From NCBI RefSeq assembly GCF_023100945.1, contig NZ_CP064689.1, forward strand, positions 2,214,001 to 2,278,000: DNA of 64,000 nucleotides, read 5' to 3'. Each line of letters opens with the position of its first letter. Position 1 is the stretch's first letter. This stretch comes from Bradyrhizobium sp. 200. GTDB lineage: Bacteria > Pseudomonadota > Alphaproteobacteria > Rhizobiales > Xanthobacteraceae. Below, piece by piece: positions 1-64,000 of this stretch. The translations under genes and the position numbers were made by a program. The notes beneath the pieces are model-generated. The model did no database searches. It was not told the DNA's origin and worked only from the letters and a program-made list of their open reading frames with translations.

Positions 1-1
1 C

Positions 2-235
2 TCAGTCCGTCCGCTTGTCTACATGGGCAAAATTTCCTACGGCTTTTATCTCTGGCATTATCCCATTGTGCTCGGGTTGTCGAAGTACGGCAACACGGGA
101 AAGATGGCAGCCTTGATGCTGTCATTCGGAGTGGCGTCGGCATCCTAACCATTGGCTCGATTTACGTTTTCTAGCGCTGAAGCAACGGTTCTCCCCACGT
201 CCAGCAAGGATACGGGGCATTGTTGGAGCAAAGTG
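2..235 (+). pseudogene. 3' remnant of a membrane O-acyltransferase (acyltransferase 3 family), frameshifted
   Basis: The window opens inside the last 75 or so codons of an acyltransferase-3 gene closely related to the intact one at 13645-14667. The shared stretch includes SYGFYLWHYPIVLGLSKYGN. One extra base near position 147 creates a TAA just after the SASY-equivalent position. In the next frame the homology resumes (HWLDLRFLAL, then FSPRPAR) and runs to a TGA at 233-235, exactly where the intact copy ends. It is therefore a broken second copy by direct comparison within the window. The family adds acyl groups to surface sugars. The 5' part lies outside the window. Confidence 0.8.
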
Positions 236-392
236 AGCCAGGTTGGCAGAAACCAAGGAATTGGGCGCGTCAACTTGAGACAGCAGCCAGGCCCGGGAAG
301 ACGGGACAAAGTACGCGCGAGCCGCGAGTTTGAAATCTGACTAGAAGAGCGACCTGACAGTGAATCCGATTATTTTCTTAGTGGAGATTGTT

Positions 393-749
393 ATGCGTAA
401 ATCCCATTGGACGCCGTCGATAATCCCAAGCGACAACGATCAAACGGTCTTTCTTGTAGCTGAAGATTTCGGAAAATTAGGACGCGCCTGGCGCGAAGCC
501 GACTACGACGAGGCCACGGACCTAGAAACCGTTATTCAGGATCTCCTTTCGAGCCAATACAATGATCCGATCCGGGTCGTCGCCTTCAACACTGAAGAGC
601 GATGGTCGGAGGACGTTTCTGAAGATGTGGCTCACGAACTGCGCCGGCGCTGCGATCTGCAGCAGAGAAATTTGCCATCCTCCATTCAAGATTTCGTCGA
701 GCGGCATGAGGCTCACAACCGTGGGCAACTAACCTTGCGGCTCGTCTAG
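393..749 (+). CDS. Conserved small hypothetical protein (118 aa)
   Basis: A 118-residue soluble acidic protein with no signal peptide or membrane segment. The ATG at 393 is preferred over a GTG 33 bases upstream because a GGAG sits about 8 bases before it and the protein then starts MRKSHWTPSI. Recognisable stretches are VAEDFGKLGRAWREAD and AHELRRRCDLQQR. I recall very similar proteins from Bradyrhizobium, always unassigned; no enzymatic motif is visible. It stands alone between the acyltransferase remnant and the FkbM gene on the same strand. Function unknown. Confidence 0.65.
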   Translation: MRKSHWTPSIIPSDNDQTVFLVAEDFGKLGRAWREADYDEATDLETVIQDLLSSQYNDPIRVVAFNTEERWSEDVSEDVAHELRRRCDLQQRNLPSSIQDFVERHEAHNRGQLTLRLV

Positions 750-987
750 ACTCGCAATTTTAGGCCATCCGCCGGCTCGTAGAGCCTGGTGCTGAAGGCG
801 AAACCGAACTTGCTGGCCAACTGACCGCCTTCGGGGGATATTCCATGCTTGCCGTCAATTCGCTGACGCATGAAACTGCTACGGGTTGCTCTCGTGGTGC
901 CCTCATGACGCTCTAAACCGGGAAGACAGGAGACAGCGCTCGCTCCGCGGCCCCGCCAACAAATGTCCTTCAGTTGCTGGAGGCTTC

Positions 988-1791
988 ATGCTCGCAAGAG
1001 TAAAGTCGTGGCTCGACACGGTTAGTTACTGGACCGAACAATATGGTCCGATAGACGGGCCAAGGATTGCCGTTCGGCTCAAGCTAGGTGACCACAGCCG
1101 CAAACCGTTTACCTTGACCCTTCCGGATTTCCCAGCCCCTATTTGGCTGCGCGGCGGAACCGTAGACACGCGCGTATTCTTTCATGTGCTGGCAGCCAAG
1201 GAGTACGACATCTCTGACACCGCCCAAGGCAAAGAGCTGCGGCGGCGATATGACGCCTTGATCGCCTCTGGAGCGCAGCCGTTGATTATTGATTGCGGCG
1301 CGAACATCGGACTCAGCGGCATATGGTATGCCCGCCAATTTCCTGAAGCGGAGATTATCGCCGTTGAGCCCGACCAATCGAACTTAGAAATTGCATTCAA
1401 GAATCTTGCTGCCTATCCAAATGTAAGACTGGTCAATGGGGGCGTATGGAATACGCCTTCTCCTCTCTTCATCGTCAACCCTGACGCAGACGCATGGGCC
1501 TTCCGAGTTGAGGAAGGCGAAGGGACAATAGTCGGATTCACAATCGATCAGCTTTCCCAAGGAAGGCCCATTCTGATCGTAAAGATCGACATCGAAGGGG
1601 CCGAGAAGGCGCTATTCCGATCGAACATCGGTTGGATAGACCGAACCGACCTCATCGCGATCGAGCTTCACGACTGGCTATTCCCAAAGGCCGGGACATC
1701 TCAGCCCTTTATGAGGGCGATTGCCGGGCACCCACATGAGGTAGCGATGCGCGGCGAGAACCTATTCTTCCTGATGAGCGGTGAGCGCTAG
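988..1791 (+). CDS. FkbM family methyltransferase (267 aa)
   Basis: Predicted S-adenosylmethionine-dependent methyltransferase of the FkbM family, which O-methylates sugars or polyketides and in rhizobia is usually tied to surface polysaccharide decoration. The SAM-binding glycine motif is IIDCGANIGLSGIWYA (about residues 109-124), followed by the acidic end of strand 2 (IAVEPD). A conserved KIDIEGAE motif lies near residue 205 and ELHDWLFPKAG near 230. The ATG at 988 is chosen because a GGAGG lies 4 bases upstream; a longer start 102 bases earlier has no such site. Its C-terminal half resembles the second FkbM gene at 5488-6324. Confidence 0.85.
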   Translation: MLARVKSWLDTVSYWTEQYGPIDGPRIAVRLKLGDHSRKPFTLTLPDFPAPIWLRGGTVDTRVFFHVLAAKEYDISDTAQGKELRRRYDALIASGAQPLIIDCGANIGLSGIWYARQFPEAEIIAVEPDQSNLEIAFKNLAAYPNVRLVNGGVWNTPSPLFIVNPDADAWAFRVEEGEGTIVGFTIDQLSQGRPILIVKIDIEGAEKALFRSNIGWIDRTDLIAIELHDWLFPKAGTSQPFMRAIAGHPHEVAMRGENLFFLMSGER

Positions 1792-1795
1792 GCGA

Positions 1796-2109
1796 AGCGG
1801 AAGCCGGTCATCTCGGTTATGGCTCGGACTGCAACAGGATGAGCCGATCCGGCAATGTCCGGGACAACGCGGCGATGAAGAGCTTCTTCTCGTCGCTGAA
1901 GACCGAATGCATCGCGCGCAAAACTTATCGCACCAGGAACCAAGCCAGAGCAGATATGTTCGACTACATCGAGCGATTTTTTCTTCAAGGGAGTGTCCCG
2001 CAGTCACAGCCCTATGATGGAGTCCACCTTCGCGCGGCGGTTGAGTCAACGCAATGCACACAACAAAAGACTGCCCGAAGACGGTCTCAAGAGATGACCG
2101 GCTTCCGCT
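1796..2109 (+). mobile_element. IS3-family transposase remnant bounded by 19-bp inverted repeats
   Basis: A short IS scrap. About 1839-1985 encodes the region around the catalytic glutamate of an IS3-type OrfB (SGNVRDNAAMKSFFSSLK, then FDYIERF), after which the frame is lost. The scrap is enclosed by an exact 19-bp inverted repeat at 1796-1814 and 2091-2109 (first ten bases AGCGGAAGCC). An imperfect hairpin at about 2069-2088 sits just inside the right repeat. No complete transposase is possible. Whether the repeats are true IS ends or belong to a small non-autonomous derivative cannot be decided from one copy. Confidence 0.6.
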
Positions 2110-2236
2110 CCCACCTTCTTTTGGCGTTTGTGATGGGTGAGGTTCGCGAGCTCATGGCGGGTTGCGTCTATGCTTGACCATACGCTTAAGTTGGATGTGA
2201 CAGTCTTTAGTAGCCGAAGCTTGTAGTGACCTCAGT

Positions 2237-2794
2237 TCACGCTTTAATCCTGACTCGCTGCAAAGCAAAATCCCTTAGCTGCCAGAGCCGGGCGATGGCT
2301 ACCACCGATACCCCAGCAGCGGCGACGAGGTCGACGGCAGTGCGCGCCCACGGCGCATTCGCATTCCATGCGTCGACTTCGTGCAGAGAAATGAAGCGAA
2401 TGATCGCGAAGCCTAAAGTCAGGCCCATAAAGCCGATGGCGAGGCGATAGCGCTTAATGTAATGCCAAGCCCACAGTAGGCCCCAAACGATCAGGGCGAT
2501 GACTACGACGGCGATGGCGATGCTTGCCGCAATCTGCAGGCTTCGGCGGTCTTCGTACCACCCCCGTTGCTTGAAGATGTCGCGCAAGAAGCCTCCGAAC
2601 CCTCGCAGCAAGCCGAGGCCACGCGCCGTCTTCATCAGGGATAGCAGGAAAAACGCGCCCGATAATCCGGCCCAGATCAGTGCGTCAGAGCCTGGCAAGC
2701 CGTGGTACTGGGCCCGTCGGCAGGCAACAGCGGTCCACAGGCCGAACAGGCAGGCAACCGTCAGTGCCACCACACGCAATACATCGTCGCTCAT
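2237..2794 (-). CDS. Multi-spanning membrane protein of unknown function
   Basis: A hydrophobic protein of about 185 residues with some five predicted transmembrane segments (for example VVALTVACLFGLWTAVA near the N terminus, IAASIAIAVVVIALIVWGLL in the middle and LAIGFMGLTLGFAIIRFI after it). The ATG at 2794 gives a compact protein beginning MSDDVLRV; a TTG 45 bases upstream is also possible. Neither has a clear ribosome binding site. No family recognised. A terminator-like hairpin lies upstream at 2884-2908, so it is probably transcribed separately from the frameshifted secreted-protein gene before it. Confidence 0.55.
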   Translation of the reverse strand: MSDDVLRVVALTVACLFGLWTAVACRRAQYHGLPGSDALIWAGLSGAFFLLSLMKTARGLGLLRGFGGFLRDIFKQRGWYEDRRSLQIAASIAIAVVVIALIVWGLLWAWHYIKRYRLAIGFMGLTLGFAIIRFISLHEVDAWNANAPWARTAVDLVAAAGVSVVAIARLWQLRDFALQRVRIKA

Positions 2795-2883
2795 GCAGCA
2801 GTAATATTTCACCGGGACGGCGATGGCAACGAGGGTCAACGACCGGAGACTAAAGGCGTGGCAAATGCTGCTTCAGCAACAAA

Positions 2884-2908
2884 CAAAAAGACCGCCCGAA
2901 GGCGGTCT
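2884..2908 (-). terminator. Rho-independent terminator
   Basis: An 8-bp perfect stem AGACCGCC/GGCGGTCT at 2889-2908 with a CGAA tetraloop. Read on the minus strand it is followed by five T residues (AAAAA at 2884-2888 on the plus strand). It sits just past the stop of the minus-strand secreted-protein pseudogene (2935-3379), consistent with ending that transcript. Confidence 0.7.
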
Positions 2909-2934
2909 CTTCGAACCGACTAGCGTGTCAAAAC

Positions 2935-3379
2935 CTACGCGGCTGCCATTCTTCGGCGTCGCCAGGCAATCAGTCCGCCGAGCGCCTTTACAAGACCGGG
3001 TAGGCCGGCGCCGACCATTGGCCCTGGGACAGCGGAGGTGGAGACGGTAGCAGCGATTGATCCCGTGTTATCGCCTCTGATTGAGTCCCAGTAATAACGC
3101 GACAGCTGGCCGCTTTCGTCAGCCAAGCCTGAATAGTCAGTCCGCCCTAACGGGCGTATTTCTAACGGCTGGACAAGCATTCACAGTTTCTGCCGGGCCC
3201 AATGATCTGTGGAGCGCAGGAGACCTACCGCGCTGGTCAAATGCCGATGGATTAATCGCCGATCGCTTTGCGACCGGCACCGACGAAAGTGTACAGCTAC
3301 CTGGCACCAAATCTGAACTGGTCCCTAAGCCAGCCAATCCAGCAATTAACGTGCAAACGTAGAATGCCCGCTTTAACAT
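2935..3379 (-). pseudogene. Secreted protein with PEP-CTERM-like (VPGP) tail, frameshifted
   Basis: Two overlapping reading frames form one damaged gene. The upstream frame starts with a signal peptide (MLKRAFYVCTLIAGLAGLG, start at 3379). The downstream frame ends with a sorting-signal-like tail: a VPGP motif, a hydrophobic stretch (VGAGLPGLVKALGGLIAW) and the basic terminus RRRRMAAA. That layout matches the PEP-CTERM class of C-terminal signals. The two halves lie in different frames and overlap around 3137-3180, so at least one indel separates them. What is left of the middle has no recognisable domain. A sequencing error rather than true decay is possible. Confidence 0.55.
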
Positions 3380-3409
3380 CTATCGCCCCGCTTTCAGCCC
3401 CAGTTCGAC

Positions 3410-3700
3410 TAACCGTCAAATGGCATGACACCGTCCGCGCGCAAAGCCCCACTGCAGGGCAACGGGGTACGGGAACGGAGCAGGCGGCGCGCTTGCTGGA
3501 CCAGGGCTTTGACGATCCTGTGCCTGCCGGTGTCGCGCCAATCATAAAAATAGCCATGGACCGTCGAGTACGGCGGGAACTCGCATGGCAAAGGGCGCCA
3601 TTGGCAGCCGGTGGACAGAATGCAGAAAATCGCCTGCACGCGCGCAAGTCGACTTCCCGTGGTCGCCCCAGTCGCCGCCGCCGCGGCGGGGGGATGTCCC
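3410..3700 (-). mobile_element. IS5-family transposase remnant
   Basis: The minus strand encodes the typical N-terminal block of an IS5/IS427-type transposase (AIFCILSTGCQWRPLP, then FPPYSTVHGYFYDW). The segment before it (RLGRPREVDLR) continues in another frame, so an indel is present. The catalytic core is missing and there is no start codon in register. A degenerate fragment only; no terminal repeats identified. Confidence 0.65.
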
Positions 3701-3831
3701 GGGTTCTGTTGAATTTCTGAGAAGGTCGGCGTGCCCACCTTGAGCCGGGAGGCTCGGGGTGCTGATTCCACAAAGGAGAGCAACGCCATGGCAAGAGATT
3801 TCACACGGGCTGGTTCGCCGGCGACCGCTGA

Positions 3832-3940
3832 GACCGGAAGTTCAGTCGAGAGTTTAAGATTGAGGCGGTCAAGCCTTCTCAGGGTGACGTGCCCCGCCAA
3901 ACGGCAACGGCGTTCATGTCAGCTCCTGATCTGAAAGCGA
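3832..3940 (+). mobile_element. IS3-family OrfA N-terminal remnant
   Basis: A short in-frame stretch reading RKFSREFKIEAVK matches the start of the helix-turn-helix OrfA of IS3/IS911-type elements (usual form RRKFSxEFKxEAVKL). Homology fades after about 35 codons. It lies next to the IS5 scrap, so this 500-bp stretch is a stack of unrelated IS debris. Confidence 0.5.
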
Positions 3941-4095
3941 ACCATATACACTGCCTACCTACGTCTCTTTGAACCAGAAGCTGACAGGCGGGTGGTTGGT
4001 GACGAGGAACACCCCATCACTCAAATATTGTTGCCCCGATCAAAATAGGGACGTAATTTCCGCTCGCGTAGCTGTACTGGGAGTTGCCGGGTATC

Positions 4096-4737
4096 ATGAA
4101 GCAACGCAATTGGATTAAGGGTTTGGTGTTTGCCTGTCTGTTTGTGGCTGTCGAGCCCGTATTGGTCAGCGAAGAGGGAAAGGCTGAGGACGGCTGGGTG
4201 CAGCTGTTTAACGGCAATGACCTCACAGGCTGGAAGAAACACCCCGACGACAAGGCCAAATGGGAGGTCGTGGATGGCACGCTCGTTGGCACCGGGCCGG
4301 CCGGTCACCTTTTCAGCGAGCGTGGTGACTACGCGAATTTTCACTTCCGCATCGAGGCCAAGATCAACGACAAAGGCAACAGCGGCCAGTACTTCCGGGC
4401 AACTTACACCAAAGGGTTTCCGCCCGGTTACGAGGCGCAGATCAACTCGACTAGCGGAGATCCAATTCGTACCGGAAGTCTCTACCCCGACCAGCGCACC
4501 TCTGACAATGAACGGAAGGCGATGATCGTTCGCGATCAGCTGGTCAAACCGGATGAATGGTTCACGCAGGAAGTGATCGCCGTAGGCAACCATATCGTCA
4601 TCAAGCTGAACGGCAAGACGACAGTGGATTTCCTCGACGAGAGGCAGCGATACGCTAAGGGCCACTTTGCCATTCAGCAGCACAATAACGGCAGCGTTGT
4701 TTCGATTCGCAAGGCCGAGGTCAAGGAACTTCCCTAG
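4096..4737 (+). CDS. Secreted DUF1080 (3-keto-disaccharide hydrolase-type) protein
   Basis: A 213-residue exported protein: a signal peptide (MKQRNWIKGLVFACLFVAVEP) followed by one DUF1080 domain, a concanavalin-like fold. Diagnostic motifs are WVQLFNGNDLTGW, WEVVDGTLVG, FHFRIEAKINDKGNSG, YEAQIN and HFAIQQH. The family has been linked to hydrolysis of 3-keto glycosides or to sugar binding. A GGGAG lies 12 bases before the ATG at 4096; a TTG 12 bases upstream is an alternative. It stands alone between IS fragments. The family is most abundant in Planctomycetes and Bacteroidetes, so acquisition by transfer is plausible but not shown. Confidence 0.85.
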   Translation: MKQRNWIKGLVFACLFVAVEPVLVSEEGKAEDGWVQLFNGNDLTGWKKHPDDKAKWEVVDGTLVGTGPAGHLFSERGDYANFHFRIEAKINDKGNSGQYFRATYTKGFPPGYEAQINSTSGDPIRTGSLYPDQRTSDNERKAMIVRDQLVKPDEWFTQEVIAVGNHIVIKLNGKTTVDFLDERQRYAKGHFAIQQHNNGSVVSIRKAEVKELP

Positions 4738-5167
4738 CACAGGGAGTCCTACGTCCGCCTGGGGTCACTTGCGTCGATTTGGCCGCGTGCCGACGACCGA
4801 CTTACTCGGCGGGAGTCGAGAAATTTCAAACCTGTTGCACGGCTGTTCGAGATCTGTTGGAAACCGGTTCCGATTGTGCGGAAACACTCCCAAGTTCGCT
4901 GAGATATTATGGCGTATCGAGCGTTGTATCCATTCATTTTTGTTTGCCAAGCTTCGCCGCCCAGAGCGGCGACATCTCGATGATCTTCTGACCTACTGCC
5001 GGCGCCTAACGGTTGTCGCTCTTGTCAGCGGCGAGAGTTCCTCGGTAGTTCTAGCGCGGTTAGCTCGCCGCGTTCGGCTTCTCAATGAGCGGTCTAATGT
5101 CCCTAACGCCCCGAGGGCCCCAGCTTCACCGGCTTCGGACAGACGCCGCTCGCCGGCCGGGGATGCT
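4738..5167. other. Non-coding stretch without recognisable genes
   Basis: About 430 bases between the DUF1080 gene and an IS fragment. Short open frames on both strands lack ribosome binding sites and family features. I see no RNA gene or promoter I can support. Confidence 0.4.
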
Positions 5168-5345
5168 CAGGATGAAGATGACCTCCATTGCCACCGACCC
5201 GATTGAGCGGCCGCTCGAAGCCACCAGACCGACTGCTTGGCGCTTATAGTCGTCTGTAAACGACCGACGTTGACGTCTTTCCATCCGACACCTCCTGGCT
5301 CTCCGAGCTTACTACAGGTGTCCATCAATTCGAAGGAGGTTCACT
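5168..5345 (-). mobile_element. 5' end and OrfA start of an IS3-family element
   Basis: On the minus strand an ATG at 5284 opens a frame reading MERRQRRSFTDDYKRQAVGL, then SSGRSIGSVA, the start of an IS3-type OrfA. After about 38 codons the homology ends. The upstream 60 bases repeat at 7778-7839, so the element's left end is present. The rest of the element is absent here. Confidence 0.6.
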
Positions 5346-5351
5346 CTCTTG
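5253..5351 (-). repeat. Direct repeat A (copy 1) of an IS3-type left end
   Basis: About 99 bases nearly identical to 7741-7839 in the same orientation, with only a few differences. They carry the untranslated leader and first OrfA codons of an IS3 element. The two copies bracket an FkbM gene and a second, different IS3 element. Confidence 0.8.
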
Positions 5352-5487
5352 CGAAACGCAGCCGCTTCATACGTAAGAGCCAGGAACGGCCGCCCCTGCC
5401 AACTAAAGTTGCGATGGGCGGAAGCGCGTTGCAAGGCCTGGGATGTGAGATTAAAACTTCTGGTAACTGGAATGGTTCAGAGCGAAC

Positions 5488-6324
5488 CTAAAAAATGCCG
5501 TTGCTGACGCTGAATATATTTTCTCCATGATAGACGAAGTCACGATTCAGAGGCGCAATCGATCTGAGGAAGTTACGTGAATTGCCGTTCTTTGGCAGCA
5601 TCCAGTCGTGCAATTCAATGATGAGAAGTGGAAATTTATCGATCCATTCTGTATTCTTGGAAAATAACTCTTCCTCGAAACCTTCAATATCAATCTTGAT
5701 GATGAACGGCGTGTAAGTCTTCGCATCGTATGTTTTTAACAGGTCATTTACGGACACGATCTTTATAGTGCCGTCCGAGCTTCGGCTAAACCGATAAGCG
5801 TCGTTTCCGAAGCCGGGGTCGACAATGTTTCCAAATCCCGCTTCGCTTGCGACGGCGCTTTGGAGAAAATCAATATTCTTGCTGTAATTATTTTTTTTGG
5901 CCCGGCGGATATTTGCGCCGTCAGGTTCGATGCAGATGATCTTTGCTTCTTCAAAATTCTCGGAATAATACCTTGTCGCCAACCCGATATTTCCACCACA
6001 GTCAACGATTAACGGTATTTTATCGGCTTCAACGATTGACTTGTAAAATTTCATTAGTTCCGAACCGCGCGACAATTGTCCTATTCCGTAGCATTCCAAT
6101 AAATAGATTTGCCACAACACACTGGAATCGTTGCGGCTAAGGATTTCAACTCGGATGAAAGACTTGCGATTGCGATCAAACAAGATTTGCTTTTGAAAAA
6201 TCGAAGGTGTTAGCGCGAGGTATCTTGGAGCGCCCCGGCGAAAAAGAAAAAATGTCGCTAAGCGAGCGAATCGCCTGAAGATGCTCCGAATGGCGTCTCC
6301 TATGGTCGCGCCTTTGACAATCAT
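5488..6324 (-). CDS. FkbM family methyltransferase, AT-rich
   Basis: A 278-residue FkbM-type methyltransferase. The SAM-binding motif reads LIVDCGGNIGLATRYYS, followed by IICIEPDGANI; further family motifs are FIIKIDIEGFEEELF and ELHDWMLPKNGNS, with HGENIF near the C terminus. The reading frame is open upstream to 6495, but that part runs into the terminal bases of the neighbouring IS3 element. The ATG at 6324 (MIVKGATIGDAI) is the more natural start, without a strong ribosome binding site. Base composition is clearly more AT-rich than its neighbours. Together with the bracketing IS sequences this suggests transfer. Confidence 0.75.
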   Translation of the reverse strand: MIVKGATIGDAIRSIFRRFARLATFFLFRRGAPRYLALTPSIFQKQILFDRNRKSFIRVEILSRNDSSVLWQIYLLECYGIGQLSRGSELMKFYKSIVEADKIPLIVDCGGNIGLATRYYSENFEEAKIICIEPDGANIRRAKKNNYSKNIDFLQSAVASEAGFGNIVDPGFGNDAYRFSRSSDGTIKIVSVNDLLKTYDAKTYTPFIIKIDIEGFEEELFSKNTEWIDKFPLLIIELHDWMLPKNGNSRNFLRSIAPLNRDFVYHGENIFSVSNGIF

Positions 6325-6491
6325 GCGTCTTGTGTCTCGTCTGCACAAACAGTCGCTCGATTTTTTTCTCCTATAGGAGTCTTCGCCGGCCAGGAGCCGT
6401 TGGATTGAGACCATAGTGCCAGGTTCGTTCGGATGCCAGCAAATTCTCGCGTTGGCGTCGCAAGGATTGAAATCATACTGCCACTGAACTT

Positions 6492-7366
6492 TCATCCAGC
6501 AGCGGTTAGAGTCTCGGGGTTTTGTACGCCAAGTGGCGCGGGTGGAGCAACGGACGATCGGCGGAGTTGGTCGGGGTTGCGTAACCGATCGTCCGTTGCG
6601 GTGAGGTGGGCGGCATAGGCCGCAGGGGTGAGGTATTGCAGCGACGAGTGAGGTCGTCGGATATTGTAGTCAGCGATCCAGTGAGCGATCTTGCGCGGGC
6701 GTCGTCGAGATCGAAGAACAAGGTCTCGTTCAGCAGTTCATCGCGCGTTCGGCCATTGAAACTCTCGATGAAGTCGTTCTGCATCGGCTTTCCTGGCGCG
6801 ATGAAGTGCCAGTCGATGACTGTGTCCTTGCTCCAGGCGAGCATGGCATTGCAGGTGAACTCGGTGCCATGGTCGGACACGATCACTCCTGGCTTGCCGC
6901 GTCGTTCGACGATCGTCGTCAGCTCGCGGGCGAGGCGCCGTCCGGAGATCGACATATCCGGAATAGCCCCCAGGCACTCCTTGGTTACGTCATCGACTAT
7001 GTTGAGGATGCGAAAGCGCCGTCCGTTGGCAAACTGGTCGTGAACGAAGTCCAGCGACCAGCGTGCATTGGGCTTGGCCTCCACCAGGATCGGGGCCCGG
7101 GTCCCTACAGCCTTGCGGCCGGCCCGCCGCTTGCGGACGGCGAGCCCTTCCTCCCGATAAAGCCGGTAGATCCGATTGATCCCTGATGGCTCTCCCTCCC
7201 GCCGCAGCAAGACGAACAGCCGACGGTAGCCGAAACGCCGCCGCTCGTTGGAGAGATCGCGCAAACGGCCGCGCAGAGCTGCGTCCGGAGGGCGGCTGGA
7301 GCGGTAGCGGATCATCTTCCGACCCGCCTCGACGATCGAGCAGGCCCGCCGTTCCGACAGGCTCAT
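6492..7366 (-). pseudogene. IS3-family transposase OrfB (DDE integrase), frameshifted near the 3' end
   Basis: DDE-type integrase core (rve). It shows the HTH_21-like region [20 protein letters not shown], then the catalytic residues: D in [11 protein letters not shown] in VSDHGTEF and E in [12 protein letters not shown] missing base near position 6695 throws the last 70 codons out of frame. In the next frame the expected end resumes ([13 protein letters not shown]) and reaches a TGA at 6492-6494. The product would be truncated and probably inactive. Confidence 0.8.
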
Positions 7367-7367
7367 G

Positions 7368-7668
7368 ACAGCCTGCAGATGCGCGACCGCAGCGCGCTTG
7401 GCGGCGGGGCCCTACCATTTTTGAAAGGAGCTCGCGAAAGGGCGGGCGCATCGAGCATCTGCTCGGCCAGAAGCTTCTTCAGCTCCCATTCTCCTCCTCC
7501 AGCGCCTTCAACCGCTTGGCCTCGGATGCCGCCGAACTTGACTTTCCAACTGTAGATCGTCGCCTCGGAGATCCTATGTTTGCGAGCTAGGTCGGCCGTC
7601 TTCGCCCCAGCCTCATGCTCTTTCAAAACAGCGATAATCTGCTCTTCCGTGAATCTTGCGCGCTTCAT
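7368..7668 (-). pseudogene. IS3-family OrfA (helix-turn-helix), frameshifted
   Basis: Begins MKRARFTEEQIIAVLKEHEA with a clear HTH (KTADLARKHRISEATIYSWK). After KVKFGG small indels scramble the linker, which briefly returns to the expected ELKKLLAEQMLDAPAL and is lost again; [10 protein letters not shown] appears in another frame. Intact relatives continue without interruption into the OrfB overlap. It is therefore a decayed reading frame. Confidence 0.75.
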
Positions 7669-7740
7669 CTGTCCGTCCTTCTTCAGGCCGGACTCTAACT
7701 CCAACACTCCAACTGGAGGAAAATCTCAGTGGCAGGTCAG

Positions 7741-7839
7741 TCTGTAAACGACCGACGTTGACGTCTTTCCATCCGACACCTCCTGGCTCTCCGGGGTTAC
7801 TACAGGTGTCCATCAATTCGGAGGAGGTTCACGCTCTAA
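7741..7839 (-). repeat. Direct repeat A (copy 2) of an IS3-type left end
   Basis: Same sequence and orientation as 5253-5351. It holds the leader and the first OrfA codons (MERRQRRSFTD) of an IS3 element, cut off at 7740 where the other IS3 element is inserted. Confidence 0.8.
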
Positions 7840-7906
7840 GGGCGAAAAGCCCAAAGTGAGCTGCGGTCGGGCTGGCAGGGCGCTATAGTGACTTAGACCT
7901 ATGCCG

Positions 7907-9076
7907 TCACCGACTTTGAGCATGCCCGGCGACGTATTGTTGTAATAGGTCCATCCAGCGTTTTGCGACTTGTGTTGGATTAAATTCTTCAAGCGCGCGG
8001 CGTTGAGCGGCGCGCCCCAACCGACGCGCCGACTCGCGATCTTCGACCAGAACAAGAAGATTCCGAGCTAAACCGCCAATGTCATTCGGATACGATAGTA
8101 GTCCGGTTTCGCCATGACGAATAAGCTCGGGCACGCCGCCGGAGTAAAAGGCAACAGAGGGTAGACCTTCTGCTGCTGCTTCAATAAAGACCAGAGGACA
8201 CGGATCTAGCTCAGTCGGCAGGCAGAACACGTCGGCACACCGCATTAGAGATTTGATGTCGCTACGATACCCAGCAATGATAACACGCTCGGTTAGCTTC
8301 AGCTCACGCAGTTTCTCCTGTAAGACCTGCGCATAATCATTGCGAAGCGTTGACTTTCCGCAAACCAGCAGTCGGGCTGACGGAACACTTTTTAGAACTT
8401 GAGCGAATGCTTCGAACAGGGGGAGGTGGCCTTTGCCGGGGTCAAGCCGCCCTACCGACAAAATCAGAGGAGTGTGCGGAGCATAGCCGAGTTCCGCTCT
8501 TTTCGCTTCGGAATCATCTTCCGCATTCGCGTCTCTGGTTATTGGGATAGGATTCACGAGGGTAGTTATACTTTCAGGAGAGGCGCCACTTAGTAACACC
8601 GTTTGCCTCGTGAATTCCGATACGGACAGGGCGTATCGTGAGCTACATAATATGCTTAGGATCCCGCGACCGACCCAGGAGCCGAGATTGGAGTGGTGAT
8701 GAACTACGTGTGGAATGTCGAAGCTCCTCGACAACATTCGAGCGAGTATGACGTCGCGGCCACGCCCAGAAGTATAGATGAGATCAGGCCTTAAGTTTCT
8801 TGTGATCCTAAGTAAGGATAGAAATGATGCTGGCAGCTTGCTACCCATCAGGACTGCACGATGGATCCTGCTTGGCTTTGGGACGATTGACATATCTCGT
8901 CCGAAGTCACAGAAATCAACATCACTCTCAGACAAGAATTCCGAAGAGAATGGCGGGCCCTGCCAAATGAAACGGGCTTTCAAGGATCCCGCTGGTGCGT
9001 GACGAGCTAGTACGCTGTGCACCTTATATTCTGGCAGCATTTCATTCGTGTCTGTATGCAAGAAGAGAACCTTCAT
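7907..9076 (-). CDS. Family 4 glycosyltransferase (GT-B)
   Basis: A 389-residue glycosyltransferase that would move a sugar from a nucleotide donor onto a growing glycan on the cytoplasmic side. The N-terminal Rossmann domain starts MKVLFLHTDT; the acceptor-side segment includes HVVHHHSNLGSW. The C-terminal donor domain has ILSVGRLDPGKGHLPL, RVIIAGYRSDI and DPCPLVFIEAAAEGLP. This last holds the family's E-x7-E signature with aspartate in the first position. Start at the ATG at 9076 (AGGAC about 10 bases before it) instead of a GTG 48 bases upstream. With the FkbM, acyltransferase and Wza-like genes it fits surface polysaccharide synthesis. No operon partner directly adjoins. Confidence 0.85.
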   Translation of the reverse strand: MKVLFLHTDTNEMLPEYKVHSVLARHAPAGSLKARFIWQGPPFSSEFLSESDVDFCDFGRDMSIVPKPSRIHRAVLMGSKLPASFLSLLRITRNLRPDLIYTSGRGRDVILARMLSRSFDIPHVVHHHSNLGSWVGRGILSILCSSRYALSVSEFTRQTVLLSGASPESITTLVNPIPITRDANAEDDSEAKRAELGYAPHTPLILSVGRLDPGKGHLPLFEAFAQVLKSVPSARLLVCGKSTLRNDYAQVLQEKLRELKLTERVIIAGYRSDIKSLMRCADVFCLPTELDPCPLVFIEAAAEGLPSVAFYSGGVPELIRHGETGLLSYPNDIGGLARNLLVLVEDRESARRLGRAAQRRALEEFNPTQVAKRWMDLLQQYVAGHAQSR

Positions 9077-9339
9077 GCGGGCATTTCGTCCTGTCTTGCT
9101 TTCGGCCGCCACTACCAAGTTCACGCCGTGTTTGCATTAAGCATAGAAACCAAGCAGTTGCCAGCGTCCCGTTAAGAGTCGCTAGTGGACTCGGATGAAG
9201 AGCAGCCTCTAGCCTTAACTGGCTTGACCGGCGCGGACTTTGGACAGAAGCGCAGCCCCTCCACGATCATGTAGATCGCAGTTCTTTGCTACTCAATGCT
9301 AAATTTAGCGACCGAAATTGAGGGGATTGATTTGCTGGA

Positions 9340-9502
9340 ACCTGGCGATGCTCTTTTCTTGCGCCCCATCACTGGCAGGGGCCTCTCGCGGGAAGGGGGA
9401 GCGGATGGTGGCGGTAAAAGTCTTTTCCGGGTTGGCCATTTGGGATTGGGCCCGGGTGAGGGCGGCGGCAAATTTGCCGATCTGCTCACTGCAGCCATGC
9501 AT
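9340..9502 (-). pseudogene. 5' fragment of an ERF-family recombination protein gene
   Basis: From an ATG at 9502 the frame reads MHGCSEQIGKFAAALTRAQ, then NPEKTFTATI and SPFPRE. I recognise this as the N terminus of the ERF-family single-strand annealing proteins of phages and mobile elements in this bacterial group. The rest of the gene (normally about 200 residues) is missing or unrecognisable. A fragment of a former phage or integrative element. Confidence 0.5.
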
Positions 9503-9639
9503 CGCGACCGCCCGCCTGTTGCAGATCAAGGCTGATGGCGCCGGACTTTGGAGCGCCGGGCTCTGATGCCGTGGCCGGCCGCCCCCTTGGCATCCTCAGG
9601 GACGAGTTTCTTCAGTTCTGCTTTGCCCAGCTCGTGCTC

Positions 9640-9745
9640 GCCATGTTCCTTCTTCGGCAACTTCATGATGTAACTCGGCCGCGTCCTTCAGCGTGAGCAG
9701 CTTCCGGCCGTCGGGCAAAATGATGGGATCCTCAAACGGGGTCGA
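9640..9745 (-). pseudogene. Broken copy of the hypothetical gene at 11500-11738
   Basis: The minus strand reads PIILPDGRKLLTLKDAA and then loses frame. The DNA over about 60 bases matches the start of the gene at 11500-11738 (LLTLKDAADYITKLPKKE). This copy preserves the likely true N-terminal context that the other copy has lost. Confidence 0.5.
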
Positions 9746-9887
9746 CCAGGGCACGGAAAAAGCTATTTTAAAATTGGGGCGGGGCCGGGGCCGCCTCTTG
9801 TAGGCACGAAGCGGCCCCTAATCGCGCAGCACTCAAGGGGGGACGATTCGTTACTCGTGTCCCGGTTTTATTCTGCTATTTTCAGAA

Positions 9888-9971
9888 TTTACGCGGGCAC
9901 TGCTGGCTTACTTGGGCCACCGCAACATCCAGCACACGATGCGCTACACCGAGTTGGCGCCGGATCGGTAA
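9888..9971 (+). pseudogene. 3' end of a tyrosine recombinase/integrase gene
   Basis: Twenty-seven codons plus a stop encode the C terminus of a phage-type integrase (LLAYLGHRNIQHTMRYTELA). It contains the catalytic-box H-R pair and the active-site tyrosine of MRYTE. The remainder of the gene is absent. It marks the edge of a former integrated element. Confidence 0.65.
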
Positions 9972-10008
9972 AGAACTTTTGGCGTTGATCAAAGGACGGG
10001 GTTTCAAC

Positions 10009-10143
10009 GTGGAAGTTATCATCTTTATTTTGGGCCCTGTTGTTATTTTGCTGTTTGCAGCTGTCGTACGAGTCTTGGGACCCAACCTCGGCTACAAAGT
10101 TCTCACTTTTTTCATCGTGCTCTACTTTGTACTGAGGAGGTGA
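10009..10143 (+). CDS. Small membrane protein (44 aa)
   Basis: A GTG-started 44-residue frame with two hydrophobic stretches (VIIFILGPVVILLFAAVV, then VLTFFIVLYFVL) ending in RR. AAAGGACGGGG lies 8 to 18 bases upstream. An in-frame TTG 24 bases earlier could also start it. No known family. Composition is that of a real small membrane protein rather than random sequence, but there is no second line of evidence. Confidence 0.4.
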   Translation: MEVIIFILGPVVILLFAAVVRVLGPNLGYKVLTFFIVLYFVLRR

Positions 10144-10349
10144 TGGTCGGCGCGCTCTGCGCCGTTCCGTTACATTTGTTCCGAAGACATCGCTAGTGCT
10201 AAGGCCGAGGGCGCCCCGCCGGTCGCAAGCCTTGCGGGTGAACTTGGGCTCCAATCTGACAGTCGAACGTCACCCCCAGCGGAGGCTTTTTTAGGACAAC
10301 AGTGCTGACAGGCGCCTCATGTTATTGCCATCCTACGAAGGAGGGACTA

Positions 10350-10448
10350 ATGATAAAAACGCCAAAAGGTGAGGTTTCGTTCTGGGTTCTCGGCGGAGCC
10401 ACTGTGGTGTTGGCTACGTGGCAGTTTGCCTTGCTGGTCAGCAGCTAA
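10350..10448 (+). CDS. Small membrane protein (32 aa) with strong ribosome binding site
   Basis: An ATG at 10350 preceded by GAAGGAGG at 10338-10345, 4 bases away. The product MIKTPKGEVSFWVLGGATV, then LATWQFALLVSS, has a basic N terminus and one membrane span. Too short for most gene finders; the ribosome binding site is the main support. Function unknown. Confidence 0.5.
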   Translation: MIKTPKGEVSFWVLGGATVVLATWQFALLVSS

Positions 10449-10454
10449 GCCCCA

Positions 10455-10547
10455 TCAGTATGGGCCCCAGAACGTGTACAGCAGGACAGCAGCCACAGCG
10501 AACACGATGACGGTCTTCCAGATGGGAGGTCGAGGTGGGTATGCCAT
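10455..10547 (-). CDS. Small membrane protein (30 aa)
   Basis: Minus-strand frame MAYPPRPPIWKTVIVFAVAA, then VLLYTFWGPY, stop at 10455. Proline/arginine-rich head followed by a single membrane span. It ends 6 bases from the stop of the 32-residue protein on the opposite strand, giving a convergent pair. No strong ribosome binding site. Real but unassigned at best. Confidence 0.35.
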   Translation of the reverse strand: MAYPPRPPIWKTVIVFAVAAVLLYTFWGPY

Positions 10548-10908
10548 CCGTCGACTTTAACAGACTGGCCGACTGAACGCTCATGTTAGTTCAGACCGTC
10601 ACCAAACCGCTGCCGGAGCATGTCAACCTCTAGTACAGTTGCGTCATTGGATGGCATCTGAAGCGAGGGCTGTGCCGGAAGGTCTCCGCCCATGTGGTCT
10701 TGCTCATTCTCAGTCTACTACATTTCCCCGAGAGTGATTTTCTGTTCGCCTGCACAGGCATCAGCTAATGCAGTAAGTCCCGGAACGCACCGGTGACGCG
10801 CGCTGAGTCAGGAAACAGCCTTCAGGGATGGGAAGTTGATGAAACCATCGAGGAACGGAGTGGGCAGGTCAACTTTGGATGTTGGTACAACGCCAAGGGA
10901 GTCTCGCC
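10548..10908. other. Intergenic stretch without recognisable genes
   Basis: About 360 bases between a minus-strand microprotein and the DUF3551-like gene. No frame with family features on either strand. It must contain promoters for the flanking genes, but no motif is clear enough to mark. Confidence 0.4.
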
Positions 10909-11145
10909 ATGGGTCGCCGAGTGTTCCTCGTCGTTCCAGCAACTATTTTCGCTCTGACTGCGCTCGCTGATGCCGCAGGCACACCAGATCGCTATTGCTT
11001 GCAGAGCTCCCAATCGGATTATCCTGGCAACTGCCAGTTCAACAGTTATTTTCAGTGCATGAACGCTGCGAGCGGCAAAGACGCCCAATGCAGGGAAAAC
11101 CCCAAATACGAGTTCGCCCGCAAGCGGTCCGCGCTGAAACACTGA
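10909..11145 (+). CDS. DUF3551-like small secreted protein
   Basis: A 78-residue exported protein: signal peptide MGRRVFLVVPATIFALTALA, then a short mature part with the family pattern YCLQ, YPGNCQF, YFQCMNAASGKDAQCREN and PKYEF. The four cysteines are arranged as in DUF3551 proteins, which are abundant and of unknown role in Bradyrhizobium. The start at 10909 has AAGGGAG 7 bases upstream. A 31-base copy of its ribosome binding site and start region recurs at 13392-13422. Confidence 0.8.
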   Translation: MGRRVFLVVPATIFALTALADAAGTPDRYCLQSSQSDYPGNCQFNSYFQCMNAASGKDAQCRENPKYEFARKRSALKH

Positions 11146-11197
11146 GGGGCGCCGCGGCGTCTAGCTTTAGCATGCCAGACAAGTCTCCTGCCTGCCG

Positions 11198-11503
11198 TCA
11201 ATCCGTAGAGGGAAAGTACCGTATTGCAAATTCAATCTGACCGTCGGGAAGTTGCCTCCAATTCTCAACGGTCGGCGTTAAGCTATCCTGCGGGTTCTGA
11301 TCGATAACCTCGCGCGCTTTGCGGCGAGCCGCATCAATGGGCAACCGAAATGTATCTCGGTGCTGCGCGTCAGAAACTCGCACCGCTAAATCGTGAGGAC
11401 GAACCATATAGGACCTCCAAGGCACACCGATAATTGTGAGCGCCCCAGTTTGGAAATTTGCAATGGTAGTCTTGTTTTTGTCCCCACTGTCCACTGCGAT
11501 CAC
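11198..11503 (-). CDS. Conserved hypothetical protein (101 aa), translationally coupled
   Basis: Begins at a GTG (11503) that overlaps the stop of the preceding gene as GTGA, with AGAGAG just upstream. The protein starts VIAVDSGDKNKTTIANFQTG and ends with LPDGQIEFAIRYFPSTD. It has the composition of a real soluble protein but no domain I recognise. The four-base overlap implies it is translated together with the truncated gene before it. Function unknown. Confidence 0.55.
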   Translation of the reverse strand: MIAVDSGDKNKTTIANFQTGALTIIGVPWRSYMVRPHDLAVRVSDAQHRDTFRLPIDAARRKAREVIDQNPQDSLTPTVENWRQLPDGQIEFAIRYFPSTD

Positions 11504-11738
11504 TGGTCTCTCTTGAGCTTCCGATTCCCCCAATGGGTATCTTTGCGCTCGGGATTGAACACCCGTTCGACATTCCGGTTCAACGCCCGCATGACGCCGA
11601 TCCGGGCAAACATCGTCGGACCGCCTCGCGACACCAGCATCAGCACCTCGATCGCGGCTTGCCATTCTGGCAGATCGGATTCCTTCTTCGGCAGCTTCGT
11701 GATGTAGTCGGCCGCGTCCTTCAGCGTGAGCAGCTGAG
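11500..11738 (-). CDS. Hypothetical mobile-element protein, probably 5'-truncated
   Basis: Recognisable sequence starts at LLTLKDAADYITKLPKKESD (about 11735) and continues with MFARIGVMRALNRNVERVFN, then RKDTHWGNRKLKRD, to the stop at 11500. I know similar proteins from Bradyrhizobium genomes, unassigned. The frame is open further upstream, but that part is low-quality sequence without a start; the second copy at 9640-9745 suggests the true N terminus was PIILPDGRK. Start codon therefore uncertain or lost. Confidence 0.45.
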
Positions 11739-11899
11739 CGCCTATTTTCCAAAAGATAGCGTCGAAGGATACGGATCGAAGGATAGAATCTCGCTTGATC
11801 AGAAGTTTGCGGCAGATCAACGCACTGCAGCCCGAGCCTCCTAGGCTAAAAGCCCAACAGTCGAGCGCTTCCAGCGGCGTTGAGGGTGTGTTCGGGCTC

Positions 11900-12250
11900 C
11901 TAGGTACCCTTGGCGTCTTCGGAGCTGGCGAGCGGGGCTGGCGTTCGCTGGCGCCGAAGCGCTTCGTTGCTGGAGTTGATCTCGGCTGCCGCGTACCAGC
12001 CTTCGAAGGCGACACCGATGAAATCGCCCTCGCGCCAAACGAGGCGGCACCTTCGGACGGTGTGAAAATTGTCGAATGTGATTTCGAAGGTGGTCGGCAG
12101 CACTGGCAAATCGTGGGTCCGAATTTTTGCTCCGCGGTCTGTCAGGTCGGTGACATTGCAGCCGCGTACCCCGTGCTGGCTCTTGAAGAACAGCAGCGCG
12201 CCAGCATTGTTGCGGGTCCTCCCGACTGATCGTCGGTCGGGATCCGGCAT
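11900..12250 (-). CDS. PilZ domain protein
   Basis: A 116-residue protein that is mostly one PilZ domain, a fold that binds cyclic di-GMP in many proteins. An RxxxR-like start (RRSVGRTR) is followed by the core VRGCNVTDLTDRGAKI, the strand FEITFDNFHTVRRCRLVW and the end GDFIGVAFE. The usual D/NxSxxG motif is present as DLTDRG, so c-di-GMP binding is uncertain. Its ATG (12250) shares one base with the stop of the gene before it (TGATG), with AGGAG just upstream. The last 35 residues are low-complexity. Confidence 0.65.
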   Translation of the reverse strand: MPDPDRRSVGRTRNNAGALLFFKSQHGVRGCNVTDLTDRGAKIRTHDLPVLPTTFEITFDNFHTVRRCRLVWREGDFIGVAFEGWYAAAEINSSNEALRRQRTPAPLASSEDAKGT

Positions 12251-12444
12251 CACTCCTGATCCTGATCGTACTCGATGATCGCTCTGTACTGCCAGCGACG
12301 GCCGTCGTGCCGGCGCCACACGCGCCCGTGTACCAGGCCGCCGGCGGTCGACAACCTCGGAATGATCACAGTCCACAGATGCCAAAACTCCACACCCGCA
12401 GGCTGGAGGCTTTGGTCTTCGGAGGGATCGATTGCAGAGAACAT
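12250..12444 (-). CDS. Conserved small hypothetical protein (64 aa)
   Basis: ATG at 12444 with GGAG 9 bases upstream. The product MFSAIDPSEDQSLQPAG continues with FWHLWTVIIPR and GGLVHGRVWRRHDGRRWQYR, ending EYDQDQE. I recall short conserved Bradyrhizobium proteins with the same RVWRRxDGRxWxY core. No membrane segment. It is the first gene of a tight minus-strand group with the PilZ gene (one-base overlap). The role is unknown. Confidence 0.55.
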   Translation of the reverse strand: MFSAIDPSEDQSLQPAGVEFWHLWTVIIPRLSTAGGLVHGRVWRRHDGRRWQYRAIIEYDQDQE

Positions 12445-12649
12445 GTTATCGTCTCCACGCGGTTTGGCCATTGGCCTGATGCGCTGTAACGAAGTCCCCG
12501 AGCGGAGCGGTGGAGGCCCGACGACGTCGCCACCCAGCGCCAGAGGGCAAAAAGTCCGGCGTCCGCACGCTATTGGTTCCAAGATCGAGAGCAATCCAAT
12601 TCGCGTGTTAAGATTGATACCGGCGATGGAGGTTAAATCCGGAACCGCG

Positions 12650-12960
12650 CCGCGACCTGACCGCTGTCCAGCGGGCGAAGCTGGTGGCGAAGCGGAAGGC
12701 TGCCTATGAGGCGCTGCATCCGGAGACGAAGCATGGAAGACGCAAGAGACGCCGGCCGCGGTAAAAGGCGCCAAGTGGGCGTCTTTCGCCGCCGACACCG
12801 CATCCAAGTCCGGCAAATCAGAGCGGTTGATCGAACGCGATGCTCCCCGCGCGAAGGCGTTAGGCGCTGATCTCGACCGCGTCGCCGGCACGTCTCCCGA
12901 AGGGCGCGGAGCCCGACGCGCTCGCAAAGATGTCATCAGCAAATCGTTCTCGGAACGTCG
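12650..12960 (+). pseudogene. ParB-like partition/mobile-element protein remnant
   Basis: Fragments in more than one frame match the middle of the ParB-like proteins of phages and integrative elements: VQRAKLVAKRKAAYEALHPE TKHG, then, after an indel, SFAADTASKSGKSERLIERD and AKALGADLDRVAGTS. The spacing and order are those of the family, including the helix-turn-helix part (ASKSGKSERLIERD). There is no intact start or end. Confidence 0.55.
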
Positions 12961-13070
12961 CGGGCTGCGGCGGAAGAGAAAGCCAGCGACCTCCGTTAAC
13001 TACCTGCGGGAAACTCGCTTGCGCAGTGCCATTTCTCGAAACTAGGGTGGAGCTTTTGAAGATTTGCACG

Positions 13071-13283
13071 ATGCCTCATTACCGCGCCTGTCTGCTAGAC
13101 CATTCTGGTCACGCCTCGGGACCCCCGTATCAACTGGTTTACGAAAACGACGACGACGCCATCGAGAGGGCCCGCCGTCTCGTTGGAGCGCAGCCTTTCG
13201 CATTGTGGAGCCTGGAGCGATTGGTATTTCGGCTAGATAGCCGAAGGCCACCCCCGGCCGACCAGCCACTTCGATCGCCCTGA
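13071..13283 (+). CDS. Small hypothetical protein with NDDDA motif (70 aa)
   Basis: Starts MPHYRACLLDHSGHA and contains YENDDDAIERARRLV, then a W-x-L-E-R segment. The same layout occurs at 25883-26074 (DNDDDAVVWAKQSV, then LWCGARFVARL), so the two are paralogues. Many Bradyrhizobium genomes carry proteins of this kind, unassigned. No strong ribosome binding site; the start is chosen on homology with the paralogue. Confidence 0.55.
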   Translation: MPHYRACLLDHSGHASGPPYQLVYENDDDAIERARRLVGAQPFALWSLERLVFRLDSRRPPPADQPLRSP

Positions 13284-13644
13284 GGGTGCGCTCGCCGGCT
13301 TCGACGCCGGTTCTCTGGATGCCCTGCTGTGCAAGCTGGACAATAGCCATCATTCCAGCCCAGAAGTCAGGCACAACGGCTGCCTGCTGTCCAACGCCAG
13401 AGGAGTCTCGCCATGGGTCGCCGGATCGTGCCGGCCTCTTTTAAGCCGCGAGCCGCCACGGGACAATGGCGCAGCGCTGACGAGCTTGGTCAGGATCGCG
13501 TTCACGGTGCAACCGAATGGCGCAGCTCGAAGGGCAGTGTCACAATTGCGAAGTAGCTTTGTCCGCGGCACTAAGAAAACGTCCGAGAAGAAGGACGGTC
13601 ACTATAAGCGCCTTATTCTCTTTTTGCATTTCAGAGCGAATGAT
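13284..13644. other. Intergenic stretch with a decayed DUF3551-type gene start
   Basis: No intact gene. Positions 13392-13422 repeat the ribosome binding site and first codons of the DUF3551-like gene (10889-10919), followed by MGRRIVPASF and then unrelated sequence. A secreted-protein gene was probably duplicated and lost here. Confidence 0.45.
13392..13422 (+). repeat. Repeat of the DUF3551-gene start region
   Basis: About 29 of 31 bases match 10889-10919, spanning the purine-rich ribosome binding site, the ATG and the first four codons (MGRR). The mature coding part did not survive. Confidence 0.6.
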
Positions 13645-14667
13645 TTGAAGTATGAACCGGCTTTCGACGGCCTCAGAGCCGTAGCCATCATCTTTGTCTT
13701 CTTGGACCACGCATGGGAGTCTGCGTTTCCCGGCGGATGGGCAGGCGTAGACATTTTCTTCGTCCTCAGCGGTTATTTGATAACAACGTTGCTGACCAAC
13801 GAGTTGTCCGAGACCGGCACGATCGACTACCGGAATTTTTACATTCGAAGAGTTCTGCGACTGTGGCCTGCCTTCGCTGTATTTCTCTTCGTCGTGGTTC
13901 TCGAGATCAGCATAAGCAAGGGTCCAAAGACCTGGTCATTTGAAGCTGTAGCCGTGTCCTCCGTCTATCTGATGAACTGGAACAGAGCGTTCATTTGGTG
14001 GGATCAGTATAAGCTCGGGCACACTTGGTCCCTTGCCATGGAGCAGTTCTATCTGCTCTGGCCTGCGCTGCTGGTGTTTATCTTTGCTCGGCGCGCGATC
14101 GGTTGTGTGCTTGTCCTAATCGTCGTGATGGTCACGTGGCGATGCTTCCTCGCGCTAAACGGTGCGGATCCTGAACGGACCTACAATGGCTTCGATACCC
14201 ACGGCGACGCTCTTTTAATTGGTTGTTTGCTGGCACTTCTTGTCCGGCGAAATCCGGACCCGACAATCAAATTTACGGGGATGTGGCTCGTCGCGAGCGT
14301 TGGCCTCTTAGCAATCCTCTTGCTCTTGCCTCATCGGAATGTTCTTACGCAGACTGCGGGACTTTCTATTGCGGCCATGCTATCGGCTGTAATGATAGCG
14401 AGTTTGCGGCATGTAACCCCGCTCAAATCAATTCTCTCCGTCCGCCCGCTCGTCTACGTCGGTACCATCTCCTACGGCTTTTATCTCTGGCACTATCCTA
14501 TTGTGCTCGGCTTGTCGAAGTACGGCAACATGGGGAAGATGGCTGCTTTGATGCTTTCATTCGGATTGGCATCGGCATCTTACCATTGGATTGAGTTACC
14601 TTTTCTGGCGCAGAAAAAACAATTCTCTCCGCGTCCAACGAGGGCTCAAGGTACTGGAGCGAAATGA
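13645..14667 (+). CDS. Membrane O-acyltransferase (acyltransferase 3 family)
   Basis: An integral membrane enzyme of about 340 residues that transfers acyl groups to sugars of surface polysaccharides. The N terminus has the family motif EPAFDGLRAVAI followed by the catalytic histidine in FLDHAW, then GVDIFFVLSGYLITTLL and FYIRRVLRLWPAF. About ten membrane spans follow, with SYGFYLWHYPIVL near the C terminus. The TTG at 13645 (protein begins LKYEPAFDG, like other members) is preferred; the frame is open upstream to 13486 without homology. Its last 230 bases have a broken sister copy at 2-235. Confidence 0.85.
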   Translation: MKYEPAFDGLRAVAIIFVFLDHAWESAFPGGWAGVDIFFVLSGYLITTLLTNELSETGTIDYRNFYIRRVLRLWPAFAVFLFVVVLEISISKGPKTWSFEAVAVSSVYLMNWNRAFIWWDQYKLGHTWSLAMEQFYLLWPALLVFIFARRAIGCVLVLIVVMVTWRCFLALNGADPERTYNGFDTHGDALLIGCLLALLVRRNPDPTIKFTGMWLVASVGLLAILLLLPHRNVLTQTAGLSIAAMLSAVMIASLRHVTPLKSILSVRPLVYVGTISYGFYLWHYPIVLGLSKYGNMGKMAALMLSFGLASASYHWIELPFLAQKKQFSPRPTRAQGTGAK

Positions 14668-14670
14668 GCC

Positions 14671-15162
14671 CGCCGGGCCTTGGCTGCGATCGCGATCGAT
14701 CGAAGGGTGGCGGCGGCAGATTACCGGCAACACACGTGTTGAGCTGTTCAACACCTCGGCCTCAACCAATCCGATTGACGCAGCACGTTGAAAGGCCGCC
14801 TTGTTAGCTGCGCCTCGCCGACTTCTGAATGAGAAAACGGCCCCAGTTGGCGGAGAGGCTGGGCCATCAGTTTTGCCTATTGCGCGACCCACGGGAGCGG
14901 GGCGCCATCGCAAAAACCTGCCCATCGAGTGTGACTTGTTCCCGTTGTCTACTGCCGGAACCAAGGCGATCCCGAGCGTCGTGGCCGCTCGCTGCGGCAG
15001 CATTCCCGAAAAAATACACCGCCGGGTTCGAAATACCGGGTCCCGGCGGTGCCTGTCTCGAACTGGGCCAATGAAATCCCCAGTCATCAATGGACAGCAA
15101 TCTATGTGCCACTCCGCATGTCGGCTTCTGGGATAAGTAAAGACATCAAACGCTCTTCCATC
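14671..15162. other. Stretch without recognisable intact genes
   Basis: About 490 bases after the acyltransferase. Open frames on both strands have no family features or ribosome binding sites. It leads into the resolvase fragment, so it is probably mobile-element debris too decayed to name. Confidence 0.35.
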
Positions 15163-15305
15163 GCGGTACAAGGGCCGCCCGGCGTCGATCGACCCGGCGC
15201 AGGTGCGCCGGCTTAAGGCTGAGGCATGGGGCCATCGCAGATTGCCAAGCAGCTCGGTATCGGTCGCGCATCCGTCTATCGCGCCCCTCGAGGCATGAAC
15301 ATGGG
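15163..15305 (+). pseudogene. C-terminal remnant of a serine resolvase/invertase
   Basis: Two frames together spell the C-terminal DNA-binding end of a Tn3-type resolvase: YKGRPASIDPAQVRRLKAE, then, after a one-base shift, GMGPSQIAKQLGIGRASVYR. That second part is the characteristic helix-turn-helix. The catalytic domain is missing. Confidence 0.65.
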
Positions 15306-15403
15306 GACAGTTATGGATATGCCGCAATGGCGCCATCGGCGGTGTAATTGATAGTCGCCCGACGAATCGTACCTCGTCTTGAGGAACACTTACGGAGGGC
15401 CCG

Positions 15404-15751
15404 ATGTTTAAGGGGCTTGGTCGTATCCAGCGTGGATGCCTGCGGGTGATCGCGGAGTATGAGGCCGCAGGCAAAAGGCCGACGACGTTCAACATCGCCG
15501 CTGAAGTTTATCGGGTCCGGCGGGACCAGCGCGGCAATCGCATGGTGAGCGAGGCGCAGCATGTTGGAACCAAGCGGGCGCTGGCGAGTCTGCGGCAGAA
15601 AGGACTTGTTACCGGGCAACAGCATTTTGAGCTGGTGCGGTCGATACACGATGGCCGCGCCGAGCGCTGCTGTTTCTGGTCGATGGTTCGTAGCGGCCCG
15701 ACGCGTCAGGGCTCAGAGAGACTCGCTGACAGTCGTTTGCGTGATGGCTAG
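15404..15751 (+). CDS. Hypothetical protein, possibly winged-helix DNA-binding
   Basis: A 115-residue basic protein with an excellent ribosome binding site (GGAGG, 5 bases before the ATG). It reads MFKGLGRIQRGCLRVIAEYE, then RPTTFNIAAEVY and VGTKRALASLRQKGLVTGQQ. The AEV/LASLRQKGLV pattern resembles a winged helix that reads DNA, but no family is certain. It follows a resolvase remnant, so it may have come with a mobile element. Confidence 0.55.
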   Translation: MFKGLGRIQRGCLRVIAEYEAAGKRPTTFNIAAEVYRVRRDQRGNRMVSEAQHVGTKRALASLRQKGLVTGQQHFELVRSIHDGRAERCCFWSMVRSGPTRQGSERLADSRLRDG

Positions 15752-15883
15752 GTGTCACCGGCCAGCCAGCAAAACGCACGGTACGGCCTGCGCTGAGTCA
15801 GGACGGCTCCAGCGGGATGATCGGCTTGATTGCCAGCCGAACTTTCAAAGCCAGCCGTGGGTGCTCGCGCAAGTCGAAGGCGG

Positions 15884-16159
15884 CTAGTCAGGGCCGACAA
15901 GTTCCCGCTGCTTTGTATATGGATTGTAGCGCGGCATGGCTCCTTCCGGGGCATACTCTCGCTTCTTGGTGTAGGGATTGTACTGGAGCGTTTCGCCAGG
16001 GCCGACGAGTTCCCGCTGCTTCGTGGATGAATTGTATTGCGGTGTGGCTCCTTTAGGAGCGTACTCGTACCGATTGGTGTACGGATTGCGTTGCGGCTGC
16101 TGCTGCGCCGCCGCTAAGCTTGGGAGACATAGAAATAGCGCAAACGCGAACGCAAGCAT
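15884..16159 (-). CDS. Small secreted protein with internal NPYT repeats
   Basis: A 91-residue exported protein: signal peptide MLAFAFALFLCLPSLAAAQ, then a mature part built of short repeats. NPYTNRYEYAPKGATPQYN is followed by a STKQRELVGPGE unit, NPYTKKREYAPEGAMPRYN and NPYTKQRELVGPD. The two alternating half-units (EYAPxGA and RELVGP) repeat about every 16 residues. The protein is rich in Y, P, K and R. Probably periplasmic or surface-exposed; function unknown. It lies upstream, on the minus strand, of the large tandem-repeat gene's opposite end and is not coupled to it. Confidence 0.6.
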   Translation of the reverse strand: MLAFAFALFLCLPSLAAAQQQPQRNPYTNRYEYAPKGATPQYNSSTKQRELVGPGETLQYNPYTKKREYAPEGAMPRYNPYTKQRELVGPD

Positions 16160-16487
16160 GGCATCGAACCCTGCGACCTCTCATGGTCTACATGGTGATC
16201 ACCTGCCATCTCCGCTAGTCGGGAATCAACGGCTCCGTTTTTACAACCGACTGGAAGGAACATCGGTCGTACGATGTGAGCCTTGCACTCCGAACGAGCG
16301 ACGGTACCTCGCGGGCACCGCCAGTGGAACGCGTCAGCAATTGTGCGACCAACTATTTCCCGGTTGTTTGGCATCTGCAGTTGGGCCTATGAGGGAACTC
16401 TTTTAGAGCTGTCTCTGCTGCCCTTTCATCTGACGGATGGGTGGCACATTGCCTAAAAGCGGACGCTCTCGTCAGCAGACTGAGAGC
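16160..16487. other. Intergenic stretch, nothing recognised
   Basis: About 330 bases between the small repeat protein and the end of the tandem-repeat gene. No convincing gene, RNA or terminator seen. Confidence 0.35.
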
Positions 16488-18272
16488 TCAATCCAACGCG
16501 AGAACGCCTAAAGCCGTGAGCCTCGGCAACTCTTCTCGCATCTCAACGAGGCCTAAGTCCATTAGCGCTGTTAGGTCATCGTCGCTGACAGCCGAGAGTT
16601 TCGTTCGCTTGCTTCTGATGTCGCGCATCACCCATCGGAGGCGGATCGCGGTGTTGAGGTCCAGTGCGGCCAGCAATGAGTTTGCCTGCTGCGGCAGCGC
16701 ACTTTCCGCGTCGGTCGGATAGGCAACTACAACGGTTTTGGCCGAAGGCCTCGCATTGTCTGGCTGACAAGAGAGGGTTGAGGGCTGCTTCTCCCGAATA
16801 GGGGAAGAAGTTTCGGTATTGATCGAAATTAGGGGAGGTAGTTCGGTCAGGAACGACTTTGCTTGCCGGTTCTCCGCGCTCTCAGCGTCGGTTGGAGCGA
16901 CGTTTGCCGCCGGCTCCAGATTGTCTAGCTGACCGGAGAGGATTGGCTGCGAGGGCATCGTCTCGAAAATAGGAGGTGGTGATTTTGTATTTGTCGAAAT
17001 CAGTGGAGGTAGTTCAGTCAGCGACGAATTTGCTTGCTGCGGCTGCGCACTTTCCACATCGGGTTTTTCCGCGGGCTCTACATTGTCTAGCTGACCACAG
17101 AGAATTGGGCGCGAGGGCTCCTTTCCGAATATAGGAGGTGACGGTGCAATATTGGTTGAAGTCGGGGGAACGGGTTCGACTAGCAATGATCTTGCCTGCT
17201 GTGTTCGCGCACTCTCCGCGTCGGTTGAAGAAGCAACTGCAACGGTTTTTACCGCAGGCTCCACATTGTCTAGCCGACCAGCGACGGTTGGGGGCGAGGA
17301 TTTCTTCTCGAAGATGGGAGGTGACGATTCCGTATTGGTCGAAATCAGGGAAGATGTTTCGGCCAGTAACGACGTTGCCCGCGGCGGCCGCACACTTGCG
17401 GTGTCGGTTGGAGAAGTAGCCGCAACATCACTTACCGCTGGCCTCACATTGCCTGGCTGACCAGAGAGGCGCGGGGACGGGGGCTTCTGCTCCAAGCTGA
17501 GGGACGGCAGTTCTGAGTTTCTGGAAATCAGGGGCGACAGTTCTGTCAGCAGCGACGTTGCCTGTTGCGGCCGCGCACTTTCCGCGTCGGTTGAAGAGGC
17601 CGCTGCAATAGCTTTTGCCACCGGCTCTAGCTTGTGCAACTGACCAGAGAGAGATGGTGGCGATGGATCCTTCTCAACGGTAGAGGGCGGCGGTTCTGCT
17701 TTGGTCGAAAGTATGTAATGTAGTTTAGCCAGCAACGACTTTGCCCGCTGCGGCCGCGCGCTTTCCGCGATGGTTGAAGGGGCAACCGCAACGGTTTTCG
17801 CCACCGGCTCCCCATTGTCGAGTTGATCAGAGAGGGGTGCGGATGAAAACCCCGTGTCGAAACTGAGGGGAGATGGCTGCGGATTGATCGGAACCGGGTG
17901 CAGTTCGCTTAGTATCTCCGCAAGAGCTTTCTGATCAAAGATAGGGTGCGACGGCTTTGTATTGGTCGAAATCGGGGGAGGCTGGCTTAATATCTCCGCA
18001 AAAGCTGTGTGATCAAAGATAGGGTGCGACGGCTTTGTATTGGTCGAAATCGGGAGAGGCTGGCCTAATATCTCCGCAAGAGCTTCCTGATGGAAGATAG
18101 GGGGAGACGGTTGTGTATTGATCGAAATCGGGGGAGGCTCGCTGAAAATCTCCGAAAGAGCTTCGTGATGGAAGACAGGGGGCGAAGGTTCTGTATGGGT
18201 CGAAATCAGGGGAGACTCGCTGAATACGTCCGCAAGAGCTTCGTGTAACGCCTGAAGTTTATCCGTACTCAT
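16488..18272 (-). CDS. Large proline/serine-rich tandem-repeat protein
   Basis: A 594-residue protein with no signal peptide or membrane segment. Residues about 7-140 are five exact-length 26-residue repeats of the type HQEALAEILGQPLPISTNTK. Residues about 150-530 are seven units of about 54-61 residues of the type LSGQLDNLEP, then DAESARPQQA, LLTELPPLISTNT and PPIF. The short unit equals the LLTEL-PPIF part of the long one. A compact, non-repetitive C-terminal domain follows (LNTAIRLRWVMRDI, then LSAVSDDDLTALMDLGLVEM). The ATG at 18272 has AAAGG 7 bases upstream. Repeats suggest an extended, disordered rod presenting the C-terminal domain. Function unknown. Confidence 0.7.
   Translation of the reverse strand: MSTDKLQALHEALADVFSESPLISTHTEPSPPVFHHEALSEIFSEPPPISINTQPSPPIFHQEALAEILGQPLPISTNTKPSHPIFDHTAFAEILSQPPPISTNTKPSHPIFDQKALAEILSELHPVPINPQPSPLSFDTGFSSAPLSDQLDNGEPVAKTVAVAPSTIAESARPQRAKSLLAKLHYILSTKAEPPPSTVEKDPSPPSLSGQLHKLEPVAKAIAAASSTDAESARPQQATSLLTELSPLISRNSELPSLSLEQKPPSPRLSGQPGNVRPAVSDVAATSPTDTASVRPPRATSLLAETSSLISTNTESSPPIFEKKSSPPTVAGRLDNVEPAVKTVAVASSTDAESARTQQARSLLVEPVPPTSTNIAPSPPIFGKEPSRPILCGQLDNVEPAEKPDVESAQPQQANSSLTELPPLISTNTKSPPPIFETMPSQPILSGQLDNLEPAANVAPTDAESAENRQAKSFLTELPPLISINTETSSPIREKQPSTLSCQPDNARPSAKTVVVAYPTDAESALPQQANSLLAALDLNTAIRLRWVMRDIRSKRTKLSAVSDDDLTALMDLGLVEMREELPRLTALGVLALD
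17860..18250 (-). repeat. Five tandem 78-bp coding repeats
   Basis: In-frame 78-base units (26 codons) at the 5' end of the tandem-repeat gene. Two adjacent copies (about 17932-18009 and 18010-18087) are almost identical in DNA, which points to recent slippage or unequal exchange. Unit number is likely to vary between strains. Confidence 0.75.
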
Positions 18273-18559
18273 TTCTTTGCCTTTAAAGCCCAGCTCTTCA
18301 AGCCAGCGATTTTATTCTGCACCGCATCCAGGCCGGTGACTAGCGGGGGAGAGCGGGGACACAAATTCAGTTGGGGAGCCGAGGACTACTTTGTCCCGGG
18401 GTATGGATGAATCTCAGGACGGGTTACGGTTCCGCTCCGAGCCAGCACAACACTAGAAGGGCTACAACCACTCCGGCCTGATCAGTTAGTCTTCCAAGCC
18501 TCAGTTGGGAACTCCTTCGAAAGCGGGACGCTGGCCACGCTCGAATGAGGTTTGAGCTG

Positions 18560-19423
18560 CCGGTAGTCGAGATCCAGGGACATTTATCCGAACTTTATGG
18601 GGCCGAGGTCTCGCCGGATTTGATCAGCCGGGTGACCGACGCGGTTCTCGATGAAGTCCGGGAATGGCAAACCCGTCCGCTCGATCCGGTCTAACCGGTG
18701 GTGTTTTTCGACGCGCTGCGGGTCAAGATTCGCGATGAAGGCATGGTCAAGAACAAGGCCGTCTATGTCGCGCTGGCGCTCAATCCGGACGGCGAGAAGG
18801 AGGTTCTGGGCCTGTGGATTGAGCAGACCGAAGGCGCCAAATTCTGGCTCAAGGTCGTCAACGACCTGAAGACGCGTGGCCTCAACGATATCCTGATCGC
18901 GGTGGTCGATGGGCTCAAGGGCTTTCCCGAGGCGATCGCCTCGGTCTATCCGCAGACCGTGGTGCAGACCTGCATCGTGCACCTGATCCGCAACAGCCTG
19001 GCGTTTGTAGCCTGGAAGGATCGCAAGGCGATCCTGCCTGCCATCAAGGCAATCTACCGCGCCGAGAATGCCGACATGGCGCTGGTCCGGCTCGAGGAGT
19101 TCGAGGACGAATGGGGCAAACGCTATCCGGCGATCGGCCAGGCTTGGCGCCGCGCCTGGGAACACGTCGTGCCGTTCTTCGCGTTCGCTCCTGGCGTCCG
19201 CAAGATGATCTACGCTACCAACGCGGTCGAGGCGCTGCACCGAAGCTTGCGCAAGATCATCAAGACCCGCGGCAGCTTTCCAAATGACGACGCGGCGTTG
19301 AAGTTGCTTTATCTCGCCATCAAGAACGCCGGATTGAAGTGGCGGCGAGGCGTCGAGTGGACTGGCGCCATGGGCCAGTTCGCCATTCAGTTCGGCTCGC
19401 GTTTTCCGGGATCAGCGCGATGA
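18560..19423 (+). pseudogene. IS256-family (Mutator-type) transposase, truncated with an internal stop
   Basis: The frame carries [32 protein letters not shown] (first catalytic aspartate), VVDGLKGFPEAI (second), CIVHLIRNS and NAVEALHRSLRKIIKTRG (catalytic glutamate), ending at 19423. A TAA at 18692-18694 replaces the usual tyrosine codon of the DPVYP motif. The first 130 or so residues of a normal IS256 transposase are missing. Inactive. Confidence 0.85.
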
Positions 19424-19613
19424 CCAACGTGTCGATCAGCCGTCTTATCCGGCGGCCTGAGTTTGGCCGATCAGCAAGCTCTGCAAAGGCGGGCCTGCGG
19501 CCCCCGCCTGCGGCGGCTGCGGCCTTGACAGAGCTTGCTGCCCAGCCATTGTTGGCCACCATGGGATCAATGACAATGTCCGGCTGATGCAAGAAACGAC
19601 TGCAATTCAACCT

Positions 19614-19970
19614 TCACAGAGGCCTCTTACACAAAACATCTGACATTCCCCGGCGCACCTGAGGCCGTTCCTCACGGTAGAGGCGGCGGAGCTTTTTGTG
19701 GTTCATGACAATGCCCTCGCGTCTGAGCAGGATATGCAGCCGTCGATAGCCGAACCGCCGGCGAATCGACGCAAACTCGCGCAGCCGTACGCGTGCTGTC
19801 GCATCATCCGGCCGACGGATGCGATAGCGCACCGAGGCGCGATAGGGCTCCTAGCGCTGAATACGCCCGCCGCTCGCTGACCTCATAGGCGACCTAAAGG
19901 TGAGCGACGGCCTCTCGCCTGGCGGCGGGCGTCACCATTTTTTTGACGCGACGTCCTTGAGCATGACCTT
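19614..19970 (-). mobile_element. IS3-family OrfB N-terminal remnant
   Basis: The minus strand reads SERRAYSAL, then IRRPDDATARVRLREFA, FGYRRLHILLRREGIVMN and HKKLRRLYREERPQVRR, the start of an IS3 OrfB of a type different from that at 6492-7366. Several indels and stops are present and the catalytic core is missing. Confidence 0.65.
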
Positions 19971-20036
19971 TGCACTTATAGCGAAAGCTGCCATGCCAGA
20001 ATTCTAGCCCCCGACGCAGGCCTCACGTCGCTGGCC

Positions 20037-21296
20037 TTAGGGCGCCGGTGACGTGACGACTGTTGTCGATCCTCCGGTCACGAAGGTACTGGGCACAGCG
20101 CCAGTGCCTTGGATGATATTCCGCAAGCCATAGGCGCTCGTGACGGTCGTGATGGGTCCCTGAATGGTCGTGTTGACGCTATTGAGATAGTTCATGAACT
20201 TGGTGGATTCGACCGAGAGCGAGTTCGAGGCGTAGAGGATGTCCTTGTTGCGCATCTCGAACGAACTCGCCAGAAAGAGGCCGGCGGGGTCGCGCAGGTT
20301 GATCGTATAGATCACGGGAATGACCGGGCCTTCGTAGGGCGTGCAGTCGATGCCCATGGCTTCGGCAACGTCGCGCGCTTCACCGCGATAGAGGAACACC
20401 GAGGCGGGGTCAGCCTGGGTATCCACCAGACCGCCGGACTTGCTGATCGCCTCCGCAAGCGACAGCCGCCAGGTCCCGAATGGAATCTGTTGCTGCGTGC
20501 CGACTGCACCGAAGGACAGGAAGGTCTGCGGCTCCCGATACAAATAGATCGTATCGTTGGGATGCACGTAGACATTGTTGACCGGCTCGTAGATGAGCGC
20601 GCCAAAGGGGGCGATGGCGCGCTTGCCGTTTCGCTCCAGGAGCACCCAGGTTTCAGCGCCGGCAGCCCCGGTCGAGCCGCCGACCGCCACCAGGCCGGCC
20701 CGGCTGATGACGTCGAGCATACGCTCGGGCGAGGCGGTCGCGGGAATCCGCGCCGCGCGTCCCTCGCCGAGCACACTGATCATGGACGTCTTCTGTTCGA
20801 CCATGGACACAATCACCTGCGGTTCGATCGCGCGGTTCTTGAGGGCCGTGGCAATGGCGTCCTGCACCTCGACCTGGGTGCGCCCGCGCGCGCGGATCGA
20901 ACCCGCATAGGGGACCGAGATGTTGCCGTGGATGTCGACGGCCTGGTTCGGAATATTGACGAAATTGCCCGGCCGCACGCTGCCTTCGGCCGGAATGAAA
21001 AGGCCCCCCGAGGCGGCTTCGAAGATCGTGACGCTCAGGATATCGCCGACACCGAAGGTGATGTCGCGCGGCCGCTGATTGCTCCCGAAGCCGGCCAGGC
21101 GCGGCAGGTTCTTGGACAGGACCCCGACCACCTTCGGGGTAACCTTGACGACCGCGTAGTTGAGGCTCGCCGGGTCGCGCTGGCCCGCCAAGATATCCGT
21201 GGCGGCGGGGCCGCTCACCGACATCCACCCGCAGCCGCCCAGCGCCGACATCAACGTCAGCATAGGCAGGGCCAAGATAGTGCGCCAAATTCTCAC
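20037..21296 (-). CDS. Polysaccharide export outer-membrane lipoprotein (Wza/GumB family)
   Basis: A protein of about 419 residues of the polysaccharide biosynthesis/export family, which forms the outer-membrane channel for capsule or exopolysaccharide. A lipoprotein signal (ILALPMLTLMSALGGC) gives an acylated cysteine. The Poly_export motif follows (FGVGDILSVTIFEAASGG, then VDIHGNISVPYAGSIRARG), and then SLBB-type segments (ISVLGEGRAARIP; NNVYVHPNDTIYLYREP). The GTG at 21296 is a reasonable start; the frame is open to 21437 without a signal-like N terminus. No polymerase, flippase or Wzc partner is nearby. Confidence 0.85.
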   Translation of the reverse strand: MRIWRTILALPMLTLMSALGGCGWMSVSGPAATDILAGQRDPASLNYAVVKVTPKVVGVLSKNLPRLAGFGSNQRPRDITFGVGDILSVTIFEAASGGLFIPAEGSVRPGNFVNIPNQAVDIHGNISVPYAGSIRARGRTQVEVQDAIATALKNRAIEPQVIVSMVEQKTSMISVLGEGRAARIPATASPERMLDVISRAGLVAVGGSTGAAGAETWVLLERNGKRAIAPFGALIYEPVNNVYVHPNDTIYLYREPQTFLSFGAVGTQQQIPFGTWRLSLAEAISKSGGLVDTQADPASVFLYRGEARDVAEAMGIDCTPYEGPVIPVIYTINLRDPAGLFLASSFEMRNKDILYASNSLSVESTKFMNYLNSVNTTIQGPITTVTSAYGLRNIIQGTGAVPSTFVTGGSTTVVTSPAP

Positions 21297-22395
21297 TGAA
21301 ATTCCCAATCCAAAATCTGCCTTAGCCCGCAAGCGACCATATGTGATGCGATCGCGCCTGCGTAGGGTTGTGGTGCCATGATCGCCGATTTCGGGGAATG
21401 CTGTTGCGGATTGGCCACAAGCGTTCTGGCGGAGCATCGCTATATTGCAGATAACTCAGGGGGATTTTGAAACTGGAGCACCCAACCGTCCCTGGATCGA
21501 TCAATCCCGGCGAAGAAAAGCCTTCTGCGATCGTCCGGGTGACCAAGGGTCAAGCGTGTTTGCGCTGACCGATTCGGTAGAGGCGCCCGGGATCGATCAA
21601 GCGGACGCCCGCCGGATGATAATTAACACAATTCGGTTAACAAAATCTTCTCTCGGTCAACGAGACGCCCGCGCAGTCGGATCAGGCGCGGCTGCATCGT
21701 CACTTGGCGCCGATTGTAATGCGCTCGGTAGCGTAGGCAGACTGCACCCCGGAAAGAAGCCATTAACATGAGCCGCAATTTTCTCTGGGGGTATGATGCT
21801 GACGAATAGCGCGATGGTCGCAATTATCAGCGCCGCCTTGGCGATGTGTGGTTGTGATCGCGCGCTGCGGCCGCTGCGTCGCTTGCAGCGTAGGCGGCGG
21901 ATCGGGCAATTTCATTGGCGTCACGCGCGACGGCGAGTCGTTGTCGCCCTATCTCTCGTTCCAGCGAGGCCCTTTGCTCCTTGAGCCATTCCGTGCCGAT
22001 GTTTTTCCTCGTCCCACGCTTCGTGTTGCACAAGAACGTCATGCTGGCCCAAAAACTCAAATTCTTCTCATTGCGGTCTCCAAACACGGCGCGCTCCGGG
22101 TTCGAAATTTGCAGCCTCTCAGGCATTTACCCGAGTTATCCGAGAGAGCATTGAGCGTCCGTTCCCCTCGACGAGGCATGGGCATACGCTGGCGAAATTG
22201 GGTCATTCTGAGCGTCGGCAAGACATTTTTCAAGCACCGTCCTGGAGCATTGGCGGTAGCGTGGACCCGGCCGTCTCGGACGGCCTCGATGCCGTTCGTC
22301 AGACGGTCGATCCTTTACGCGGCGGCGGAGGGTTGATTGTACGGCTACTGACGTGATCTAATGCTGCTTCGAATCTTATCGAAGGAGACAGACCG
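21297..22395. other. Long stretch with no well-supported gene
   Basis: About 1.1 kb between the Wza-like gene and a small secreted protein. The only candidate frame is the one at 21827-22126. Others are short, overlap on opposite strands and lack ribosome binding sites. The divergent arrangement implies promoters for both neighbours, but no motif is clear. Confidence 0.35.
21827..22126 (-). CDS. Doubtful hypothetical protein (99 aa)
   Basis: A frame starting MPERLQISNPERAVF whose C-terminal half (EWLKEQRASLEREIGRQRLA, then AASDAAAAARDHN) has the look of an alpha-helical charged protein. No ribosome binding site or family. Listed only as a possibility in a long gene-poor stretch. Confidence 0.2.
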   Translation of the reverse strand: MPERLQISNPERAVFGDRNEKNLSFWASMTFLCNTKRGTRKNIGTEWLKEQRASLEREIGRQRLAVARDANEIARSAAYAASDAAAAARDHNHTSPRRR

Positions 22396-22638
22396 GTGGG
22401 CAAAGTCACGTACGTCGTTGTAGCGGCAATGGCAGCCATTTTTTGCTTGTCCGGTGCCGCCCTCGCCGATGAGATGGCGTTGAAGCGCCACGCCAGAAAG
22501 GCTGTGGTGCACACGTCCAACGTCGTGCGCCCGGCCTGTCCCGATCCGTACTCGTGTCACTCGCTCTACGGCGCTTATGGGCCCTATGGCGGCCAAGCGT
22601 ATTGGACCAGGTATGTGTACTCTGGCTGGTATCGATAG
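22396..22638 (+). CDS. Small secreted protein, tyrosine-rich tail
   Basis: An 80-residue protein with a GTG start preceded by GAAGGAG, 8 bases upstream. Signal peptide MGKVTYVVVAAMAAIFCLSG ending ALADE, then a mature part with two cysteines (CPDPYSC) and a tail rich in Y and G (YGAYGPYGGQAYW, YSGWYR). Similar short exported proteins are common in Bradyrhizobium. Function unknown. Confidence 0.65.
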   Translation: MGKVTYVVVAAMAAIFCLSGAALADEMALKRHARKAVVHTSNVVRPACPDPYSCHSLYGAYGPYGGQAYWTRYVYSGWYR

Positions 22639-22879
22639 ACCCATATCGGCCAGTCGGGGCTAAAGCCCGAATAATCCAGCGTGGCGATCGTTGTGGTTCC
22701 GACGTGATCGGGCGCGACGGGCGCGTTTACCTGTTAAGCGTGGTGCTAATCGCCCCTTGACGGGGGCATCGCCAGATGGTGCACTGCGCTTATTGCGCTG
22801 CAAAATCAGTATTTTTCGGTGATGCATGAAGGGTGACATCGTCGGTCGGGTCGTGAGTTCTTCCGGGCGTGCTGTCAGC

Positions 22880-23017
22880 ATGCCAACCCAGGATAAGCTA
22901 TCGAAGTATTTGAAATTATTGGCTTCGACCGGCAAGTCGGAGGAGCAGCTCTTCAGACTCGGATCGGCTTACCTCAAGGAAACCTTGGATCCGGACCCGC
23001 GCTATTCGGGGTGCTAA
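22880..23017 (+). CDS. Conserved small hypothetical protein (45 aa)
   Basis: MPTQDKLSKYLKLLASTGKS, then EEQLFRLGSAYLKE and the end DPDPRYSGC. I recall many Bradyrhizobium proteins with this layout and the same RYSGC end, unassigned. The ATG at 22880 is chosen by that resemblance; the frame is open 54 bases further upstream. Confidence 0.5.
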   Translation: MPTQDKLSKYLKLLASTGKSEEQLFRLGSAYLKETLDPDPRYSGC

Positions 23018-23662
23018 CGCCAATTCGTGGCGTTCTGTCTGGCTGTCTCGATTGCTGCGACCATGAGGGGCGTGCCCCAGGTCGGCAATGTCGTGCGGCC
23101 TGGTGGCAGCAGGCCAAGATCGTCGCGGCCGTCGATTCAAGCTTAGTGTGCGGGCGAAGGTATTGTTCATCTGGGATAACAAATACTTCCACTATTTCCT
23201 TTTCGGCACATGACACAAAAGTGGTTGCATGTCGGCGCCGTCAGTTTGCTGCTTCGGACGGGAATCGAATCGACTTTTACTTCCTTGCTCGCATCGTCCG
23301 ACAAACGAGCGGACATGTCGAATTGGCAGCCGGAAACTTCAATCTCTCCATGCGCCTCTACGGGCCACAAACGCCGGTGCTAAATGGTTCATGCCGATTG
23401 CCTGCCGTCGAGCGCTTCAACTGAAGACTGCGTTTTACCACCATTCGGACCTGCCGCAGCGAGTCCGGCATGTCCGCCGTCAGGCTATGAACGGACCTGG
23501 CTTGGATGCGGGCCAAGGTCCGAATTTGATGGCGCGGTGGTTATCCGCACGCGCGTCAACCGGGCGGAGTTGTTAGAGTTTTTTCGGCCGCGGTGCTTCA
23601 TTGGCATCGAGGTTTGTCCCGCGGACCATCATTGGGCCGAGGCTGACTACAATAGACCTGTT
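23018..23662. other. Stretch without well-supported genes
   Basis: About 640 bases before the metallophosphoesterase. The frame of that gene is open from 23384, but the extra residues lack the family's features. Nothing else recognised. Confidence 0.35.
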
Positions 23663-24682
23663 ATGCCATTCGTGCTTTCATTTGAAACGGCCTCCAACCG
23701 CAGAGACTGGAATTTGGATACTCCTTCAAACGTTGCGACCGGAACATCTCTGCAAGCGCTGATCGAGCGAATTGGCTCAGAGCATGTTGGGCGTCGGCTG
23801 AAAATCGAGGTCGAACATGAGGCCCAGCTGTTTGGACAGGGACTGATCAAGTTCAATCTTGAAAACGTGTATCTAGCGCCATGGATTCTCGGAAAGGCGC
23901 TGAAGCTGACTGGGTTTTATGGCCGTGCGCGTCGAAACGCCGAACAAATCATTGTCAAAAAACACAGCATGGCTTTCGCCAATCTCCCGCCAGCATTTGA
24001 CAATTTCACCATCCTTCACGTCAGCGATCTGCATGCCGACATAAGTATGGGCGCGATGCGGCATCTGGTTAGCGTGGTCGGAGGCCTTCAATACGACGTT
24101 TGCGTATTAACCGGAGACTATCGCGGCAGGACATATGGTCCATTCGAAAAAAGTCTCGAAATTATCGATGAACTGCAGGCCCAATTGAAAGGGCCGGTTT
24201 ATGGGGTGCTTGGTAACCACGACAGCATCCGTATGGCTCCTTCAATGGAAGCCATGGGAATCCGCATGCTGTTCAACGAGTGCGAGCCGATTGTTCGTGA
24301 CGGGCAACGTATTTTCCTGGCCGGCGTTGACGATCCGCATTTCTATCGGGCAGACGACATTGAGAGAGCCGCGTCGCAAATTCCTTCAGATGCCTTTTCG
24401 ATTTTGTTGGCGCACACGCCGGAAGTTTACGATCGAGCGATGAGGGCCAAGTTCGATCTCATGTTGTGCGGACACACCCACGGCGGTCAGCTTTGCCTTC
24501 CAGGCGGAATTCCGGTCAAGCTGCAGGCAGCAGTACCCAGACCCGTTGGCGCTGGACTATGGCGACATGGCGCCATGACTGGATATACCTCGGTAGGCGT
24601 TGGTACAAGCCTTCTGCCCGTGCGCTTGAACTGCCCGCCAGAGATAACTCTGCATACCTTGCGCGATGAGCAGCAGCTCTAG
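23663..24682 (+). CDS. Calcineurin-like metallophosphoesterase
   Basis: A 339-residue enzyme with all five metal-binding blocks of the calcineurin-like family: HVSDLHAD, VLTGDYRG, GNHDSIRM, LLAHTPEV and CGHTHGGQLC. The N-terminal 110 residues (LIERIGSEHVGRRLKIEVEH, then FGQGLIKF) are an extension I have seen in rhizobial relatives. It should hydrolyse a phosphoester, possibly of a lipid or nucleotide; no signal peptide. The ATG at 23663 begins MPFVLSFETASNRRDW; the upstream extension to 23384 is not supported. Confidence 0.8.
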   Translation: MPFVLSFETASNRRDWNLDTPSNVATGTSLQALIERIGSEHVGRRLKIEVEHEAQLFGQGLIKFNLENVYLAPWILGKALKLTGFYGRARRNAEQIIVKKHSMAFANLPPAFDNFTILHVSDLHADISMGAMRHLVSVVGGLQYDVCVLTGDYRGRTYGPFEKSLEIIDELQAQLKGPVYGVLGNHDSIRMAPSMEAMGIRMLFNECEPIVRDGQRIFLAGVDDPHFYRADDIERAASQIPSDAFSILLAHTPEVYDRAMRAKFDLMLCGHTHGGQLCLPGGIPVKLQAAVPRPVGAGLWRHGAMTGYTSVGVGTSLLPVRLNCPPEITLHTLRDEQQL

Positions 24683-25046
24683 CTCGAGCAAGTGCGCGGC
24701 CGAAAAACACGATGCGGTATCAAAATATCCCGCCGCGGTATCAGATCAAACCCAGCGCGCGGCACAAAAATCAAGCGTAACGAGTCTCACGGTGCCTTCG
24801 ATGGGGCCGTGAAGGCCGGTCGCTGACGGTGAGAGCGAATGCCTGATTGGTGCCTGGCCGCGCCGAATTTCCCAAACATACTATTGATTATATTCAATTT
24901 TCTATGGTCTGGCAGTCTCGATTCCGATGTGAATCCCAACATTGGTGTTCCAAGTATCTGCACTAAAGGTAAGCGCTTGCCAAGAACGTACGAGGGTGCG
25001 AGTCGCTCCCTGTTACTTCTTGCCACTATTACTTAATTACTTACGC
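24683..25046. other. Intergenic stretch, nothing recognised
   Basis: About 360 bases downstream of the phosphoesterase. No family-like frame, RNA gene or clear terminator. Confidence 0.35.
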
Positions 25047-25230
25047 TAACCTCCGATGATCGCACCGCTCTTGTGTTTGAAAAAGACGAAGGCGGTTGAC
25101 TGGAGACCGCGCTGCGCCGCCCGGATCGCCGCCTTGGCATCGCTCTTTTTCAAGCGTCTCGTACCCTTCGTGTAGCGAAAAGGCCCGGCATCGGCTTTGA
25201 CTTGCTCGCTGCTGTGAGCGGAAGGCCGGA
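25047..25230 (-). pseudogene. C-terminal part of a small hypothetical protein, no start
   Basis: The frame reads QVKADAGPFRYTKGTRRLKK, then AKAAIRAAQRGLQSTAFVFF and ends KHKSGAIIGG. The sequence is clearly protein-like. However, an in-frame TAG lies upstream with no ATG, GTG or TTG between, so the start has been lost or damaged. Confidence 0.4.
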
Positions 25231-25382
25231 CGTACTAAGGTTGCCGCTATTATCTCCACAGACGGATCCATATGGAACCAAAATTAAGCTTGTTTCATAC
25301 TATAAACGGAATCAAATCGCTGCTATAGCTTTGCAGAGCGCTGCCGATCATTGATTTTAAAAGATAGTCGCTGTTCAATATC

Positions 25383-25742
25383 ATGGCCATGACAGTAGAT
25401 AATGTAGTCCCGCGGGACTTGCGTCCTGGAGACGTCGAGTCGAGCGACAATTCCGAATTGGCCGCCACCTCTGTAGGCATGCGGCATGACCAGGCGTTCG
25501 ATGGCATCGACTGGTCAAAGGCCGCACCAAGCTGGGCATCAATCTTTACCGGGCTCGTGTTGCCGTTGCTTGCTCTCGCTTTGCTGGTTGTTTCCATCGA
25601 TCTGGCTTTCGGCTGGCTGTTTGAAAGATGGGTCGACTCTTCGAGCATGTCGCCTGTGCTGCTTGCCGCGATCATGTTTCTGCCGGCGTTGCTGAGCGCT
25701 TTTTGCTGCTGCAAGCTTTTCCTCTATTTGAAAGAGCGATGA
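25383..25742 (+). CDS. Small membrane protein of unknown function
   Basis: A 119-residue protein with a polar N-terminal half and two hydrophobic segments (FTGLVLPLLALALLVVSIDL; MSPVLLAAIMFLPALLSAFC), ending LYLKER. Two ATGs (25383 and 25389) are equally possible. No family recognised and no clear ribosome binding site. Confidence 0.45.
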   Translation: MAMTVDNVVPRDLRPGDVESSDNSELAATSVGMRHDQAFDGIDWSKAAPSWASIFTGLVLPLLALALLVVSIDLAFGWLFERWVDSSSMSPVLLAAIMFLPALLSAFCCCKLFLYLKER

Positions 25743-25882
25743 GGACGGCTGCGCGATCCGGCAAACGCGAAAGCGTTGTCTAAGCGGGTTGATCGCCTGC
25801 CGCGTACGCACAAAGCGACGTCAGGTCGGCATTCGCGTCGCCTTGCTGGCGACGTGGACCACCTGGAAGCTCAAGCGCGCGT

Positions 25883-26074
25883 CTAATAGGGCTTCGTACT
25901 GGATCGCGGTTCGAGGCGAGCGACGAAGCGAGCGCCGCACCAAAGCTCAACCGGAGCCTCATCTACCGATTGTTTAGCCCACACAACTGCATCATCGTCA
26001 TTGTCGCACACGAAACTGCGGTGCCGACTTAACTTGCCAGCGCTATCGATCGTCACAATGCGGTAGTTGTTCAT
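25883..26074 (-). CDS. Small hypothetical protein with NDDDA motif (63 aa)
   Basis: MNNYRIVTIDSAGKLSRHRS, then CDNDDDAVVWAKQSVDE and LWCGARFVARLEP. Paralogue of 13071-13283, sharing the NDDDA motif and the W/L-rich end. The ATG at 26074 aligns with the paralogue's start. Unassigned family, apparently common in Bradyrhizobium. Confidence 0.55.
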   Translation of the reverse strand: MNNYRIVTIDSAGKLSRHRSFVCDNDDDAVVWAKQSVDEAPVELWCGARFVARLEPRSSTKPY

Positions 26075-26250
26075 TTGTACGTGCTCTAAGACAAAGCCGC
26101 CGGCGTAATATGGTCGCCTGACGGCTTTGTTGGGTAGGGGCCAGTACAGCATATGCTGCTTGCGTCACGGCGCAATGAAAGTCGCGGATTAAGCTTGATG
26201 TCGGCGCGGTGAGTTAATTCTGGAATCGAAAAAAAGCTGCCGGAAGGCGT

Positions 26251-26436
26251 CTACTCGTGATCTCGACCGGATTGAAAGAAAATGACCACAGACACCGATC
26301 TAGTCGCTGCGGCACAAGATAGATTCAGTATCTTGCAAATACGCACGGCGACGACCTCGTCCGGGCACATCTTTCTCATAATTCTGAATTCGCTGGTACG
26401 AACCGCCTGGGGCTCGGCCAGGCTGCTCTTGCTCAC
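26251..26436 (-). CDS. Doubtful hypothetical protein (61 aa)
   Basis: A GTG-started frame MSKSSLAEPQAVRTSEFRIM with no clear ribosome binding site or family. Composition (basic, a few hydrophobic residues) could be coding, but support is weak. Confidence 0.25.
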   Translation of the reverse strand: MSKSSLAEPQAVRTSEFRIMRKMCPDEVVAVRICKILNLSCAAATRSVSVVIFFQSGRDHE

Positions 26437-26466
26437 TAAGTAAATAGTCCCCGCTCGCGAATGGGA

Positions 26467-26700
26467 TCACCGGTATAGTTGGTGGGTGCTGGGAGCTTCT
26501 TTTTCAAAGCTACCGATCTTTCTTTCGAAGTCGGTCGGAAAAACTTGCCGGCGATCAGGCGCCTCAAACTCCTCGATGATTTCGACTTCGAAGTAGCCCA
26601 TATGCTCAAGCTCCTCAGCCTTCTTGGCCGCGGCTTCCCGCGTTTCTCTTCGAAGGGTGATGTAGCCGGCAGCGTCGCGGGCATGAATATAGAATGTCAT
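26467..26700 (-). CDS. Small hypothetical protein (77 aa)
   Basis: MTFYIHARDAAGYITLRRET is followed by AAAKKAEELEHMGYFEVEI and ends THQLYR. The first half resembles short proteins I recall from Bradyrhizobium, with a YI-x-LRRET start and an amphipathic helix. An ATG two codons upstream (26706) is equally possible. Function unknown. Confidence 0.5.
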   Translation of the reverse strand: MTFYIHARDAAGYITLRRETREAAAKKAEELEHMGYFEVEIIEEFEAPDRRQVFPTDFERKIGSFEKEAPSTHQLYR

Positions 26701-27073
26701 TTGCATTCCCAAAGGTCGTTCGCATACACACGAATTTCCTTGCCGGCAAGGTGGGTGCGACCTGCCACGGTTGGATTCCGTTCTTAATTCGTTCACGCCA
26801 AGCTCGCAATGCCGACAGTGGCTTTATCCCGGATGGAAAACCAGGTTCGGAGGCAGTAGCGGCCCACGATACTCCTAACTAAAGCCGCTGATCACATCCG
26901 TTTGCACTGATCGCTAAAGACCACGCTGGGCGCTGCTCGAGCCGCAATTGCTGAGCCGCTTGATTGCCCCGCATCAGTGATCGCCCCCAATGAGGCCTAT
27001 GGCGAGCTTTGGCCGATGAGCAGGCTGGCGGAAGGTGAGGTTGCAGAACCCAGGAATCGAGCGATCCAATCAG

Positions 27074-27253
27074 CTAATTGCCGCCGCAACTATCGTCTGC
27101 GAGATTTAGCTTTGGCTTTTTCTGATCACGCAATGCCGTCATAGCATCGTAATTGCTCGCCAGGCGCAAAAGCCGTCTCTTGATCAAAGGGTCTGCCTCG
27201 TTCGCAAGCTCCCGGAGGACGCGCGCTCTGTCCCGATAGAATTGGTCGTCCAT
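27074..27253 (-). CDS. Conserved small hypothetical protein (59 aa)
   Basis: ATG at 27253 with GAGGGG 5 bases upstream. MDDQFYRDRARVLRELANEA is followed by DPLIKRRLLRLASNYDAM and ends DDSCGGN. The helical first 40 residues match a type of short protein common in Bradyrhizobium (DQFYRxRAxxLRxLAxxAD). Role unknown. Confidence 0.6.
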   Translation of the reverse strand: MDDQFYRDRARVLRELANEADPLIKRRLLRLASNYDAMTALRDQKKPKLNLADDSCGGN

Positions 27254-27458
27254 GTTGGTCCCCTCGAAATGAGAGGCAAATGTCCGACTTTTTCTACCGG
27301 TAACAGTAATCTAGATCACATCCCTGACTCTTTTTTTGAAGAGCGAAGTTGCGTTCACATGCTCGCAACGAAGCTTGTTCTTTGATCGCCACGCGGTCCG
27401 ACGCGGTTGAGACCAAGGCTGGTCCACCCCGCCCAAGGCACAAGGAACTTCCCCAAAG

Positions 27459-27788
27459 CTAAGGGCGCGCGATGGGGCGCCTCTTGGGCAGCGGGATAGG
27501 TCCCGCGGCAGGTGGCTCGGCGGCGGCGGCAGACGCCTGCGCATATGGCGCTCGCCTTAGGATCGCCTTGGCGGCTTCCCAGTAGGCCGCGGCGGCTTGC
27601 TCATCCGCGGTTGGGTGCAGATCCATCCTTGTTGTAGCCGCCGCGTCAGAGCCTCTCGACATGAGCGCGGTCGGCAATCGCTGATGGGCCTCGATCTGCG
27701 CGCTCGGCGGGCTAACCACATAGGTAAACCAACCTGCCACGGCAGCAGCGGCTAAAATTGCAGGAACAGCAAGGCGCAAACTGATCAT
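27459..27788 (-). CDS. Small membrane-anchored protein (109 aa)
   Basis: An N-terminal signal or anchor (MISLRLAVPAILAAAAVAGW) precedes a polar, proline/alanine-rich part ending PIPLPKRRPIARP. Probably held in the inner membrane with a periplasmic tail. No domain recognised. Confidence 0.5.
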   Translation of the reverse strand: MISLRLAVPAILAAAAVAGWFTYVVSPPSAQIEAHQRLPTALMSRGSDAAATTRMDLHPTADEQAAAAYWEAAKAILRRAPYAQASAAAAEPPAAGPIPLPKRRPIARP

Positions 27789-27967
27789 TTCTTGGCCTTA
27801 TGCCCAGCTCTACTGCTTCCGGCCGGGCGGGAGTATTGCGATGGCGTCCTTTCAGCGGAGCCGTTACCGAGAATCATCAGTCACACCAGAAACGGCGGCG
27901 CTACTCTCGAATCATTTTGACTGTGCAATGAGCTGCCATCTTACTTGGGCTATTGGATGGAAGCCAT

Positions 27968-28051
27968 ATGTTTGAAGCTCTTACGGCATTTCTTTTCGTT
28001 CTTAGCGTCGGCATCCTTGTTGCCCATACCCTTGACGCCTTTCGGTCGTAG
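27968..28051 (+). CDS. Microprotein with one membrane span (27 aa)
   Basis: MFEALTAFLFVLSVGILVAH ends TLDAFRS. A single membrane span with a short basic end, of a type I recall as frequent in Bradyrhizobium genomes. The ribosome binding site is weak. Far too short for standard gene calling. Confidence 0.4.
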   Translation: MFEALTAFLFVLSVGILVAHTLDAFRS

Positions 28052-28490
28052 GGCGGCGTCACCTGTTCGGCTTCAGCCGCATCTCTACAATCCGGCGCCG
28101 GTTCACTCGTCGCCGAAGGCGTTGTTACCATTAATCACTCCGGTCCAATTCGGACGGACTTACCCAGCCGACCGATGCTCAGTTTCCCTTAACCGAGCTC
28201 GGCAGCCGGCGCCTATGCCGGTCGATCGGCCTGGTACGCCTTCTCTTTCGATGTATGAGCCGATGCGCTCGATCAACATGTCGATGCGATTGGAAGACCA
28301 TTGCTCCGCACGCACACTGGAACGATGGACAATGGTTAATAAACCGTCACCGCGCTGTAATTAACGCCAGCCTATATTCCGCAGCCTAACGCCGCACCCC
28401 GGTGTCAAACAGTTCCCCGCGTTTGGTGCTGCGCGACCCCCTCGCGCGGCTGTGGCTGGCTTTTGCCCTTTTTTGAAATGGAGATTTTCG
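28052..28490. other. Leader region of the giant exoprotein gene
   Basis: About 440 bases without a convincing gene. The last part holds a GGAG (28480-28483) 7 bases before the ATG at 28491. A promoter must lie here, but I cannot point to a clear -35/-10 pair. Confidence 0.4.
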
Positions 28491-31400
28491 ATGGCTCTTG
28501 GTCCCGGCTCGATTGCTTTCATCGCATTCAATGCGGATGGAAACGACGGCTTCGCCTTCATTGTGATCGACCCGATTGCTGCCGGAACGATCATCCGTTT
28601 CAGCGACAATGAATGGAACGGCTTGGCAATCGGATCTGGCGGCGCGTTCAACACGGGCGAGGGTGGTCTGACATGGACGAATGGCGAAAGCGAACTGGCC
28701 GCGGGAACGATTGTCGAATTCCTCAATACATCGTCTGCCGGCACGCGCAGCGCCAACATCGGCACAATTTCCGGCGGAACGATCGCGCTCGGTAATTCCG
28801 ACGAGTCGATCTACGCTTTCGTCGGAACCTCCGAGAGCGCTCCGGCCACTTTCCTGACCGCGGTCACCAACACCAATGGCGGCTTCAATTCCGCAGCCAG
28901 CGGTTCGCTCGCTGGTACGGGACTAACCGCAGGTTCGACGGCTCTGGTGCTGCCCCGGACAGACGGGGCCGATGTCGCCGCTTACGACCCAACTCTGGGC
29001 GGCCTCTATTTCGCGTCGCGCGCCGCCGCCCTCGCAGCCTTCAATTCGACCACCAATTTTGTCGCCCAGAGCGGCAGCGGCGATCAGAATGCCGACGAAA
29101 CCACGCCCGACGCGCCGTTCCTCACCGATCCGCAGTCGCCAATCGCGGGCGTGACCTTCACGATCCAGTCAGGCACGCCGCCGCAGACGGTTGCCTTCGC
29201 CACCGGTTCGGTCCCCGTCTCTCATGCCGAGAGCAATGCCGGAACAACGGCCTTCAGCTTTACTGTCGAGCGCACCGGTGGCACCACCGGCGACGTCAAC
29301 TTCAGCGGCCAACTGACCTCGGCGGCCGCCAACGCCGCTGATTTCAATGGCGCTGCGGCCGTGCCGTTCGCATTCAACGGGACAATACCTGCCGGCCAGG
29401 CCTCGGTAACCGTAACTATCCAGATCAATGGCGACACCACGGTCGAACCTGACGAGAATTTTACGCTCACCCTGCAGACGGTCTCAAACAGCGACGCTGC
29501 GGTATCGACCTCGCTTGGCGCGCAGGCAACGGCAAACGGCACAATTCAAAACGACGATGCCGCCGCGCCTGGAAACGTGATCGGGGGCATCACGATCCTC
29601 GACGAGGCGCCGTCGCTGCAGGGCGACGCCGTGACGCCGACTGCCACAAACGAAATTCAGCTTGTTCGCCTCGGCAACTATGTACCTGCCGCCGGTACCA
29701 ACGCCGAAGTGGTTTCGTTCGATCCGACGACGGACCGCGCTTACGTGCTCAACACCATCGGCAACACGATCGATATCGTTGCGATCGACGCAAGCGGCGC
29801 GGTGAGCCTCGTGTCATCGATCGACCTGACCGTCCTTGACGGTTTTAACGGGGCAAATTCGGTCGCGATCAAGAATGGCATTCTTGCGGTAGCCTATGCC
29901 AGCGAAGTGCCAGGCGCGAACGGCTTTGTCGCTTTGTTTGACGCCAATGGCGCGCTTATCAACACCGTGGAAGTGGGGGCTGGTCCCGACCAGGTGGTGT
30001 TCACCGCTGACGGTTTGAAACTGCTGGTGGCAAATGAAGGAGAGCCCGGTACGATCGCATTGCCCGGCGGCGGCTCCCAATTGATCAATCCGGAGGGCAG
30101 CGTTTCCATCATCGACCTTTCCGGCGGCGGCGCCAACGCAGCCGTGGCCAGCACGATTTCGTTCGACGGCCTCGACGGTTTCGAGGCGGTGCTGAAACAG
30201 GCCGGCGTCGCGCTGTTGACCGGCCAGACGGCATCGGCCGATATCGAGCCGGAATACATCACGGTGTCGCCGGACGGCACGCGCGCTTACGTTACGTTGC
30301 AGGAGGTGAATGCCGTTGCCGTGATCGATTTGACCGATCCGGCCGCAACCAAGCCGCTTGCAATCCTGCCGCTGGGTGGCGTCGACCGCAGTCTCGCCGG
30401 CAATGCCTTCGACGGCATCGATCGCGGCGGAATCAATATCCAGAACGCCGATGTCGTCGGCCTGCTTCAACCAGATGCGATCGCGAGCTTTGCGGTCGGT
30501 GGCGAGACGTACTTCGTCACCGCCAATGAGGGCGATGCGCGGGTGGAACTCGATGACGAGTCCAATCTCGCTGACGTGGCGCTGGACCCGACAGCCTATC
30601 CGAATGCGGCGGCGCTCCAGAACAACACCACCGGCCTCGGCCGGCTTCGTGTCCGTTCGGATCTCGGCGATACCGACGGTGACGGTGACATCGACCAGGT
30701 CTTCGCTTACGGCGGCCGCGGCATTTCGATCTTCAAGCAGAATGCCGATGGAACCATCACCAAGGTTCGCGAGACCGGCGGTGAGTTCGAGGCGATTATC
30801 GCACGCGATTTTGCAGCGCGCTTCAATATCGACACCGCCGAGGGCGGTGGAGGCGGCGCCACCGACAACCGTTCCGACAACAAGGGTCCGGAGCCGGAGG
30901 GGGTCGATATCGGCGTCATCGATGGCCGCACCTACGCCTTTGTCGGCCTCGAGCGCGTTGGCGGTGTCATGGTCTATGATGTCACCGATCCGGCCAATGC
31001 CACATATGTCGGCTACCAGCCGCCGCTTGCCGGCGAAGGCAATGCACCCGAAGTCACCAGGTTCATCAGTGCCGCAGATAGTCCGACCGGCACGGCGCTC
31101 GTGCTTACCGCCAATGAAGGTAACTCAACCGCCGGATTTGCGGGCGCAGGGCTGACCGTCTATGCGGCCCTGCCGCAGGGCTACACCCAGGAGGTTCGTG
31201 TCGCGTCGTCGTCGACCAGCGTGTCGCAGCTGGAAGGCAACACCGGCACCACTGCGTTCACCTTCACCGTCGAGCGCACCAATGGCACCATCGGTTCGGT
31301 CGATGTGACGTTGCAATTGGCGGCGGGTGCGGCCAACGGCGCCAACGCGCAGGACTTTGCGGGCGTCATGAACCTGCCGAGCAACGTCACGGTCACCATT

Positions 31401-34400
31401 CCCGCCGGCCAGGCGTCGGCGACGGTGACGATCAACGTCGCCGGCGATACCGCATTTGAAGTCAACGAGACCTTCACGGCCACCATCACCGGCGCGACGA
31501 CGACAGAGCAGGGTGTCACCGCTGCGGTGAGCGCCACCCAGGCGGTCGCGACCGGCACGATCCAGAACGACGACGCGATGCATATCTACGACGTTCAAGG
31601 CGCGGGACACCGCTCGGCATTCGTTGGGCAGCAGGTGACCGTGCGCGGCATCGTCACTGCCATTGACGCATCGGGCACCGAGAACGGCGGCAACAACCCG
31701 GTCGGCTATTATATTCAGGACGCGGTCGGCGATGGCGACTACCGGACCTCGGATGGCGTCTTTGTTTTCCTGGGAACCGGGGCCAGCGTCACGATCCCGA
31801 GCGGCATCGTCGTTGGCGCGGAAGTGCAATTGACCGCGACCGTCAGCGAATTTGCCAGCACGAACCAGCTTTCGACGACGCAGCTCAATCCGGTGGCAGG
31901 CACGACGAGCGTCCTGTCTACCGGCAATGCATTGCCGACCGCCGTGCGGGTCGGTGACGTCGACAACCTCACGACTGGCCTTGAGCGCAAGCCAGCCCTG
32001 GTGTCGCTCGGCGACGATGATGTCGACACCGCTCCCCCGGCCGGCACCTACGATCCGGTGAACCAGGGATCGGATTTCTGGGAATCGCTGGAAGGCATGC
32101 GCGTCACGCTTGAAGATGTGCGCGTCACCAGTCCCTTCCACTCGGCCTTTGACGAGCAGTTCGTCACTCCGGACGTCGGCGCCAACTCCTCGACTAATTC
32201 GCGGGGCGGCCTGACCATCAGCGACACGACGCCCGGTACGACACAGCCGGCCGACAAGGTGTTCGACTTCAATCCGGAACGTATTCAACTCGACGACGAG
32301 GCGGGCGTAGCGCTGCTGACCAACCTTCAGACCGGCGATCATCTGGGCGATGTGACCGGCGTCGTCAACTACGCAAATGGCCAGTACGAGGTCAACACGA
32401 CCGAGGCCTATGGTCCGGTGACCGCCGCGAACCTGCAAAAGGAAACCACCACCATCGTGGAGAATCTGGACCGGATTCGCGTTGCCACCTTCAATGTCGA
32501 GAACCTGGCGCCGGTCGGCCAACCGGTGGATGGCGTCGCGACGCCGGCAAGCAAGTTCGCTGGCCTCGCTGCCGCAATTGTCGGCAACCTCAAGTCGCCC
32601 GAGATCATTGCGCTCCAGGAGGTGCTGGACAATGACGGTGCCACCAGCTCAAGCACCACAAGCGCTTCGGAGACCCTGTCGCAGCTCATCGACGCGATTG
32701 CCGCTGCCGGCGGACCGCGCTATGTGGCTATCGACTCGCCGCCGATCGACAACATTGGCGGTATCCCGAACGGCAATCAGCGCGTCGCCTATCTGTACGA
32801 TCCGGAGGCGGTTTCGCCGACCGCGCGCAACGGCCTGACAGACATCGTCAGCGACGCTGATGGTGTGAAGGTGCAGCAGTTCGCGAGCGCCAACCAGATC
32901 GGGCAGGGCAATACCGACTTCACCGCCACGCGCAAGTCGCTGCCGATGGAATGGTCGCCGGTGGGCTACACCGACGAGCAGGGCGGCACATTCTGGACCG
33001 TCAACAACCATCTCTCCTCGAAGGGTGGTTCGGCGCCGCTCTACACCAGCTTGCTGGACCTGCCGCTTTATGCCGACCCGATCAACGGATCCGCGCAGCA
33101 AACCGGTACGTCGAACGAACGTGAGGGGCAGGCCGAAACGATCAACGCGTTTGTCGATGGTTTGCTGGCCAACGGATCGGCGACCGATGACCGGATCGTT
33201 GTGTTGGGCGACCTGAACGACTTTCAGTTCTTCCCGGTCGTCGACCTCATCACGGGCCAGCTCACTCGTACCACGGCGAGCCCGGACGGGACTCCGAGCA
33301 TCTTCACGCCCGGCACCGCGGTGCTTTCTGAACTGATCAGCAAGCTCCCTGAGAACGAGCGCTACTCCTACAATTTCGACGGCAACGCGCAGGCGCTGGA
33401 CCACATCCTGGTTTCGAACAACCTGTTTGACAGCGCTCAGTTCGATATCGTGCACATCAATTCGGAGTTCATCGACCAGCTTTCCGATCACGATCCGTCA
33501 GTGTCGTCGCTGGTGATGTCCCGTTCGGCTGCGATCGCGACCGCGGGCAACGACGTGTTCGACCAGGCCGCGTATACTGCGAAGTTCGGCGCGCGCGGGA
33601 GCCTCGCCGGCAATGATACGATCAACGGCCTTGGCGGCGATGATCGCATTGCCGGCGGTGGCGGCAATGACGTGCTCGATGGCGGCGCCAATGGTGGGGC
33701 TGGCGACATTGCGGTATTCACCGGCGCGCGTAGCAACTATGCGGTTACCCTGCAGGGCGGTTCGTTCGTCATCACCGATACCCGCACCGGCTCTTCAGAC
33801 GGTATCGATATCATCACGAACGTCGAGAGGTTCGAATTCGCGGACCGGACGCTCACGGCCGCTGAGTTGACTGATGCAACAGGGCCCACGCTCACCGGTG
33901 CGACGCCGGCGGACAATGCGACCGTGGTCGCGGCTGGAAACAACATCGTGCTCACCTTCGACGAAGCGGTTGCGGCAGGCACCGGAAACATCGTCATCAG
34001 CAACGGAGCGGGCGACATCCGGACGATCGCGATCAACGACGCCTCGCAGGTCACGATCTCCGGCAACACCGTCACCATCAATCCGACCGCCGATCTGGCC
34101 GCCGGAGCCGCTTACGACGTCACGCTGGCCTCGGGAGTGATCACTGACGTCGCCGGCAACGCTTTCGGCGGCATCGCGCAGGATCAACTCGACTTCACCG
34201 TTGCGGCGCCTCTGACCTACAAGCTGCAGATTCTGCATGCGTCGGATTTCGAGGCTGGCTTGAAGGCGATCGACGATGCGCCGCGCTTCGCAGCCATTGT
34301 GGACCGGCTCGAGGATACGTTTGCCAGCTCGATCACGCTGGCATCAGGCGACAACTACATTCCGAGCCCGTTCTTCAATGCAGCCAGTGACCCGGCGTTG

Positions 34401-37400
34401 GCGGCGTTTTTCCCGCCGAGCATCGGCCGTGCCGATATCCGCATCCTGAACTCGATCGGGATCGAGGCGTCCGTCATCGGCAACCACGAGTTCGATCCGG
34501 GCCCGCGCGATGTGCAGAATCTCATTCGCCCCGTCGCTGATCCCGACGGCGCCGGACCGCTCGGCGGTTACGAAGGAACCCAATTTGCCTATCTCGCCGC
34601 CAACCTGAATTTTGCCGGCGAGCCAGACCTGGCGCCCAACGCCCAGACCACGCCGCTGACGGAAGCGACGTTTGGCGTAGGCCCAAGCGGCGGACGCCGG
34701 ATCGCGCCCTCGACCATTCTCGAGGAAAACGGCGAAAAGATTGGCGTTGTCGGTGTCACCACGCCAGTGTTCGAAGACATCACGACGCCGGGCGGCGTCC
34801 GGATCGTCGGTCCGCGCACGCTGGAAACCGACGCCGACTTCATCGCGCTGGCGGCGACTATCCAGCCGGCGATCGATGCGCTCATCGCCCAAGGTGTCAA
34901 CAAGATCATTATCGTTTCGCAGCTACAGGAACTGGAGAACGAGCAGAAGCTCATCACCTTCCTACGCGGCGTAGACGTTGTCATCGCCGGCGGCTCGAAC
35001 ACGCTGCTCTCCGACGGCAACGATGTTCTCCGTCCGGGCGATGTCAGCGAAGGCGAGTACGCGCAGATCATCGCCAACGCCGAAGGCAAGAACACTGTTC
35101 TCGTCAACACCGACGGCAACTACAAGTATGTCGGCCGGCTTGTGCTCGAATTCGATGCCAACGGCGACATCATCCCAGGCAGCCTCGATCCGAGCATCAA
35201 TGGCGCCTACGCCACTGACGATGCGGGTCTGGCCCGTGTTTATGAAGGTTCCGGCATCGATCCGTTCGCCGAAGGCTCGCGCGGCGACGCCGTGCGCGAT
35301 GTCACCACCGTGATCGACGGCATTATCACCCAGAAGGATGCGGTTACCTTCGGCCGCACCGACGTTTACCTTGAGGGTCGACGTGGCGAGGTGCGTTCGC
35401 AGGAAACCAATCTCGGCAACCTCTGGGCCGATGCGAACCTGTGGTACGCCAAATCCGGCTACGACGACGCCGTTCAGATTTCGATCAAGAATGGTGGCGG
35501 CATCCGCGACTCGATCGGCTCGATCAGCTCCGAGGGCGATGGTGCGGAACTGCCGCCGGCTGCAAATCCGGAAGTTGGCAAGGAAGCGGGCGAGGTCAGC
35601 CAGCTCGACATCGAGAACTCGTTGCGCTTCAACAACGCGCTCAGTCTCGTCACCTTGACGCCGCAGCAACTGCTTGAGGCGCTTGAAAACGGTGTTTCCA
35701 ATCCGGGCGGCATCTTCGCCCAGGTGGGTGGCCTCCGTTTCAGCTATGATCTGACCCGCCCCGTCGGTGACCGGATTCGCTCGGTCTCGCTGGTCGATGA
35801 AAATGAACACGTGATTGCGGTCGTTGTCGCCGACGGTGAGGTGGTTGCGGACGCTCCGGCGGCGATCCGCATGGTAACGCTGAGCTTCCTGATCGGCGGG
35901 GCGAACCCCAACGCCCCTGGCGGGTTCAACCGGCCTGACGGTTTCCGGTTCGCCGAGTACATCGCGGCCAACCCGGCGTTTGCCAATCGCATCGATCTGT
36001 CTCCGGATAATTTGCCGGCAGACGATGTGGCGGCCCGTACCGGTGCTGCCACGTTCACCGACGATGGCTTCGAGCAGGATGCACTGGCCGAGTATTTCGC
36101 GGCAAAATTCGCGGATACTCCTTTCGCGCAGGCGGATACCGCTCCGGCCCAGGATCAGCGCATCCAAAATCTGGTTGCAAACGGCGGCAACGACACCGTT
36201 CTGCCGATCATGGGAACGGACGGTGAGGATGATCTCTCCGGTACCGCTGGAAAGGACTCGATCTTTGCCAAGAATGGCGACGATCGCGTCCGCAGCCTCG
36301 ATGGCGACGATCTCGTGCTGGGCGGCGGCGGTGACGACGTCATCGAGGGTGGCGACGGCAACGATCGTGTCGAGGGCGGCGAGGGCAACGACTTCGTCTT
36401 CGGCGACGCTGGTAATGATACCGTGCTGGGCGGTGCGGGCGACGACCGTCTTCGCGGCAATGACGGCAACGATATGCTGGCCGGCGGCATCGGCAATGAC
36501 AATCTCAACGGCGGTGCGGGTTCGGACGCCTATGCCTACAAGCTGGGCGATGGGTCTGACATCGTTACCGAAGCGGCGAACACGCCGGCGGATACCGATA
36601 CGCTGGCGCTCGTTGACATCAATGCTGCGAACGTCACGTTCCGCCGGCTCGGTAACGACACCCAGATCGAGCTCTCCAACGGCAGCGTGATCACGCTGAA
36701 GGACCAGCAGACTGGCGGTGGCGTCGAGAAGGTGACCTTCGCCAACGGTCAGGAACTCGATCGCAACGGCATCAACGGCGCAATCGTTAATCGCGGGCCG
36801 GTGGCAGTCGATGACACCGCAGCAACCGTTGCGGAGGATGCGGCCGCGTTCGTCATCCCGCTCGCCGACATACTCGGCAACGATACCGATGCCGATCTTG
36901 ACATGCTCTCAATCACGGCTCTTGCCAATATCGTGGGTGGCACGGCCGAGATCGTAGCCGGCGGCATCCGGTTCACGCCGGCCGCCAACTTCAGCGGACC
37001 GGCGTCGTTCGAGTATACCATCAGCGACAGCCACGGCGGTTCGGATATCGGCAAGGTCAGTTTCAACGTGACCGCCGTGAACGATGCGCCGACGGTGACG
37101 TCGCCGGTGACGGCGAACACCAACGAGGACACCGCGCTGGTCGGCCAAGTCGTCGCAAGCGATGCGGAGGGCAATGCGCTGACCTACCAGGCGGGTACCG
37201 CCCAGCACGGCACGGTGAGCGTCAATGCCCAGGGCCAGTACACCTACACGCCGGTTCTGAACTGCAACGGCAGCGACAGCTTCGTGATCCAGGTCAGCGA
37301 CGGCATCGCGGCGCCGGTCGACGTCGTGGTGAACGTGACGGTCGCGGCGGTGAACGACGCGCCGACGGTGACGTCGCCGGTTGCGGCGAACACCAGCGAG

Positions 37401-38486
37401 GACACCCCGCTGGTCGGCCAGATCGCCGCAAGCGATGTGGACGGCAACGTGCTGAGCTACCAGGCTGGCACTGCCCAGCACGGCACGGTCACCGTCAATG
37501 CCCAGGGCCAGTACACCTATACGCCGGCTCTGAACTACAACGGCAGCGACAGCTTCGTCATCCAGGTCAGCGACGGCATCGCGCCGCCGGTTGACGCCGT
37601 GGTGAACGTAACAGTCGCTGCGGTGAACGACGCACCGATCACGGTCGACGACGCGGCGACCGTCGGCGAGAACCAATCGACGGTCTTCGCACTTACCGCG
37701 AACGACTCCGATGTCGAGGATGGCGTACCGCCAACCTTGACCGCCTTTGAGGTGACTGGCGTGTCGGGCATCAACCTGAGCAACGCGGCCGCGCAGTCCG
37801 CTTTCTCGATCAACCAGAGCGGCCAGCTGCAGTTTAACCCTGGCAACCTGTTCGACGGCTTGAACGACGGTGAAAGCGCCACCGTCTCGATCCGCTACAC
37901 AGCGCAGGACAGCGCTCACGCCCCATCGACCGGAAACTTCACGCTGACCGTCGCCGGAGAGACGGATGCCAACGTGATCAATGGCACAAACGGTTCCAAC
38001 CTCTTGTTTGGCACTGAAGGTGTCGATCTCGTCAATGCGCGTGGCTCCGCCGACATCGTCTTCGGCCAGGGCGGCGATGACATCGTCAATGCCGGGGCCG
38101 GCAATGACTTCCTGTTTGGCGGTGCTGGCAAGGACATTCTGCGCGGTGAAGCTGGCCGGGATATCCTGTTCGGTGAGAACGGAAACGACACGTTGGCCGG
38201 CGGCCAGGGCGCCGATCAGCTCTTCGGCGGTCAGGGCAACGATACCTTCGTGTTCCAGCGAGGGGACGGACGCGATACCGTGTTCGACTTCCAGTCCGGG
38301 GCTGGCTCGGATGACGTCATCCAGCTCGATGCTGCCGCATTTGCCGACTTCAACGCGTTGATGCAGTCGGGCGCCGTGTCAAACACCCAGATCGGTACCG
38401 AGATCCAGTATACCGACGGGTCCAGCATCACGTTGGTCGGGGTCAACAAGGCTACCCTTACGGTGGACGACTTCCGCTTCGCCTGA
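28491..38486 (+). CDS. Giant multidomain exoprotein: ExeM/NucH-type nuclease plus 5'-nucleotidase with RTX repeats
   Basis: A 3331-residue protein without an N-terminal signal, the usual form of a type I secretion substrate. Approximate order: Calx-beta (240-360); choice-of-anchor I/beta-propeller-like (360-900); second Calx-beta (900-1030); OB-type segment (1035-1315); endonuclease/exonuclease/phosphatase domain (1330-1680; ATFNVENL, ALQEVLDND, VLGDLNDFQ, LSDHDPSV); RTX repeats; bacterial Ig-like (1800-1905); 5'-nucleotidase/metallophosphatase (1910-2560; GNHEFDPGPRD); RTX block (2575-2690); cadherin/Ig-like repeats (2765-3150); C-terminal RTX (3160-3270; GGxGxD) and the end DDFRFA. Calcium should fold the repeats outside the cell. 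Degradation of extracellular DNA and release of phosphate is the inferred role. Exporter genes follow. Confidence 0.9.
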   Translation: MALGPGSIAFIAFNADGNDGFAFIVIDPIAAGTIIRFSDNEWNGLAIGSGGAFNTGEGGLTWTNGESELAAGTIVEFLNTSSAGTRSANIGTISGGTIALGNSDESIYAFVGTSESAPATFLTAVTNTNGGFNSAASGSLAGTGLTAGSTALVLPRTDGADVAAYDPTLGGLYFASRAAALAAFNSTTNFVAQSGSGDQNADETTPDAPFLTDPQSPIAGVTFTIQSGTPPQTVAFATGSVPVSHAESNAGTTAFSFTVERTGGTTGDVNFSGQLTSAAANAADFNGAAAVPFAFNGTIPAGQASVTVTIQINGDTTVEPDENFTLTLQTVSNSDAAVSTSLGAQATANGTIQNDDAAAPGNVIGGITILDEAPSLQGDAVTPTATNEIQLVRLGNYVPAAGTNAEVVSFDPTTDRAYVLNTIGNTIDIVAIDASGAVSLVSSIDLTVLDGFNGANSVAIKNGILAVAYASEVPGANGFVALFDANGALINTVEVGAGPDQVVFTADGLKLLVANEGEPGTIALPGGGSQLINPEGSVSIIDLSGGGANAAVASTISFDGLDGFEAVLKQAGVALLTGQTASADIEPEYITVSPDGTRAYVTLQEVNAVAVIDLTDPAATKPLAILPLGGVDRSLAGNAFDGIDRGGINIQNADVVGLLQPDAIASFAVGGETYFVTANEGDARVELDDESNLADVALDPTAYPNAAALQNNTTGLGRLRVRSDLGDTDGDGDIDQVFAYGGRGISIFKQNADGTITKVRETGGEFEAIIARDFAARFNIDTAEGGGGGATDNRSDNKGPEPEGVDIGVIDGRTYAFVGLERVGGVMVYDVTDPANATYVGYQPPLAGEGNAPEVTRFISAADSPTGTALVLTANEGNSTAGFAGAGLTVYAALPQGYTQEVRVASSSTSVSQLEGNTGTTAFTFTVERTNGTIGSVDVTLQLAAGAANGANAQDFAGVMNLPSNVTVTIPAGQASATVTINVAGDTAFEVNETFTATITGATTTEQGVTAAVSATQAVATGTIQNDDAMHIYDVQGAGHRSAFVGQQVTVRGIVTAIDASGTENGGNNPVGYYIQDAVGDGDYRTSDGVFVFLGTGASVTIPSGIVVGAEVQLTATVSEFASTNQLSTTQLNPVAGTTSVLSTGNALPTAVRVGDVDNLTTGLERKPALVSLGDDDVDTAPPAGTYDPVNQGSDFWESLEGMRVTLEDVRVTSPFHSAFDEQFVTPDVGANSSTNSRGGLTISDTTPGTTQPADKVFDFNPERIQLDDEAGVALLTNLQTGDHLGDVTGVVNYANGQYEVNTTEAYGPVTAANLQKETTTIVENLDRIRVATFNVENLAPVGQPVDGVATPASKFAGLAAAIVGNLKSPEIIALQEVLDNDGATSSSTTSASETLSQLIDAIAAAGGPRYVAIDSPPIDNIGGIPNGNQRVAYLYDPEAVSPTARNGLTDIVSDADGVKVQQFASANQIGQGNTDFTATRKSLPMEWSPVGYTDEQGGTFWTVNNHLSSKGGSAPLYTSLLDLPLYADPINGSAQQTGTSNEREGQAETINAFVDGLLANGSATDDRIVVLGDLNDFQFFPVVDLITGQLTRTTASPDGTPSIFTPGTAVLSELISKLPENERYSYNFDGNAQALDHILVSNNLFDSAQFDIVHINSEFIDQLSDHDPSVSSLVMSRSAAIATAGNDVFDQAAYTAKFGARGSLAGNDTINGLGGDDRIAGGGGNDVLDGGANGGAGDIAVFTGARSNYAVTLQGGSFVITDTRTGSSDGIDIITNVERFEFADRTLTAAELTDATGPTLTGATPADNATVVAAGNNIVLTFDEAVAAGTGNIVISNGAGDIRTIAINDASQVTISGNTVTINPTADLAAGAAYDVTLASGVITDVAGNAFGGIAQDQLDFTVAAPLTYKLQILHASDFEAGLKAIDDAPRFAAIVDRLEDTFASSITLASGDNYIPSPFFNAASDPALAAFFPPSIGRADIRILNSIGIEASVIGNHEFDPGPRDVQNLIRPVADPDGAGPLGGYEGTQFAYLAANLNFAGEPDLAPNAQTTPLTEATFGVGPSGGRRIAPSTILEENGEKIGVVGVTTPVFEDITTPGGVRIVGPRTLETDADFIALAATIQPAIDALIAQGVNKIIIVSQLQELENEQKLITFLRGVDVVIAGGSNTLLSDGNDVLRPGDVSEGEYAQIIANAEGKNTVLVNTDGNYKYVGRLVLEFDANGDIIPGSLDPSINGAYATDDAGLARVYEGSGIDPFAEGSRGDAVRDVTTVIDGIITQKDAVTFGRTDVYLEGRRGEVRSQETNLGNLWADANLWYAKSGYDDAVQISIKNGGGIRDSIGSISSEGDGAELPPAANPEVGKEAGEVSQLDIENSLRFNNALSLVTLTPQQLLEALENGVSNPGGIFAQVGGLRFSYDLTRPVGDRIRSVSLVDENEHVIAVVVADGEVVADAPAAIRMVTLSFLIGGANPNAPGGFNRPDGFRFAEYIAANPAFANRIDLSPDNLPADDVAARTGAATFTDDGFEQDALAEYFAAKFADTPFAQADTAPAQDQRIQNLVANGGNDTVLPIMGTDGEDDLSGTAGKDSIFAKNGDDRVRSLDGDDLVLGGGGDDVIEGGDGNDRVEGGEGNDFVFGDAGNDTVLGGAGDDRLRGNDGNDMLAGGIGNDNLNGGAGSDAYAYKLGDGSDIVTEAANTPADTDTLALVDINAANVTFRRLGNDTQIELSNGSVITLKDQQTGGGVEKVTFANGQELDRNGINGAIVNRGPVAVDDTAATVAEDAAAFVIPLADILGNDTDADLDMLSITALANIVGGTAEIVAGGIRFTPAANFSGPASFEYTISDSHGGSDIGKVSFNVTAVNDAPTVTSPVTANTNEDTALVGQVVASDAEGNALTYQAGTAQHGTVSVNAQGQYTYTPVLNCNGSDSFVIQVSDGIAAPVDVVVNVTVAAVNDAPTVTSPVAANTSEDTPLVGQIAASDVDGNVLSYQAGTAQHGTVTVNAQGQYTYTPALNYNGSDSFVIQVSDGIAPPVDAVVNVTVAAVNDAPITVDDAATVGENQSTVFALTANDSDVEDGVPPTLTAFEVTGVSGINLSNAAAQSAFSINQSGQLQFNPGNLFDGLNDGESATVSIRYTAQDSAHAPSTGNFTLTVAGETDANVINGTNGSNLLFGTEGVDLVNARGSADIVFGQGGDDIVNAGAGNDFLFGGAGKDILRGEAGRDILFGENGNDTLAGGQGADQLFGGQGNDTFVFQRGDGRDTVFDFQSGAGSDDVIQLDAAAFADFNALMQSGAVSNTQIGTEIQYTDGSSITLVGVNKATLTVDDFRFA

Positions 38487-38511
38487 TTGTCCAGGCCGGA
38501 TCGATCAAGCG

Positions 38512-38536
38512 AATGGGGGCGTGTGCGCCCCCATTT
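38512..38536 (+). terminator. Rho-independent terminator after the exoprotein gene
   Basis: Inverted repeat AATGGGGGC (38512-38520) and GCCCCCATT (38527-38535) with a short loop, followed by a T run. It lies 26 bases past the stop codon of the giant gene, before the transporter genes. It may lower transporter expression relative to the exoprotein. Confidence 0.75.
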
Positions 38537-38597
38537 TGCGTTGTCAGATAACTGTAACAATTCTCGGCTACCGCCAGAACGGGAGTGAGCGTATCCA

Positions 38598-40340
38598 TTG
38601 ACAACCAGCCGGCAACAATCCGGAGATGCCCGCGGCGAGCTGGATGCAGCGCTCGCGCGCTGCCGCTCGGCTTTTTTTGCCATCGCCGGATTCAGCGCGA
38701 TCCTCAACATTCTGGCGCTGACCGGCTCCCTGTTCATGATGGAAGTCTATGACCGGGTTCTGCCCAGCCGGAGCGTGCCGACGCTGGTGGGCCTGCTTGG
38801 GCTGGCGCTCACCCTTTACGTCTTTCAGGGATTTATGGACGCCCTGCGCGGCAGGCTGCTCGTTCGGATCGGCCTCCGTCTCGACCAGGAAATGTCCGGT
38901 CGCGTCTATGCGACGGTCATGCGCTTGCCGATCCAGGCGCCAAAGCGCGGCGAATCCATCCAACCGCTGCGTGACCTGGATACCGTCCGCGGCTATCTAT
39001 CCGGCCCGGGGCCAACTGCTTTCTTCGATCTGCCCTGGGTGCCTCTCTATCTGGCAATCTGCTTTGCCTTCCATTTCTGGATTGGCGTCACGGTGCTGGC
39101 GGGCGCGCTGGTACTGGTTTCGCTGACGTTGCTGTCGGAGCTGCTTGCAAAGCGGTCGGCTCTCGACGCCAATCGCATCGGTAACCAACGGGCGCGGCTG
39201 GCGGAGACGAGCCGTCGAAATGCCGAGGCTCTCACCGCCCTCGGCATGACCGGCTGGATTTCCCGCCGTTGGCAGTCGTTGAACCGCAAATTCTTGTCCG
39301 GGCATGCTGAATCAAGCGATCTCGCCGCGGGACTTGGCGCCATGGGGCGGGCATTCCGGATGATGCTGCAGTCGGCCGTGCTTGCCGTCGGCGCTTATCT
39401 GGTGATCAACCAGCAGGCCACCGCCGGCGTCATCATTGCATCGTCTATACTGTCGGCGCGGGCGCTCGCACCGGTTGATCTGGCGATTTCCCACTGGCGC
39501 AGCTTCGTCGGCGCCAGGCAGGCGCGTGAGCGTCTGAACAAGCTGCTCGTGCTACTGCCGCAACTGAGAACGCCGACGTCGCTGCCGAAACCGCAGCGCA
39601 GTCTCGTTGTCGACAATGTCAGTGCTGCGCCCCCGGACGTCCAGCGCGCGGTCGTGCACGAGGTGGCGTTTGCCCTGAAGGCCGGCAACGGGCTCGGTGT
39701 GATCGGTCCCAGCGCCTCGGGAAAATCGTCGCTTGCCCGGGTTCTGGTGGGTCTGTGGACGCCCGCGCGCGGCGCTATCCGGCTTGACGGCGCGACGCTG
39801 GACCAATGGGTGCCCGATGAACTCGGGCGCAACGTCGGCTATCTGCCGCAGGACGTCGAACTGATCGAGGGGACGGTCGCGCAGAACATTTCGCGGTTCG
39901 ACCCGAACGCCTCGTCGGAGGCGATCATCGCGGCTGCGAAAGCCGCAGGAGTCAACGAGCTCGTGCTTGCACTGCCGCAAGGCTATGACACGGAGATCGG
40001 CGAGCAGGGGTCGGCGTTGTCGGCCGGCCAGCAGCAGCGCGTCGCCTTGGCACGTGCCCTTTACGGCGATCCGTTTCTGATTGTGCTTGACGAGCCGAAC
40101 TCCAACCTTGACGTCGAAGGCGACGAGGCCTTGACACAGGCCATTCTCGGCGCGCGGGCACGGGGGGCCATTGTGGTCGTGGTGGCTCACCGGCCAAGCG
40201 CGCTGTCAGGGGTCGATCATGTGCTCGCGCTGAATGGCGGCCGCCAACAAGCCTTCGGTCCCAAGGACGAGGTGCTGGCTAAAGTGCTGCGGCGCGACAG
40301 TGTCATCACGCCCAAAGTTGTTCAAGCTGCGCAGGGATAG
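38598..40340 (+). CDS. Type I secretion ABC transporter (PrtD/HlyB family)
   Basis: A 580-residue inner-membrane exporter with a transmembrane part (about residues 20-300, starting FFAIAGFSAILNILALTGSL) and an ATPase domain. Walker A is GPSASGKSSL, the ABC signature LSAGQQQRVALARAL and Walker B FLIVLDEPNSNLD. Residue pattern (MMEVYDRVLPSRS) is that of PrtD-type type I secretion permease/ATPases. It starts at a TTG (38598) with GGGAG 12 bases upstream. It is followed after 3 bases by the adaptor gene. Probable substrate: the giant RTX protein upstream. Confidence 0.9.
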   Translation: MTTSRQQSGDARGELDAALARCRSAFFAIAGFSAILNILALTGSLFMMEVYDRVLPSRSVPTLVGLLGLALTLYVFQGFMDALRGRLLVRIGLRLDQEMSGRVYATVMRLPIQAPKRGESIQPLRDLDTVRGYLSGPGPTAFFDLPWVPLYLAICFAFHFWIGVTVLAGALVLVSLTLLSELLAKRSALDANRIGNQRARLAETSRRNAEALTALGMTGWISRRWQSLNRKFLSGHAESSDLAAGLGAMGRAFRMMLQSAVLAVGAYLVINQQATAGVIIASSILSARALAPVDLAISHWRSFVGARQARERLNKLLVLLPQLRTPTSLPKPQRSLVVDNVSAAPPDVQRAVVHEVAFALKAGNGLGVIGPSASGKSSLARVLVGLWTPARGAIRLDGATLDQWVPDELGRNVGYLPQDVELIEGTVAQNISRFDPNASSEAIIAAAKAAGVNELVLALPQGYDTEIGEQGSALSAGQQQRVALARALYGDPFLIVLDEPNSNLDVEGDEALTQAILGARARGAIVVVVAHRPSALSGVDHVLALNGGRQQAFGPKDEVLAKVLRRDSVITPKVVQAAQG

Positions 40341-40343
40341 ACG

Positions 40344-41654
40344 ATGTCCGAGACGGATTCGATCGACCCGCGTCCGTCAATTCGACGGCACATCGTAGCG
40401 GGATTGGCTGCCATTATGCTCGTCGCCGGGGGCATTGGCGGATGGGCCGCAACCACCGAAATTTCAGGCGCGCTGATCGCGCCGGGGAGCGTTGTTGTTG
40501 AATCCAATGCAAAGAAGGTTCAGCATCCGACCGGTGGTGTCGTCGGCGAAATCACCGTGACAAACGGCATGACCGTGACAGCCGGCGATATCCTGATCCG
40601 TCTCGACGAAACCATGACGCGGGCAAATCTCCAGATCGTGTCGAAGACCCTGGATGAGATGACGTCGCGGCGCGCGCGGCTGCGGGCTGAGCGCGACGGC
40701 GCATCGGAAGTGTCATGGCCTCCTGCATTCAAGAACCGGCAGCAGGAAGAAAGCATCATCGAACTGATGGCCGATGAGCAGCGGCTGTTCGACTTGCGTA
40801 ACACGACGAGGCTCGGTCAAAAACGCCAGCTCCGCGAACGGATCGCCCAACTCAACGAGGAAGCTGGCGGGATCATCGCCCAGCAGGCGGCGAAATCTCA
40901 GGAGCTGGTCCTCGTCAACAATGAACTGGAGGGTGTGCGGCAACTCTGGTCGAAGCAGCTGATCCAGATGAATCGCCTGACCGCGCTCGAGCGCGAAGCG
41001 GCGCGGCTTGATGGCGAACGCGCGCAATTGATTGCGGCGGCGGCGCAGGGGCGAGGTAAAATATCCGAGATCGAACTTCAGATTACCCAGATCGATCGCG
41101 AGCTGGCAAGCGAGGTCGGCCGGGAATTGCGCGAGATCGACGGCAAGGCGGGTGAATACACCGAGCGGAAGGTTGCGGCCGAAGATCAGTTGCGGCGAAT
41201 CGATATCCGGGCGCCGATTTCGGGCACCGTCCACGAACTGAACGTCCATACCGTTGGCGGAGTGATCAGCGCCGGCGAGCAATTGATGTTGGTCGTCCCC
41301 GGCTCCGATCGGTTGACTGTCGAGGCAAGGGTGGCGCCACAAGACATCGATCAAGTGCGGATCGGCCAGGCCGCCGCGCTGCGGTTTTCTGCCTTTAGCC
41401 AGCGCACGACGCCGGAGATCAACGGGGTCGTCAGCCGGGTATCGGCCGACGTAACCACGGAGCAGCGCACCGGCGTCAGCTACTATACAGCGCGTATCGC
41501 CATCGGAGCGCATGAGCTCGCGCGGCTCGGCGATGTCAGGCTCGTGCCCGGCATGCCCGTCGAGGCGTTTATCAAGACGGCGGATCGGACGGTCGGCTCC
41601 TACCTTACCAAGCCGCTGTTCGACCAGGTCGCCCGGGCGTTTCGCGAACGATAG
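40344..41654 (+). CDS. Type I secretion periplasmic adaptor (HlyD/PrtE family)
   Basis: A 436-residue membrane fusion protein: short cytoplasmic head, one membrane span (HIVAGLAAIMLVAGGIGGWA), then the paired lipoyl-like half-motifs (APGSVVVESNAKKVQHPTGG; IDIRAPISGTVHELNVHTVG) separated by a long coiled coil (about residues 90-290). It bridges the ABC transporter and an outer-membrane TolC-type channel, which is not encoded in this window. Three bases separate it from the transporter gene. Confidence 0.9.
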   Translation: MSETDSIDPRPSIRRHIVAGLAAIMLVAGGIGGWAATTEISGALIAPGSVVVESNAKKVQHPTGGVVGEITVTNGMTVTAGDILIRLDETMTRANLQIVSKTLDEMTSRRARLRAERDGASEVSWPPAFKNRQQEESIIELMADEQRLFDLRNTTRLGQKRQLRERIAQLNEEAGGIIAQQAAKSQELVLVNNELEGVRQLWSKQLIQMNRLTALEREAARLDGERAQLIAAAAQGRGKISEIELQITQIDRELASEVGRELREIDGKAGEYTERKVAAEDQLRRIDIRAPISGTVHELNVHTVGGVISAGEQLMLVVPGSDRLTVEARVAPQDIDQVRIGQAAALRFSAFSQRTTPEINGVVSRVSADVTTEQRTGVSYYTARIAIGAHELARLGDVRLVPGMPVEAFIKTADRTVGSYLTKPLFDQVARAFRER

Positions 41655-42206
41655 CTTGCTCGGTTGTGGCGGCCTTGTCCCCGTGGACTTGGCGAGCGTG
41701 ATCTTGGGATCTTCGATTAGACCCGCAATCCTCCCGCAGGTGACCCGATCTCGATCGCCACTTCTCTGAAACGCGCACCACTGCCCGATGCGCGCAAACG
41801 CCTCATCGAGAATCCCCCATCGCACTACATTGCCGATCATTCCTGACGCGAAGCTGACGAACGTCCTCGACGAGGTGTGCGTCAGCGAATTAAATCCGTC
41901 ACAAATTTTCAAGTACGCTTTCGCGCGCCCCGCGTGTCAAACGCGGGAACCAAAGGCGCATGTTGCGATTACTCCAAGCTTGAGCAGCCCGGGGCTCGAG
42001 CGGATCGAAAAATACTCTCATGTCTGCGGACGAATGATCTTAGTCTCTCCACGATTGATAGACAGAGTGATCGAGCGACGATGTCGCTTTGTGAAATTGG
42101 TTGTTATCGTGATTGTCCGCAACTCCGCACTGCCATTCGACCCGGTCTTCGCAATCCGGCGCTCGGCTGAGGGGACCTGCATTGTTTCCGGTGGGAGTTG
42201 CGCCGA
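41655..42206. other. Intergenic stretch before the sensor kinase
   Basis: About 550 bases without a supported gene. Contains a GTCAGCTTCGCGTCAGG on the minus strand near 41850, half of a tts-like motif pointing away from any gene; not annotated as a site. Promoter of the kinase gene presumably lies here. Confidence 0.4.
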
Positions 42207-43886
42207 ATGTTGATCGAAACTTCAGCGCCGCGGATCGTGCATCAAGCGAGCGATTCCGTTGGGCGATCCAAAATCCTGATTGCCGACGATGATCTAGAGA
42301 ATCTGATTGCGCTCAATGCGATCCTGTCGGCTCCTGACCGCGAGATCATCCAGGCGCGATCCGGATGGGAGGTGCTGAGCCGCGCTCGTCAGGCCGACTT
42401 TGCATGTATTGTTCTTGATGCGCGCATGTCTGATCTTGATGGGTTTCAAGTAGCCACACGCTTGAAGGCGGATCAACGCACTTCACGGATTCCCATTACT
42501 GTCATCGCGGCTCACGGCCATGATGAACTACACATCACAAGCGGTCACGGCTCCGGCGCGATCGACTACGTCTTCAAGCCGATCAATCCAAAGGTTCTCC
42601 GCTCGAAGGTCGATATCCTCGTCGATCTTTATCGAAAGACCGAAGAAGTACGCAGGCTTGCCGAGCAGGAAAAGCGGCTGCTCCTGGAAAACCTCCGCAT
42701 TCAGAAGGAAAAGCTCGCTGCCGAGCAACGGCTGCGCGACCGCGAGCAGCATCAATCACTCGTGTTGCAGTCGTTGCCGATTGCGCTTTACACGGCAGCC
42801 GTCGGCACGGGTTTGCGACGCTTGCGGTTCACCAATGACAGCATACAGCGCCTGTCGGGCTTCTCAAGTTCGGATTTCCTGAGACAGCCGAATCTGTGGG
42901 AAGCCAGATTGAGTCCCGAAGAGCACGGCCGGGTGATCCAGGCTTTTGCGGAGATCGAAAAGGTCGGCTCCGCGAGCATCGAGTATCGCTGGCGTTGCGC
43001 GGACGGCACTGAAAAATACGTCTTTGATCATGCAGTGCTGAGCGAGAGTCACAAAGACGGCAGCCGCGAGCTCGTTGGCTTCTGGCTCGATGTCAGCGAC
43101 AGAAAATCCCTCGAGACGGGGTTGCTCCACGCCAGCAAGCTGGAGGCGGTCGGCCGCCTTACCGGCGGTATCGTTCACGACTTCAGGAACATGCTGAGCG
43201 TGGTGATCGGCAACCTCGATCTGCTTCATCTGCTTATTCGCGACAATGGCGGTGCCTGCCGTCGTCTCCGCTCGGCGCTCGAAGGGGCGCAGACATGCGC
43301 GGAACTGACCAGCCGCCTGGTCACGTTCGTGCGCCGTCGCTCGATCGAGACGGATGTCGTCGATGTGGTCGAAACCGTCGAATCGATCATGGACCTGCTG
43401 GCGTGCGCGCTCGGCGCCAACATTCAGATCCGCACGAACTATGACAAGGACTGCTGGCCTGTTTGCGTCGACCGGCCGCAGCTCGAAGCCGCCATCGTCA
43501 ATCTTGCGATCAATGCGCGCGATGCGATGCCGGGTGGCGGCGAGCTGAGCATTTGCGCAGAGAATGTTCGTCACACTTCGGATCACAGAGGTCTTCAGGT
43601 TCCGCAGCCAGGCGAATATGTGCGCATCACCGTGAGCGATACCGGTATCGGCATGTCGGCCGAGGTGGTGGAGCAGATCTTCGAGCCGTTCTTCACGACA
43701 AAACACGACGGCAAAGGAAGCGGCCTCGGTCTCAGCATGGTCAGGCATTTCGCCAGGCAGTCGAATGGCGACGTCACGGTGCAAAGTGTTCCCGGCAGTG
43801 GAACCCAAATCTGCCTCGATCTTCCGCGCGCGCGATTGGAGGCCCCGGAAGAAATCGAGCAGACACTGCTTGACCTATCCGCATGA
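42207..43886 (+). CDS. Hybrid sensor histidine kinase (receiver-PAS-kinase)
   Basis: A 559-residue cytoplasmic signalling protein. Receiver domain at about residues 20-145 (ILIADDDLENL; phospho-acceptor D71 in CIVLDARMSDLDG; later K in VFKPINPK). A helical linker is followed by a PAS domain (about 185-305), then the dimerisation/phosphotransfer helix with H323 (GGIVHDFRNMLSVV) and a HATPase_c domain (NLAINARDAMPGGG, VSDTGIGM, KGSGLGLSM). No membrane segments, so the signal is probably intracellular. The ATG at 42207 has GGGAG 9 bases upstream. It may act with the response regulator at 44112, though about 225 bases separate them. Confidence 0.85.
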   Translation: MLIETSAPRIVHQASDSVGRSKILIADDDLENLIALNAILSAPDREIIQARSGWEVLSRARQADFACIVLDARMSDLDGFQVATRLKADQRTSRIPITVIAAHGHDELHITSGHGSGAIDYVFKPINPKVLRSKVDILVDLYRKTEEVRRLAEQEKRLLLENLRIQKEKLAAEQRLRDREQHQSLVLQSLPIALYTAAVGTGLRRLRFTNDSIQRLSGFSSSDFLRQPNLWEARLSPEEHGRVIQAFAEIEKVGSASIEYRWRCADGTEKYVFDHAVLSESHKDGSRELVGFWLDVSDRKSLETGLLHASKLEAVGRLTGGIVHDFRNMLSVVIGNLDLLHLLIRDNGGACRRLRSALEGAQTCAELTSRLVTFVRRRSIETDVVDVVETVESIMDLLACALGANIQIRTNYDKDCWPVCVDRPQLEAAIVNLAINARDAMPGGGELSICAENVRHTSDHRGLQVPQPGEYVRITVSDTGIGMSAEVVEQIFEPFFTTKHDGKGSGLGLSMVRHFARQSNGDVTVQSVPGSGTQICLDLPRARLEAPEEIEQTLLDLSA

Positions 43887-44111
43887 CAGACGACCGCTGA
43901 AAGCATGCCAGTTGATCTCGCCCCGATGTCTTCATCAGGACGTCACTCAAAAAAGGTTCAACGCACCCGAATGCTGAGCGCGTACGTTCGGGGCACAACC
44001 GCACAAGCAACAGCACGCATCGTCGCGCGAATACTGCGTGTTCAGTTGTAATCGAGTGCCTGGTTGTCGAACCGGCCGATGCGGCGCGGCAGTGTCTTGG
44101 GAGGACAAGAG

Positions 44112-44846
44112 ATGCGGGTGCTCCTGGTCGAGGACGAGCCGAAGGTCGCTGCCGTAATTTCCGATATCCTGAAATTCAACGGCTTCACGGCAGATTCGGT
44201 CGGCACCCTGGAGGACGCATCGGAATCCGTCGCGGTCGTGACCTATGATGCGATCCTGCTGGATCGCAAATTGCCCGACGGGGATGGGCTCCATTGGCTT
44301 CGCCATCGGCGACGGTCGGGATGGCCGATACCTGCGCTGATCCTGACGGCCGAAATGGATAGTGTCGACGATCGCGTCGAAGGTCTGAATGCCGGCGCCG
44401 ACGATTACATCCTGAAGCCCGTCAATATGGATGAATTGATCGCGCGACTGCGCGCCGTGTTGCGGCGGCCCACCACCGCGTTGGGACCAGTAATGCGCGC
44501 CGGCAATGTGGAGTTCGATCCGGCCGGACGGCAAGTGTGGGTCAATGGAATCTCGGTCAAGGTGCCGCGTCGCGAAATCTGTTTGCTCGAAGTGCTGATG
44601 CGCCGGTTTGGCCGCGTGGTTCCGAAGTCAGCACTGGAAGAGAGTCTGTTCAGCTATGATAGCGAAGTCTCCTCCAATGCGTTGGAGGTCGGCATCTATC
44701 GGCTGCGGACTCACCTTTCGAAATCGGGAGCGGCGGTTTCCATCAGAACGGACCGCGGCATCGGCTACATTCTCGAGCTCGCACACCCGACCGCTTCCGA
44801 CACGAAGCAAGCGAGTGGCAACAGCTCAGAGGTTTCCCGCGCCTGA
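44112..44846 (+). CDS. OmpR-family response regulator, possible TtsI-like T3SS activator
   Basis: A 244-residue two-component regulator: receiver (MRVLLVEDEPKVAA; phospho-acceptor D51 in AILLDRKLPDGDG; K in DDYILKPVN) and a C-terminal winged helix (VPRREICLLEVLM, then RLRTHLSK and RTDRGIGYIL). Start at 44112 with GGGAGGA 5 to 7 bases upstream. It lies between a sensor kinase and the T3SS genes. TtsI, which activates tts-box promoters in rhizobia, is an OmpR-class regulator, so this protein is a candidate for that role; the evidence is position and class only. Confidence 0.8.
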   Translation: MRVLLVEDEPKVAAVISDILKFNGFTADSVGTLEDASESVAVVTYDAILLDRKLPDGDGLHWLRHRRRSGWPIPALILTAEMDSVDDRVEGLNAGADDYILKPVNMDELIARLRAVLRRPTTALGPVMRAGNVEFDPAGRQVWVNGISVKVPRREICLLEVLMRRFGRVVPKSALEESLFSYDSEVSSNALEVGIYRLRTHLSKSGAAVSIRTDRGIGYILELAHPTASDTKQASGNSSEVSRA

Positions 44847-45140
44847 TGTTACAAACAGGATTCGTTAGGATGGCACGAGCGTGGCAATTGGAGGGCATCT
44901 TGATGGGCGTGTGTCGTGTCGATCACACGTTGTTTGATTTATACCATCTGAAGCACGTCGTGTGCTGACCGCGCACCGACGGCTCGTTAGAGTAAACCAT
45001 GCGATCCGAAGCTCTGCGCGCTTCACGCGCTCGGAATGTTGGAGCGGATGCTGGGGTTCGAAGCTCACTCGACCGCCAGGAATTGCAGTCGCACTCACGA
45101 TATCCCCGTGAAGCGCGAATCCCGAAACGGCCGGCAGTAA

Positions 45141-46583
45141 ATGGTGATGAAGCGTCGACCTTCAAGAGCGTTATTGCTGTGCGTACTTCTTGGCGCTTCC
45201 GGCAGCGAGACATTGGCGGCCGAACAGCCGACCGTGCGGATAGTTCCCTTGCGCAAGCCGGCGATGCAAGACACCGCGGCCGCAGCAGTCGATCGCGGGC
45301 AAATTCGTCTGAATGTTTCGCGGGGCCAGACGATAAGGCTGTCGCAGCCGGCCAAGACGATTTTCATCGCCGATCCTGCCATCGCCGACATCCAGGCGCC
45401 GTCCAACGACGCCGCTTTTGTCTTCGGCAAGAAGCCCGGCCGAACGAGCTTCTTCGCGCTCGGCGACAATCAGGAGGCAATCGCCGAATACGAAGTCATT
45501 GTCACCCAGCCGATCAACGACTTGCGCGAAATGCTCCGCAGCGAGGTCGGCGATTATGCGATCCAAGTGTCCTACACGCCAAACGGTGCGGTGTTAAGCG
45601 GCACCGTGCCCAATGCCGCCCTGGCGGAGAGTGCAAAATCCATCACGACGCAGTTCCTGGGGCCGGGTGCCATCATCACCAACAAGCTGCGCGTTGCCGG
45701 TGCCTTGCAGGTGAATCTCCAGGTCCGCGTCGCGGAAGTCGCCAGAAATGTCGCCAAGGAATTCGGCTTCAATCTCAATGCGACCGCCGAGACGGGAAAT
45801 TTCCGTTTTGGTTTTGTGAATGGCCGATCTGCCGTCGGTCCGGCGGGACAAATCATCCGATCGCCAACAGGAGCCGGCTCGGCATTTTTGGGCTTTGGCG
45901 CTGGCGGCACCAACATCTCCGCCGTGCTCGATGCGCTCGCGGCCGAAGGCCTGGTTTCCATTCTGGCGGAACCGAACCTCACGGCGGTCTCCGGGGAGCC
46001 GGCAAGCTTTCTCGCGGGCGGCGAGTTTCCGATACCGGTCGCGCAGGGGCTGGACCGCTTCAGCGTCGAGTTCAAGCGTTTCGGCGTCAGCCTTGAATTC
46101 GTCCCGACGGTTCTTGCAGGTGAAATGGTCAGCGTTCGCGTGAAACCGGAAGTCAGCGACATTTCCAGTCGCGGCCAGGTCCAGATCAATGGCTTTACCA
46201 TCCCCGCGCTTGCGACGCGGCGCGCGGATACGGTGGTTGAGCTCGCCAGCGGGCAAAGCTTTGCGATCGGCGGTCTGATCCGCAAAGGTTTCAGCACCGA
46301 CATCTCGACGTTTCCCTGGCTGGGCGATATCCCGGTGCTCGGCGCGCTGTTCCGCTCGAGCAACTTCCAGAAAGACGAAACCGAGCTCGTCATCATCGTT
46401 ACGCCCTACATCGTGCGGGCGGCCGTCAGCGCGACGCAAACGCAGGCGCCTACCGATCGTGTCGCGCCGCCGTCCGATGTCGACCGTGTCTTTCTGAACA
46501 GGGTTGCGTCACCGCCGCCCGGTCGTCAGGCGCCCAAGGCCAAGGTGACACGACCGCTCCAGGATGGGTTCATTCTCGAATGA
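45141..46583 (+). CDS. Tad/Flp pilus-type outer-membrane secretin (CpaC-like)
   Basis: A 480-residue exported secretin. A signal peptide (RALLLCVLLGASGSETLAA) precedes an N-terminal pilus-type domain (LNVSRGQTIRLSQPAKTIFI, then GRTSFFALGD), a BON-like segment (about 130-200) and the secretin core (VSILAEPNLTAVSGEPASF; FLAGGEFPIPVAQ; VELASGQSFAIGGLIRK; WLGDIPVLGALFRS; ELVIIVTPYIVR). The domain order is that of CpaC/RcpA, not of RhcC2 or PulD. The next gene (CpaD-like) overlaps by ATGA, so the two are coupled. No other Tad genes (ATPase, prepilin, prepilin peptidase) are present. It probably supplies the outer-membrane ring for the adjoining T3SS, an inference from position. Confidence 0.8.
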   Translation: MVMKRRPSRALLLCVLLGASGSETLAAEQPTVRIVPLRKPAMQDTAAAAVDRGQIRLNVSRGQTIRLSQPAKTIFIADPAIADIQAPSNDAAFVFGKKPGRTSFFALGDNQEAIAEYEVIVTQPINDLREMLRSEVGDYAIQVSYTPNGAVLSGTVPNAALAESAKSITTQFLGPGAIITNKLRVAGALQVNLQVRVAEVARNVAKEFGFNLNATAETGNFRFGFVNGRSAVGPAGQIIRSPTGAGSAFLGFGAGGTNISAVLDALAAEGLVSILAEPNLTAVSGEPASFLAGGEFPIPVAQGLDRFSVEFKRFGVSLEFVPTVLAGEMVSVRVKPEVSDISSRGQVQINGFTIPALATRRADTVVELASGQSFAIGGLIRKGFSTDISTFPWLGDIPVLGALFRSSNFQKDETELVIIVTPYIVRAAVSATQTQAPTDRVAPPSDVDRVFLNRVASPPPGRQAPKAKVTRPLQDGFILE

Positions 46584-47278
46584 CAAAGAGAACCAGGATG
46601 CGCACGACGATCATGTTCCTCGCCGCTGGCCTGCTTACGCCGCAGCTCGCCGTCGGTCAGACCTATATCGAGACGCCGCCGACTATTCTGGTCGAACCAG
46701 CACCGCATACTCTTCTGCTTTCCAGCGGCTCGGGCGGCGCCCTGACGTCGGCAGACCGGCGCCGGCTGGAAGACTTCATATACACTGCCAGCCATGGCCG
46801 GCTCGATGCCATCCATGTGGACGTCATCGGGATCGATCCGCGCGCACGCTACGCGGTGACACGAAGCACGATCCGGATGGGCGTCACGCCCTTCAAGGTG
46901 AAGGAAATCAACGCGCCGGCCGACGAGCGCTACCGCTTCGCAATTCGCGTCGTTGCCGTGCGCTATACAGCGCTCGCGCCGGGATGTCCCTCGCTGGAGA
47001 TCACGGCGTCGCCGAACGACAATCACTTCGAACCGACGCTCGGCTGTTCGAACCGTGCGAACCTCGCTGCCACGGTCAACGATCCGAGGGATCTGCTCGT
47101 AAGCTCCGCGGTGCCTCCGTCCGATGGAGATCGGGCAGCGATTCCAGTGACGCGCTATCGTTCGTTCAGCGGCAATGCGGCGGGCGGCCTCCGGCCTTAC
47201 GGAAGCGGCGTGACCGCTCCAGCCAGCATACCGCCGGTCGACCCTGGCGCGGCACCGGCAGGAACCACGGTGCGGTAG
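46580..47278 (+). CDS. CpaD-like Tad pilus assembly protein
   Basis: A 232-residue exported protein with a signal peptide (MRTTIMFLAAGLLTPQLAVG). The C-terminal half carries the CpaD signature: CPSLEITASPNDNHFEP, then LGCSNRANLAATVNDPRDLL. Typical CpaD proteins are lipoproteins; no lipobox cysteine is seen here. The start overlaps the secretin stop by four bases. In Tad systems CpaD acts with the secretin at the outer membrane. Convergent with sctU, 76 bases away. Confidence 0.7.
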   Translation: MTKRTRMRTTIMFLAAGLLTPQLAVGQTYIETPPTILVEPAPHTLLLSSGSGGALTSADRRRLEDFIYTASHGRLDAIHVDVIGIDPRARYAVTRSTIRMGVTPFKVKEINAPADERYRFAIRVVAVRYTALAPGCPSLEITASPNDNHFEPTLGCSNRANLAATVNDPRDLLVSSAVPPSDGDRAAIPVTRYRSFSGNAAGGLRPYGSGVTAPASIPPVDPGAAPAGTTVR

Positions 47279-47354
47279 GTCTTTTAGCGTCTTCGAACGA
47301 AAAACCTGCCCGGACTTGAGATTCGGTTTTGAAGCAATCAGAGCCGATATTGCC

Positions 47355-48395
47355 CTAGACGAGGCCTGCGGCCAGCATCGCGCGGGCAACGCGTTCGAAC
47401 TGCTGGCTTGCGATCGCGCTTCCAAGCCGTGGCTTGCGCCGCAGGCTGCGAGCGAGCGCCGCTTCCGCCACCACCGGGATGTTGTTGGATGCGGCAGCAT
47501 CCAGAAGCGACTGGACGGCCGCCCCCTTTGCGCGGCAGACGACGATCGGTACGGAAGTTTCTCCCCGAACGTAGCGAAGTCCGACGACCACGCCTTCACT
47601 GCGCACGAACAGCGTGGCGTGACGGGGGCCGACCGATGGCTCCTGGGCCTGCTCCTGGCGCTGGCGACGGCGCGTGCTGCGCACCAGCGGGTTGCCTTCC
47701 TGATCCTGCAGCTCGCGCTTACCCTCCGTCACCGTCATGCGCATCTCGCGCAGGAACAGCCAACGTTGCAGGAGAATGTCGATCAGGCCAGTCGCCAGAA
47801 GGAAGGCAATGCCGATACCGAGCAGCAGTTGCGCCATGCTGCCGAACACGAAGCCGATGCAGCCTTCGCCGCAAATCGGCAGCCGGACCAGCGTGTTCAG
47901 CGTGCCTGCGACGACGATGATCAGGGTGGACCCGAGCAGAACGCCCTTGACGAGGGTCTTCGCAAGCTCGATCCAGTTCTTGAGAGCAAAGATGCGCTTG
48001 AATCCGCTGAACGGATTGATGTGCTCCAGATTGGGGATCATTGGCGCAAGCGAGAACAGAAAGCCGCGGTTCATGACGACGTTGGCAAGCAGCGCCGCAA
48101 CGACGGCTACCGTCAGCAGCGGCAGGACCGTGCGCCAGCACAGCGCGATCAGCGCCGCGCCCAGTTGCGGCAACGCCACCTGAAACGGCTCGTTTTGCAC
48201 ATCGACGGCGAGGACCAGGGCTTCTCGCCAAAGCCCGACGATACTCCCCGAAAACGACCAAAGATATGCGATCGCCGCTGCCGCGCCGACCGCGCTGACG
48301 AAGTCGTGGCTGTGGGCGATCTGGCCCTTCCGGCGCGCGTCCTGAAGCTTCTTCGTCGAAGCCGGGAGCGATTTTTGCTCGCTGGTGTCGCTCAT
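47355..48395 (-). CDS. sctU: T3SS export switch protein SctU (RhcU/FlhB family) lacking NPTH
   Basis: A 346-residue inner-membrane protein of the FlhB/YscU family: four membrane spans (about residues 25-205), a linker (TVTEGKRELQDQEGNP) and a cytoplasmic domain (VVVGLRYVRGETSVPIVVCR, then NIPVVAEAALARSL). Members normally carry an NPTH motif at which the protein cleaves itself to switch substrate class. The aligned position here reads RSEG (VRSEGVVVGLRY; codons at 47593-47604), so the catalytic asparagine, proline and histidine are gone. Start overlaps the sctT stop by ATGA. Last gene of the block. Confidence 0.95.
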   Translation of the reverse strand: MSDTSEQKSLPASTKKLQDARRKGQIAHSHDFVSAVGAAAAIAYLWSFSGSIVGLWREALVLAVDVQNEPFQVALPQLGAALIALCWRTVLPLLTVAVVAALLANVVMNRGFLFSLAPMIPNLEHINPFSGFKRIFALKNWIELAKTLVKGVLLGSTLIIVVAGTLNTLVRLPICGEGCIGFVFGSMAQLLLGIGIAFLLATGLIDILLQRWLFLREMRMTVTEGKRELQDQEGNPLVRSTRRRQRQEQAQEPSVGPRHATLFVRSEGVVVGLRYVRGETSVPIVVCRAKGAAVQSLLDAAASNNIPVVAEAALARSLRRKPRLGSAIASQQFERVARAMLAAGLV

Positions 48396-49210
48396 TGCAG
48401 GAACCGCTCGATCTGGCTCTTGATGCCGTGCGTTCCCGCAAGCTCATCCCGCATGTAGTTCATGAGATATGTCGCGTAGATGCCGATGAAGACAATGAAT
48501 ACCACGTTCTTCAGCGTCGGCGGCAGATCATAGGCGTTAAGTTGCGGGGCGGAACGGCCGATCAGCATCACCGACAGGTCCAGCAGCAGGAACAGCGCGA
48601 TGACCGGACCGCCGACCAACAGCGCGTAGCCAAGGATGTGATCGACGGTCTTGGCGACCGAAAGGGCGCTGTCGAGCGTGAGCCTGGGTGTGAAGCTCGT
48701 CACTGGCCAGATCGCATAGCTGTCGTAGACGGTGCCGGCCAGGACGCGCAGGCCGTCCGCGGCGACGAAGACGGCGATGGCGCTGATACCGAGAAACAGG
48801 CTCAGCGACGACGCCTGCGACCGCGTTGCAGGATCGGTGGCGTCCTCGTTGGTCACGCCACGCTGCTCATCGATCAACTCACCCACCGCCTGAATCGCCC
48901 AGAACGGTACGCCGAACATGAAGCCGATCAGCGCGCCCACCATCAGCTCCTTCATCGCGATCAGCACAAGCTGGGCGCTCTGGTGCGGCCCCAGCGCGCC
49001 GATGCTCTCGGTCGCGTGCCACATCACGGGAAGGCCCAGGGCGAGCGCAAACCCCGAACGGACGATGCTGCCGAGTTCCGCCTTCGTGAACACGGGGAAC
49101 ACCAGCGCGACGCCCAGGGTCCGCAGGGCGGCGATGCCCAGGCCCAGCAATGCCGGCAACGCGCCGTCGATGAACTGCTGAAAGTCCGCCGATGAAAGCA
49201 GCGACGTCAT
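48392..49210 (-). CDS. sctT: T3SS export gate protein SctT (RhcT/FliR family)
   Basis: A 272-residue membrane protein of the FliR/YscT family with six or more membrane spans; recognisable parts are LRTLGVALVFPVFTKAELG, KELMVGALIGFMFGVPFW and GELIDEQRG, and the end PPTLKNVVFIVFIGIYATY. It joins SctR and SctS in the export gate. Sixteen bases separate it from sctS and it overlaps sctU by four. Confidence 0.95.
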   Translation of the reverse strand: MTSLLSSADFQQFIDGALPALLGLGIAALRTLGVALVFPVFTKAELGSIVRSGFALALGLPVMWHATESIGALGPHQSAQLVLIAMKELMVGALIGFMFGVPFWAIQAVGELIDEQRGVTNEDATDPATRSQASSLSLFLGISAIAVFVAADGLRVLAGTVYDSYAIWPVTSFTPRLTLDSALSVAKTVDHILGYALLVGGPVIALFLLLDLSVMLIGRSAPQLNAYDLPPTLKNVVFIVFIGIYATYLMNYMRDELAGTHGIKSQIERFLQ

Positions 49211-49226
49211 CGCGGCCGGCTATCCG

Positions 49227-49502
49227 TCACGAACGCGTGGTGAGTGCGGGAAACTCCGTGAACAGGCGCCGGGCATGATCGATCAGCGGGCCAGCGAGCA
49301 GCGGCGAAAGCAGGCCGAGAACGGCAACGACGACGAGCAGCTTGACGGTCTGCGGCAATGTCTGGTCCTGGATTTGGGTGGCGGCCTGCAGAATCCCGAC
49401 GATCAGCCCGGCCACCAGCGCCGCGAGCAGCGGCGGCAGCGTCAGCACGAGGAACAGGTTGAGCGACGTGCTCATATGCGTCAAAATGCTGGCTTCTTCC
49501 AT
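49227..49502 (-). CDS. sctS: T3SS export gate protein SctS (RhcS/FliQ family)
   Basis: A 91-residue protein of the usual FliQ/YscS size with two membrane spans. It contains the conserved VAGLIVGILQAATQIQDQTL and PQTVKLLVVV segments. Part of the SctRST export gate. Confidence 0.95.
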   Translation of the reverse strand: MEEASILTHMSTSLNLFLVLTLPPLLAALVAGLIVGILQAATQIQDQTLPQTVKLLVVVAVLGLLSPLLAGPLIDHARRLFTEFPALTTRS

Positions 49503-49517
49503 GAGGGCGCTCTCCTG

Positions 49518-50174
49518 CTATTGGGCGTAACTCAAGACGAGCCCCTGCATCAGTCGCGACCAGCCGTCGATTGCGATGAACAGGAACAGCTTGAACGGAA
49601 TTGAAATCACCGTCGGCGATACCAGCGACATGCCCATCGCCATCAGGATGGTCGTCACCACGAGATCGATGGTGATGAATGGAAGGTAGAGCAGGAAGCC
49701 GATCTCAAAGGCCCGCTTGAGCTCGGCGAGCAGGAAGGAGGGGGCAAGAATGGAAAGGTCGTCCTCAGTGGCGCGGTTGCGCATATCGGCCGGCCATACG
49801 CGTTCGGTGGCGTTGAGAAAGAACTGCCGTTCCTCCGGCCTCGCAAAGCGCTTCAGATAGTCTCGCACCGGCTCCTGGGCGCGCTTCACTGCAACGCCCC
49901 AATCGTCGAAGGTCCTGTACTGCAGGGAGGGATCGTTCAGTTGGTTGTACACCTGCTCGATGACGGGCGAACTGATATACACGGTGAGAATCAGCGCCAC
50001 GCCGTACAGGACGATGTTCGGCGGCACTTGCTGGACGCCGAGCGCGTTGCGGACGAGGAACAGCACGACCGAGATCTTGAGGAACGAGGTCGTCGTCACG
50101 ACGACGAAGACCAGCAAACCGAGCCCGAAGGTGATTGCGATAAGCGCGAGGATGCCGGGTTGTATGTCAGCCAT
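49518..50174 (-). CDS. sctR: T3SS export gate protein SctR (RhcR/FliP family)
   Basis: A 218-residue member of the FliP/YscR family. Typical blocks are TSFLKISVVLFLVRNALGVQ and PPNIVLYGVALILT, and later LLAELKRAFEIGFLLYLPF and MGMSLVSPTVISIPFKLFLF. Starts MADIQPG, overlapping the end of sctQ by 8 bases. Confidence 0.95.
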   Translation of the reverse strand: MADIQPGILALIAITFGLGLLVFVVVTTTSFLKISVVLFLVRNALGVQQVPPNIVLYGVALILTVYISSPVIEQVYNQLNDPSLQYRTFDDWGVAVKRAQEPVRDYLKRFARPEERQFFLNATERVWPADMRNRATEDDLSILAPSFLLAELKRAFEIGFLLYLPFITIDLVVTTILMAMGMSLVSPTVISIPFKLFLFIAIDGWSRLMQGLVLSYAQ

Positions 50175-50430
50175 GGTCGAACAGGCGAATGAGGCGAACG
50201 CCCAGACCGTCGCCGACGCGCACGATCTCGCCGCGGCCGATGCGGCGTCCGTTGGCTACGATGTCGACCGGGTCGTCCGGCGATCGTCCGAGCGCAAATA
50301 CGTAACCGGGCGCTATCGTACGCAGTTGCTCAAGCTCGACGGTCTGCCGGCCCAGCTCGAATGTCAACTGAATTTCAAGGTCGCCGAGTTCATCCGTCTC
50401 GACGATGCGCGGTGCGCCCTTGGCCTCCAT
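50167..50430 (-). CDS. Predicted internal translation product SctQ-C
   Basis: In frame within sctQ, ATG at 50428-50430 preceded by AGGAG 9 bases upstream (minus strand; plus-strand 50440-50444). The 87-residue product begins MEAKGAPRIVETDELGDLEI and is just the SPOA domain. YscQ, SpaO and SsaQ all make such a short C-terminal form from an internal start, and it is a real platform subunit. The site here is clear; use is inferred. Confidence 0.6.
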   Translation of the reverse strand: MEAKGAPRIVETDELGDLEIQLTFELGRQTVELEQLRTIAPGYVFALGRSPDDPVDIVANGRRIGRGEIVRVGDGLGVRLIRLFDHG

Positions 50431-51276
50431 CGTAGTGATCTCCTGAATGGACGTAATGCGCTGGAGCGCGGATCGAACGCGCACTCCGTTTTCTTCCAGG
50501 CGCGCGACGGCGCGGTATCGATGTCCAAAGGTAACAACGGTCTCGCCGCGTTCGAATGGAAATTCGTCCGGTATCAGCACGTCGCCATGGTGCAGGTCTT
50601 GCAGCGTACGCAACGGTAACCGCACGGCGCCCGCGCCGAGGATCGCGACGATCGGCGCGAATGCCTCCGCGAGCGGCAATCTTGCCGGCGCGGCACATTG
50701 CATGAGGCTTGCGAAGCTTTCGAGGGCATGGTCGTCGAATTCAAGCGCAAGCTCGAAAAGAGCGTCACCCAACACGCCGCGGAAGATAAGCCAGCGCGAC
50801 TGCGGACCGTGCGTCGCGGAATCGGACGGCGCGCGGCGGGATGATGACCGAAGCACCAGGGACGTTCCGCTCGAAGCCTCGATCTTCTCGAACAGCGGAG
50901 CGAGCGCAAGTTCGACCAGCAGGGATAAAGTCGGCTCGTTTGGTGGATCGTTGGAAAGCCCTGGCTGAATCCGGTCCAGGAGACGGCGCATGGTCGCATA
51001 GGCAAGCGTGGCTCTTGCGCTGGCCTGGCCCCAGCCCAGGATCGCTTCGAAACATTCACCTGCCGTCTCGGGAGGCGTGGTTGCGTAGGCGGGAGACAGG
51101 CCGACTTCGATCGGAAGACCTTCGATCGAACCCTTGAACGGCGTGCGCCGGCGGGCGCAGGCGTTCAGGACAGCCAGGTCCTGTAGTTGGCACAGCGTCC
51201 GAGGTTGCCACCGCGCGACGTCAGCGTCATGCGGCAGCTCTTGATTGAACGCAACTGCTCCGTGGGCGCTCGTCAC
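50167..51276 (-). CDS. sctQ: T3SS sorting platform protein SctQ (RhcQ)
   Basis: A 369-residue protein of the YscQ/HrcQ family that forms the cytoplasmic sorting platform. The N-terminal two thirds are poorly conserved. The C-terminal SPOA domain is clear (LGDLEIQLTFELGRQTVELE; GRGEIVRVGDGLGVRLIRLF). It begins with an ATGA overlap to sctO and overlaps sctR by 8 bases. An internal start with its own ribosome binding site lies near the SPOA domain (see next entry). Confidence 0.9.
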   Translation of the reverse strand: MTSAHGAVAFNQELPHDADVARWQPRTLCQLQDLAVLNACARRRTPFKGSIEGLPIEVGLSPAYATTPPETAGECFEAILGWGQASARATLAYATMRRLLDRIQPGLSNDPPNEPTLSLLVELALAPLFEKIEASSGTSLVLRSSSRRAPSDSATHGPQSRWLIFRGVLGDALFELALEFDDHALESFASLMQCAAPARLPLAEAFAPIVAILGAGAVRLPLRTLQDLHHGDVLIPDEFPFERGETVVTFGHRYRAVARLEENGVRVRSALQRITSIQEITTMEAKGAPRIVETDELGDLEIQLTFELGRQTVELEQLRTIAPGYVFALGRSPDDPVDIVANGRRIGRGEIVRVGDGLGVRLIRLFDHG

Positions 51277-51779
51277 GGCGATTCCCTTCGGTGGCCAGGC
51301 TTGTTCGCATACCGAATGCTGCTCTGTTCTTCCGTATCCAGTTCGTCGATCAGCTCCAGGTGCGAACGTATGGCGTCCTCGAGCTTCGTCTGCAGAAGGC
51401 GCAATTTTCTCACCTCGCGAAATCGCGAGCGATATGCGGTCGTGGAACGATGCAGCTCGTTCTCGCAGTCCGTGAGCGCTGCGCTCGCCTCTTCGGCCAG
51501 GCGCTTCGTGCCTTGCACCGCGTCAGCCAGCCGGGCCAGCTCGTCGTTCCGGCGGTAGAGCATTTCGATCGTAACACTCGCGGTGCGGGCAAGGTCGCGG
51601 TAGTAACGCTGTTCGCGGCTGCTTCGATCGTTCTCCGCGGAGGCAAGCGCGGCTTCGGCCGCCGCGCTTGCCTTGCGCGCCCTGTCGCGCGCCGCGGCAT
51701 CCGCCTGCATGATGCGGCAAGCCTGCTGCTCGCGCAGCGCGCGATAGCGCGACAGGGCGCGCACGTTGGTCATGGTCAT
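51273..51779 (-). CDS. sctO: T3SS stalk protein SctO (FliJ/YscO-like)
   Basis: A 168-residue, highly charged, almost wholly helical protein (coiled coil about residues 10-150, for example LRLLQTKLEDAIRSHLELID). It lies between sctN and sctQ, the place of y4yJ in rhizobial clusters. SctO connects the ATPase to the export gate. Start at 51779 overlaps the sctN stop by ATGA. Identification rests on position, size and coiled coil; sequence similarity is weak as usual for the family. Confidence 0.75.
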   Translation of the reverse strand: MTMTNVRALSRYRALREQQACRIMQADAAARDRARKASAAAEAALASAENDRSSREQRYYRDLARTASVTIEMLYRRNDELARLADAVQGTKRLAEEASAALTDCENELHRSTTAYRSRFREVRKLRLLQTKLEDAIRSHLELIDELDTEEQSSIRYANKPGHRRESP

Positions 51780-53116
51780 GCGGCGAGGCGCGCCATCCAT
51801 CGTCTGGTCTCCTCGAAGGTTGTCCGCTCGTCAGCCGATTGCCGCAGGAACGATCGAATCTCGTCGATCTTGGCGACGGCTTCGTCGGCAACTTTGTCTG
51901 TACCTTGCTTGTACTCGCCGACCTGGATCAGAAACTCGATCTCCGCGTAGCGGGCGAGCAGGGCGCGCAGCTTTCCGGCGTCGATGCCATGTTCGCGGGA
52001 GACCACCGCCTCCATCAGCCGGCTGCGGCTTGCGAGAATGTCGATGGCAGGAAAATGTCCGGAACTCGCCAGCGCGCGCGACAGGACGATGTGGCCATCG
52101 AGGATGCCCCGCGTCTCTTCCGCGATCGGATCGCCGGTGCCGTCGCCCTCGACCAGAACGGTATAGAAAGCCGTCACCGAGCCGCGCTCGCCCATGCCTG
52201 CGCGCTCGATCAACTGCGGCAGGGTCGCGAAGATGGACGGCGGGAAGCCGCGACGGGTAGGCGGCTCGCCTGCAGCCAGGCCGATTTCGCGCGCCGCGCG
52301 CGCAAAGCGGGTGATGCTGTCGATCAGCAGTAGAACCCGGCGCCCGCCGTCGCGGAAATGCTCGGCAATCGCCGTTGCGACATACGCGGCCTTGAGCCGT
52401 TCGATCGGCGATCTGTCCGACGTGGCGACGACGTGGATGGCTCGCTTCCGTGCTTGCTCGCCGAGCTGTCGCGTAATGAACTCCCGCACCTCGCGCCCGC
52501 GTTCGCCGATCAGGCCGATGACCACGACATCGGCGTCCGCATTCCTGACGATCTGGGCGAGCAGCCAGGATTTTCCGCTTCCCGGTTCTCCGTAGATGCC
52601 GACGCGCTGGCCCTCACCGCAACTGAGCAGGCCGTCGATGGCGCGTAACCCGACGTTGAACGAACGATCGATCAGCCGCCGCGACAGCGGATTGGGGGCC
52701 GGACCATGCAGGGAACGCACGCTCTCGCGGCGGTTGATCGGGGCACCGCCATCGAGCGCGCGGCCGAGGCTGTCGATGACGCGTCCGAGAAGGGCATCGC
52801 CAACCGGCGTCGTCATGGTCTGGCCGGTCGGTATCACCTCGCTGCGCATCGACAACCCATGCAGCTCGCCGATCGGCGTGAGCAGCACGCCGTCGCCGGT
52901 GAAACCCACGACCTCGGCACTGATCGAATGCCCGGCGTGGGCGTCTGCTATGGTGCACAGTTCGCCGATGCGGACATTGGGCACGACCGCGTGAACGAGC
53001 GTGCCGACCGCCTTGGTGACGCGGCCCCTGACTGGCCGCGTGTCGATCTGCTTGACCGCGTCATGCAGTCGCGGCAGTTGCGTCGCGAAGCGAATGGAAA
53101 GCCGTTCCTCCGTCAT
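51776..53116 (-). CDS. sctN: T3SS ATPase SctN (RhcN)
   Basis: A 446-residue F1-type ATPase of the FliI/YscN family that unfolds and feeds substrates. Walker A is GEPGSGKSWL (about residues 176-185), with serine where threonine is frequent; Walker B is VLLLIDSITRFARA. Further family blocks are VIGLIGERGREVREFI, PPTRRGFPPSIFATLPQLIE and AFYTVLVEGDG. The ATG at 53116 gives an ATGA overlap with sctL; five more residues upstream are possible. Confidence 0.95.
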   Translation of the reverse strand: MTEERLSIRFATQLPRLHDAVKQIDTRPVRGRVTKAVGTLVHAVVPNVRIGELCTIADAHAGHSISAEVVGFTGDGVLLTPIGELHGLSMRSEVIPTGQTMTTPVGDALLGRVIDSLGRALDGGAPINRRESVRSLHGPAPNPLSRRLIDRSFNVGLRAIDGLLSCGEGQRVGIYGEPGSGKSWLLAQIVRNADADVVVIGLIGERGREVREFITRQLGEQARKRAIHVVATSDRSPIERLKAAYVATAIAEHFRDGGRRVLLLIDSITRFARAAREIGLAAGEPPTRRGFPPSIFATLPQLIERAGMGERGSVTAFYTVLVEGDGTGDPIAEETRGILDGHIVLSRALASSGHFPAIDILASRSRLMEAVVSREHGIDAGKLRALLARYAEIEFLIQVGEYKQGTDKVADEAVAKIDEIRSFLRQSADERTTFEETRRWMARLAA

Positions 53117-53751
53117 GAGGCGCGCTGCCAATTGCTGCCGCTGATCTCGATCGCGCTCAGCCGCTGCTGCAAGTCGTTCCGCAACGCCCGGCTCTGTGCG
53201 GCAAGTCCGATATCGATGTTACCGGCCTGCGTCACGATCTGGCAGTCGCCGGGCCTGATGCCGGCGTCGGCCTCGACACGCAGCGCGCGTGCATCGCAAG
53301 ATGCGTCCCCGTCAAGCGACCGGCGCAGCGGCTCGACCATCCCAGGCGCGACGCGCAGGCATATGTCGGACCCTGCAAGTGTCGTCACCGCCTGTCGGAC
53401 GGCCCGCGTCACGAACTCGGTCTCATCGAATGCGCCGAGAATGCGCTCGACGATGATCATGATCATCGACGGAACAGCGCGCTCGATTTCATTGAGATAA
53501 CGCGTGGCTTCGCCGGCCAGGTTCGTCGCGACTTGCGCGGCCTCTTTGGCGCCGGCCTCGCGACCCTCAAGAAAGCCGCGCTGCTTTTCCTGTTCAAAGG
53601 CGGCCTGCGCCAGTTCCTGCATCGATTTCAGATACTGGTGTGCCGCATCCACCGCGCGCGCGGCCTCGCGCCAATGATTGAACTCCTCCGCTCGCACGAC
53701 AGGGCCGCATGGCTTCAACTTGGGACGTGCGGGCGGCTCAATTGGAGACAT
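53113..53751 (-). CDS. sctL: T3SS ATPase regulator SctL (NolV/FliH-like)
   Basis: A 212-residue protein with the FliH/YscL pattern: an N-terminal charged coil (LAQAAFEQEKQRGFLEGREA) and the conserved C-terminal region (IDIGLAAQSRALRNDLQQRL). It holds the ATPase at the sorting platform. Position between sctK and sctN corresponds to nolV. Overlaps sctK by 14 bases and sctN by 4. Confidence 0.85.
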   Translation of the reverse strand: MSPIEPPARPKLKPCGPVVRAEEFNHWREAARAVDAAHQYLKSMQELAQAAFEQEKQRGFLEGREAGAKEAAQVATNLAGEATRYLNEIERAVPSMIMIIVERILGAFDETEFVTRAVRQAVTTLAGSDICLRVAPGMVEPLRRSLDGDASCDARALRVEADAGIRPGDCQIVTQAGNIDIGLAAQSRALRNDLQQRLSAIEISGSNWQRAS

Positions 53752-54403
53752 TCAAGGACCCGTCGAGTTCTGACAGCACAGGATCCATCAGGCCGAGTGC
53801 CAGTCTCCGCTGTGCATCGCTCCAATCGAGAGACACGGTGCTTTCCGGCGGGAGCCGAACTTGCAGTTGCTGCCGCATCGAAGGCGGAAACGACGAAAAC
53901 CAGGCGTCGAGACACGCATATCCGTCGCGCGCGATTCGTTCAGCCAAAGCGCCGGGCGCGATGGAATGCAGCGCCGTCGCGACGCCGTCGCGGCGCAAGC
54001 CGAATGTGTGGGCGCGCTGCCCGATGTGAGCGACCAGATCGGCGACGTCGCGGCCGCGGATCATCTGCCGAAGCGACAGGGCGTGCCAGGCCGCGCCGGC
54101 CAGCGACGATGCTTCCCTCAGATCGACCTGGAAGAGACGCTCGAATGTCGCTTGCCGGTCCGCCAGGGTAGTCGCATCGTCCGCCGGCCTATCGTCCGAG
54201 CCGTCGGCTTGCCGCTGGATCAGCAACGGCGCAATTCGGCCATGCAGGCGAGGGCAGCTTTGCAGGCGACCGACAACGGTTGAGGAGAGCCGGCTATCGA
54301 GCGCATCCGCCAGTCTTTGCGGATGAGCGGCAAGGACGAGCCGCGCGGCATCATGCGAAGGCATTTCCTTCCACTCGGAGCGCGGGGTTGGCGTGGTCGA
54401 CAT
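53738..54403 (-). CDS. sctK: T3SS sorting platform adaptor SctK (NolU-like)
   Basis: A 221-residue soluble protein in the place of nolU. Regions such as WHALSLRQMIRGRDVADLVA and YACLDAWFSSFPPSMRQQLQ fit the poorly conserved SctK/HrpD group, which ties SctQ to the inner-membrane ring. The ATG at 54403 has AGAGAG 4 bases upstream; a TTG 24 bases earlier is possible. Assigned mainly by gene order. Confidence 0.7.
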   Translation of the reverse strand: MSTTPTPRSEWKEMPSHDAARLVLAAHPQRLADALDSRLSSTVVGRLQSCPRLHGRIAPLLIQRQADGSDDRPADDATTLADRQATFERLFQVDLREASSLAGAAWHALSLRQMIRGRDVADLVAHIGQRAHTFGLRRDGVATALHSIAPGALAERIARDGYACLDAWFSSFPPSMRQQLQVRLPPESTVSLDWSDAQRRLALGLMDPVLSELDGSLNVSN

Positions 54404-54429
54404 GGAGCTCTCTGCCGGTAGTGCCAACC

Positions 54430-55308
54430 TCAGGCCGCGCGCTGCGTGATCGTCGGATCGGCGCCTCGATCAGTCGAGGAGGGACGGTTGATGCTTCGCG
54501 GGTCATTTCGGGCGAAGCTGGACACCGGCGATAAGCCGGCATGTGCATGTTGCCCCTGGCGGCGACCGAGCCAGAACGCGAAGGCGCCGGTCAAGAGCAG
54601 CGCGATGAGGCCGGCGAGGGGAAGATAGAGCGCCTGCGACGAACCGCTGCCCGTCCGCGGCGCCATCAGTCCGGCTTGTGTTGCTGCGCCGACCGTCCTT
54701 GACGCCGTGGTGTCGATCGAAGGACGCTCCACCGGAACGAGCACAACCGATACCTTCTCATAGGACAGCCCTTCGATGCTGTTCGCCACCAGCATCTTGA
54801 CATGCGGCAACAATGATTTCAGCGGCGCGCGGGCATCGTGACGAATGAATACCGATGCAGAGGACGGCGTCGCATCCTGGCGCAGCAGGTCGTTCTTCGG
54901 AAGAACCACATGAATTCTCGCCGAAAGAACGCCGTCGATATCGGAGATCGTTCGCGACAGCTCTTCGCTCAACGCGTAGATGAAGCGCGCGCGTTCCTCT
55001 GTCGGTGACGAAATCAGGCCGCTGCTCTTGAATACCTCTCCCATGTTGGTGAATGTCCTGCGCGGCAGGCCGTTTGCCTTGAGAATATCGATCGCCTGCG
55101 CGAGCTGACTTTCCTCGACTTTGATCTGGTTGGTCCCGTCTTTGGCGAACGAGCGCTCGGCAGCGATGCCGTGCTTGTGCAGCAGCGCAATCATATCGTT
55201 CGCTTCACGCTCGCCCAGTTTGGAGTAAAGCTCCGCCTGGCACCCCGCCAAGGTGCAGAACACCAGCGCGAGCGCGGACAGTTTCACCACTTTACGGACG
55301 GCGGTCAT
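54430..55308 (-). CDS. sctJ: T3SS inner ring lipoprotein SctJ (RhcJ/NolT)
   Basis: A 292-residue lipoprotein of the YscJ/PrgK/FliF family. The signal ends in the lipobox LAGC (acyl-cysteine about residue 23). Two ring-building domains follow (YSKLGEREANDMIALLHKHG; RTFTNMGEVFKSSGLISSPT, ALSEELSRTISDIDGVLSAR, IHVVLPKNDLL). One membrane span (LPLAGLIALLLTGAFAFWL) lies near the C terminus with a longer than usual tail of about 45 residues. Confidence 0.95.
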   Translation of the reverse strand: MTAVRKVVKLSALALVFCTLAGCQAELYSKLGEREANDMIALLHKHGIAAERSFAKDGTNQIKVEESQLAQAIDILKANGLPRRTFTNMGEVFKSSGLISSPTEERARFIYALSEELSRTISDIDGVLSARIHVVLPKNDLLRQDATPSSASVFIRHDARAPLKSLLPHVKMLVANSIEGLSYEKVSVVLVPVERPSIDTTASRTVGAATQAGLMAPRTGSGSSQALYLPLAGLIALLLTGAFAFWLGRRQGQHAHAGLSPVSSFARNDPRSINRPSSTDRGADPTITQRAA

Positions 55309-55348
55309 ATGCGTCTCCGCTTGAGATCAGGGATGTCCAGGCCGCCGC

Positions 55349-55894
55349 TCACGCCGAGGACATCAATTTGTTCATCGAGGTGGTAAAGGCGCCGGTGCTC
55401 TTGGTCATCAGGCCGACCTGGATGGACTGCTGATAGACCTGTTCGAAGTTGCGAAGCATGACGTTGAAAGGATCGGCTGGCTTCGCCACTCCGTTGAGCG
55501 GTGCGGCGGCGGGGCCACGCGGAAGTCCGGCGCCGGCGAGTGCAACCGGCGGAGAGTCGGTTGCGGAATGCGCATTCGCGGTGCGAAGCCGCTGATCGCC
55601 GCGATACAGCGTTTCCAGCCGGTCCAGCACGTGGTGTCCGATTCCGTCCTGTGGATTTCGCGGCAACGATGTCAGGTGATACTCCCGCACCGCCGCCACA
55701 CGTGTGGCCTCGGGTCTGGTTTCCTGCGCGCGCGCCGACGCGTGGGATGTCGCTACGTTGCCTGCGTCGGACGATGCGTTCGCGACCACGCGGGAAAATG
55801 CGCCAGTAGCATCGCCGGTTGGCGTGGTGGTTGCGGGCGGAAGCCCCGTGTTGGAAACCGCGCCGTTGATGGCCGTCAGTGGATCAAAGGTCAT
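55349..55894 (-). CDS. sctI: T3SS inner rod protein SctI (NolB-like)
   Basis: A 181-residue protein with a disordered N-terminal part and the helical C-terminal end typical of inner rod proteins (VMLRNFEQVYQQSIQVGLMT, then MNKLMSSA). First gene of the minus-strand T3SS block and in the nolB position, divergent from the RhcC1-like gene. The ATG at 55894 is preferred over a TTG at 55951. A tts-like site lies 72 bases upstream. Confidence 0.75.
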   Translation of the reverse strand: MTFDPLTAINGAVSNTGLPPATTTPTGDATGAFSRVVANASSDAGNVATSHASARAQETRPEATRVAAVREYHLTSLPRNPQDGIGHHVLDRLETLYRGDQRLRTANAHSATDSPPVALAGAGLPRGPAAAPLNGVAKPADPFNVMLRNFEQVYQQSIQVGLMTKSTGAFTTSMNKLMSSA

Positions 55895-55965
55895 GTTTCG
55901 GCTCGGCTTGAAGTTCGAAGAGCTGTTTTCGCATCGCTCACGATGCGGCAAAGGCTATTGAGGCT

Positions 55966-55983
55966 AGCTGACCGGAAAGTGAC
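55966..55983 (-). promoter_or_regulatory. tts-box-like site upstream of sctI
   Basis: On the minus strand: GTCACTTTCCGGTCAGCT, preceded by TTC and followed by AGCCTCAATAG. It matches the site at 56937 in 13 of 18 positions and shares the GTCA and AGCT ends of the rhizobial tts box, target of TtsI. It lies 72 bases before the sctI start. Weaker than the other two sites. Confidence 0.5.
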
Positions 55984-56078
55984 GAAGTCATCGGCCGCCG
56001 CTCTGGCGCGCGTGTCATCGATTCGATATGTGTGTCGGATAACGGTCGCAACGACGAGCCTGCGCAAGCGACGGACAT

Positions 56079-56885
56079 ATGACGCCAAGAACGATCCCCG
56101 AGCAGAGTTCCACCGCTTCGCGTGATAAGGAACGCCGTCTTGTTGCACGCCTTGTCGCGGCAAGCCTTGTTGTTGCAGGCCTGGGCGCATCTGCGGCGCT
56201 TCTGCGGCCTTCGACGGTGCTCGCGGCGCAGCTCAAACTGCCGGACAGCACGTATACGTACACGGTTATCAATCAGGATCTGCCGGCAGCGCTTCTGGAA
56301 TTCGGCAGCAACCTCAATATCAAGGTCAATGTGAGTCAGGAGGTGCGCGGCCGTATTCAAGGCCGGCTTCCCGATCTCCCGCCGTTGGCCTTCCTGAACC
56401 GCCTCGCATCACTCTATAATCTTGAGTGGTATTTCGACGGCCAGGTATTGCACGTCACCTCCGCCCGCGAATCGCAAAGCCGGTTGCTTGTTCCGGGCCC
56501 GGTACCGTTCGAACGGCTTGCGTCGACGCTTGCGGCATTCGATGTCGCCGACGAGCGGTATGCCGTGCGGCCGGCTCCGAATACGCAACTGGTGCTGGTC
56601 ACCGGACCGCCGCGATTTGTGGCCTTGGTCGAGCAAACCCTCAATGGATTGATCTCCGAGGAGCAGGCGCGCCCGAAGCCCGCCGAAGCGCGGACAGAGC
56701 CGCAGCCTCCGCGTGATACGGTCCTGACCGTGTTTCGCGGCGCGCAGACGACGGTCCTTCGCAACGGACGGCTGGAAGCGACCTTCGGCTCGAGCGAGTC
56801 CTCCGACGCGCCGGCCGGACGCGAGCAGGCCGGCGGACGTGACGGCGATCCCAATACGCCCGGCCGACGCGGAAATTCGCGCTGA
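56079..56885 (+). CDS. rhcC1: T3SS secretin N-domain protein SctC1 (NolW/RhcC1-like)
   Basis: A 268-residue exported protein (signal about residues 20-50, LVAASLVVAGLGASAALL) with the periplasmic N0 and N1 domains of a secretin (TYTVINQDLPAALLEFGSNL; GRLPDLPPLAFLNRLASLYN; FVALVEQTLNGLI) but no beta-barrel. It is therefore the first half of the split secretin known in rhizobia (NolW/RhcC1). Divergent from sctI, as in nolW-nolB. No second half of the RhcC2 type follows; the only secretin barrel in the window is the CpaC-like one at 45141. Confidence 0.85.
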   Translation: MTPRTIPEQSSTASRDKERRLVARLVAASLVVAGLGASAALLRPSTVLAAQLKLPDSTYTYTVINQDLPAALLEFGSNLNIKVNVSQEVRGRIQGRLPDLPPLAFLNRLASLYNLEWYFDGQVLHVTSARESQSRLLVPGPVPFERLASTLAAFDVADERYAVRPAPNTQLVLVTGPPRFVALVEQTLNGLISEEQARPKPAEARTEPQPPRDTVLTVFRGAQTTVLRNGRLEATFGSSESSDAPAGREQAGGRDGDPNTPGRRGNSR

Positions 56886-56936
56886 GCGATTGTCCGCGCT
56901 CACTATTTTTCTCCTTTCTCAAAAAGTCGACCTCTC

Positions 56937-56957
56937 GTCAGCTTCCCGAAAGCTGAC
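56937..56957 (+). promoter_or_regulatory. tts box upstream of the second T3SS operon
   Basis: Palindrome GTCAGCTT (56937-56944), CCCGA, AAGCTGAC (56950-56957), preceded by CTC and followed by GCTCATAACG. It closely matches my memory of the rhizobial tts-box consensus (GTCAGCTTnTCGAAAGCT). The site lies 159 bases before the first glycine-rich small gene and probably drives the sctD-sctV operon. Confidence 0.7.
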
Positions 56958-57115
56958 GCTCATAACGTCTGCGTCGTGAAGTCTATTGCGAAAAGAAAAT
57001 CGCACGGACCGTTCATCGATCGGCCGCGCGATAGTCCGATCGCATTCAACTCCGCGTATCGTGTCGGCCAGATCGACCGATCGCGCGCCACGATCTGAGC
57101 GAAGGAGAATTCATC

Positions 57116-57358
57116 ATGGGTATACTCGGAGCGGTTGGGCAGATCGCGGGAGGCATTTTCGGCGGTCCTATCGGCAGCATGATCGGCGGAGCCGTCGGCG
57201 GCGCGATCGAAGGCAACGGTGGCAGCGGCGGAGGAGGCGAAGCGTCGCAAGCCTTCGAGGCGGAACTGCAGAAGGCCATCGGGATGATGTCGGTTCAGCC
57301 GCTGATGGACATCATGGACATGGGCCGGGAAGCGCTGGAGGAGGAAGAGGATTCTTAA
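57116..57358 (+). CDS. Glycine-rich small T3SS protein, possible filament subunit
   Basis: An 80-residue protein with a GC-rich, glycine- and alanine-rich, hydrophobic head (MGILGAVGQIAGGIFGG, then IGGAVGGAIEG) and an acidic helical tail (FEAELQKAIGMMSVQPLMDI, ending EEEEDS). AAGGAG lies upstream of the ATG. It is the first gene after a tts box and resembles the next small gene in layout. Candidate pilus or needle component or its partner; no firm family match. Confidence 0.6.
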   Translation: MGILGAVGQIAGGIFGGPIGSMIGGAVGGAIEGNGGSGGGGEASQAFEAELQKAIGMMSVQPLMDIMDMGREALEEEEDS

Positions 57359-57560
57359 GGCTAGGGCGCCGTTCGCGAAGGAACATGCGCCCGGACAGGT
57401 GCTGCTCGAACGGCAAGAAGCCTTCGGAGCACAAGGCTTCAGGTTGCGGCATCCGTGCGGCAGCCTGACGGACGTCGCGTCGGCCGTCGACAGGAAATCG
57501 AGACCATGGCGTGACGAAGACGGTGAAGACATCCAGGACACCAACTACAGGAGATGAAGA

Positions 57561-57779
57561 ATGGGCGGAATACTTGGTGCTGCCGGTAACATCGTGAATA
57601 CGGCGGCAGGTGCAGTCGCTGGCGGCGGTAACGGCGGAGCGGCCGGCGGCGACTTCCAGGCCATGATGGATCAGCTCAAGCAGACCTATCAGGAATCGAT
57701 GCAGAAGAGCATGGAACTGCGTCGCCTGCAGGTCGATCAGAACACGCAGAAGAAAGTTGCCGACGAGCGCGTTCAGTAA
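57561..57779 (+). CDS. Candidate needle/pilus protein SctF (NopA-like)
   Basis: A 72-residue protein, AGGAG about 8 bases before the ATG. A glycine-rich head (MGGILGAAGNIVNTAAGAVA) and a helical tail (FQAMMDQLKQTYQESMQKSM, then LRRLQVDQNTQKK) recall NopA-type pilus subunits. SctF is otherwise unaccounted for in the cluster. Assignment by size, composition and position only. Confidence 0.5.
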   Translation: MGGILGAAGNIVNTAAGAVAGGGNGGAAGGDFQAMMDQLKQTYQESMQKSMELRRLQVDQNTQKKVADERVQ

Positions 57780-57899
57780 ATCGTTGGTTTTCAACATCGC
57801 GGTGCGCGCCTTGGCGCGCACCGCGAACTTGTCTTCATCCCGCCTTGGAACTGCCTTGCAGAACGTTGGGCGTCCAGCCACGAAGATTCGGAGCGACCC

Positions 57900-58886
57900 A
57901 TGTCATTGCCGTCCAATTGTCTGACGATGTCAGTCGAGTCCGGGTTGTATGCCGGCTCGTCGCATGCGTTCGTGCCCGGGCGTTACACGATCGGCAGTTC
58001 GATGGACGCCGACATCGTGCTGATGGAGGCGGACGTCGAGCCTCTTCATGCCATGATCGACACCTCGGGACCCGAACTTCAGATCGAGGCGCTGGCTGGC
58101 AGGATTTCGATCGGTCCGCAGAAATATCTCGCAACCGGCGCACGGCAGATTGTTGCCACGCCCCTGCGAATGAATATTGGCGCCGTGCAACTGCATTTCA
58201 GTCGTGCCGGCGATCCGAACCCGCAATCGCAAGGCAGTCTATTCGGCGTTTCGATGCCGCGATCCCGTCTGCTGATGGGCGCAGGCCTGGTCAGCATCGT
58301 CTCGATTGGGCTGATGATGCACTCGCTGGCGGACGTGCCGATCGCGCAGACAGCGGGTGCGCTACACGCCGATCTGCGGCAGACGCTGCTGGCATCGGCG
58401 GCGAACACGACCGACATCCCGCTGGTTACCGTTGCCAGGGCGGCCGTACCGCGCGAGCGGGAAGGTGGTCTCGCCATTCCCGATCTCGCATCCGACACGG
58501 TCAAGGCGGCAGCCGATGCCATGCGGGCGGAGATCGAGCGCATGGGCATCCTGAACGTGGTGGTCGAGCCCGGCGCCGGGATCGTCGCAGCGACCGGGAC
58601 CATCGATCCGAAGGCCGCGGCGCAATGGCAAACCGTGCAAAGGTGGTTCGACGAACGCTTTGAAGGCGATATCACGCTTGTGAACGGTGTCACCGTAAAG
58701 ACGGAAAAAGTGCCGGTGTCGCTGTCGATCGAAGGCGTGTGGCGCGGAGACCATCCTCACCTTCTGATCAGGGGACAGAAATACCTCGAGGGCGCGATGC
58801 TTGATGGTGGCTGGGCGATCGAACGCATCGAGCCCGAGAAAGTCCTGCTGCGGCGCGAGGGGAAGCTCGTCGCGGTTCGTTACTGA
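57900..58886 (+). CDS. sctD: T3SS inner ring protein SctD (Y4yQ-like)
   Basis: A 328-residue protein with a cytoplasmic FHA-like domain (about residues 10-110; VPGRYTIGSSMDADIVLMEA), one membrane span near 123-142 (LLMGAGLVSIVSIGLMMHSL) and a periplasmic part with a BON-like segment (NVVVEPGAGIVAATGTIDP). This layout is that of SctD, the outer of the two inner-membrane rings. Position between the small proteins and sctX corresponds to y4yQ. Confidence 0.8.
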   Translation: MSLPSNCLTMSVESGLYAGSSHAFVPGRYTIGSSMDADIVLMEADVEPLHAMIDTSGPELQIEALAGRISIGPQKYLATGARQIVATPLRMNIGAVQLHFSRAGDPNPQSQGSLFGVSMPRSRLLMGAGLVSIVSIGLMMHSLADVPIAQTAGALHADLRQTLLASAANTTDIPLVTVARAAVPREREGGLAIPDLASDTVKAAADAMRAEIERMGILNVVVEPGAGIVAATGTIDPKAAAQWQTVQRWFDERFEGDITLVNGVTVKTEKVPVSLSIEGVWRGDHPHLLIRGQKYLEGAMLDGGWAIERIEPEKVLLRREGKLVAVRY

Positions 58887-58919
58887 TGCATACACGTTGA
58901 CCGGAGCAGGGCGCGGACG

Positions 58920-59306
58920 ATGCCCAAGCTGACCAGCCTGCCACCTGGCGTGCGCCTCGACGCGGCGATCGAGCGAACGCTCGCCGCGCCGAACCTTGAT
59001 GGCGTCACCCGTAAATATCTGGATGAGGCGCAAACCATCATCTCGCAAACCGATCGGCCCGGATCGGTTTCAGGCTTTGCGGGCCGGAATCTGGTTGATG
59101 CGCTGATGACATTCGTGATGCCGCGGCTGCGCAATCCGCACGTTCTGCAGGCCGAGCGCCATCGCGCGCTGCTGGAGCAGTTGCAGGCGGATCTGGCCGG
59201 AAGCGCAGACGATCGTATCGTTCGCGAGGGGGTGTTGACCATCCGGCGCGAACTCAAGCGACTGTCGCAGTTGCGTCAGAACAGCAACAGCCTGGTCGAA
59301 GGTTAG
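58920..59306 (+). CDS. sctX: Probable T3SS export protein SctX
   Basis: A 128-residue helical protein (starts MPKLTSLPPGVRLDAAIERT; helical end LLEQLQADLAGS, then IRRELKRLSQLRQNSNSL). It lies directly before a TPR protein and sctV. In Yersinia the order is yscX-yscY-lcrD(V) with proteins of 122 and 114 residues. Size, order and a similar helical C terminus make SctX the best guess. Sequence evidence alone would not be enough. Confidence 0.5.
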   Translation: MPKLTSLPPGVRLDAAIERTLAAPNLDGVTRKYLDEAQTIISQTDRPGSVSGFAGRNLVDALMTFVMPRLRNPHVLQAERHRALLEQLQADLAGSADDRIVREGVLTIRRELKRLSQLRQNSNSLVEG

Positions 59307-59312
59307 CCTGCC

Positions 59313-59720
59313 ATGCGCGGCGTGACACCGAAGTCCGACCCGTCCGACGATCCGCCGCAGCATCGATTGGGCGCGATGATGGGAGCCGATCAGCGCGATC
59401 TGCTCTGCGCGCTCGCTTATGTCTACGTGGCGTGCGGGCAGTGCCGCCGCGCGCTCGCGCTGCTGCGCCTTGTCGTGCGGGCGCGGCCGGACGATGTTGA
59501 AGCGATCAGGCTATTGGCGTATGCGCATCTCGCAAACCGGGACGGGGCGGCCGCGCTTGCCGCAATCGATCGCCTGAGCGACCTGGATTCTGATCCGGCG
59601 TCAGAGGCGCCGCTTCTGCTGCTGCGAAGCCATGCGCTGCGTCTCGAGGGGCAGATGGCCGACGCGCGTGAGCGGTTTGATCAATTTGTGTTTGCCCGGT
59701 CGCACGGAGGGCGCCAATGA
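59313..59720 (+). CDS. sctY: Probable T3SS chaperone SctY (TPR protein)
   Basis: A 135-residue protein with about three TPR-like helical pairs (LLCALAYVYVACGQCRRALA; EAIRLLAYAHLANRDGAAA; LLLLRSHALRLEGQMADARE). It begins 6 bases after the sctX candidate and overlaps sctV by ATGA. YscY, the TPR-like chaperone of YscX, holds the same position in Yersinia. An SctG-type needle chaperone is an alternative. Confidence 0.55.
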   Translation: MRGVTPKSDPSDDPPQHRLGAMMGADQRDLLCALAYVYVACGQCRRALALLRLVVRARPDDVEAIRLLAYAHLANRDGAAALAAIDRLSDLDSDPASEAPLLLLRSHALRLEGQMADARERFDQFVFARSHGGRQ

Positions 59721-61876
59721 TGGAACGACTGAAGACGCTGGTGGCGCGGGCTCCAGGCAGCCCGGATCTGATGATCGCGTTGGTGCTCGTACTCACCGTC
59801 GCCATGATGATTCTGCCGATGCCGCTGCTTCTGGTCGATCTCCTGATCGGCTTCAATCTCGGATTTGCAGTGCTGCTGCTGATGGTGTCGCTCTATGTGT
59901 TGAGCCCGCTCGAGTTCTCGACATTGCCGGGCATCATATTGCTGTCGACGGTGTTCCGGCTGGCGCTGACCATCACCACGACCCGCCTCATTCTCACCCA
60001 GGCCGATGCAGGTGACATCGTCCGGACATTCGGCGAATTTGTCATCGCCGGCAGCGTTCTGGTCGGGCTGGTGGTCTTCCTCATCATTACGGTGGTGCAG
60101 TTCATCGTGATCGCAAAGGGTGCGGAGCGCGTCGCCGAAGTGGGCGCGCGCTTCATTCTCGATGCGCTGCCCGGAAAGCAGATGGCGATCGACGCCGAAC
60201 TACGAAATGGCGATATCGATCAGCCCGAAGCGAGGCGCCGGCGCGGCCGCCTGGAGCGGGAAAGCCAGCTCTATGGCGCGATGGACGGCGCCATGAAGTT
60301 CGTCAAAGGCGACGCTATCGCCGGGCTGGTTGTCATTGCCGTGAACCTGATCGGCGGCATCGCGGTCGGCACGCTGGGCCGCGGCATGCCGCTGGCGCAA
60401 GCCGTGCATGAGTATACGTTGCTGACGATCGGCGATGCGCTGATTTCGCAGATCCCCGCCTTGATGCTTTCGATTACGGCGGCGACCGTCGTCACCCGGG
60501 TCACCGGCGACAGCAAACTGGACCTTGGACGCGATATCGCCAGTCAGCTTTCCGCAGATCGGCGCGCGCTGCGGCTCGCCGCAATCGTCCTGCTTGCTAT
60601 GGGCCTGATCCCCGGCTTTCCGATGGCGGTATTCGCAGTGCTTGCGCTCGCATTCGCCGCGGCCAGCCTGATCGCAGGTACGAGATCGAATGCGGGCGAC
60701 GAAGATACGGCCGTCGGCGGAAGCGACGTTGGGAAGGCAGCCGAAGCGCGCGCGGGCGCGCCACCGCGTACGCGAGAGATGCGCCAGGCTGCGCCTGCTG
60801 AAGCGCCGCCGGTCGTCGTGCTGCTGTCGGACGATCTGCGGTCGATCGTGGAGACGCAGAAGTTGCGGTCGAAGATTGATAAATCGCGTACCGATTTGGC
60901 CGATGCGCTGGGCATTCTGATGCCGGACGTCGGCATTGTTTTCGATCCGGCACTCGGCACATCACAATTTCGCATCGAGGTGGAGGGCGTGCCGGTTGAG
61001 GAAAGTCGCGTCGACCCGCGGCGGCTACTGTTGTGTGACGATCCCGTGAATTTGGAACTCGCCGGCATCCCAGTGCAGACGGCTGGCGATGCCCGTACCG
61101 ATCAGGTCTGGATCGATACCGCCCATGAGCGTTCGCTGGTGGCGGCCGGCATCGGCTACCAGGACTGCGCGGATGTCATTGCGACCCGTGCGCGAGACGT
61201 GCTCGCGCGCAACGCTGCACGATTTGTCGGCATCCAGGAAACGAGGGCGCTGCTCACGCGGCTGGAGGGCCGATATGGCGATCTTGTCAAGGAAGTGACA
61301 CGTGCCACGCCGGTGCAGAAGGTGGCCGAGGTGCTGCGGCGCCTGGTCGACGAGGGTGTTTCGGTCCGCAATCCACGGCTGGTTCTCGAAGCGTTTGCCG
61401 AATGGGGCGAAAGGGAGCCGAACGTCGTGCTCTTGACGGAATACGTGCGCGCTGCGTTAAAGCGACAAATCTGTCACAGCTATGCAAACGCCCACAGGGT
61501 GGTGCCCGCCTACATGGTCGAGCGCGCTGCGGAGGACATCATCCGCAGCGCCGTCCGCGACACCGCTGTGGGTCCCTATCTCGTTCTGGAGGACAAGGTT
61601 TCGGAAGGACTCCTCGAAAGGGTTCGCCGCATCGGGGCGAATGCGCACTCGGATCGCAACCGGCCGGTGATTTTGACGTCGATGGATATCCGCCGCTTCG
61701 TGCGCGGATTTCTCGTGCGCAACGGTCTGGACATCCCGGTTCTTTCGTATCAAGAGTTGGCGAGCGACTTTACCATTCAACCGGTCGGTACGATCGGGCT
61801 CGCCGGCAACTTTGGCTCCGATTCAGCTCCGCAATCTGGATCGTTTCCGAAAGGTGTCGTGCCGGCCGTCGGCTGA
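59717..61876 (+). CDS. sctV: T3SS export apparatus protein SctV (RhcV/FlhA family)
   Basis: A 719-residue protein of the FHIPEP family: about eight membrane spans in the first 320 residues, with the signature LSTVFRLALTITTTRLIL and the cytoplasmic loop GERVAEVGARF-type segment (VAEVGARFILDALPGKQMAI), then a large cytoplasmic domain (about residues 360-719). The latter forms the nonameric ring that receives chaperone-bound substrates. The end is slightly longer than usual (DSAPQSGSFPKG). Confidence 0.95.
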   Translation: MMERLKTLVARAPGSPDLMIALVLVLTVAMMILPMPLLLVDLLIGFNLGFAVLLLMVSLYVLSPLEFSTLPGIILLSTVFRLALTITTTRLILTQADAGDIVRTFGEFVIAGSVLVGLVVFLIITVVQFIVIAKGAERVAEVGARFILDALPGKQMAIDAELRNGDIDQPEARRRRGRLERESQLYGAMDGAMKFVKGDAIAGLVVIAVNLIGGIAVGTLGRGMPLAQAVHEYTLLTIGDALISQIPALMLSITAATVVTRVTGDSKLDLGRDIASQLSADRRALRLAAIVLLAMGLIPGFPMAVFAVLALAFAAASLIAGTRSNAGDEDTAVGGSDVGKAAEARAGAPPRTREMRQAAPAEAPPVVVLLSDDLRSIVETQKLRSKIDKSRTDLADALGILMPDVGIVFDPALGTSQFRIEVEGVPVEESRVDPRRLLLCDDPVNLELAGIPVQTAGDARTDQVWIDTAHERSLVAAGIGYQDCADVIATRARDVLARNAARFVGIQETRALLTRLEGRYGDLVKEVTRATPVQKVAEVLRRLVDEGVSVRNPRLVLEAFAEWGEREPNVVLLTEYVRAALKRQICHSYANAHRVVPAYMVERAAEDIIRSAVRDTAVGPYLVLEDKVSEGLLERVRRIGANAHSDRNRPVILTSMDIRRFVRGFLVRNGLDIPVLSYQELASDFTIQPVGTIGLAGNFGSDSAPQSGSFPKGVVPAVG

Positions 61877-61907
61877 CCAGCATGGCTGGATCGCCGAGAG
61901 GTGCGTG

Positions 61908-62543
61908 TTGAGTAACGGTCCGCAGCCGTCGGGATTTCGCGCGGCATCGAAATGGTTGCGTTCGCTCGCGGCACCGTTGCTCGCTCTCGGTGTCAGCGCA
62001 TGCTTCGGAGCCGGAGCGCAGCTCGGCACCGTCGCCGGATCATCCGATCCTCCGACCGCCAGTGCCGATCTCGATAATGCGGCCCTGGCGCGGCTGGCGC
62101 AGGCCGCCGAGAGCAGCGGAAACGCACTCAACACAGCAAACATCTACCGGCGGATCGCGGAACGTCAGCCGTCCGTAGCGCAGCCCAGGATCGATCTCGG
62201 GCGGGCGCTCATGCGCAATGGCGACTTCAATGGGGCCGACGCCGCGTTTCGCCAGGCGCTTGCGATAGCTCCCGGCAATGTCGACGGCGAGGTCGGTCTC
62301 GCGCAGGTCCTGCTCGCGCGACAGCAGCATGCAGAAGCCCTCACGGCGTTCGGTGCGATTCTCGAACGGTATCCGCAAAACGTCAAAGCGCTCAATGGCG
62401 CCGGAATAGCATTGGACGCACTCGGCCGGCACCAGGAGGCGCAGGAACGCTATAACCGTGCGCTCGCGGTTGCACCTGAGGATCGCGCGGCGCGCAACAA
62501 TCTAGCGCTCTCGAAAACGCTGGGAACCAGCAGCATTCGATAG
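61908..62543 (+). CDS. TPR lipoprotein (TadD/Y4yS-like)
   Basis: A 211-residue lipoprotein: signal ending in the lipobox VSAC, then about four TPR units (AEALTAFGAILERYPQNVKA, LNGAGIALDALGRHQEAQER, YNRALAVAPEDRAARNNLA). A TTG at 61908 with GAGAGG 6 bases upstream is preferred over a GTG three bases earlier. Position after sctV corresponds to the TPR gene y4yS of rhizobia; the layout is also that of the Tad pilus protein TadD. A pilotin-like helper for the secretin is a reasonable guess. Confidence 0.7.
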   Translation: MSNGPQPSGFRAASKWLRSLAAPLLALGVSACFGAGAQLGTVAGSSDPPTASADLDNAALARLAQAAESSGNALNTANIYRRIAERQPSVAQPRIDLGRALMRNGDFNGADAAFRQALAIAPGNVDGEVGLAQVLLARQQHAEALTAFGAILERYPQNVKALNGAGIALDALGRHQEAQERYNRALAVAPEDRAARNNLALSKTLGTSSIR

Positions 62544-62592
62544 TGCGTCCGGCGGTGTTCGTCCGCCCGCTACCCGCAGCGCGGACCGCGAC

Positions 62593-62610
62593 GTCAGCTT
62601 CGTATCAGCT
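62593..62610 (+). promoter_or_regulatory. tts-box-like site upstream of a secreted-protein candidate
   Basis: GTCAGCTTCGTATCAGCT followed by TTGGACGCTAGCC. It has the GTCAGCTT and AGCT halves in the same 18-base spacing as the site at 56937, and a downstream CTAG. It lies 112 bases before the ATG at 62722. Confidence 0.55.
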
Positions 62611-62721
62611 TTGGACGCTAGCCTGCCTGCGATTGCCACGGTCGCCGGTCGACGCTTGATGGCGGCCGAGGCCGGCCCCGGCGAGCATTGATCGAACACT
62701 CCGCATACGCACGGAGCGAAC

Positions 62722-64000
62722 ATGTCGCCACGAGCCAGTGCTGTCGCCGCCGATCGGCGCGACGTACCCCAGAGCGAAAATCGACCGGATGCGTCCGGCG
62801 CAGCGTTTCAGGACGCCATCGACGCTGCGCGGGCGCCCTCGGATGCGTCGAGGCCAGTCAATTCCAACAACGATGCCGTGGTCCGGAGCGCGAACGACAA
62901 TTCGACAGACGTCGCTCAACCGGCGCAGGACGTCTCGCCGCAGCGGCAGCAACAAATTGCAGATTGGGTCGAGCGGCAGTCGGACCCCAGCGGAGGTTTT
63001 CTCGGGATCGGCCAGACATCGACGACCGAGAAGGTCATCGGCGCGCTGCGCGGCCAGTCCGAGCTCGGAACGCTCGATTAGCAACAGCAGCGGTTGCTGA
63101 TGGATCAGGTGCTCGATCGCTGGACTGCGGGCCGCGGCGAGGGGCCCGGCGGCGCCGCCCGTCTTTCCTGCTCGCTGGACGACACGCCCGAACTGCGCGT
63201 GGGTCGTCGCCGAGCGCACGGCACTGGAGGCGGCCGAGCTTGCGCGCGATCCGGCGGTCGCCACTGCGCGATCCGGCGAGCAGTGGCAGCGCCGGATGAC
63301 GGCTGCGTCCTATGCCGTCTCCGCTATCACCGCCCTGTCCGGTCCGGCGGGGAGCGCGCCTGCGAATCTCGAGCCGTTGCGGAACATGTTGACGGGGCTG
63401 CGGCCTGAGGATGCAGCCGGCTTCGCGCGTGCGCTCTCAACTGACCCGTCGATGGCCATCGCGGGGCAAATGACCGCCTCGATGCGCGAGCGCGCATTGT
63501 CGGCGCTCAATCAGGGACCTCATTCAGAAGCGGCCAGCGCATTCGTACAGAACGCGTTTGCTGGAACATCGGCGATCGACTACGGCACGGTTCCGGTCCT
63601 GCGCCGGACGATGGCGCATGCGCTCGCTCGCGAGTGGCATCCCGACGATCCCGCACGACAGCGTGCGGAGGCAGAGCGGCTTGGCGGCGTTCTCGAAGCC
63701 CGGCAGGGACGCGAACTGCTGGGCTTGCAGGACGCCGACAAGGCGCCGCTTGCGGCGCGTGTCAATGCGCTCGCGACCATCCGCATGAATCCGGCGATTA
63801 GCGCCGATACGCTGCGGCAGACCGACGATCCCTGGACCAATCGTGCGATCGTCGAACCGCAGGCGCAGGCATCCGCCCAACGCCTGCTTTCCGCGCGTGG
63901 CGACACGCCACAGATTCTGCGCGGAACGGATCTCGACAACACCATCGGCTTCGCGATGGGCATGCCGCCGGCGCTTCCGCCCGGTGCAAGCTTCGCGCAA
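62722..64000 (+). pseudogene. T3SS-secreted protein candidate, interrupted by amber and frameshift, runs off the window
   Basis: ATG at 62722 with GGAG 5 bases upstream. The first frame reads MSPRASAVAADRRDV, a serine/alanine/asparagine-rich N terminus like a T3SS signal, then FLGIGQTSTTEKVIGAL and an in-frame TAG at 63079-63081. The same frame continues in protein-like fashion (QQQRLLMDQVLDRWTAGRG). Near 63200 the sensible frame shifts by one base (WVVAERTALEAAELARD, later NLEPLRNMLTGLRPEDAAGF) and stays open to the window end. One long secreted protein, now broken, is the simplest reading. Two separate genes cannot be excluded. No enzyme motif recognised. Confidence 0.55.

What the first reader, a model, noticed from the sequence alone, without database searches (positions are those of the whole stretch)
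45141..47278. A Tad-pilus-type secretin and CpaD-like protein appear to supply the outer-membrane ring of a rhizobial T3SS
The T3SS has the split-secretin N-half (NolW/RhcC1-like, 56079-56885), but no RhcC2 follows. The only secretin barrel in the window has CpaC domain order and is translationally coupled to a CpaD-like gene. No other Tad genes are present, and the TPR lipoprotein at 61908 is TadD-like. This suggests a T3SS whose outer-membrane complex was recruited from a Tad pilus. I cannot tell whether the arrangement is already described in other Bradyrhizobium strains, or whether an RhcC2 lies outside the window.
Basis: partly seen in the sequence, partly recalled or inferred. Interest (0 to 1): 0.85.

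Follow-up and report, generated by a model that had tools for sequence, protein, structure and literature searches.

The report
Known Tad-derived secretin, RhcC2, in rhizobia
The outer-membrane ring gene that looked like a stray pilus part is RhcC2, the usual ring gene of this family of bacterial injection machines; its origin from a pilus system is already in print, but this copy belongs to an unusually deep branch.

Summary
The pair is real: 45141-46583 encodes a CpaC-architecture secretin, 46580-47278 a CpaD-family protein. But "no RhcC2" is wrong: this gene is RhcC2. It sits between ttsI and the CpaD-like gene as in Sinorhizobium fredii NGR234, and all 16 Rhc-I RhcC2 rows sampled form one clade (100/100). 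The Tad origin of RhcC2, with RhcC1 as remnant of the old secretin, was published in 2012; the CpaD-like lipoprotein and TadD-like Y4yS were noted by 2015. The resident tad locus at 1.00 Mb keeps its own cpaC and cpaD. So the headline is known.

Not seen in the papers I searched: of 13 proteins of a Skermanella tad locus, exactly CpaC, CpaD and TadD match the window. The window's system, with one close relative, is sister to the other sampled Rhc-I systems in three trees. Its TtsI keeps a phosphorylation pocket and lies beside a histidine kinase, with no nod box found and nodA 4.5 Mb or more away. Rhc-I and Rhc-II RhcC2 may be separate Tad captures: one clade is rejected on full length (AU p 0.004) but not on the barrel half (p 0.30).

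The parts
42198..43886 (+). hybrid histidine kinase (receiver, PAS, HisKA, HATPase) directly upstream of the ttsI homologue
   Evidence: Pfam; 85% identical in relative L013 (part at the locus edge); 26% match in L081, none in 13 other Rhc-I loci
44064..44846 (+). TtsI homologue (response regulator, OmpR type)
   Evidence: 48-54% to TtsI of 12 other Rhc-I loci; receiver pocket intact here and in L013
45141..46583 (+). RhcC2: Tad-type secretin, outer-membrane ring of the T3SS
   Evidence: Pfam; 58-64% to 14 Rhc-I RhcC2 and 94% to L013; tree
46580..47278 (+). CpaD-family protein (Y4xK equivalent); signal-peptide-like N terminus without the lipobox cysteine of its relatives
   Evidence: PF09476; tree; N termini
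47355..48395 (-). RhcU (SctU)
   Evidence: PF01312
49518..50174 (-). RhcR (SctR)
   Evidence: PF00813
51776..53131 (-). RhcN (SctN ATPase)
   Evidence: PF00006, PF18269; tree
54430..55308 (-). RhcJ (SctJ)
   Evidence: PF01514
55349..55951 (-). NolB
   Evidence: PF17398; tts-box-like site with one mismatch at 55956-55983 on the same strand
56079..56885 (+). RhcC1 (NolW): N-terminal remnant of the older SctC secretin
   Evidence: TIGR02516 positions 2-138 of 463; 51-61% to RhcC1 of Rhc-I loci
56937..56964 (+). tts-box-like site upstream of the rhcD-rhcV segment
   Evidence: exact match to the printed consensus; 2 exact matches in the window, mean 0.05 in 100 shuffles
57900..58886 (+). RhcD (SctD, Y4yQ)
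   Evidence: PF23893, PF16697
59717..61876 (+). RhcV (SctV)
   Evidence: PF00771
61812..62543 (+).
   Evidence: TPR families; 39% to Skermanella TadD; VSAC lipobox read from the translation

Best explanation
This is the outer-membrane part of a rhizobial (Rhc-I-like) type III secretion system. RhcC2 (45141-46583), a secretin of Tad-pilus descent, forms the outer-membrane channel. RhcC1 (56079-56885), the leftover N-terminal part of the original T3SS secretin, links it to the inner ring through SctD. The TadD-like Y4yS (61812-62543) pilots the secretin to the outer membrane, and the CpaD-like protein (46580-47278) is a periplasmic secretin partner. Shown here: gene identities, gene order, ancestry and co-occurrence. 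Taken from papers on other rhizobia: Y4yS affects RhcC2 levels in membranes of Mesorhizobium loti; the RhcC1 linker role is those authors' proposal. Inferred: the role of the CpaD-like protein, and that this system works.
For: Domains; order ttsI-rhcC2-y4xK as in NGR234, Mesorhizobium amorphae and Bradyrhizobium guangdongense; 16 of 16 RhcC2 rows and 16 of 16 T3SS CpaD rows are single clades; in 36 same-genus genomes the 16 with a strong RhcC1 match (over 140 bits) are the same 16 with a strong CpaD-like match (over 90 bits); nearest solved structure is the Tad secretin RcpA, far ahead of the T3SS secretin InvG (1.5e-52 against 4.7e-7); 3 of 13 tad proteins match the window, those of the outer-membrane part. 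Literature passages: PMC3459982, PMC4311626, PMC3973906; PMC4500985 whole text.
Against: No expression or interaction data for this locus. The window's CpaD-like protein lacks the lipobox cysteine that 14 of the 16 rows have (L013 has a poor PAAC), so it may not be a lipoprotein here. G010's CpaD-like match holds one in-frame stop. G033 has a weaker RhcC1 (113 bits) without a CpaD-like match, and G031 an RhcC1 remnant; a Bradyrhizobium japonicum plasmid T3SS (L082) shows no RhcC1, RhcC2 or CpaD match in the 33 kb fetched. TPR similarity of Y4yS is weak evidence because TPRs are common.
Confidence: 0.93

Rival explanations
1. The pair belongs to a Tad pilus of this strain and lies beside the T3SS by chance.
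For: CpaC and CpaD families by Pfam. A second resident tad-like locus at 4.35 Mb matched only cpaB, cpaC and tadZ of the Skermanella tad proteins in its 20 kb, with a CpaD by Pfam, so a distant contribution cannot be excluded from sequence alone.
Against: Both resident tad-like loci have their own cpaC and cpaD; the pair clusters with T3SS rows and not with Bradyrhizobium Tad rows in both trees; its gene order next to ttsI recurs in other genera.
Confidence: 0.03
2. This strain made its own fresh recruitment from a resident Bradyrhizobium tad locus.
For: Same families are present in the genome. An AU test holding Rhc-I RhcC2 together with Bradyrhizobium Tad CpaC does not reject at 0.05 (p 0.0528, log-likelihood 47.6 lower).
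Against: The window gene is inside the RhcC2 clade shared with Sinorhizobium, Mesorhizobium and Bosea (100/100), so the capture predates this strain; identity to the three resident CpaC-like proteins is 35-38% against 51% to Skermanella CpaC.
Confidence: 0.02
3. RhcC1 and RhcC2 are simply the two halves of one split SctC gene, as older papers say (PMC3973906, passage).
For: RhcC1 matches the first part of the SctC model and RhcC2 has the barrel.
Against: RhcC2 has its own N-terminal pilus and BON domains and is nearest to Tad secretins; Abby and Rocha argued the same in 2012.
Confidence: 0.02

Closest known systems
RhcC2 / Y4xJ of Rhc-I T3SS (S. fredii NGR234 pNGR234a)
   Same: Same domain order, neighbours (ttsI before, CpaD-like after), 58% identity
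   Different: Window and L013 form the sister branch of the 14 other RhcC2 rows
CpaC/RcpA, secretin of Tad pili
   Same: Domain architecture, adjacent cpaD, best structural-database match RcpA
   Different: No CpaF, TadB/C, CpaB, TadZ or Flp match in the window; lies in a T3SS locus
Y4xK / mlr8762 CpaD-like lipoprotein of Rhc-I T3SS
   Same: Position after rhcC2, CpaD family
   Different: Window copy lacks the lipobox cysteine
Y4yS of M. loti, TadD-like candidate pilotin
   Same: TPR repeats, lipobox, position after rhcV
   Different: Window copy is closer to Azospirillaceae TadD (39%) than own-genome Tad proteins are (26%); no tree was made
Rhc-II RhcC2 (S. fredii plasmid b, Phyllobacterium, Rhizobium johnstonii)
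   Same: Tad-type secretin in a T3SS cluster, with a TPR gene beside it
   Different: Not in one clade with Rhc-I RhcC2 in the full-length tree

Membership tests
RhcC2 (Tad-derived secretin of Rhc-I T3SS) | C-terminal secretin barrel with CpaC-type N-terminal pilus and BON domains | tested here: met
RhcC2 (Tad-derived secretin of Rhc-I T3SS) | in one clade with RhcC2 of NGR234 and other rhizobia | tested here: met
   16 of 16 rows, 100/100
RhcC2 (Tad-derived secretin of Rhc-I T3SS) | encoded between ttsI and y4xK in a T3SS locus that also has rhcC1 | tested here: met
RhcC2 (Tad-derived secretin of Rhc-I T3SS) | needed for type III secretion | not testable with these tools
   needs a mutant
Tad pilus system | CpaF ATPase, TadB/TadC platform, Flp pilin, CpaB in the locus | tested here: not met
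   10 of 13 Skermanella tad proteins have no match in the window
Y4xK CpaD-like lipoprotein | CpaD family and position after rhcC2 | tested here: met
Y4xK CpaD-like lipoprotein | lipobox cysteine | tested here: not met
   no Cys at the end of the signal-peptide-like region of the window protein; 14 of 16 rows have [GA]GC (read by eye)
Classical Rhc-I regulation (nod box - ttsI - tts boxes) | nod box before ttsI | tested here: not met
   best 25 of 40 consensus letters and not near ttsI; consensus recalled from memory
Classical Rhc-I regulation (nod box - ttsI - tts boxes) | tts boxes before operons | tested here: met
   2 exact matches in the window against 0.05 expected, one before the rhcD segment; a one-mismatch site before nolB; none before rhcC2

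The most novel reading that the evidence does not exclude
Rhizobial T3SSs captured Tad outer-membrane modules at least twice, once in the Rhc-I line (from a tad locus of the Azospirillaceae/Acetobacteraceae type, as a set of secretin, CpaD and TadD) and once in the Rhc-II line. The window's system is a surviving early branch of the Rhc-I line that keeps an older regulatory state: a phosphorylatable TtsI with its own histidine kinase, outside nod control.
Probability: 0.3. Interest if true: 0.55.

Novelty: new member of a known kind. Interest (0 to 1): 0.27.

Why it matters
The headline does not change the field: secretin replacement in Rhc T3SSs is known. The locus is useful as a deep-branching reference for two open points: how RhcC1 joins a Tad-type ring to a T3SS inner ring, and how T3SS control passed from a two-component system to nod-gene control. 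If Tad modules were captured twice, then a Tad secretin with CpaD and TadD would be a ready-made plug-in for T3SSs rather than a single accident.

Tried and rejected
Considered and rejected: an RhcC2 elsewhere in the genome (5 secretins; none of the other four is in the RhcC2 clade or close to it); a tad cluster lacking cpaC. The ORFs 47316-48458 and 48395-49195 on the plus strand gave no family, and the first covers RhcU on the other strand.

Results against the finer readings. The CpaD tree (63 rows; two of 65 dropped, one short, one weak) does not place T3SS CpaD with Azospirillaceae CpaD but, with weak support, next to Sphingosinicella (92/49), so a common donor of secretin and CpaD is not shown. 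Holding Rhc-I RhcC2 with Bradyrhizobium Tad: p 0.0528. Two captures: Rhc-I plus Rhc-II as one clade is rejected on full length (p 0.0038; 0.0030 without row L074) and on the N-terminal part (0.030) but not on the barrel part (0.302); long branches are present. That reduced tree used 32 of the 72 rows plus four Rhc-II rows, chosen by me; the 66-row tree dropped 8 long or odd rows and fell back to the quick method. No TadD/Y4yS tree was made because TPR repeats align poorly. No structure prediction was run. Rhc-III (R. etli) was not examined.

Full report
What is there. The window (G000:C1:2214001-2278000, a single 9.49 Mb contig) carries a T3SS locus from about 44 to 62.5 kb. The pair named in the finding is as described: a 480-residue secretin with pilus N-terminal, BON and barrel domains, and a 232-residue CpaD-family protein, overlapping at ATGA. 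RhcU, R, Q, N, L, J, NolB, RhcC1, RhcD and RhcV are present by family matches, and a TPR protein follows RhcV.

What it is. In NGR234 the order is response regulator (y4xI, ttsI), secretin, CpaD-family protein, and a review passage names the secretin between ttsI and y4xK as rhcC2 (PMC3973906, passages; also PMC3574062, passages). The window has the same order with 58% identity to the NGR234 secretin and 48% to its TtsI. The same order recurs in Mesorhizobium amorphae and in Bradyrhizobium guangdongense, and the Bosea vestrisii plasmid locus has matching TtsI, secretin and CpaD-like stretches in that order. In a tree of 72 secretins the 16 T3SS rows are one clade (100/100), next to Azospirillaceae and Acetobacteraceae Tad secretins (24 rows, 95/90), while the nine Bradyrhizobium CpaC-like rows, three of them from this genome, form a separate clade (100/100). 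So the window gene is RhcC2.

What is known. Abby and Rocha 2012 (PMC3459982, passages) state that RhcC2 branches with Tad secretins, that RhcC1 is the N-terminal remnant of the original T3SS secretin, and that this is a partial homologous gene replacement. Mercante and colleagues 2015 (PMC4311626, passages) mention the CpaD-like lipoprotein mlr8762 and propose Y4yS, with TadD-like features, as pilotin of RhcC2. Gazi 2015 (PMC4500985, whole text) sums this up and says subgroup II lacks y4yS. A search for y4xK found 6 papers, 3 of them apparently unrelated, and a search for at least 3 of CpaD, type III secretion, rhizobi and rhcC2 found 16; I read passages of only some of these. The supplementary texts of Abby and Rocha were not read.

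Distribution. In 36 same-genus genomes including this one, 16 have an RhcC1 match over 140 bits, and the same 16 have a CpaD-like match over 90 bits. The rest of the tally: over all 60 genomes searched RhcC1 matched in 19 (including G033 at 113 bits, a remnant in G031, and one same-order genome at 33 bits), and the CpaD query matched in 41, mostly ordinary Tad CpaD at under 40 bits. In G001 the two matches lie on different contigs. G010's CpaD-like frame holds one stop.

A deep branch. The window and one relative (L013, in genome G028, which also has an ordinary Rhc-I locus, L014) form the sister group of the other 14 RhcC2 rows (starred), of the other 14 CpaD rows (93/83) and of 12 other Rhc-I RhcN rows (99 and 95 by SH-aLRT, quick method). 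The window CpaD-like protein lacks the lipobox cysteine found in 14 of 16 rows.

Module capture. Of 13 proteins of the Skermanella rosea tad locus, the window matches CpaC, CpaD and TadD only. RhcC2 and Y4yS are closer to the Skermanella and Azospirillum tad proteins (51 and 49%; 39 and 36%) than to this genome's Tad proteins (35-38%; 26%). For the CpaD-like protein the difference is small (34 and 30% against 29%) and its tree does not support that donor. An unnamed same-class genome (G206) has the highest identity outside T3SS loci (52%), in a locus with cpaB, C, D, tadZ and cpaF matches. One search covered 190 genomes and 43 matched at 1e-75, the window's own included; 30 were turned into loci, one of them the window itself.

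Two captures? S. fredii and Phyllobacterium sp. 628 clusters (L083, L084) have the secretin, a short CpaD-like frame (4.9e-9 and 1.5e-10) and a TPR frame side by side; Phyllobacterium T1293 and R. johnstonii show secretin, a small hypothetical gene and a TPR gene by annotation (the small genes were not tested). Labels Rhc-II for these follow S. fredii NGR234 plasmid b, which has a 98% identical secretin; for Phyllobacterium and R. johnstonii the label is mine, from their secretins grouping with it. Their secretins do not join Rhc-I RhcC2. A single clade is rejected on full length (p 0.0038), not on the barrel half (p 0.302). I treat two captures as open.

Regulation. The TtsI here and in L013 keeps the acidic pair, the aspartate and the lysine of a receiver; of 12 other rows 11 lack the acidic pair and one is cut off there, and 9 of the 14 rows have glutamate in place of the aspartate. 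A hybrid histidine kinase lies directly upstream, 85% identical in L013 and absent beside ttsI in 13 other loci except for a 26% match in L081. No nod box was found; the two nodA genes lie at 6.79 and 7.29 Mb. An exact tts-box match lies before the rhcD segment and a one-mismatch site before nolB, none before rhcC2. The genome has two FHIPEP genes, this one and one at 7.57 Mb that is probably flagellar (not tested).

Verdict. What remains of interest is the early-branching system with its own kinase and the open question of one or two Tad captures.

Noticed in passing
window 42198-44846: Histidine kinase directly upstream of a TtsI homologue with an intact phosphorylation pocket, no nod box found, nodA genes 4.5 Mb or more away: possibly a two-component version of TtsI control.
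   Followed up: partly
L083 5422-8055; L084 1602-4208: In Rhc-II-type clusters a Tad-type secretin, a short CpaD-like frame and a TPR frame lie side by side, although a commentary says subgroup II lacks y4yS.
   Followed up: partly
L082 12968-28398: A Bradyrhizobium japonicum plasmid T3SS cluster shows no RhcC1, RhcC2 or CpaD match in the 33 kb fetched.
   Followed up: no
window 41831-41858 (-) and 62593-62620 (+): Further tts-box-like sites: an exact match at 41831 on the minus strand, and a one-mismatch site at 62593 ahead of an unassigned frame 62688-63299.
   Followed up: no
G000:C1:4336001-4356000 (L025): A second tad-like locus of this genome matched only cpaB, cpaC and tadZ of the Skermanella tad proteins plus a CpaD by Pfam; it may be partial. 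A third CpaC-like secretin lies at 4.99 Mb.
   Followed up: no
G028 C207 and C66 (L013, L014): One related genome carries both this deep-branching T3SS and an ordinary Rhc-I T3SS.
   Followed up: partly
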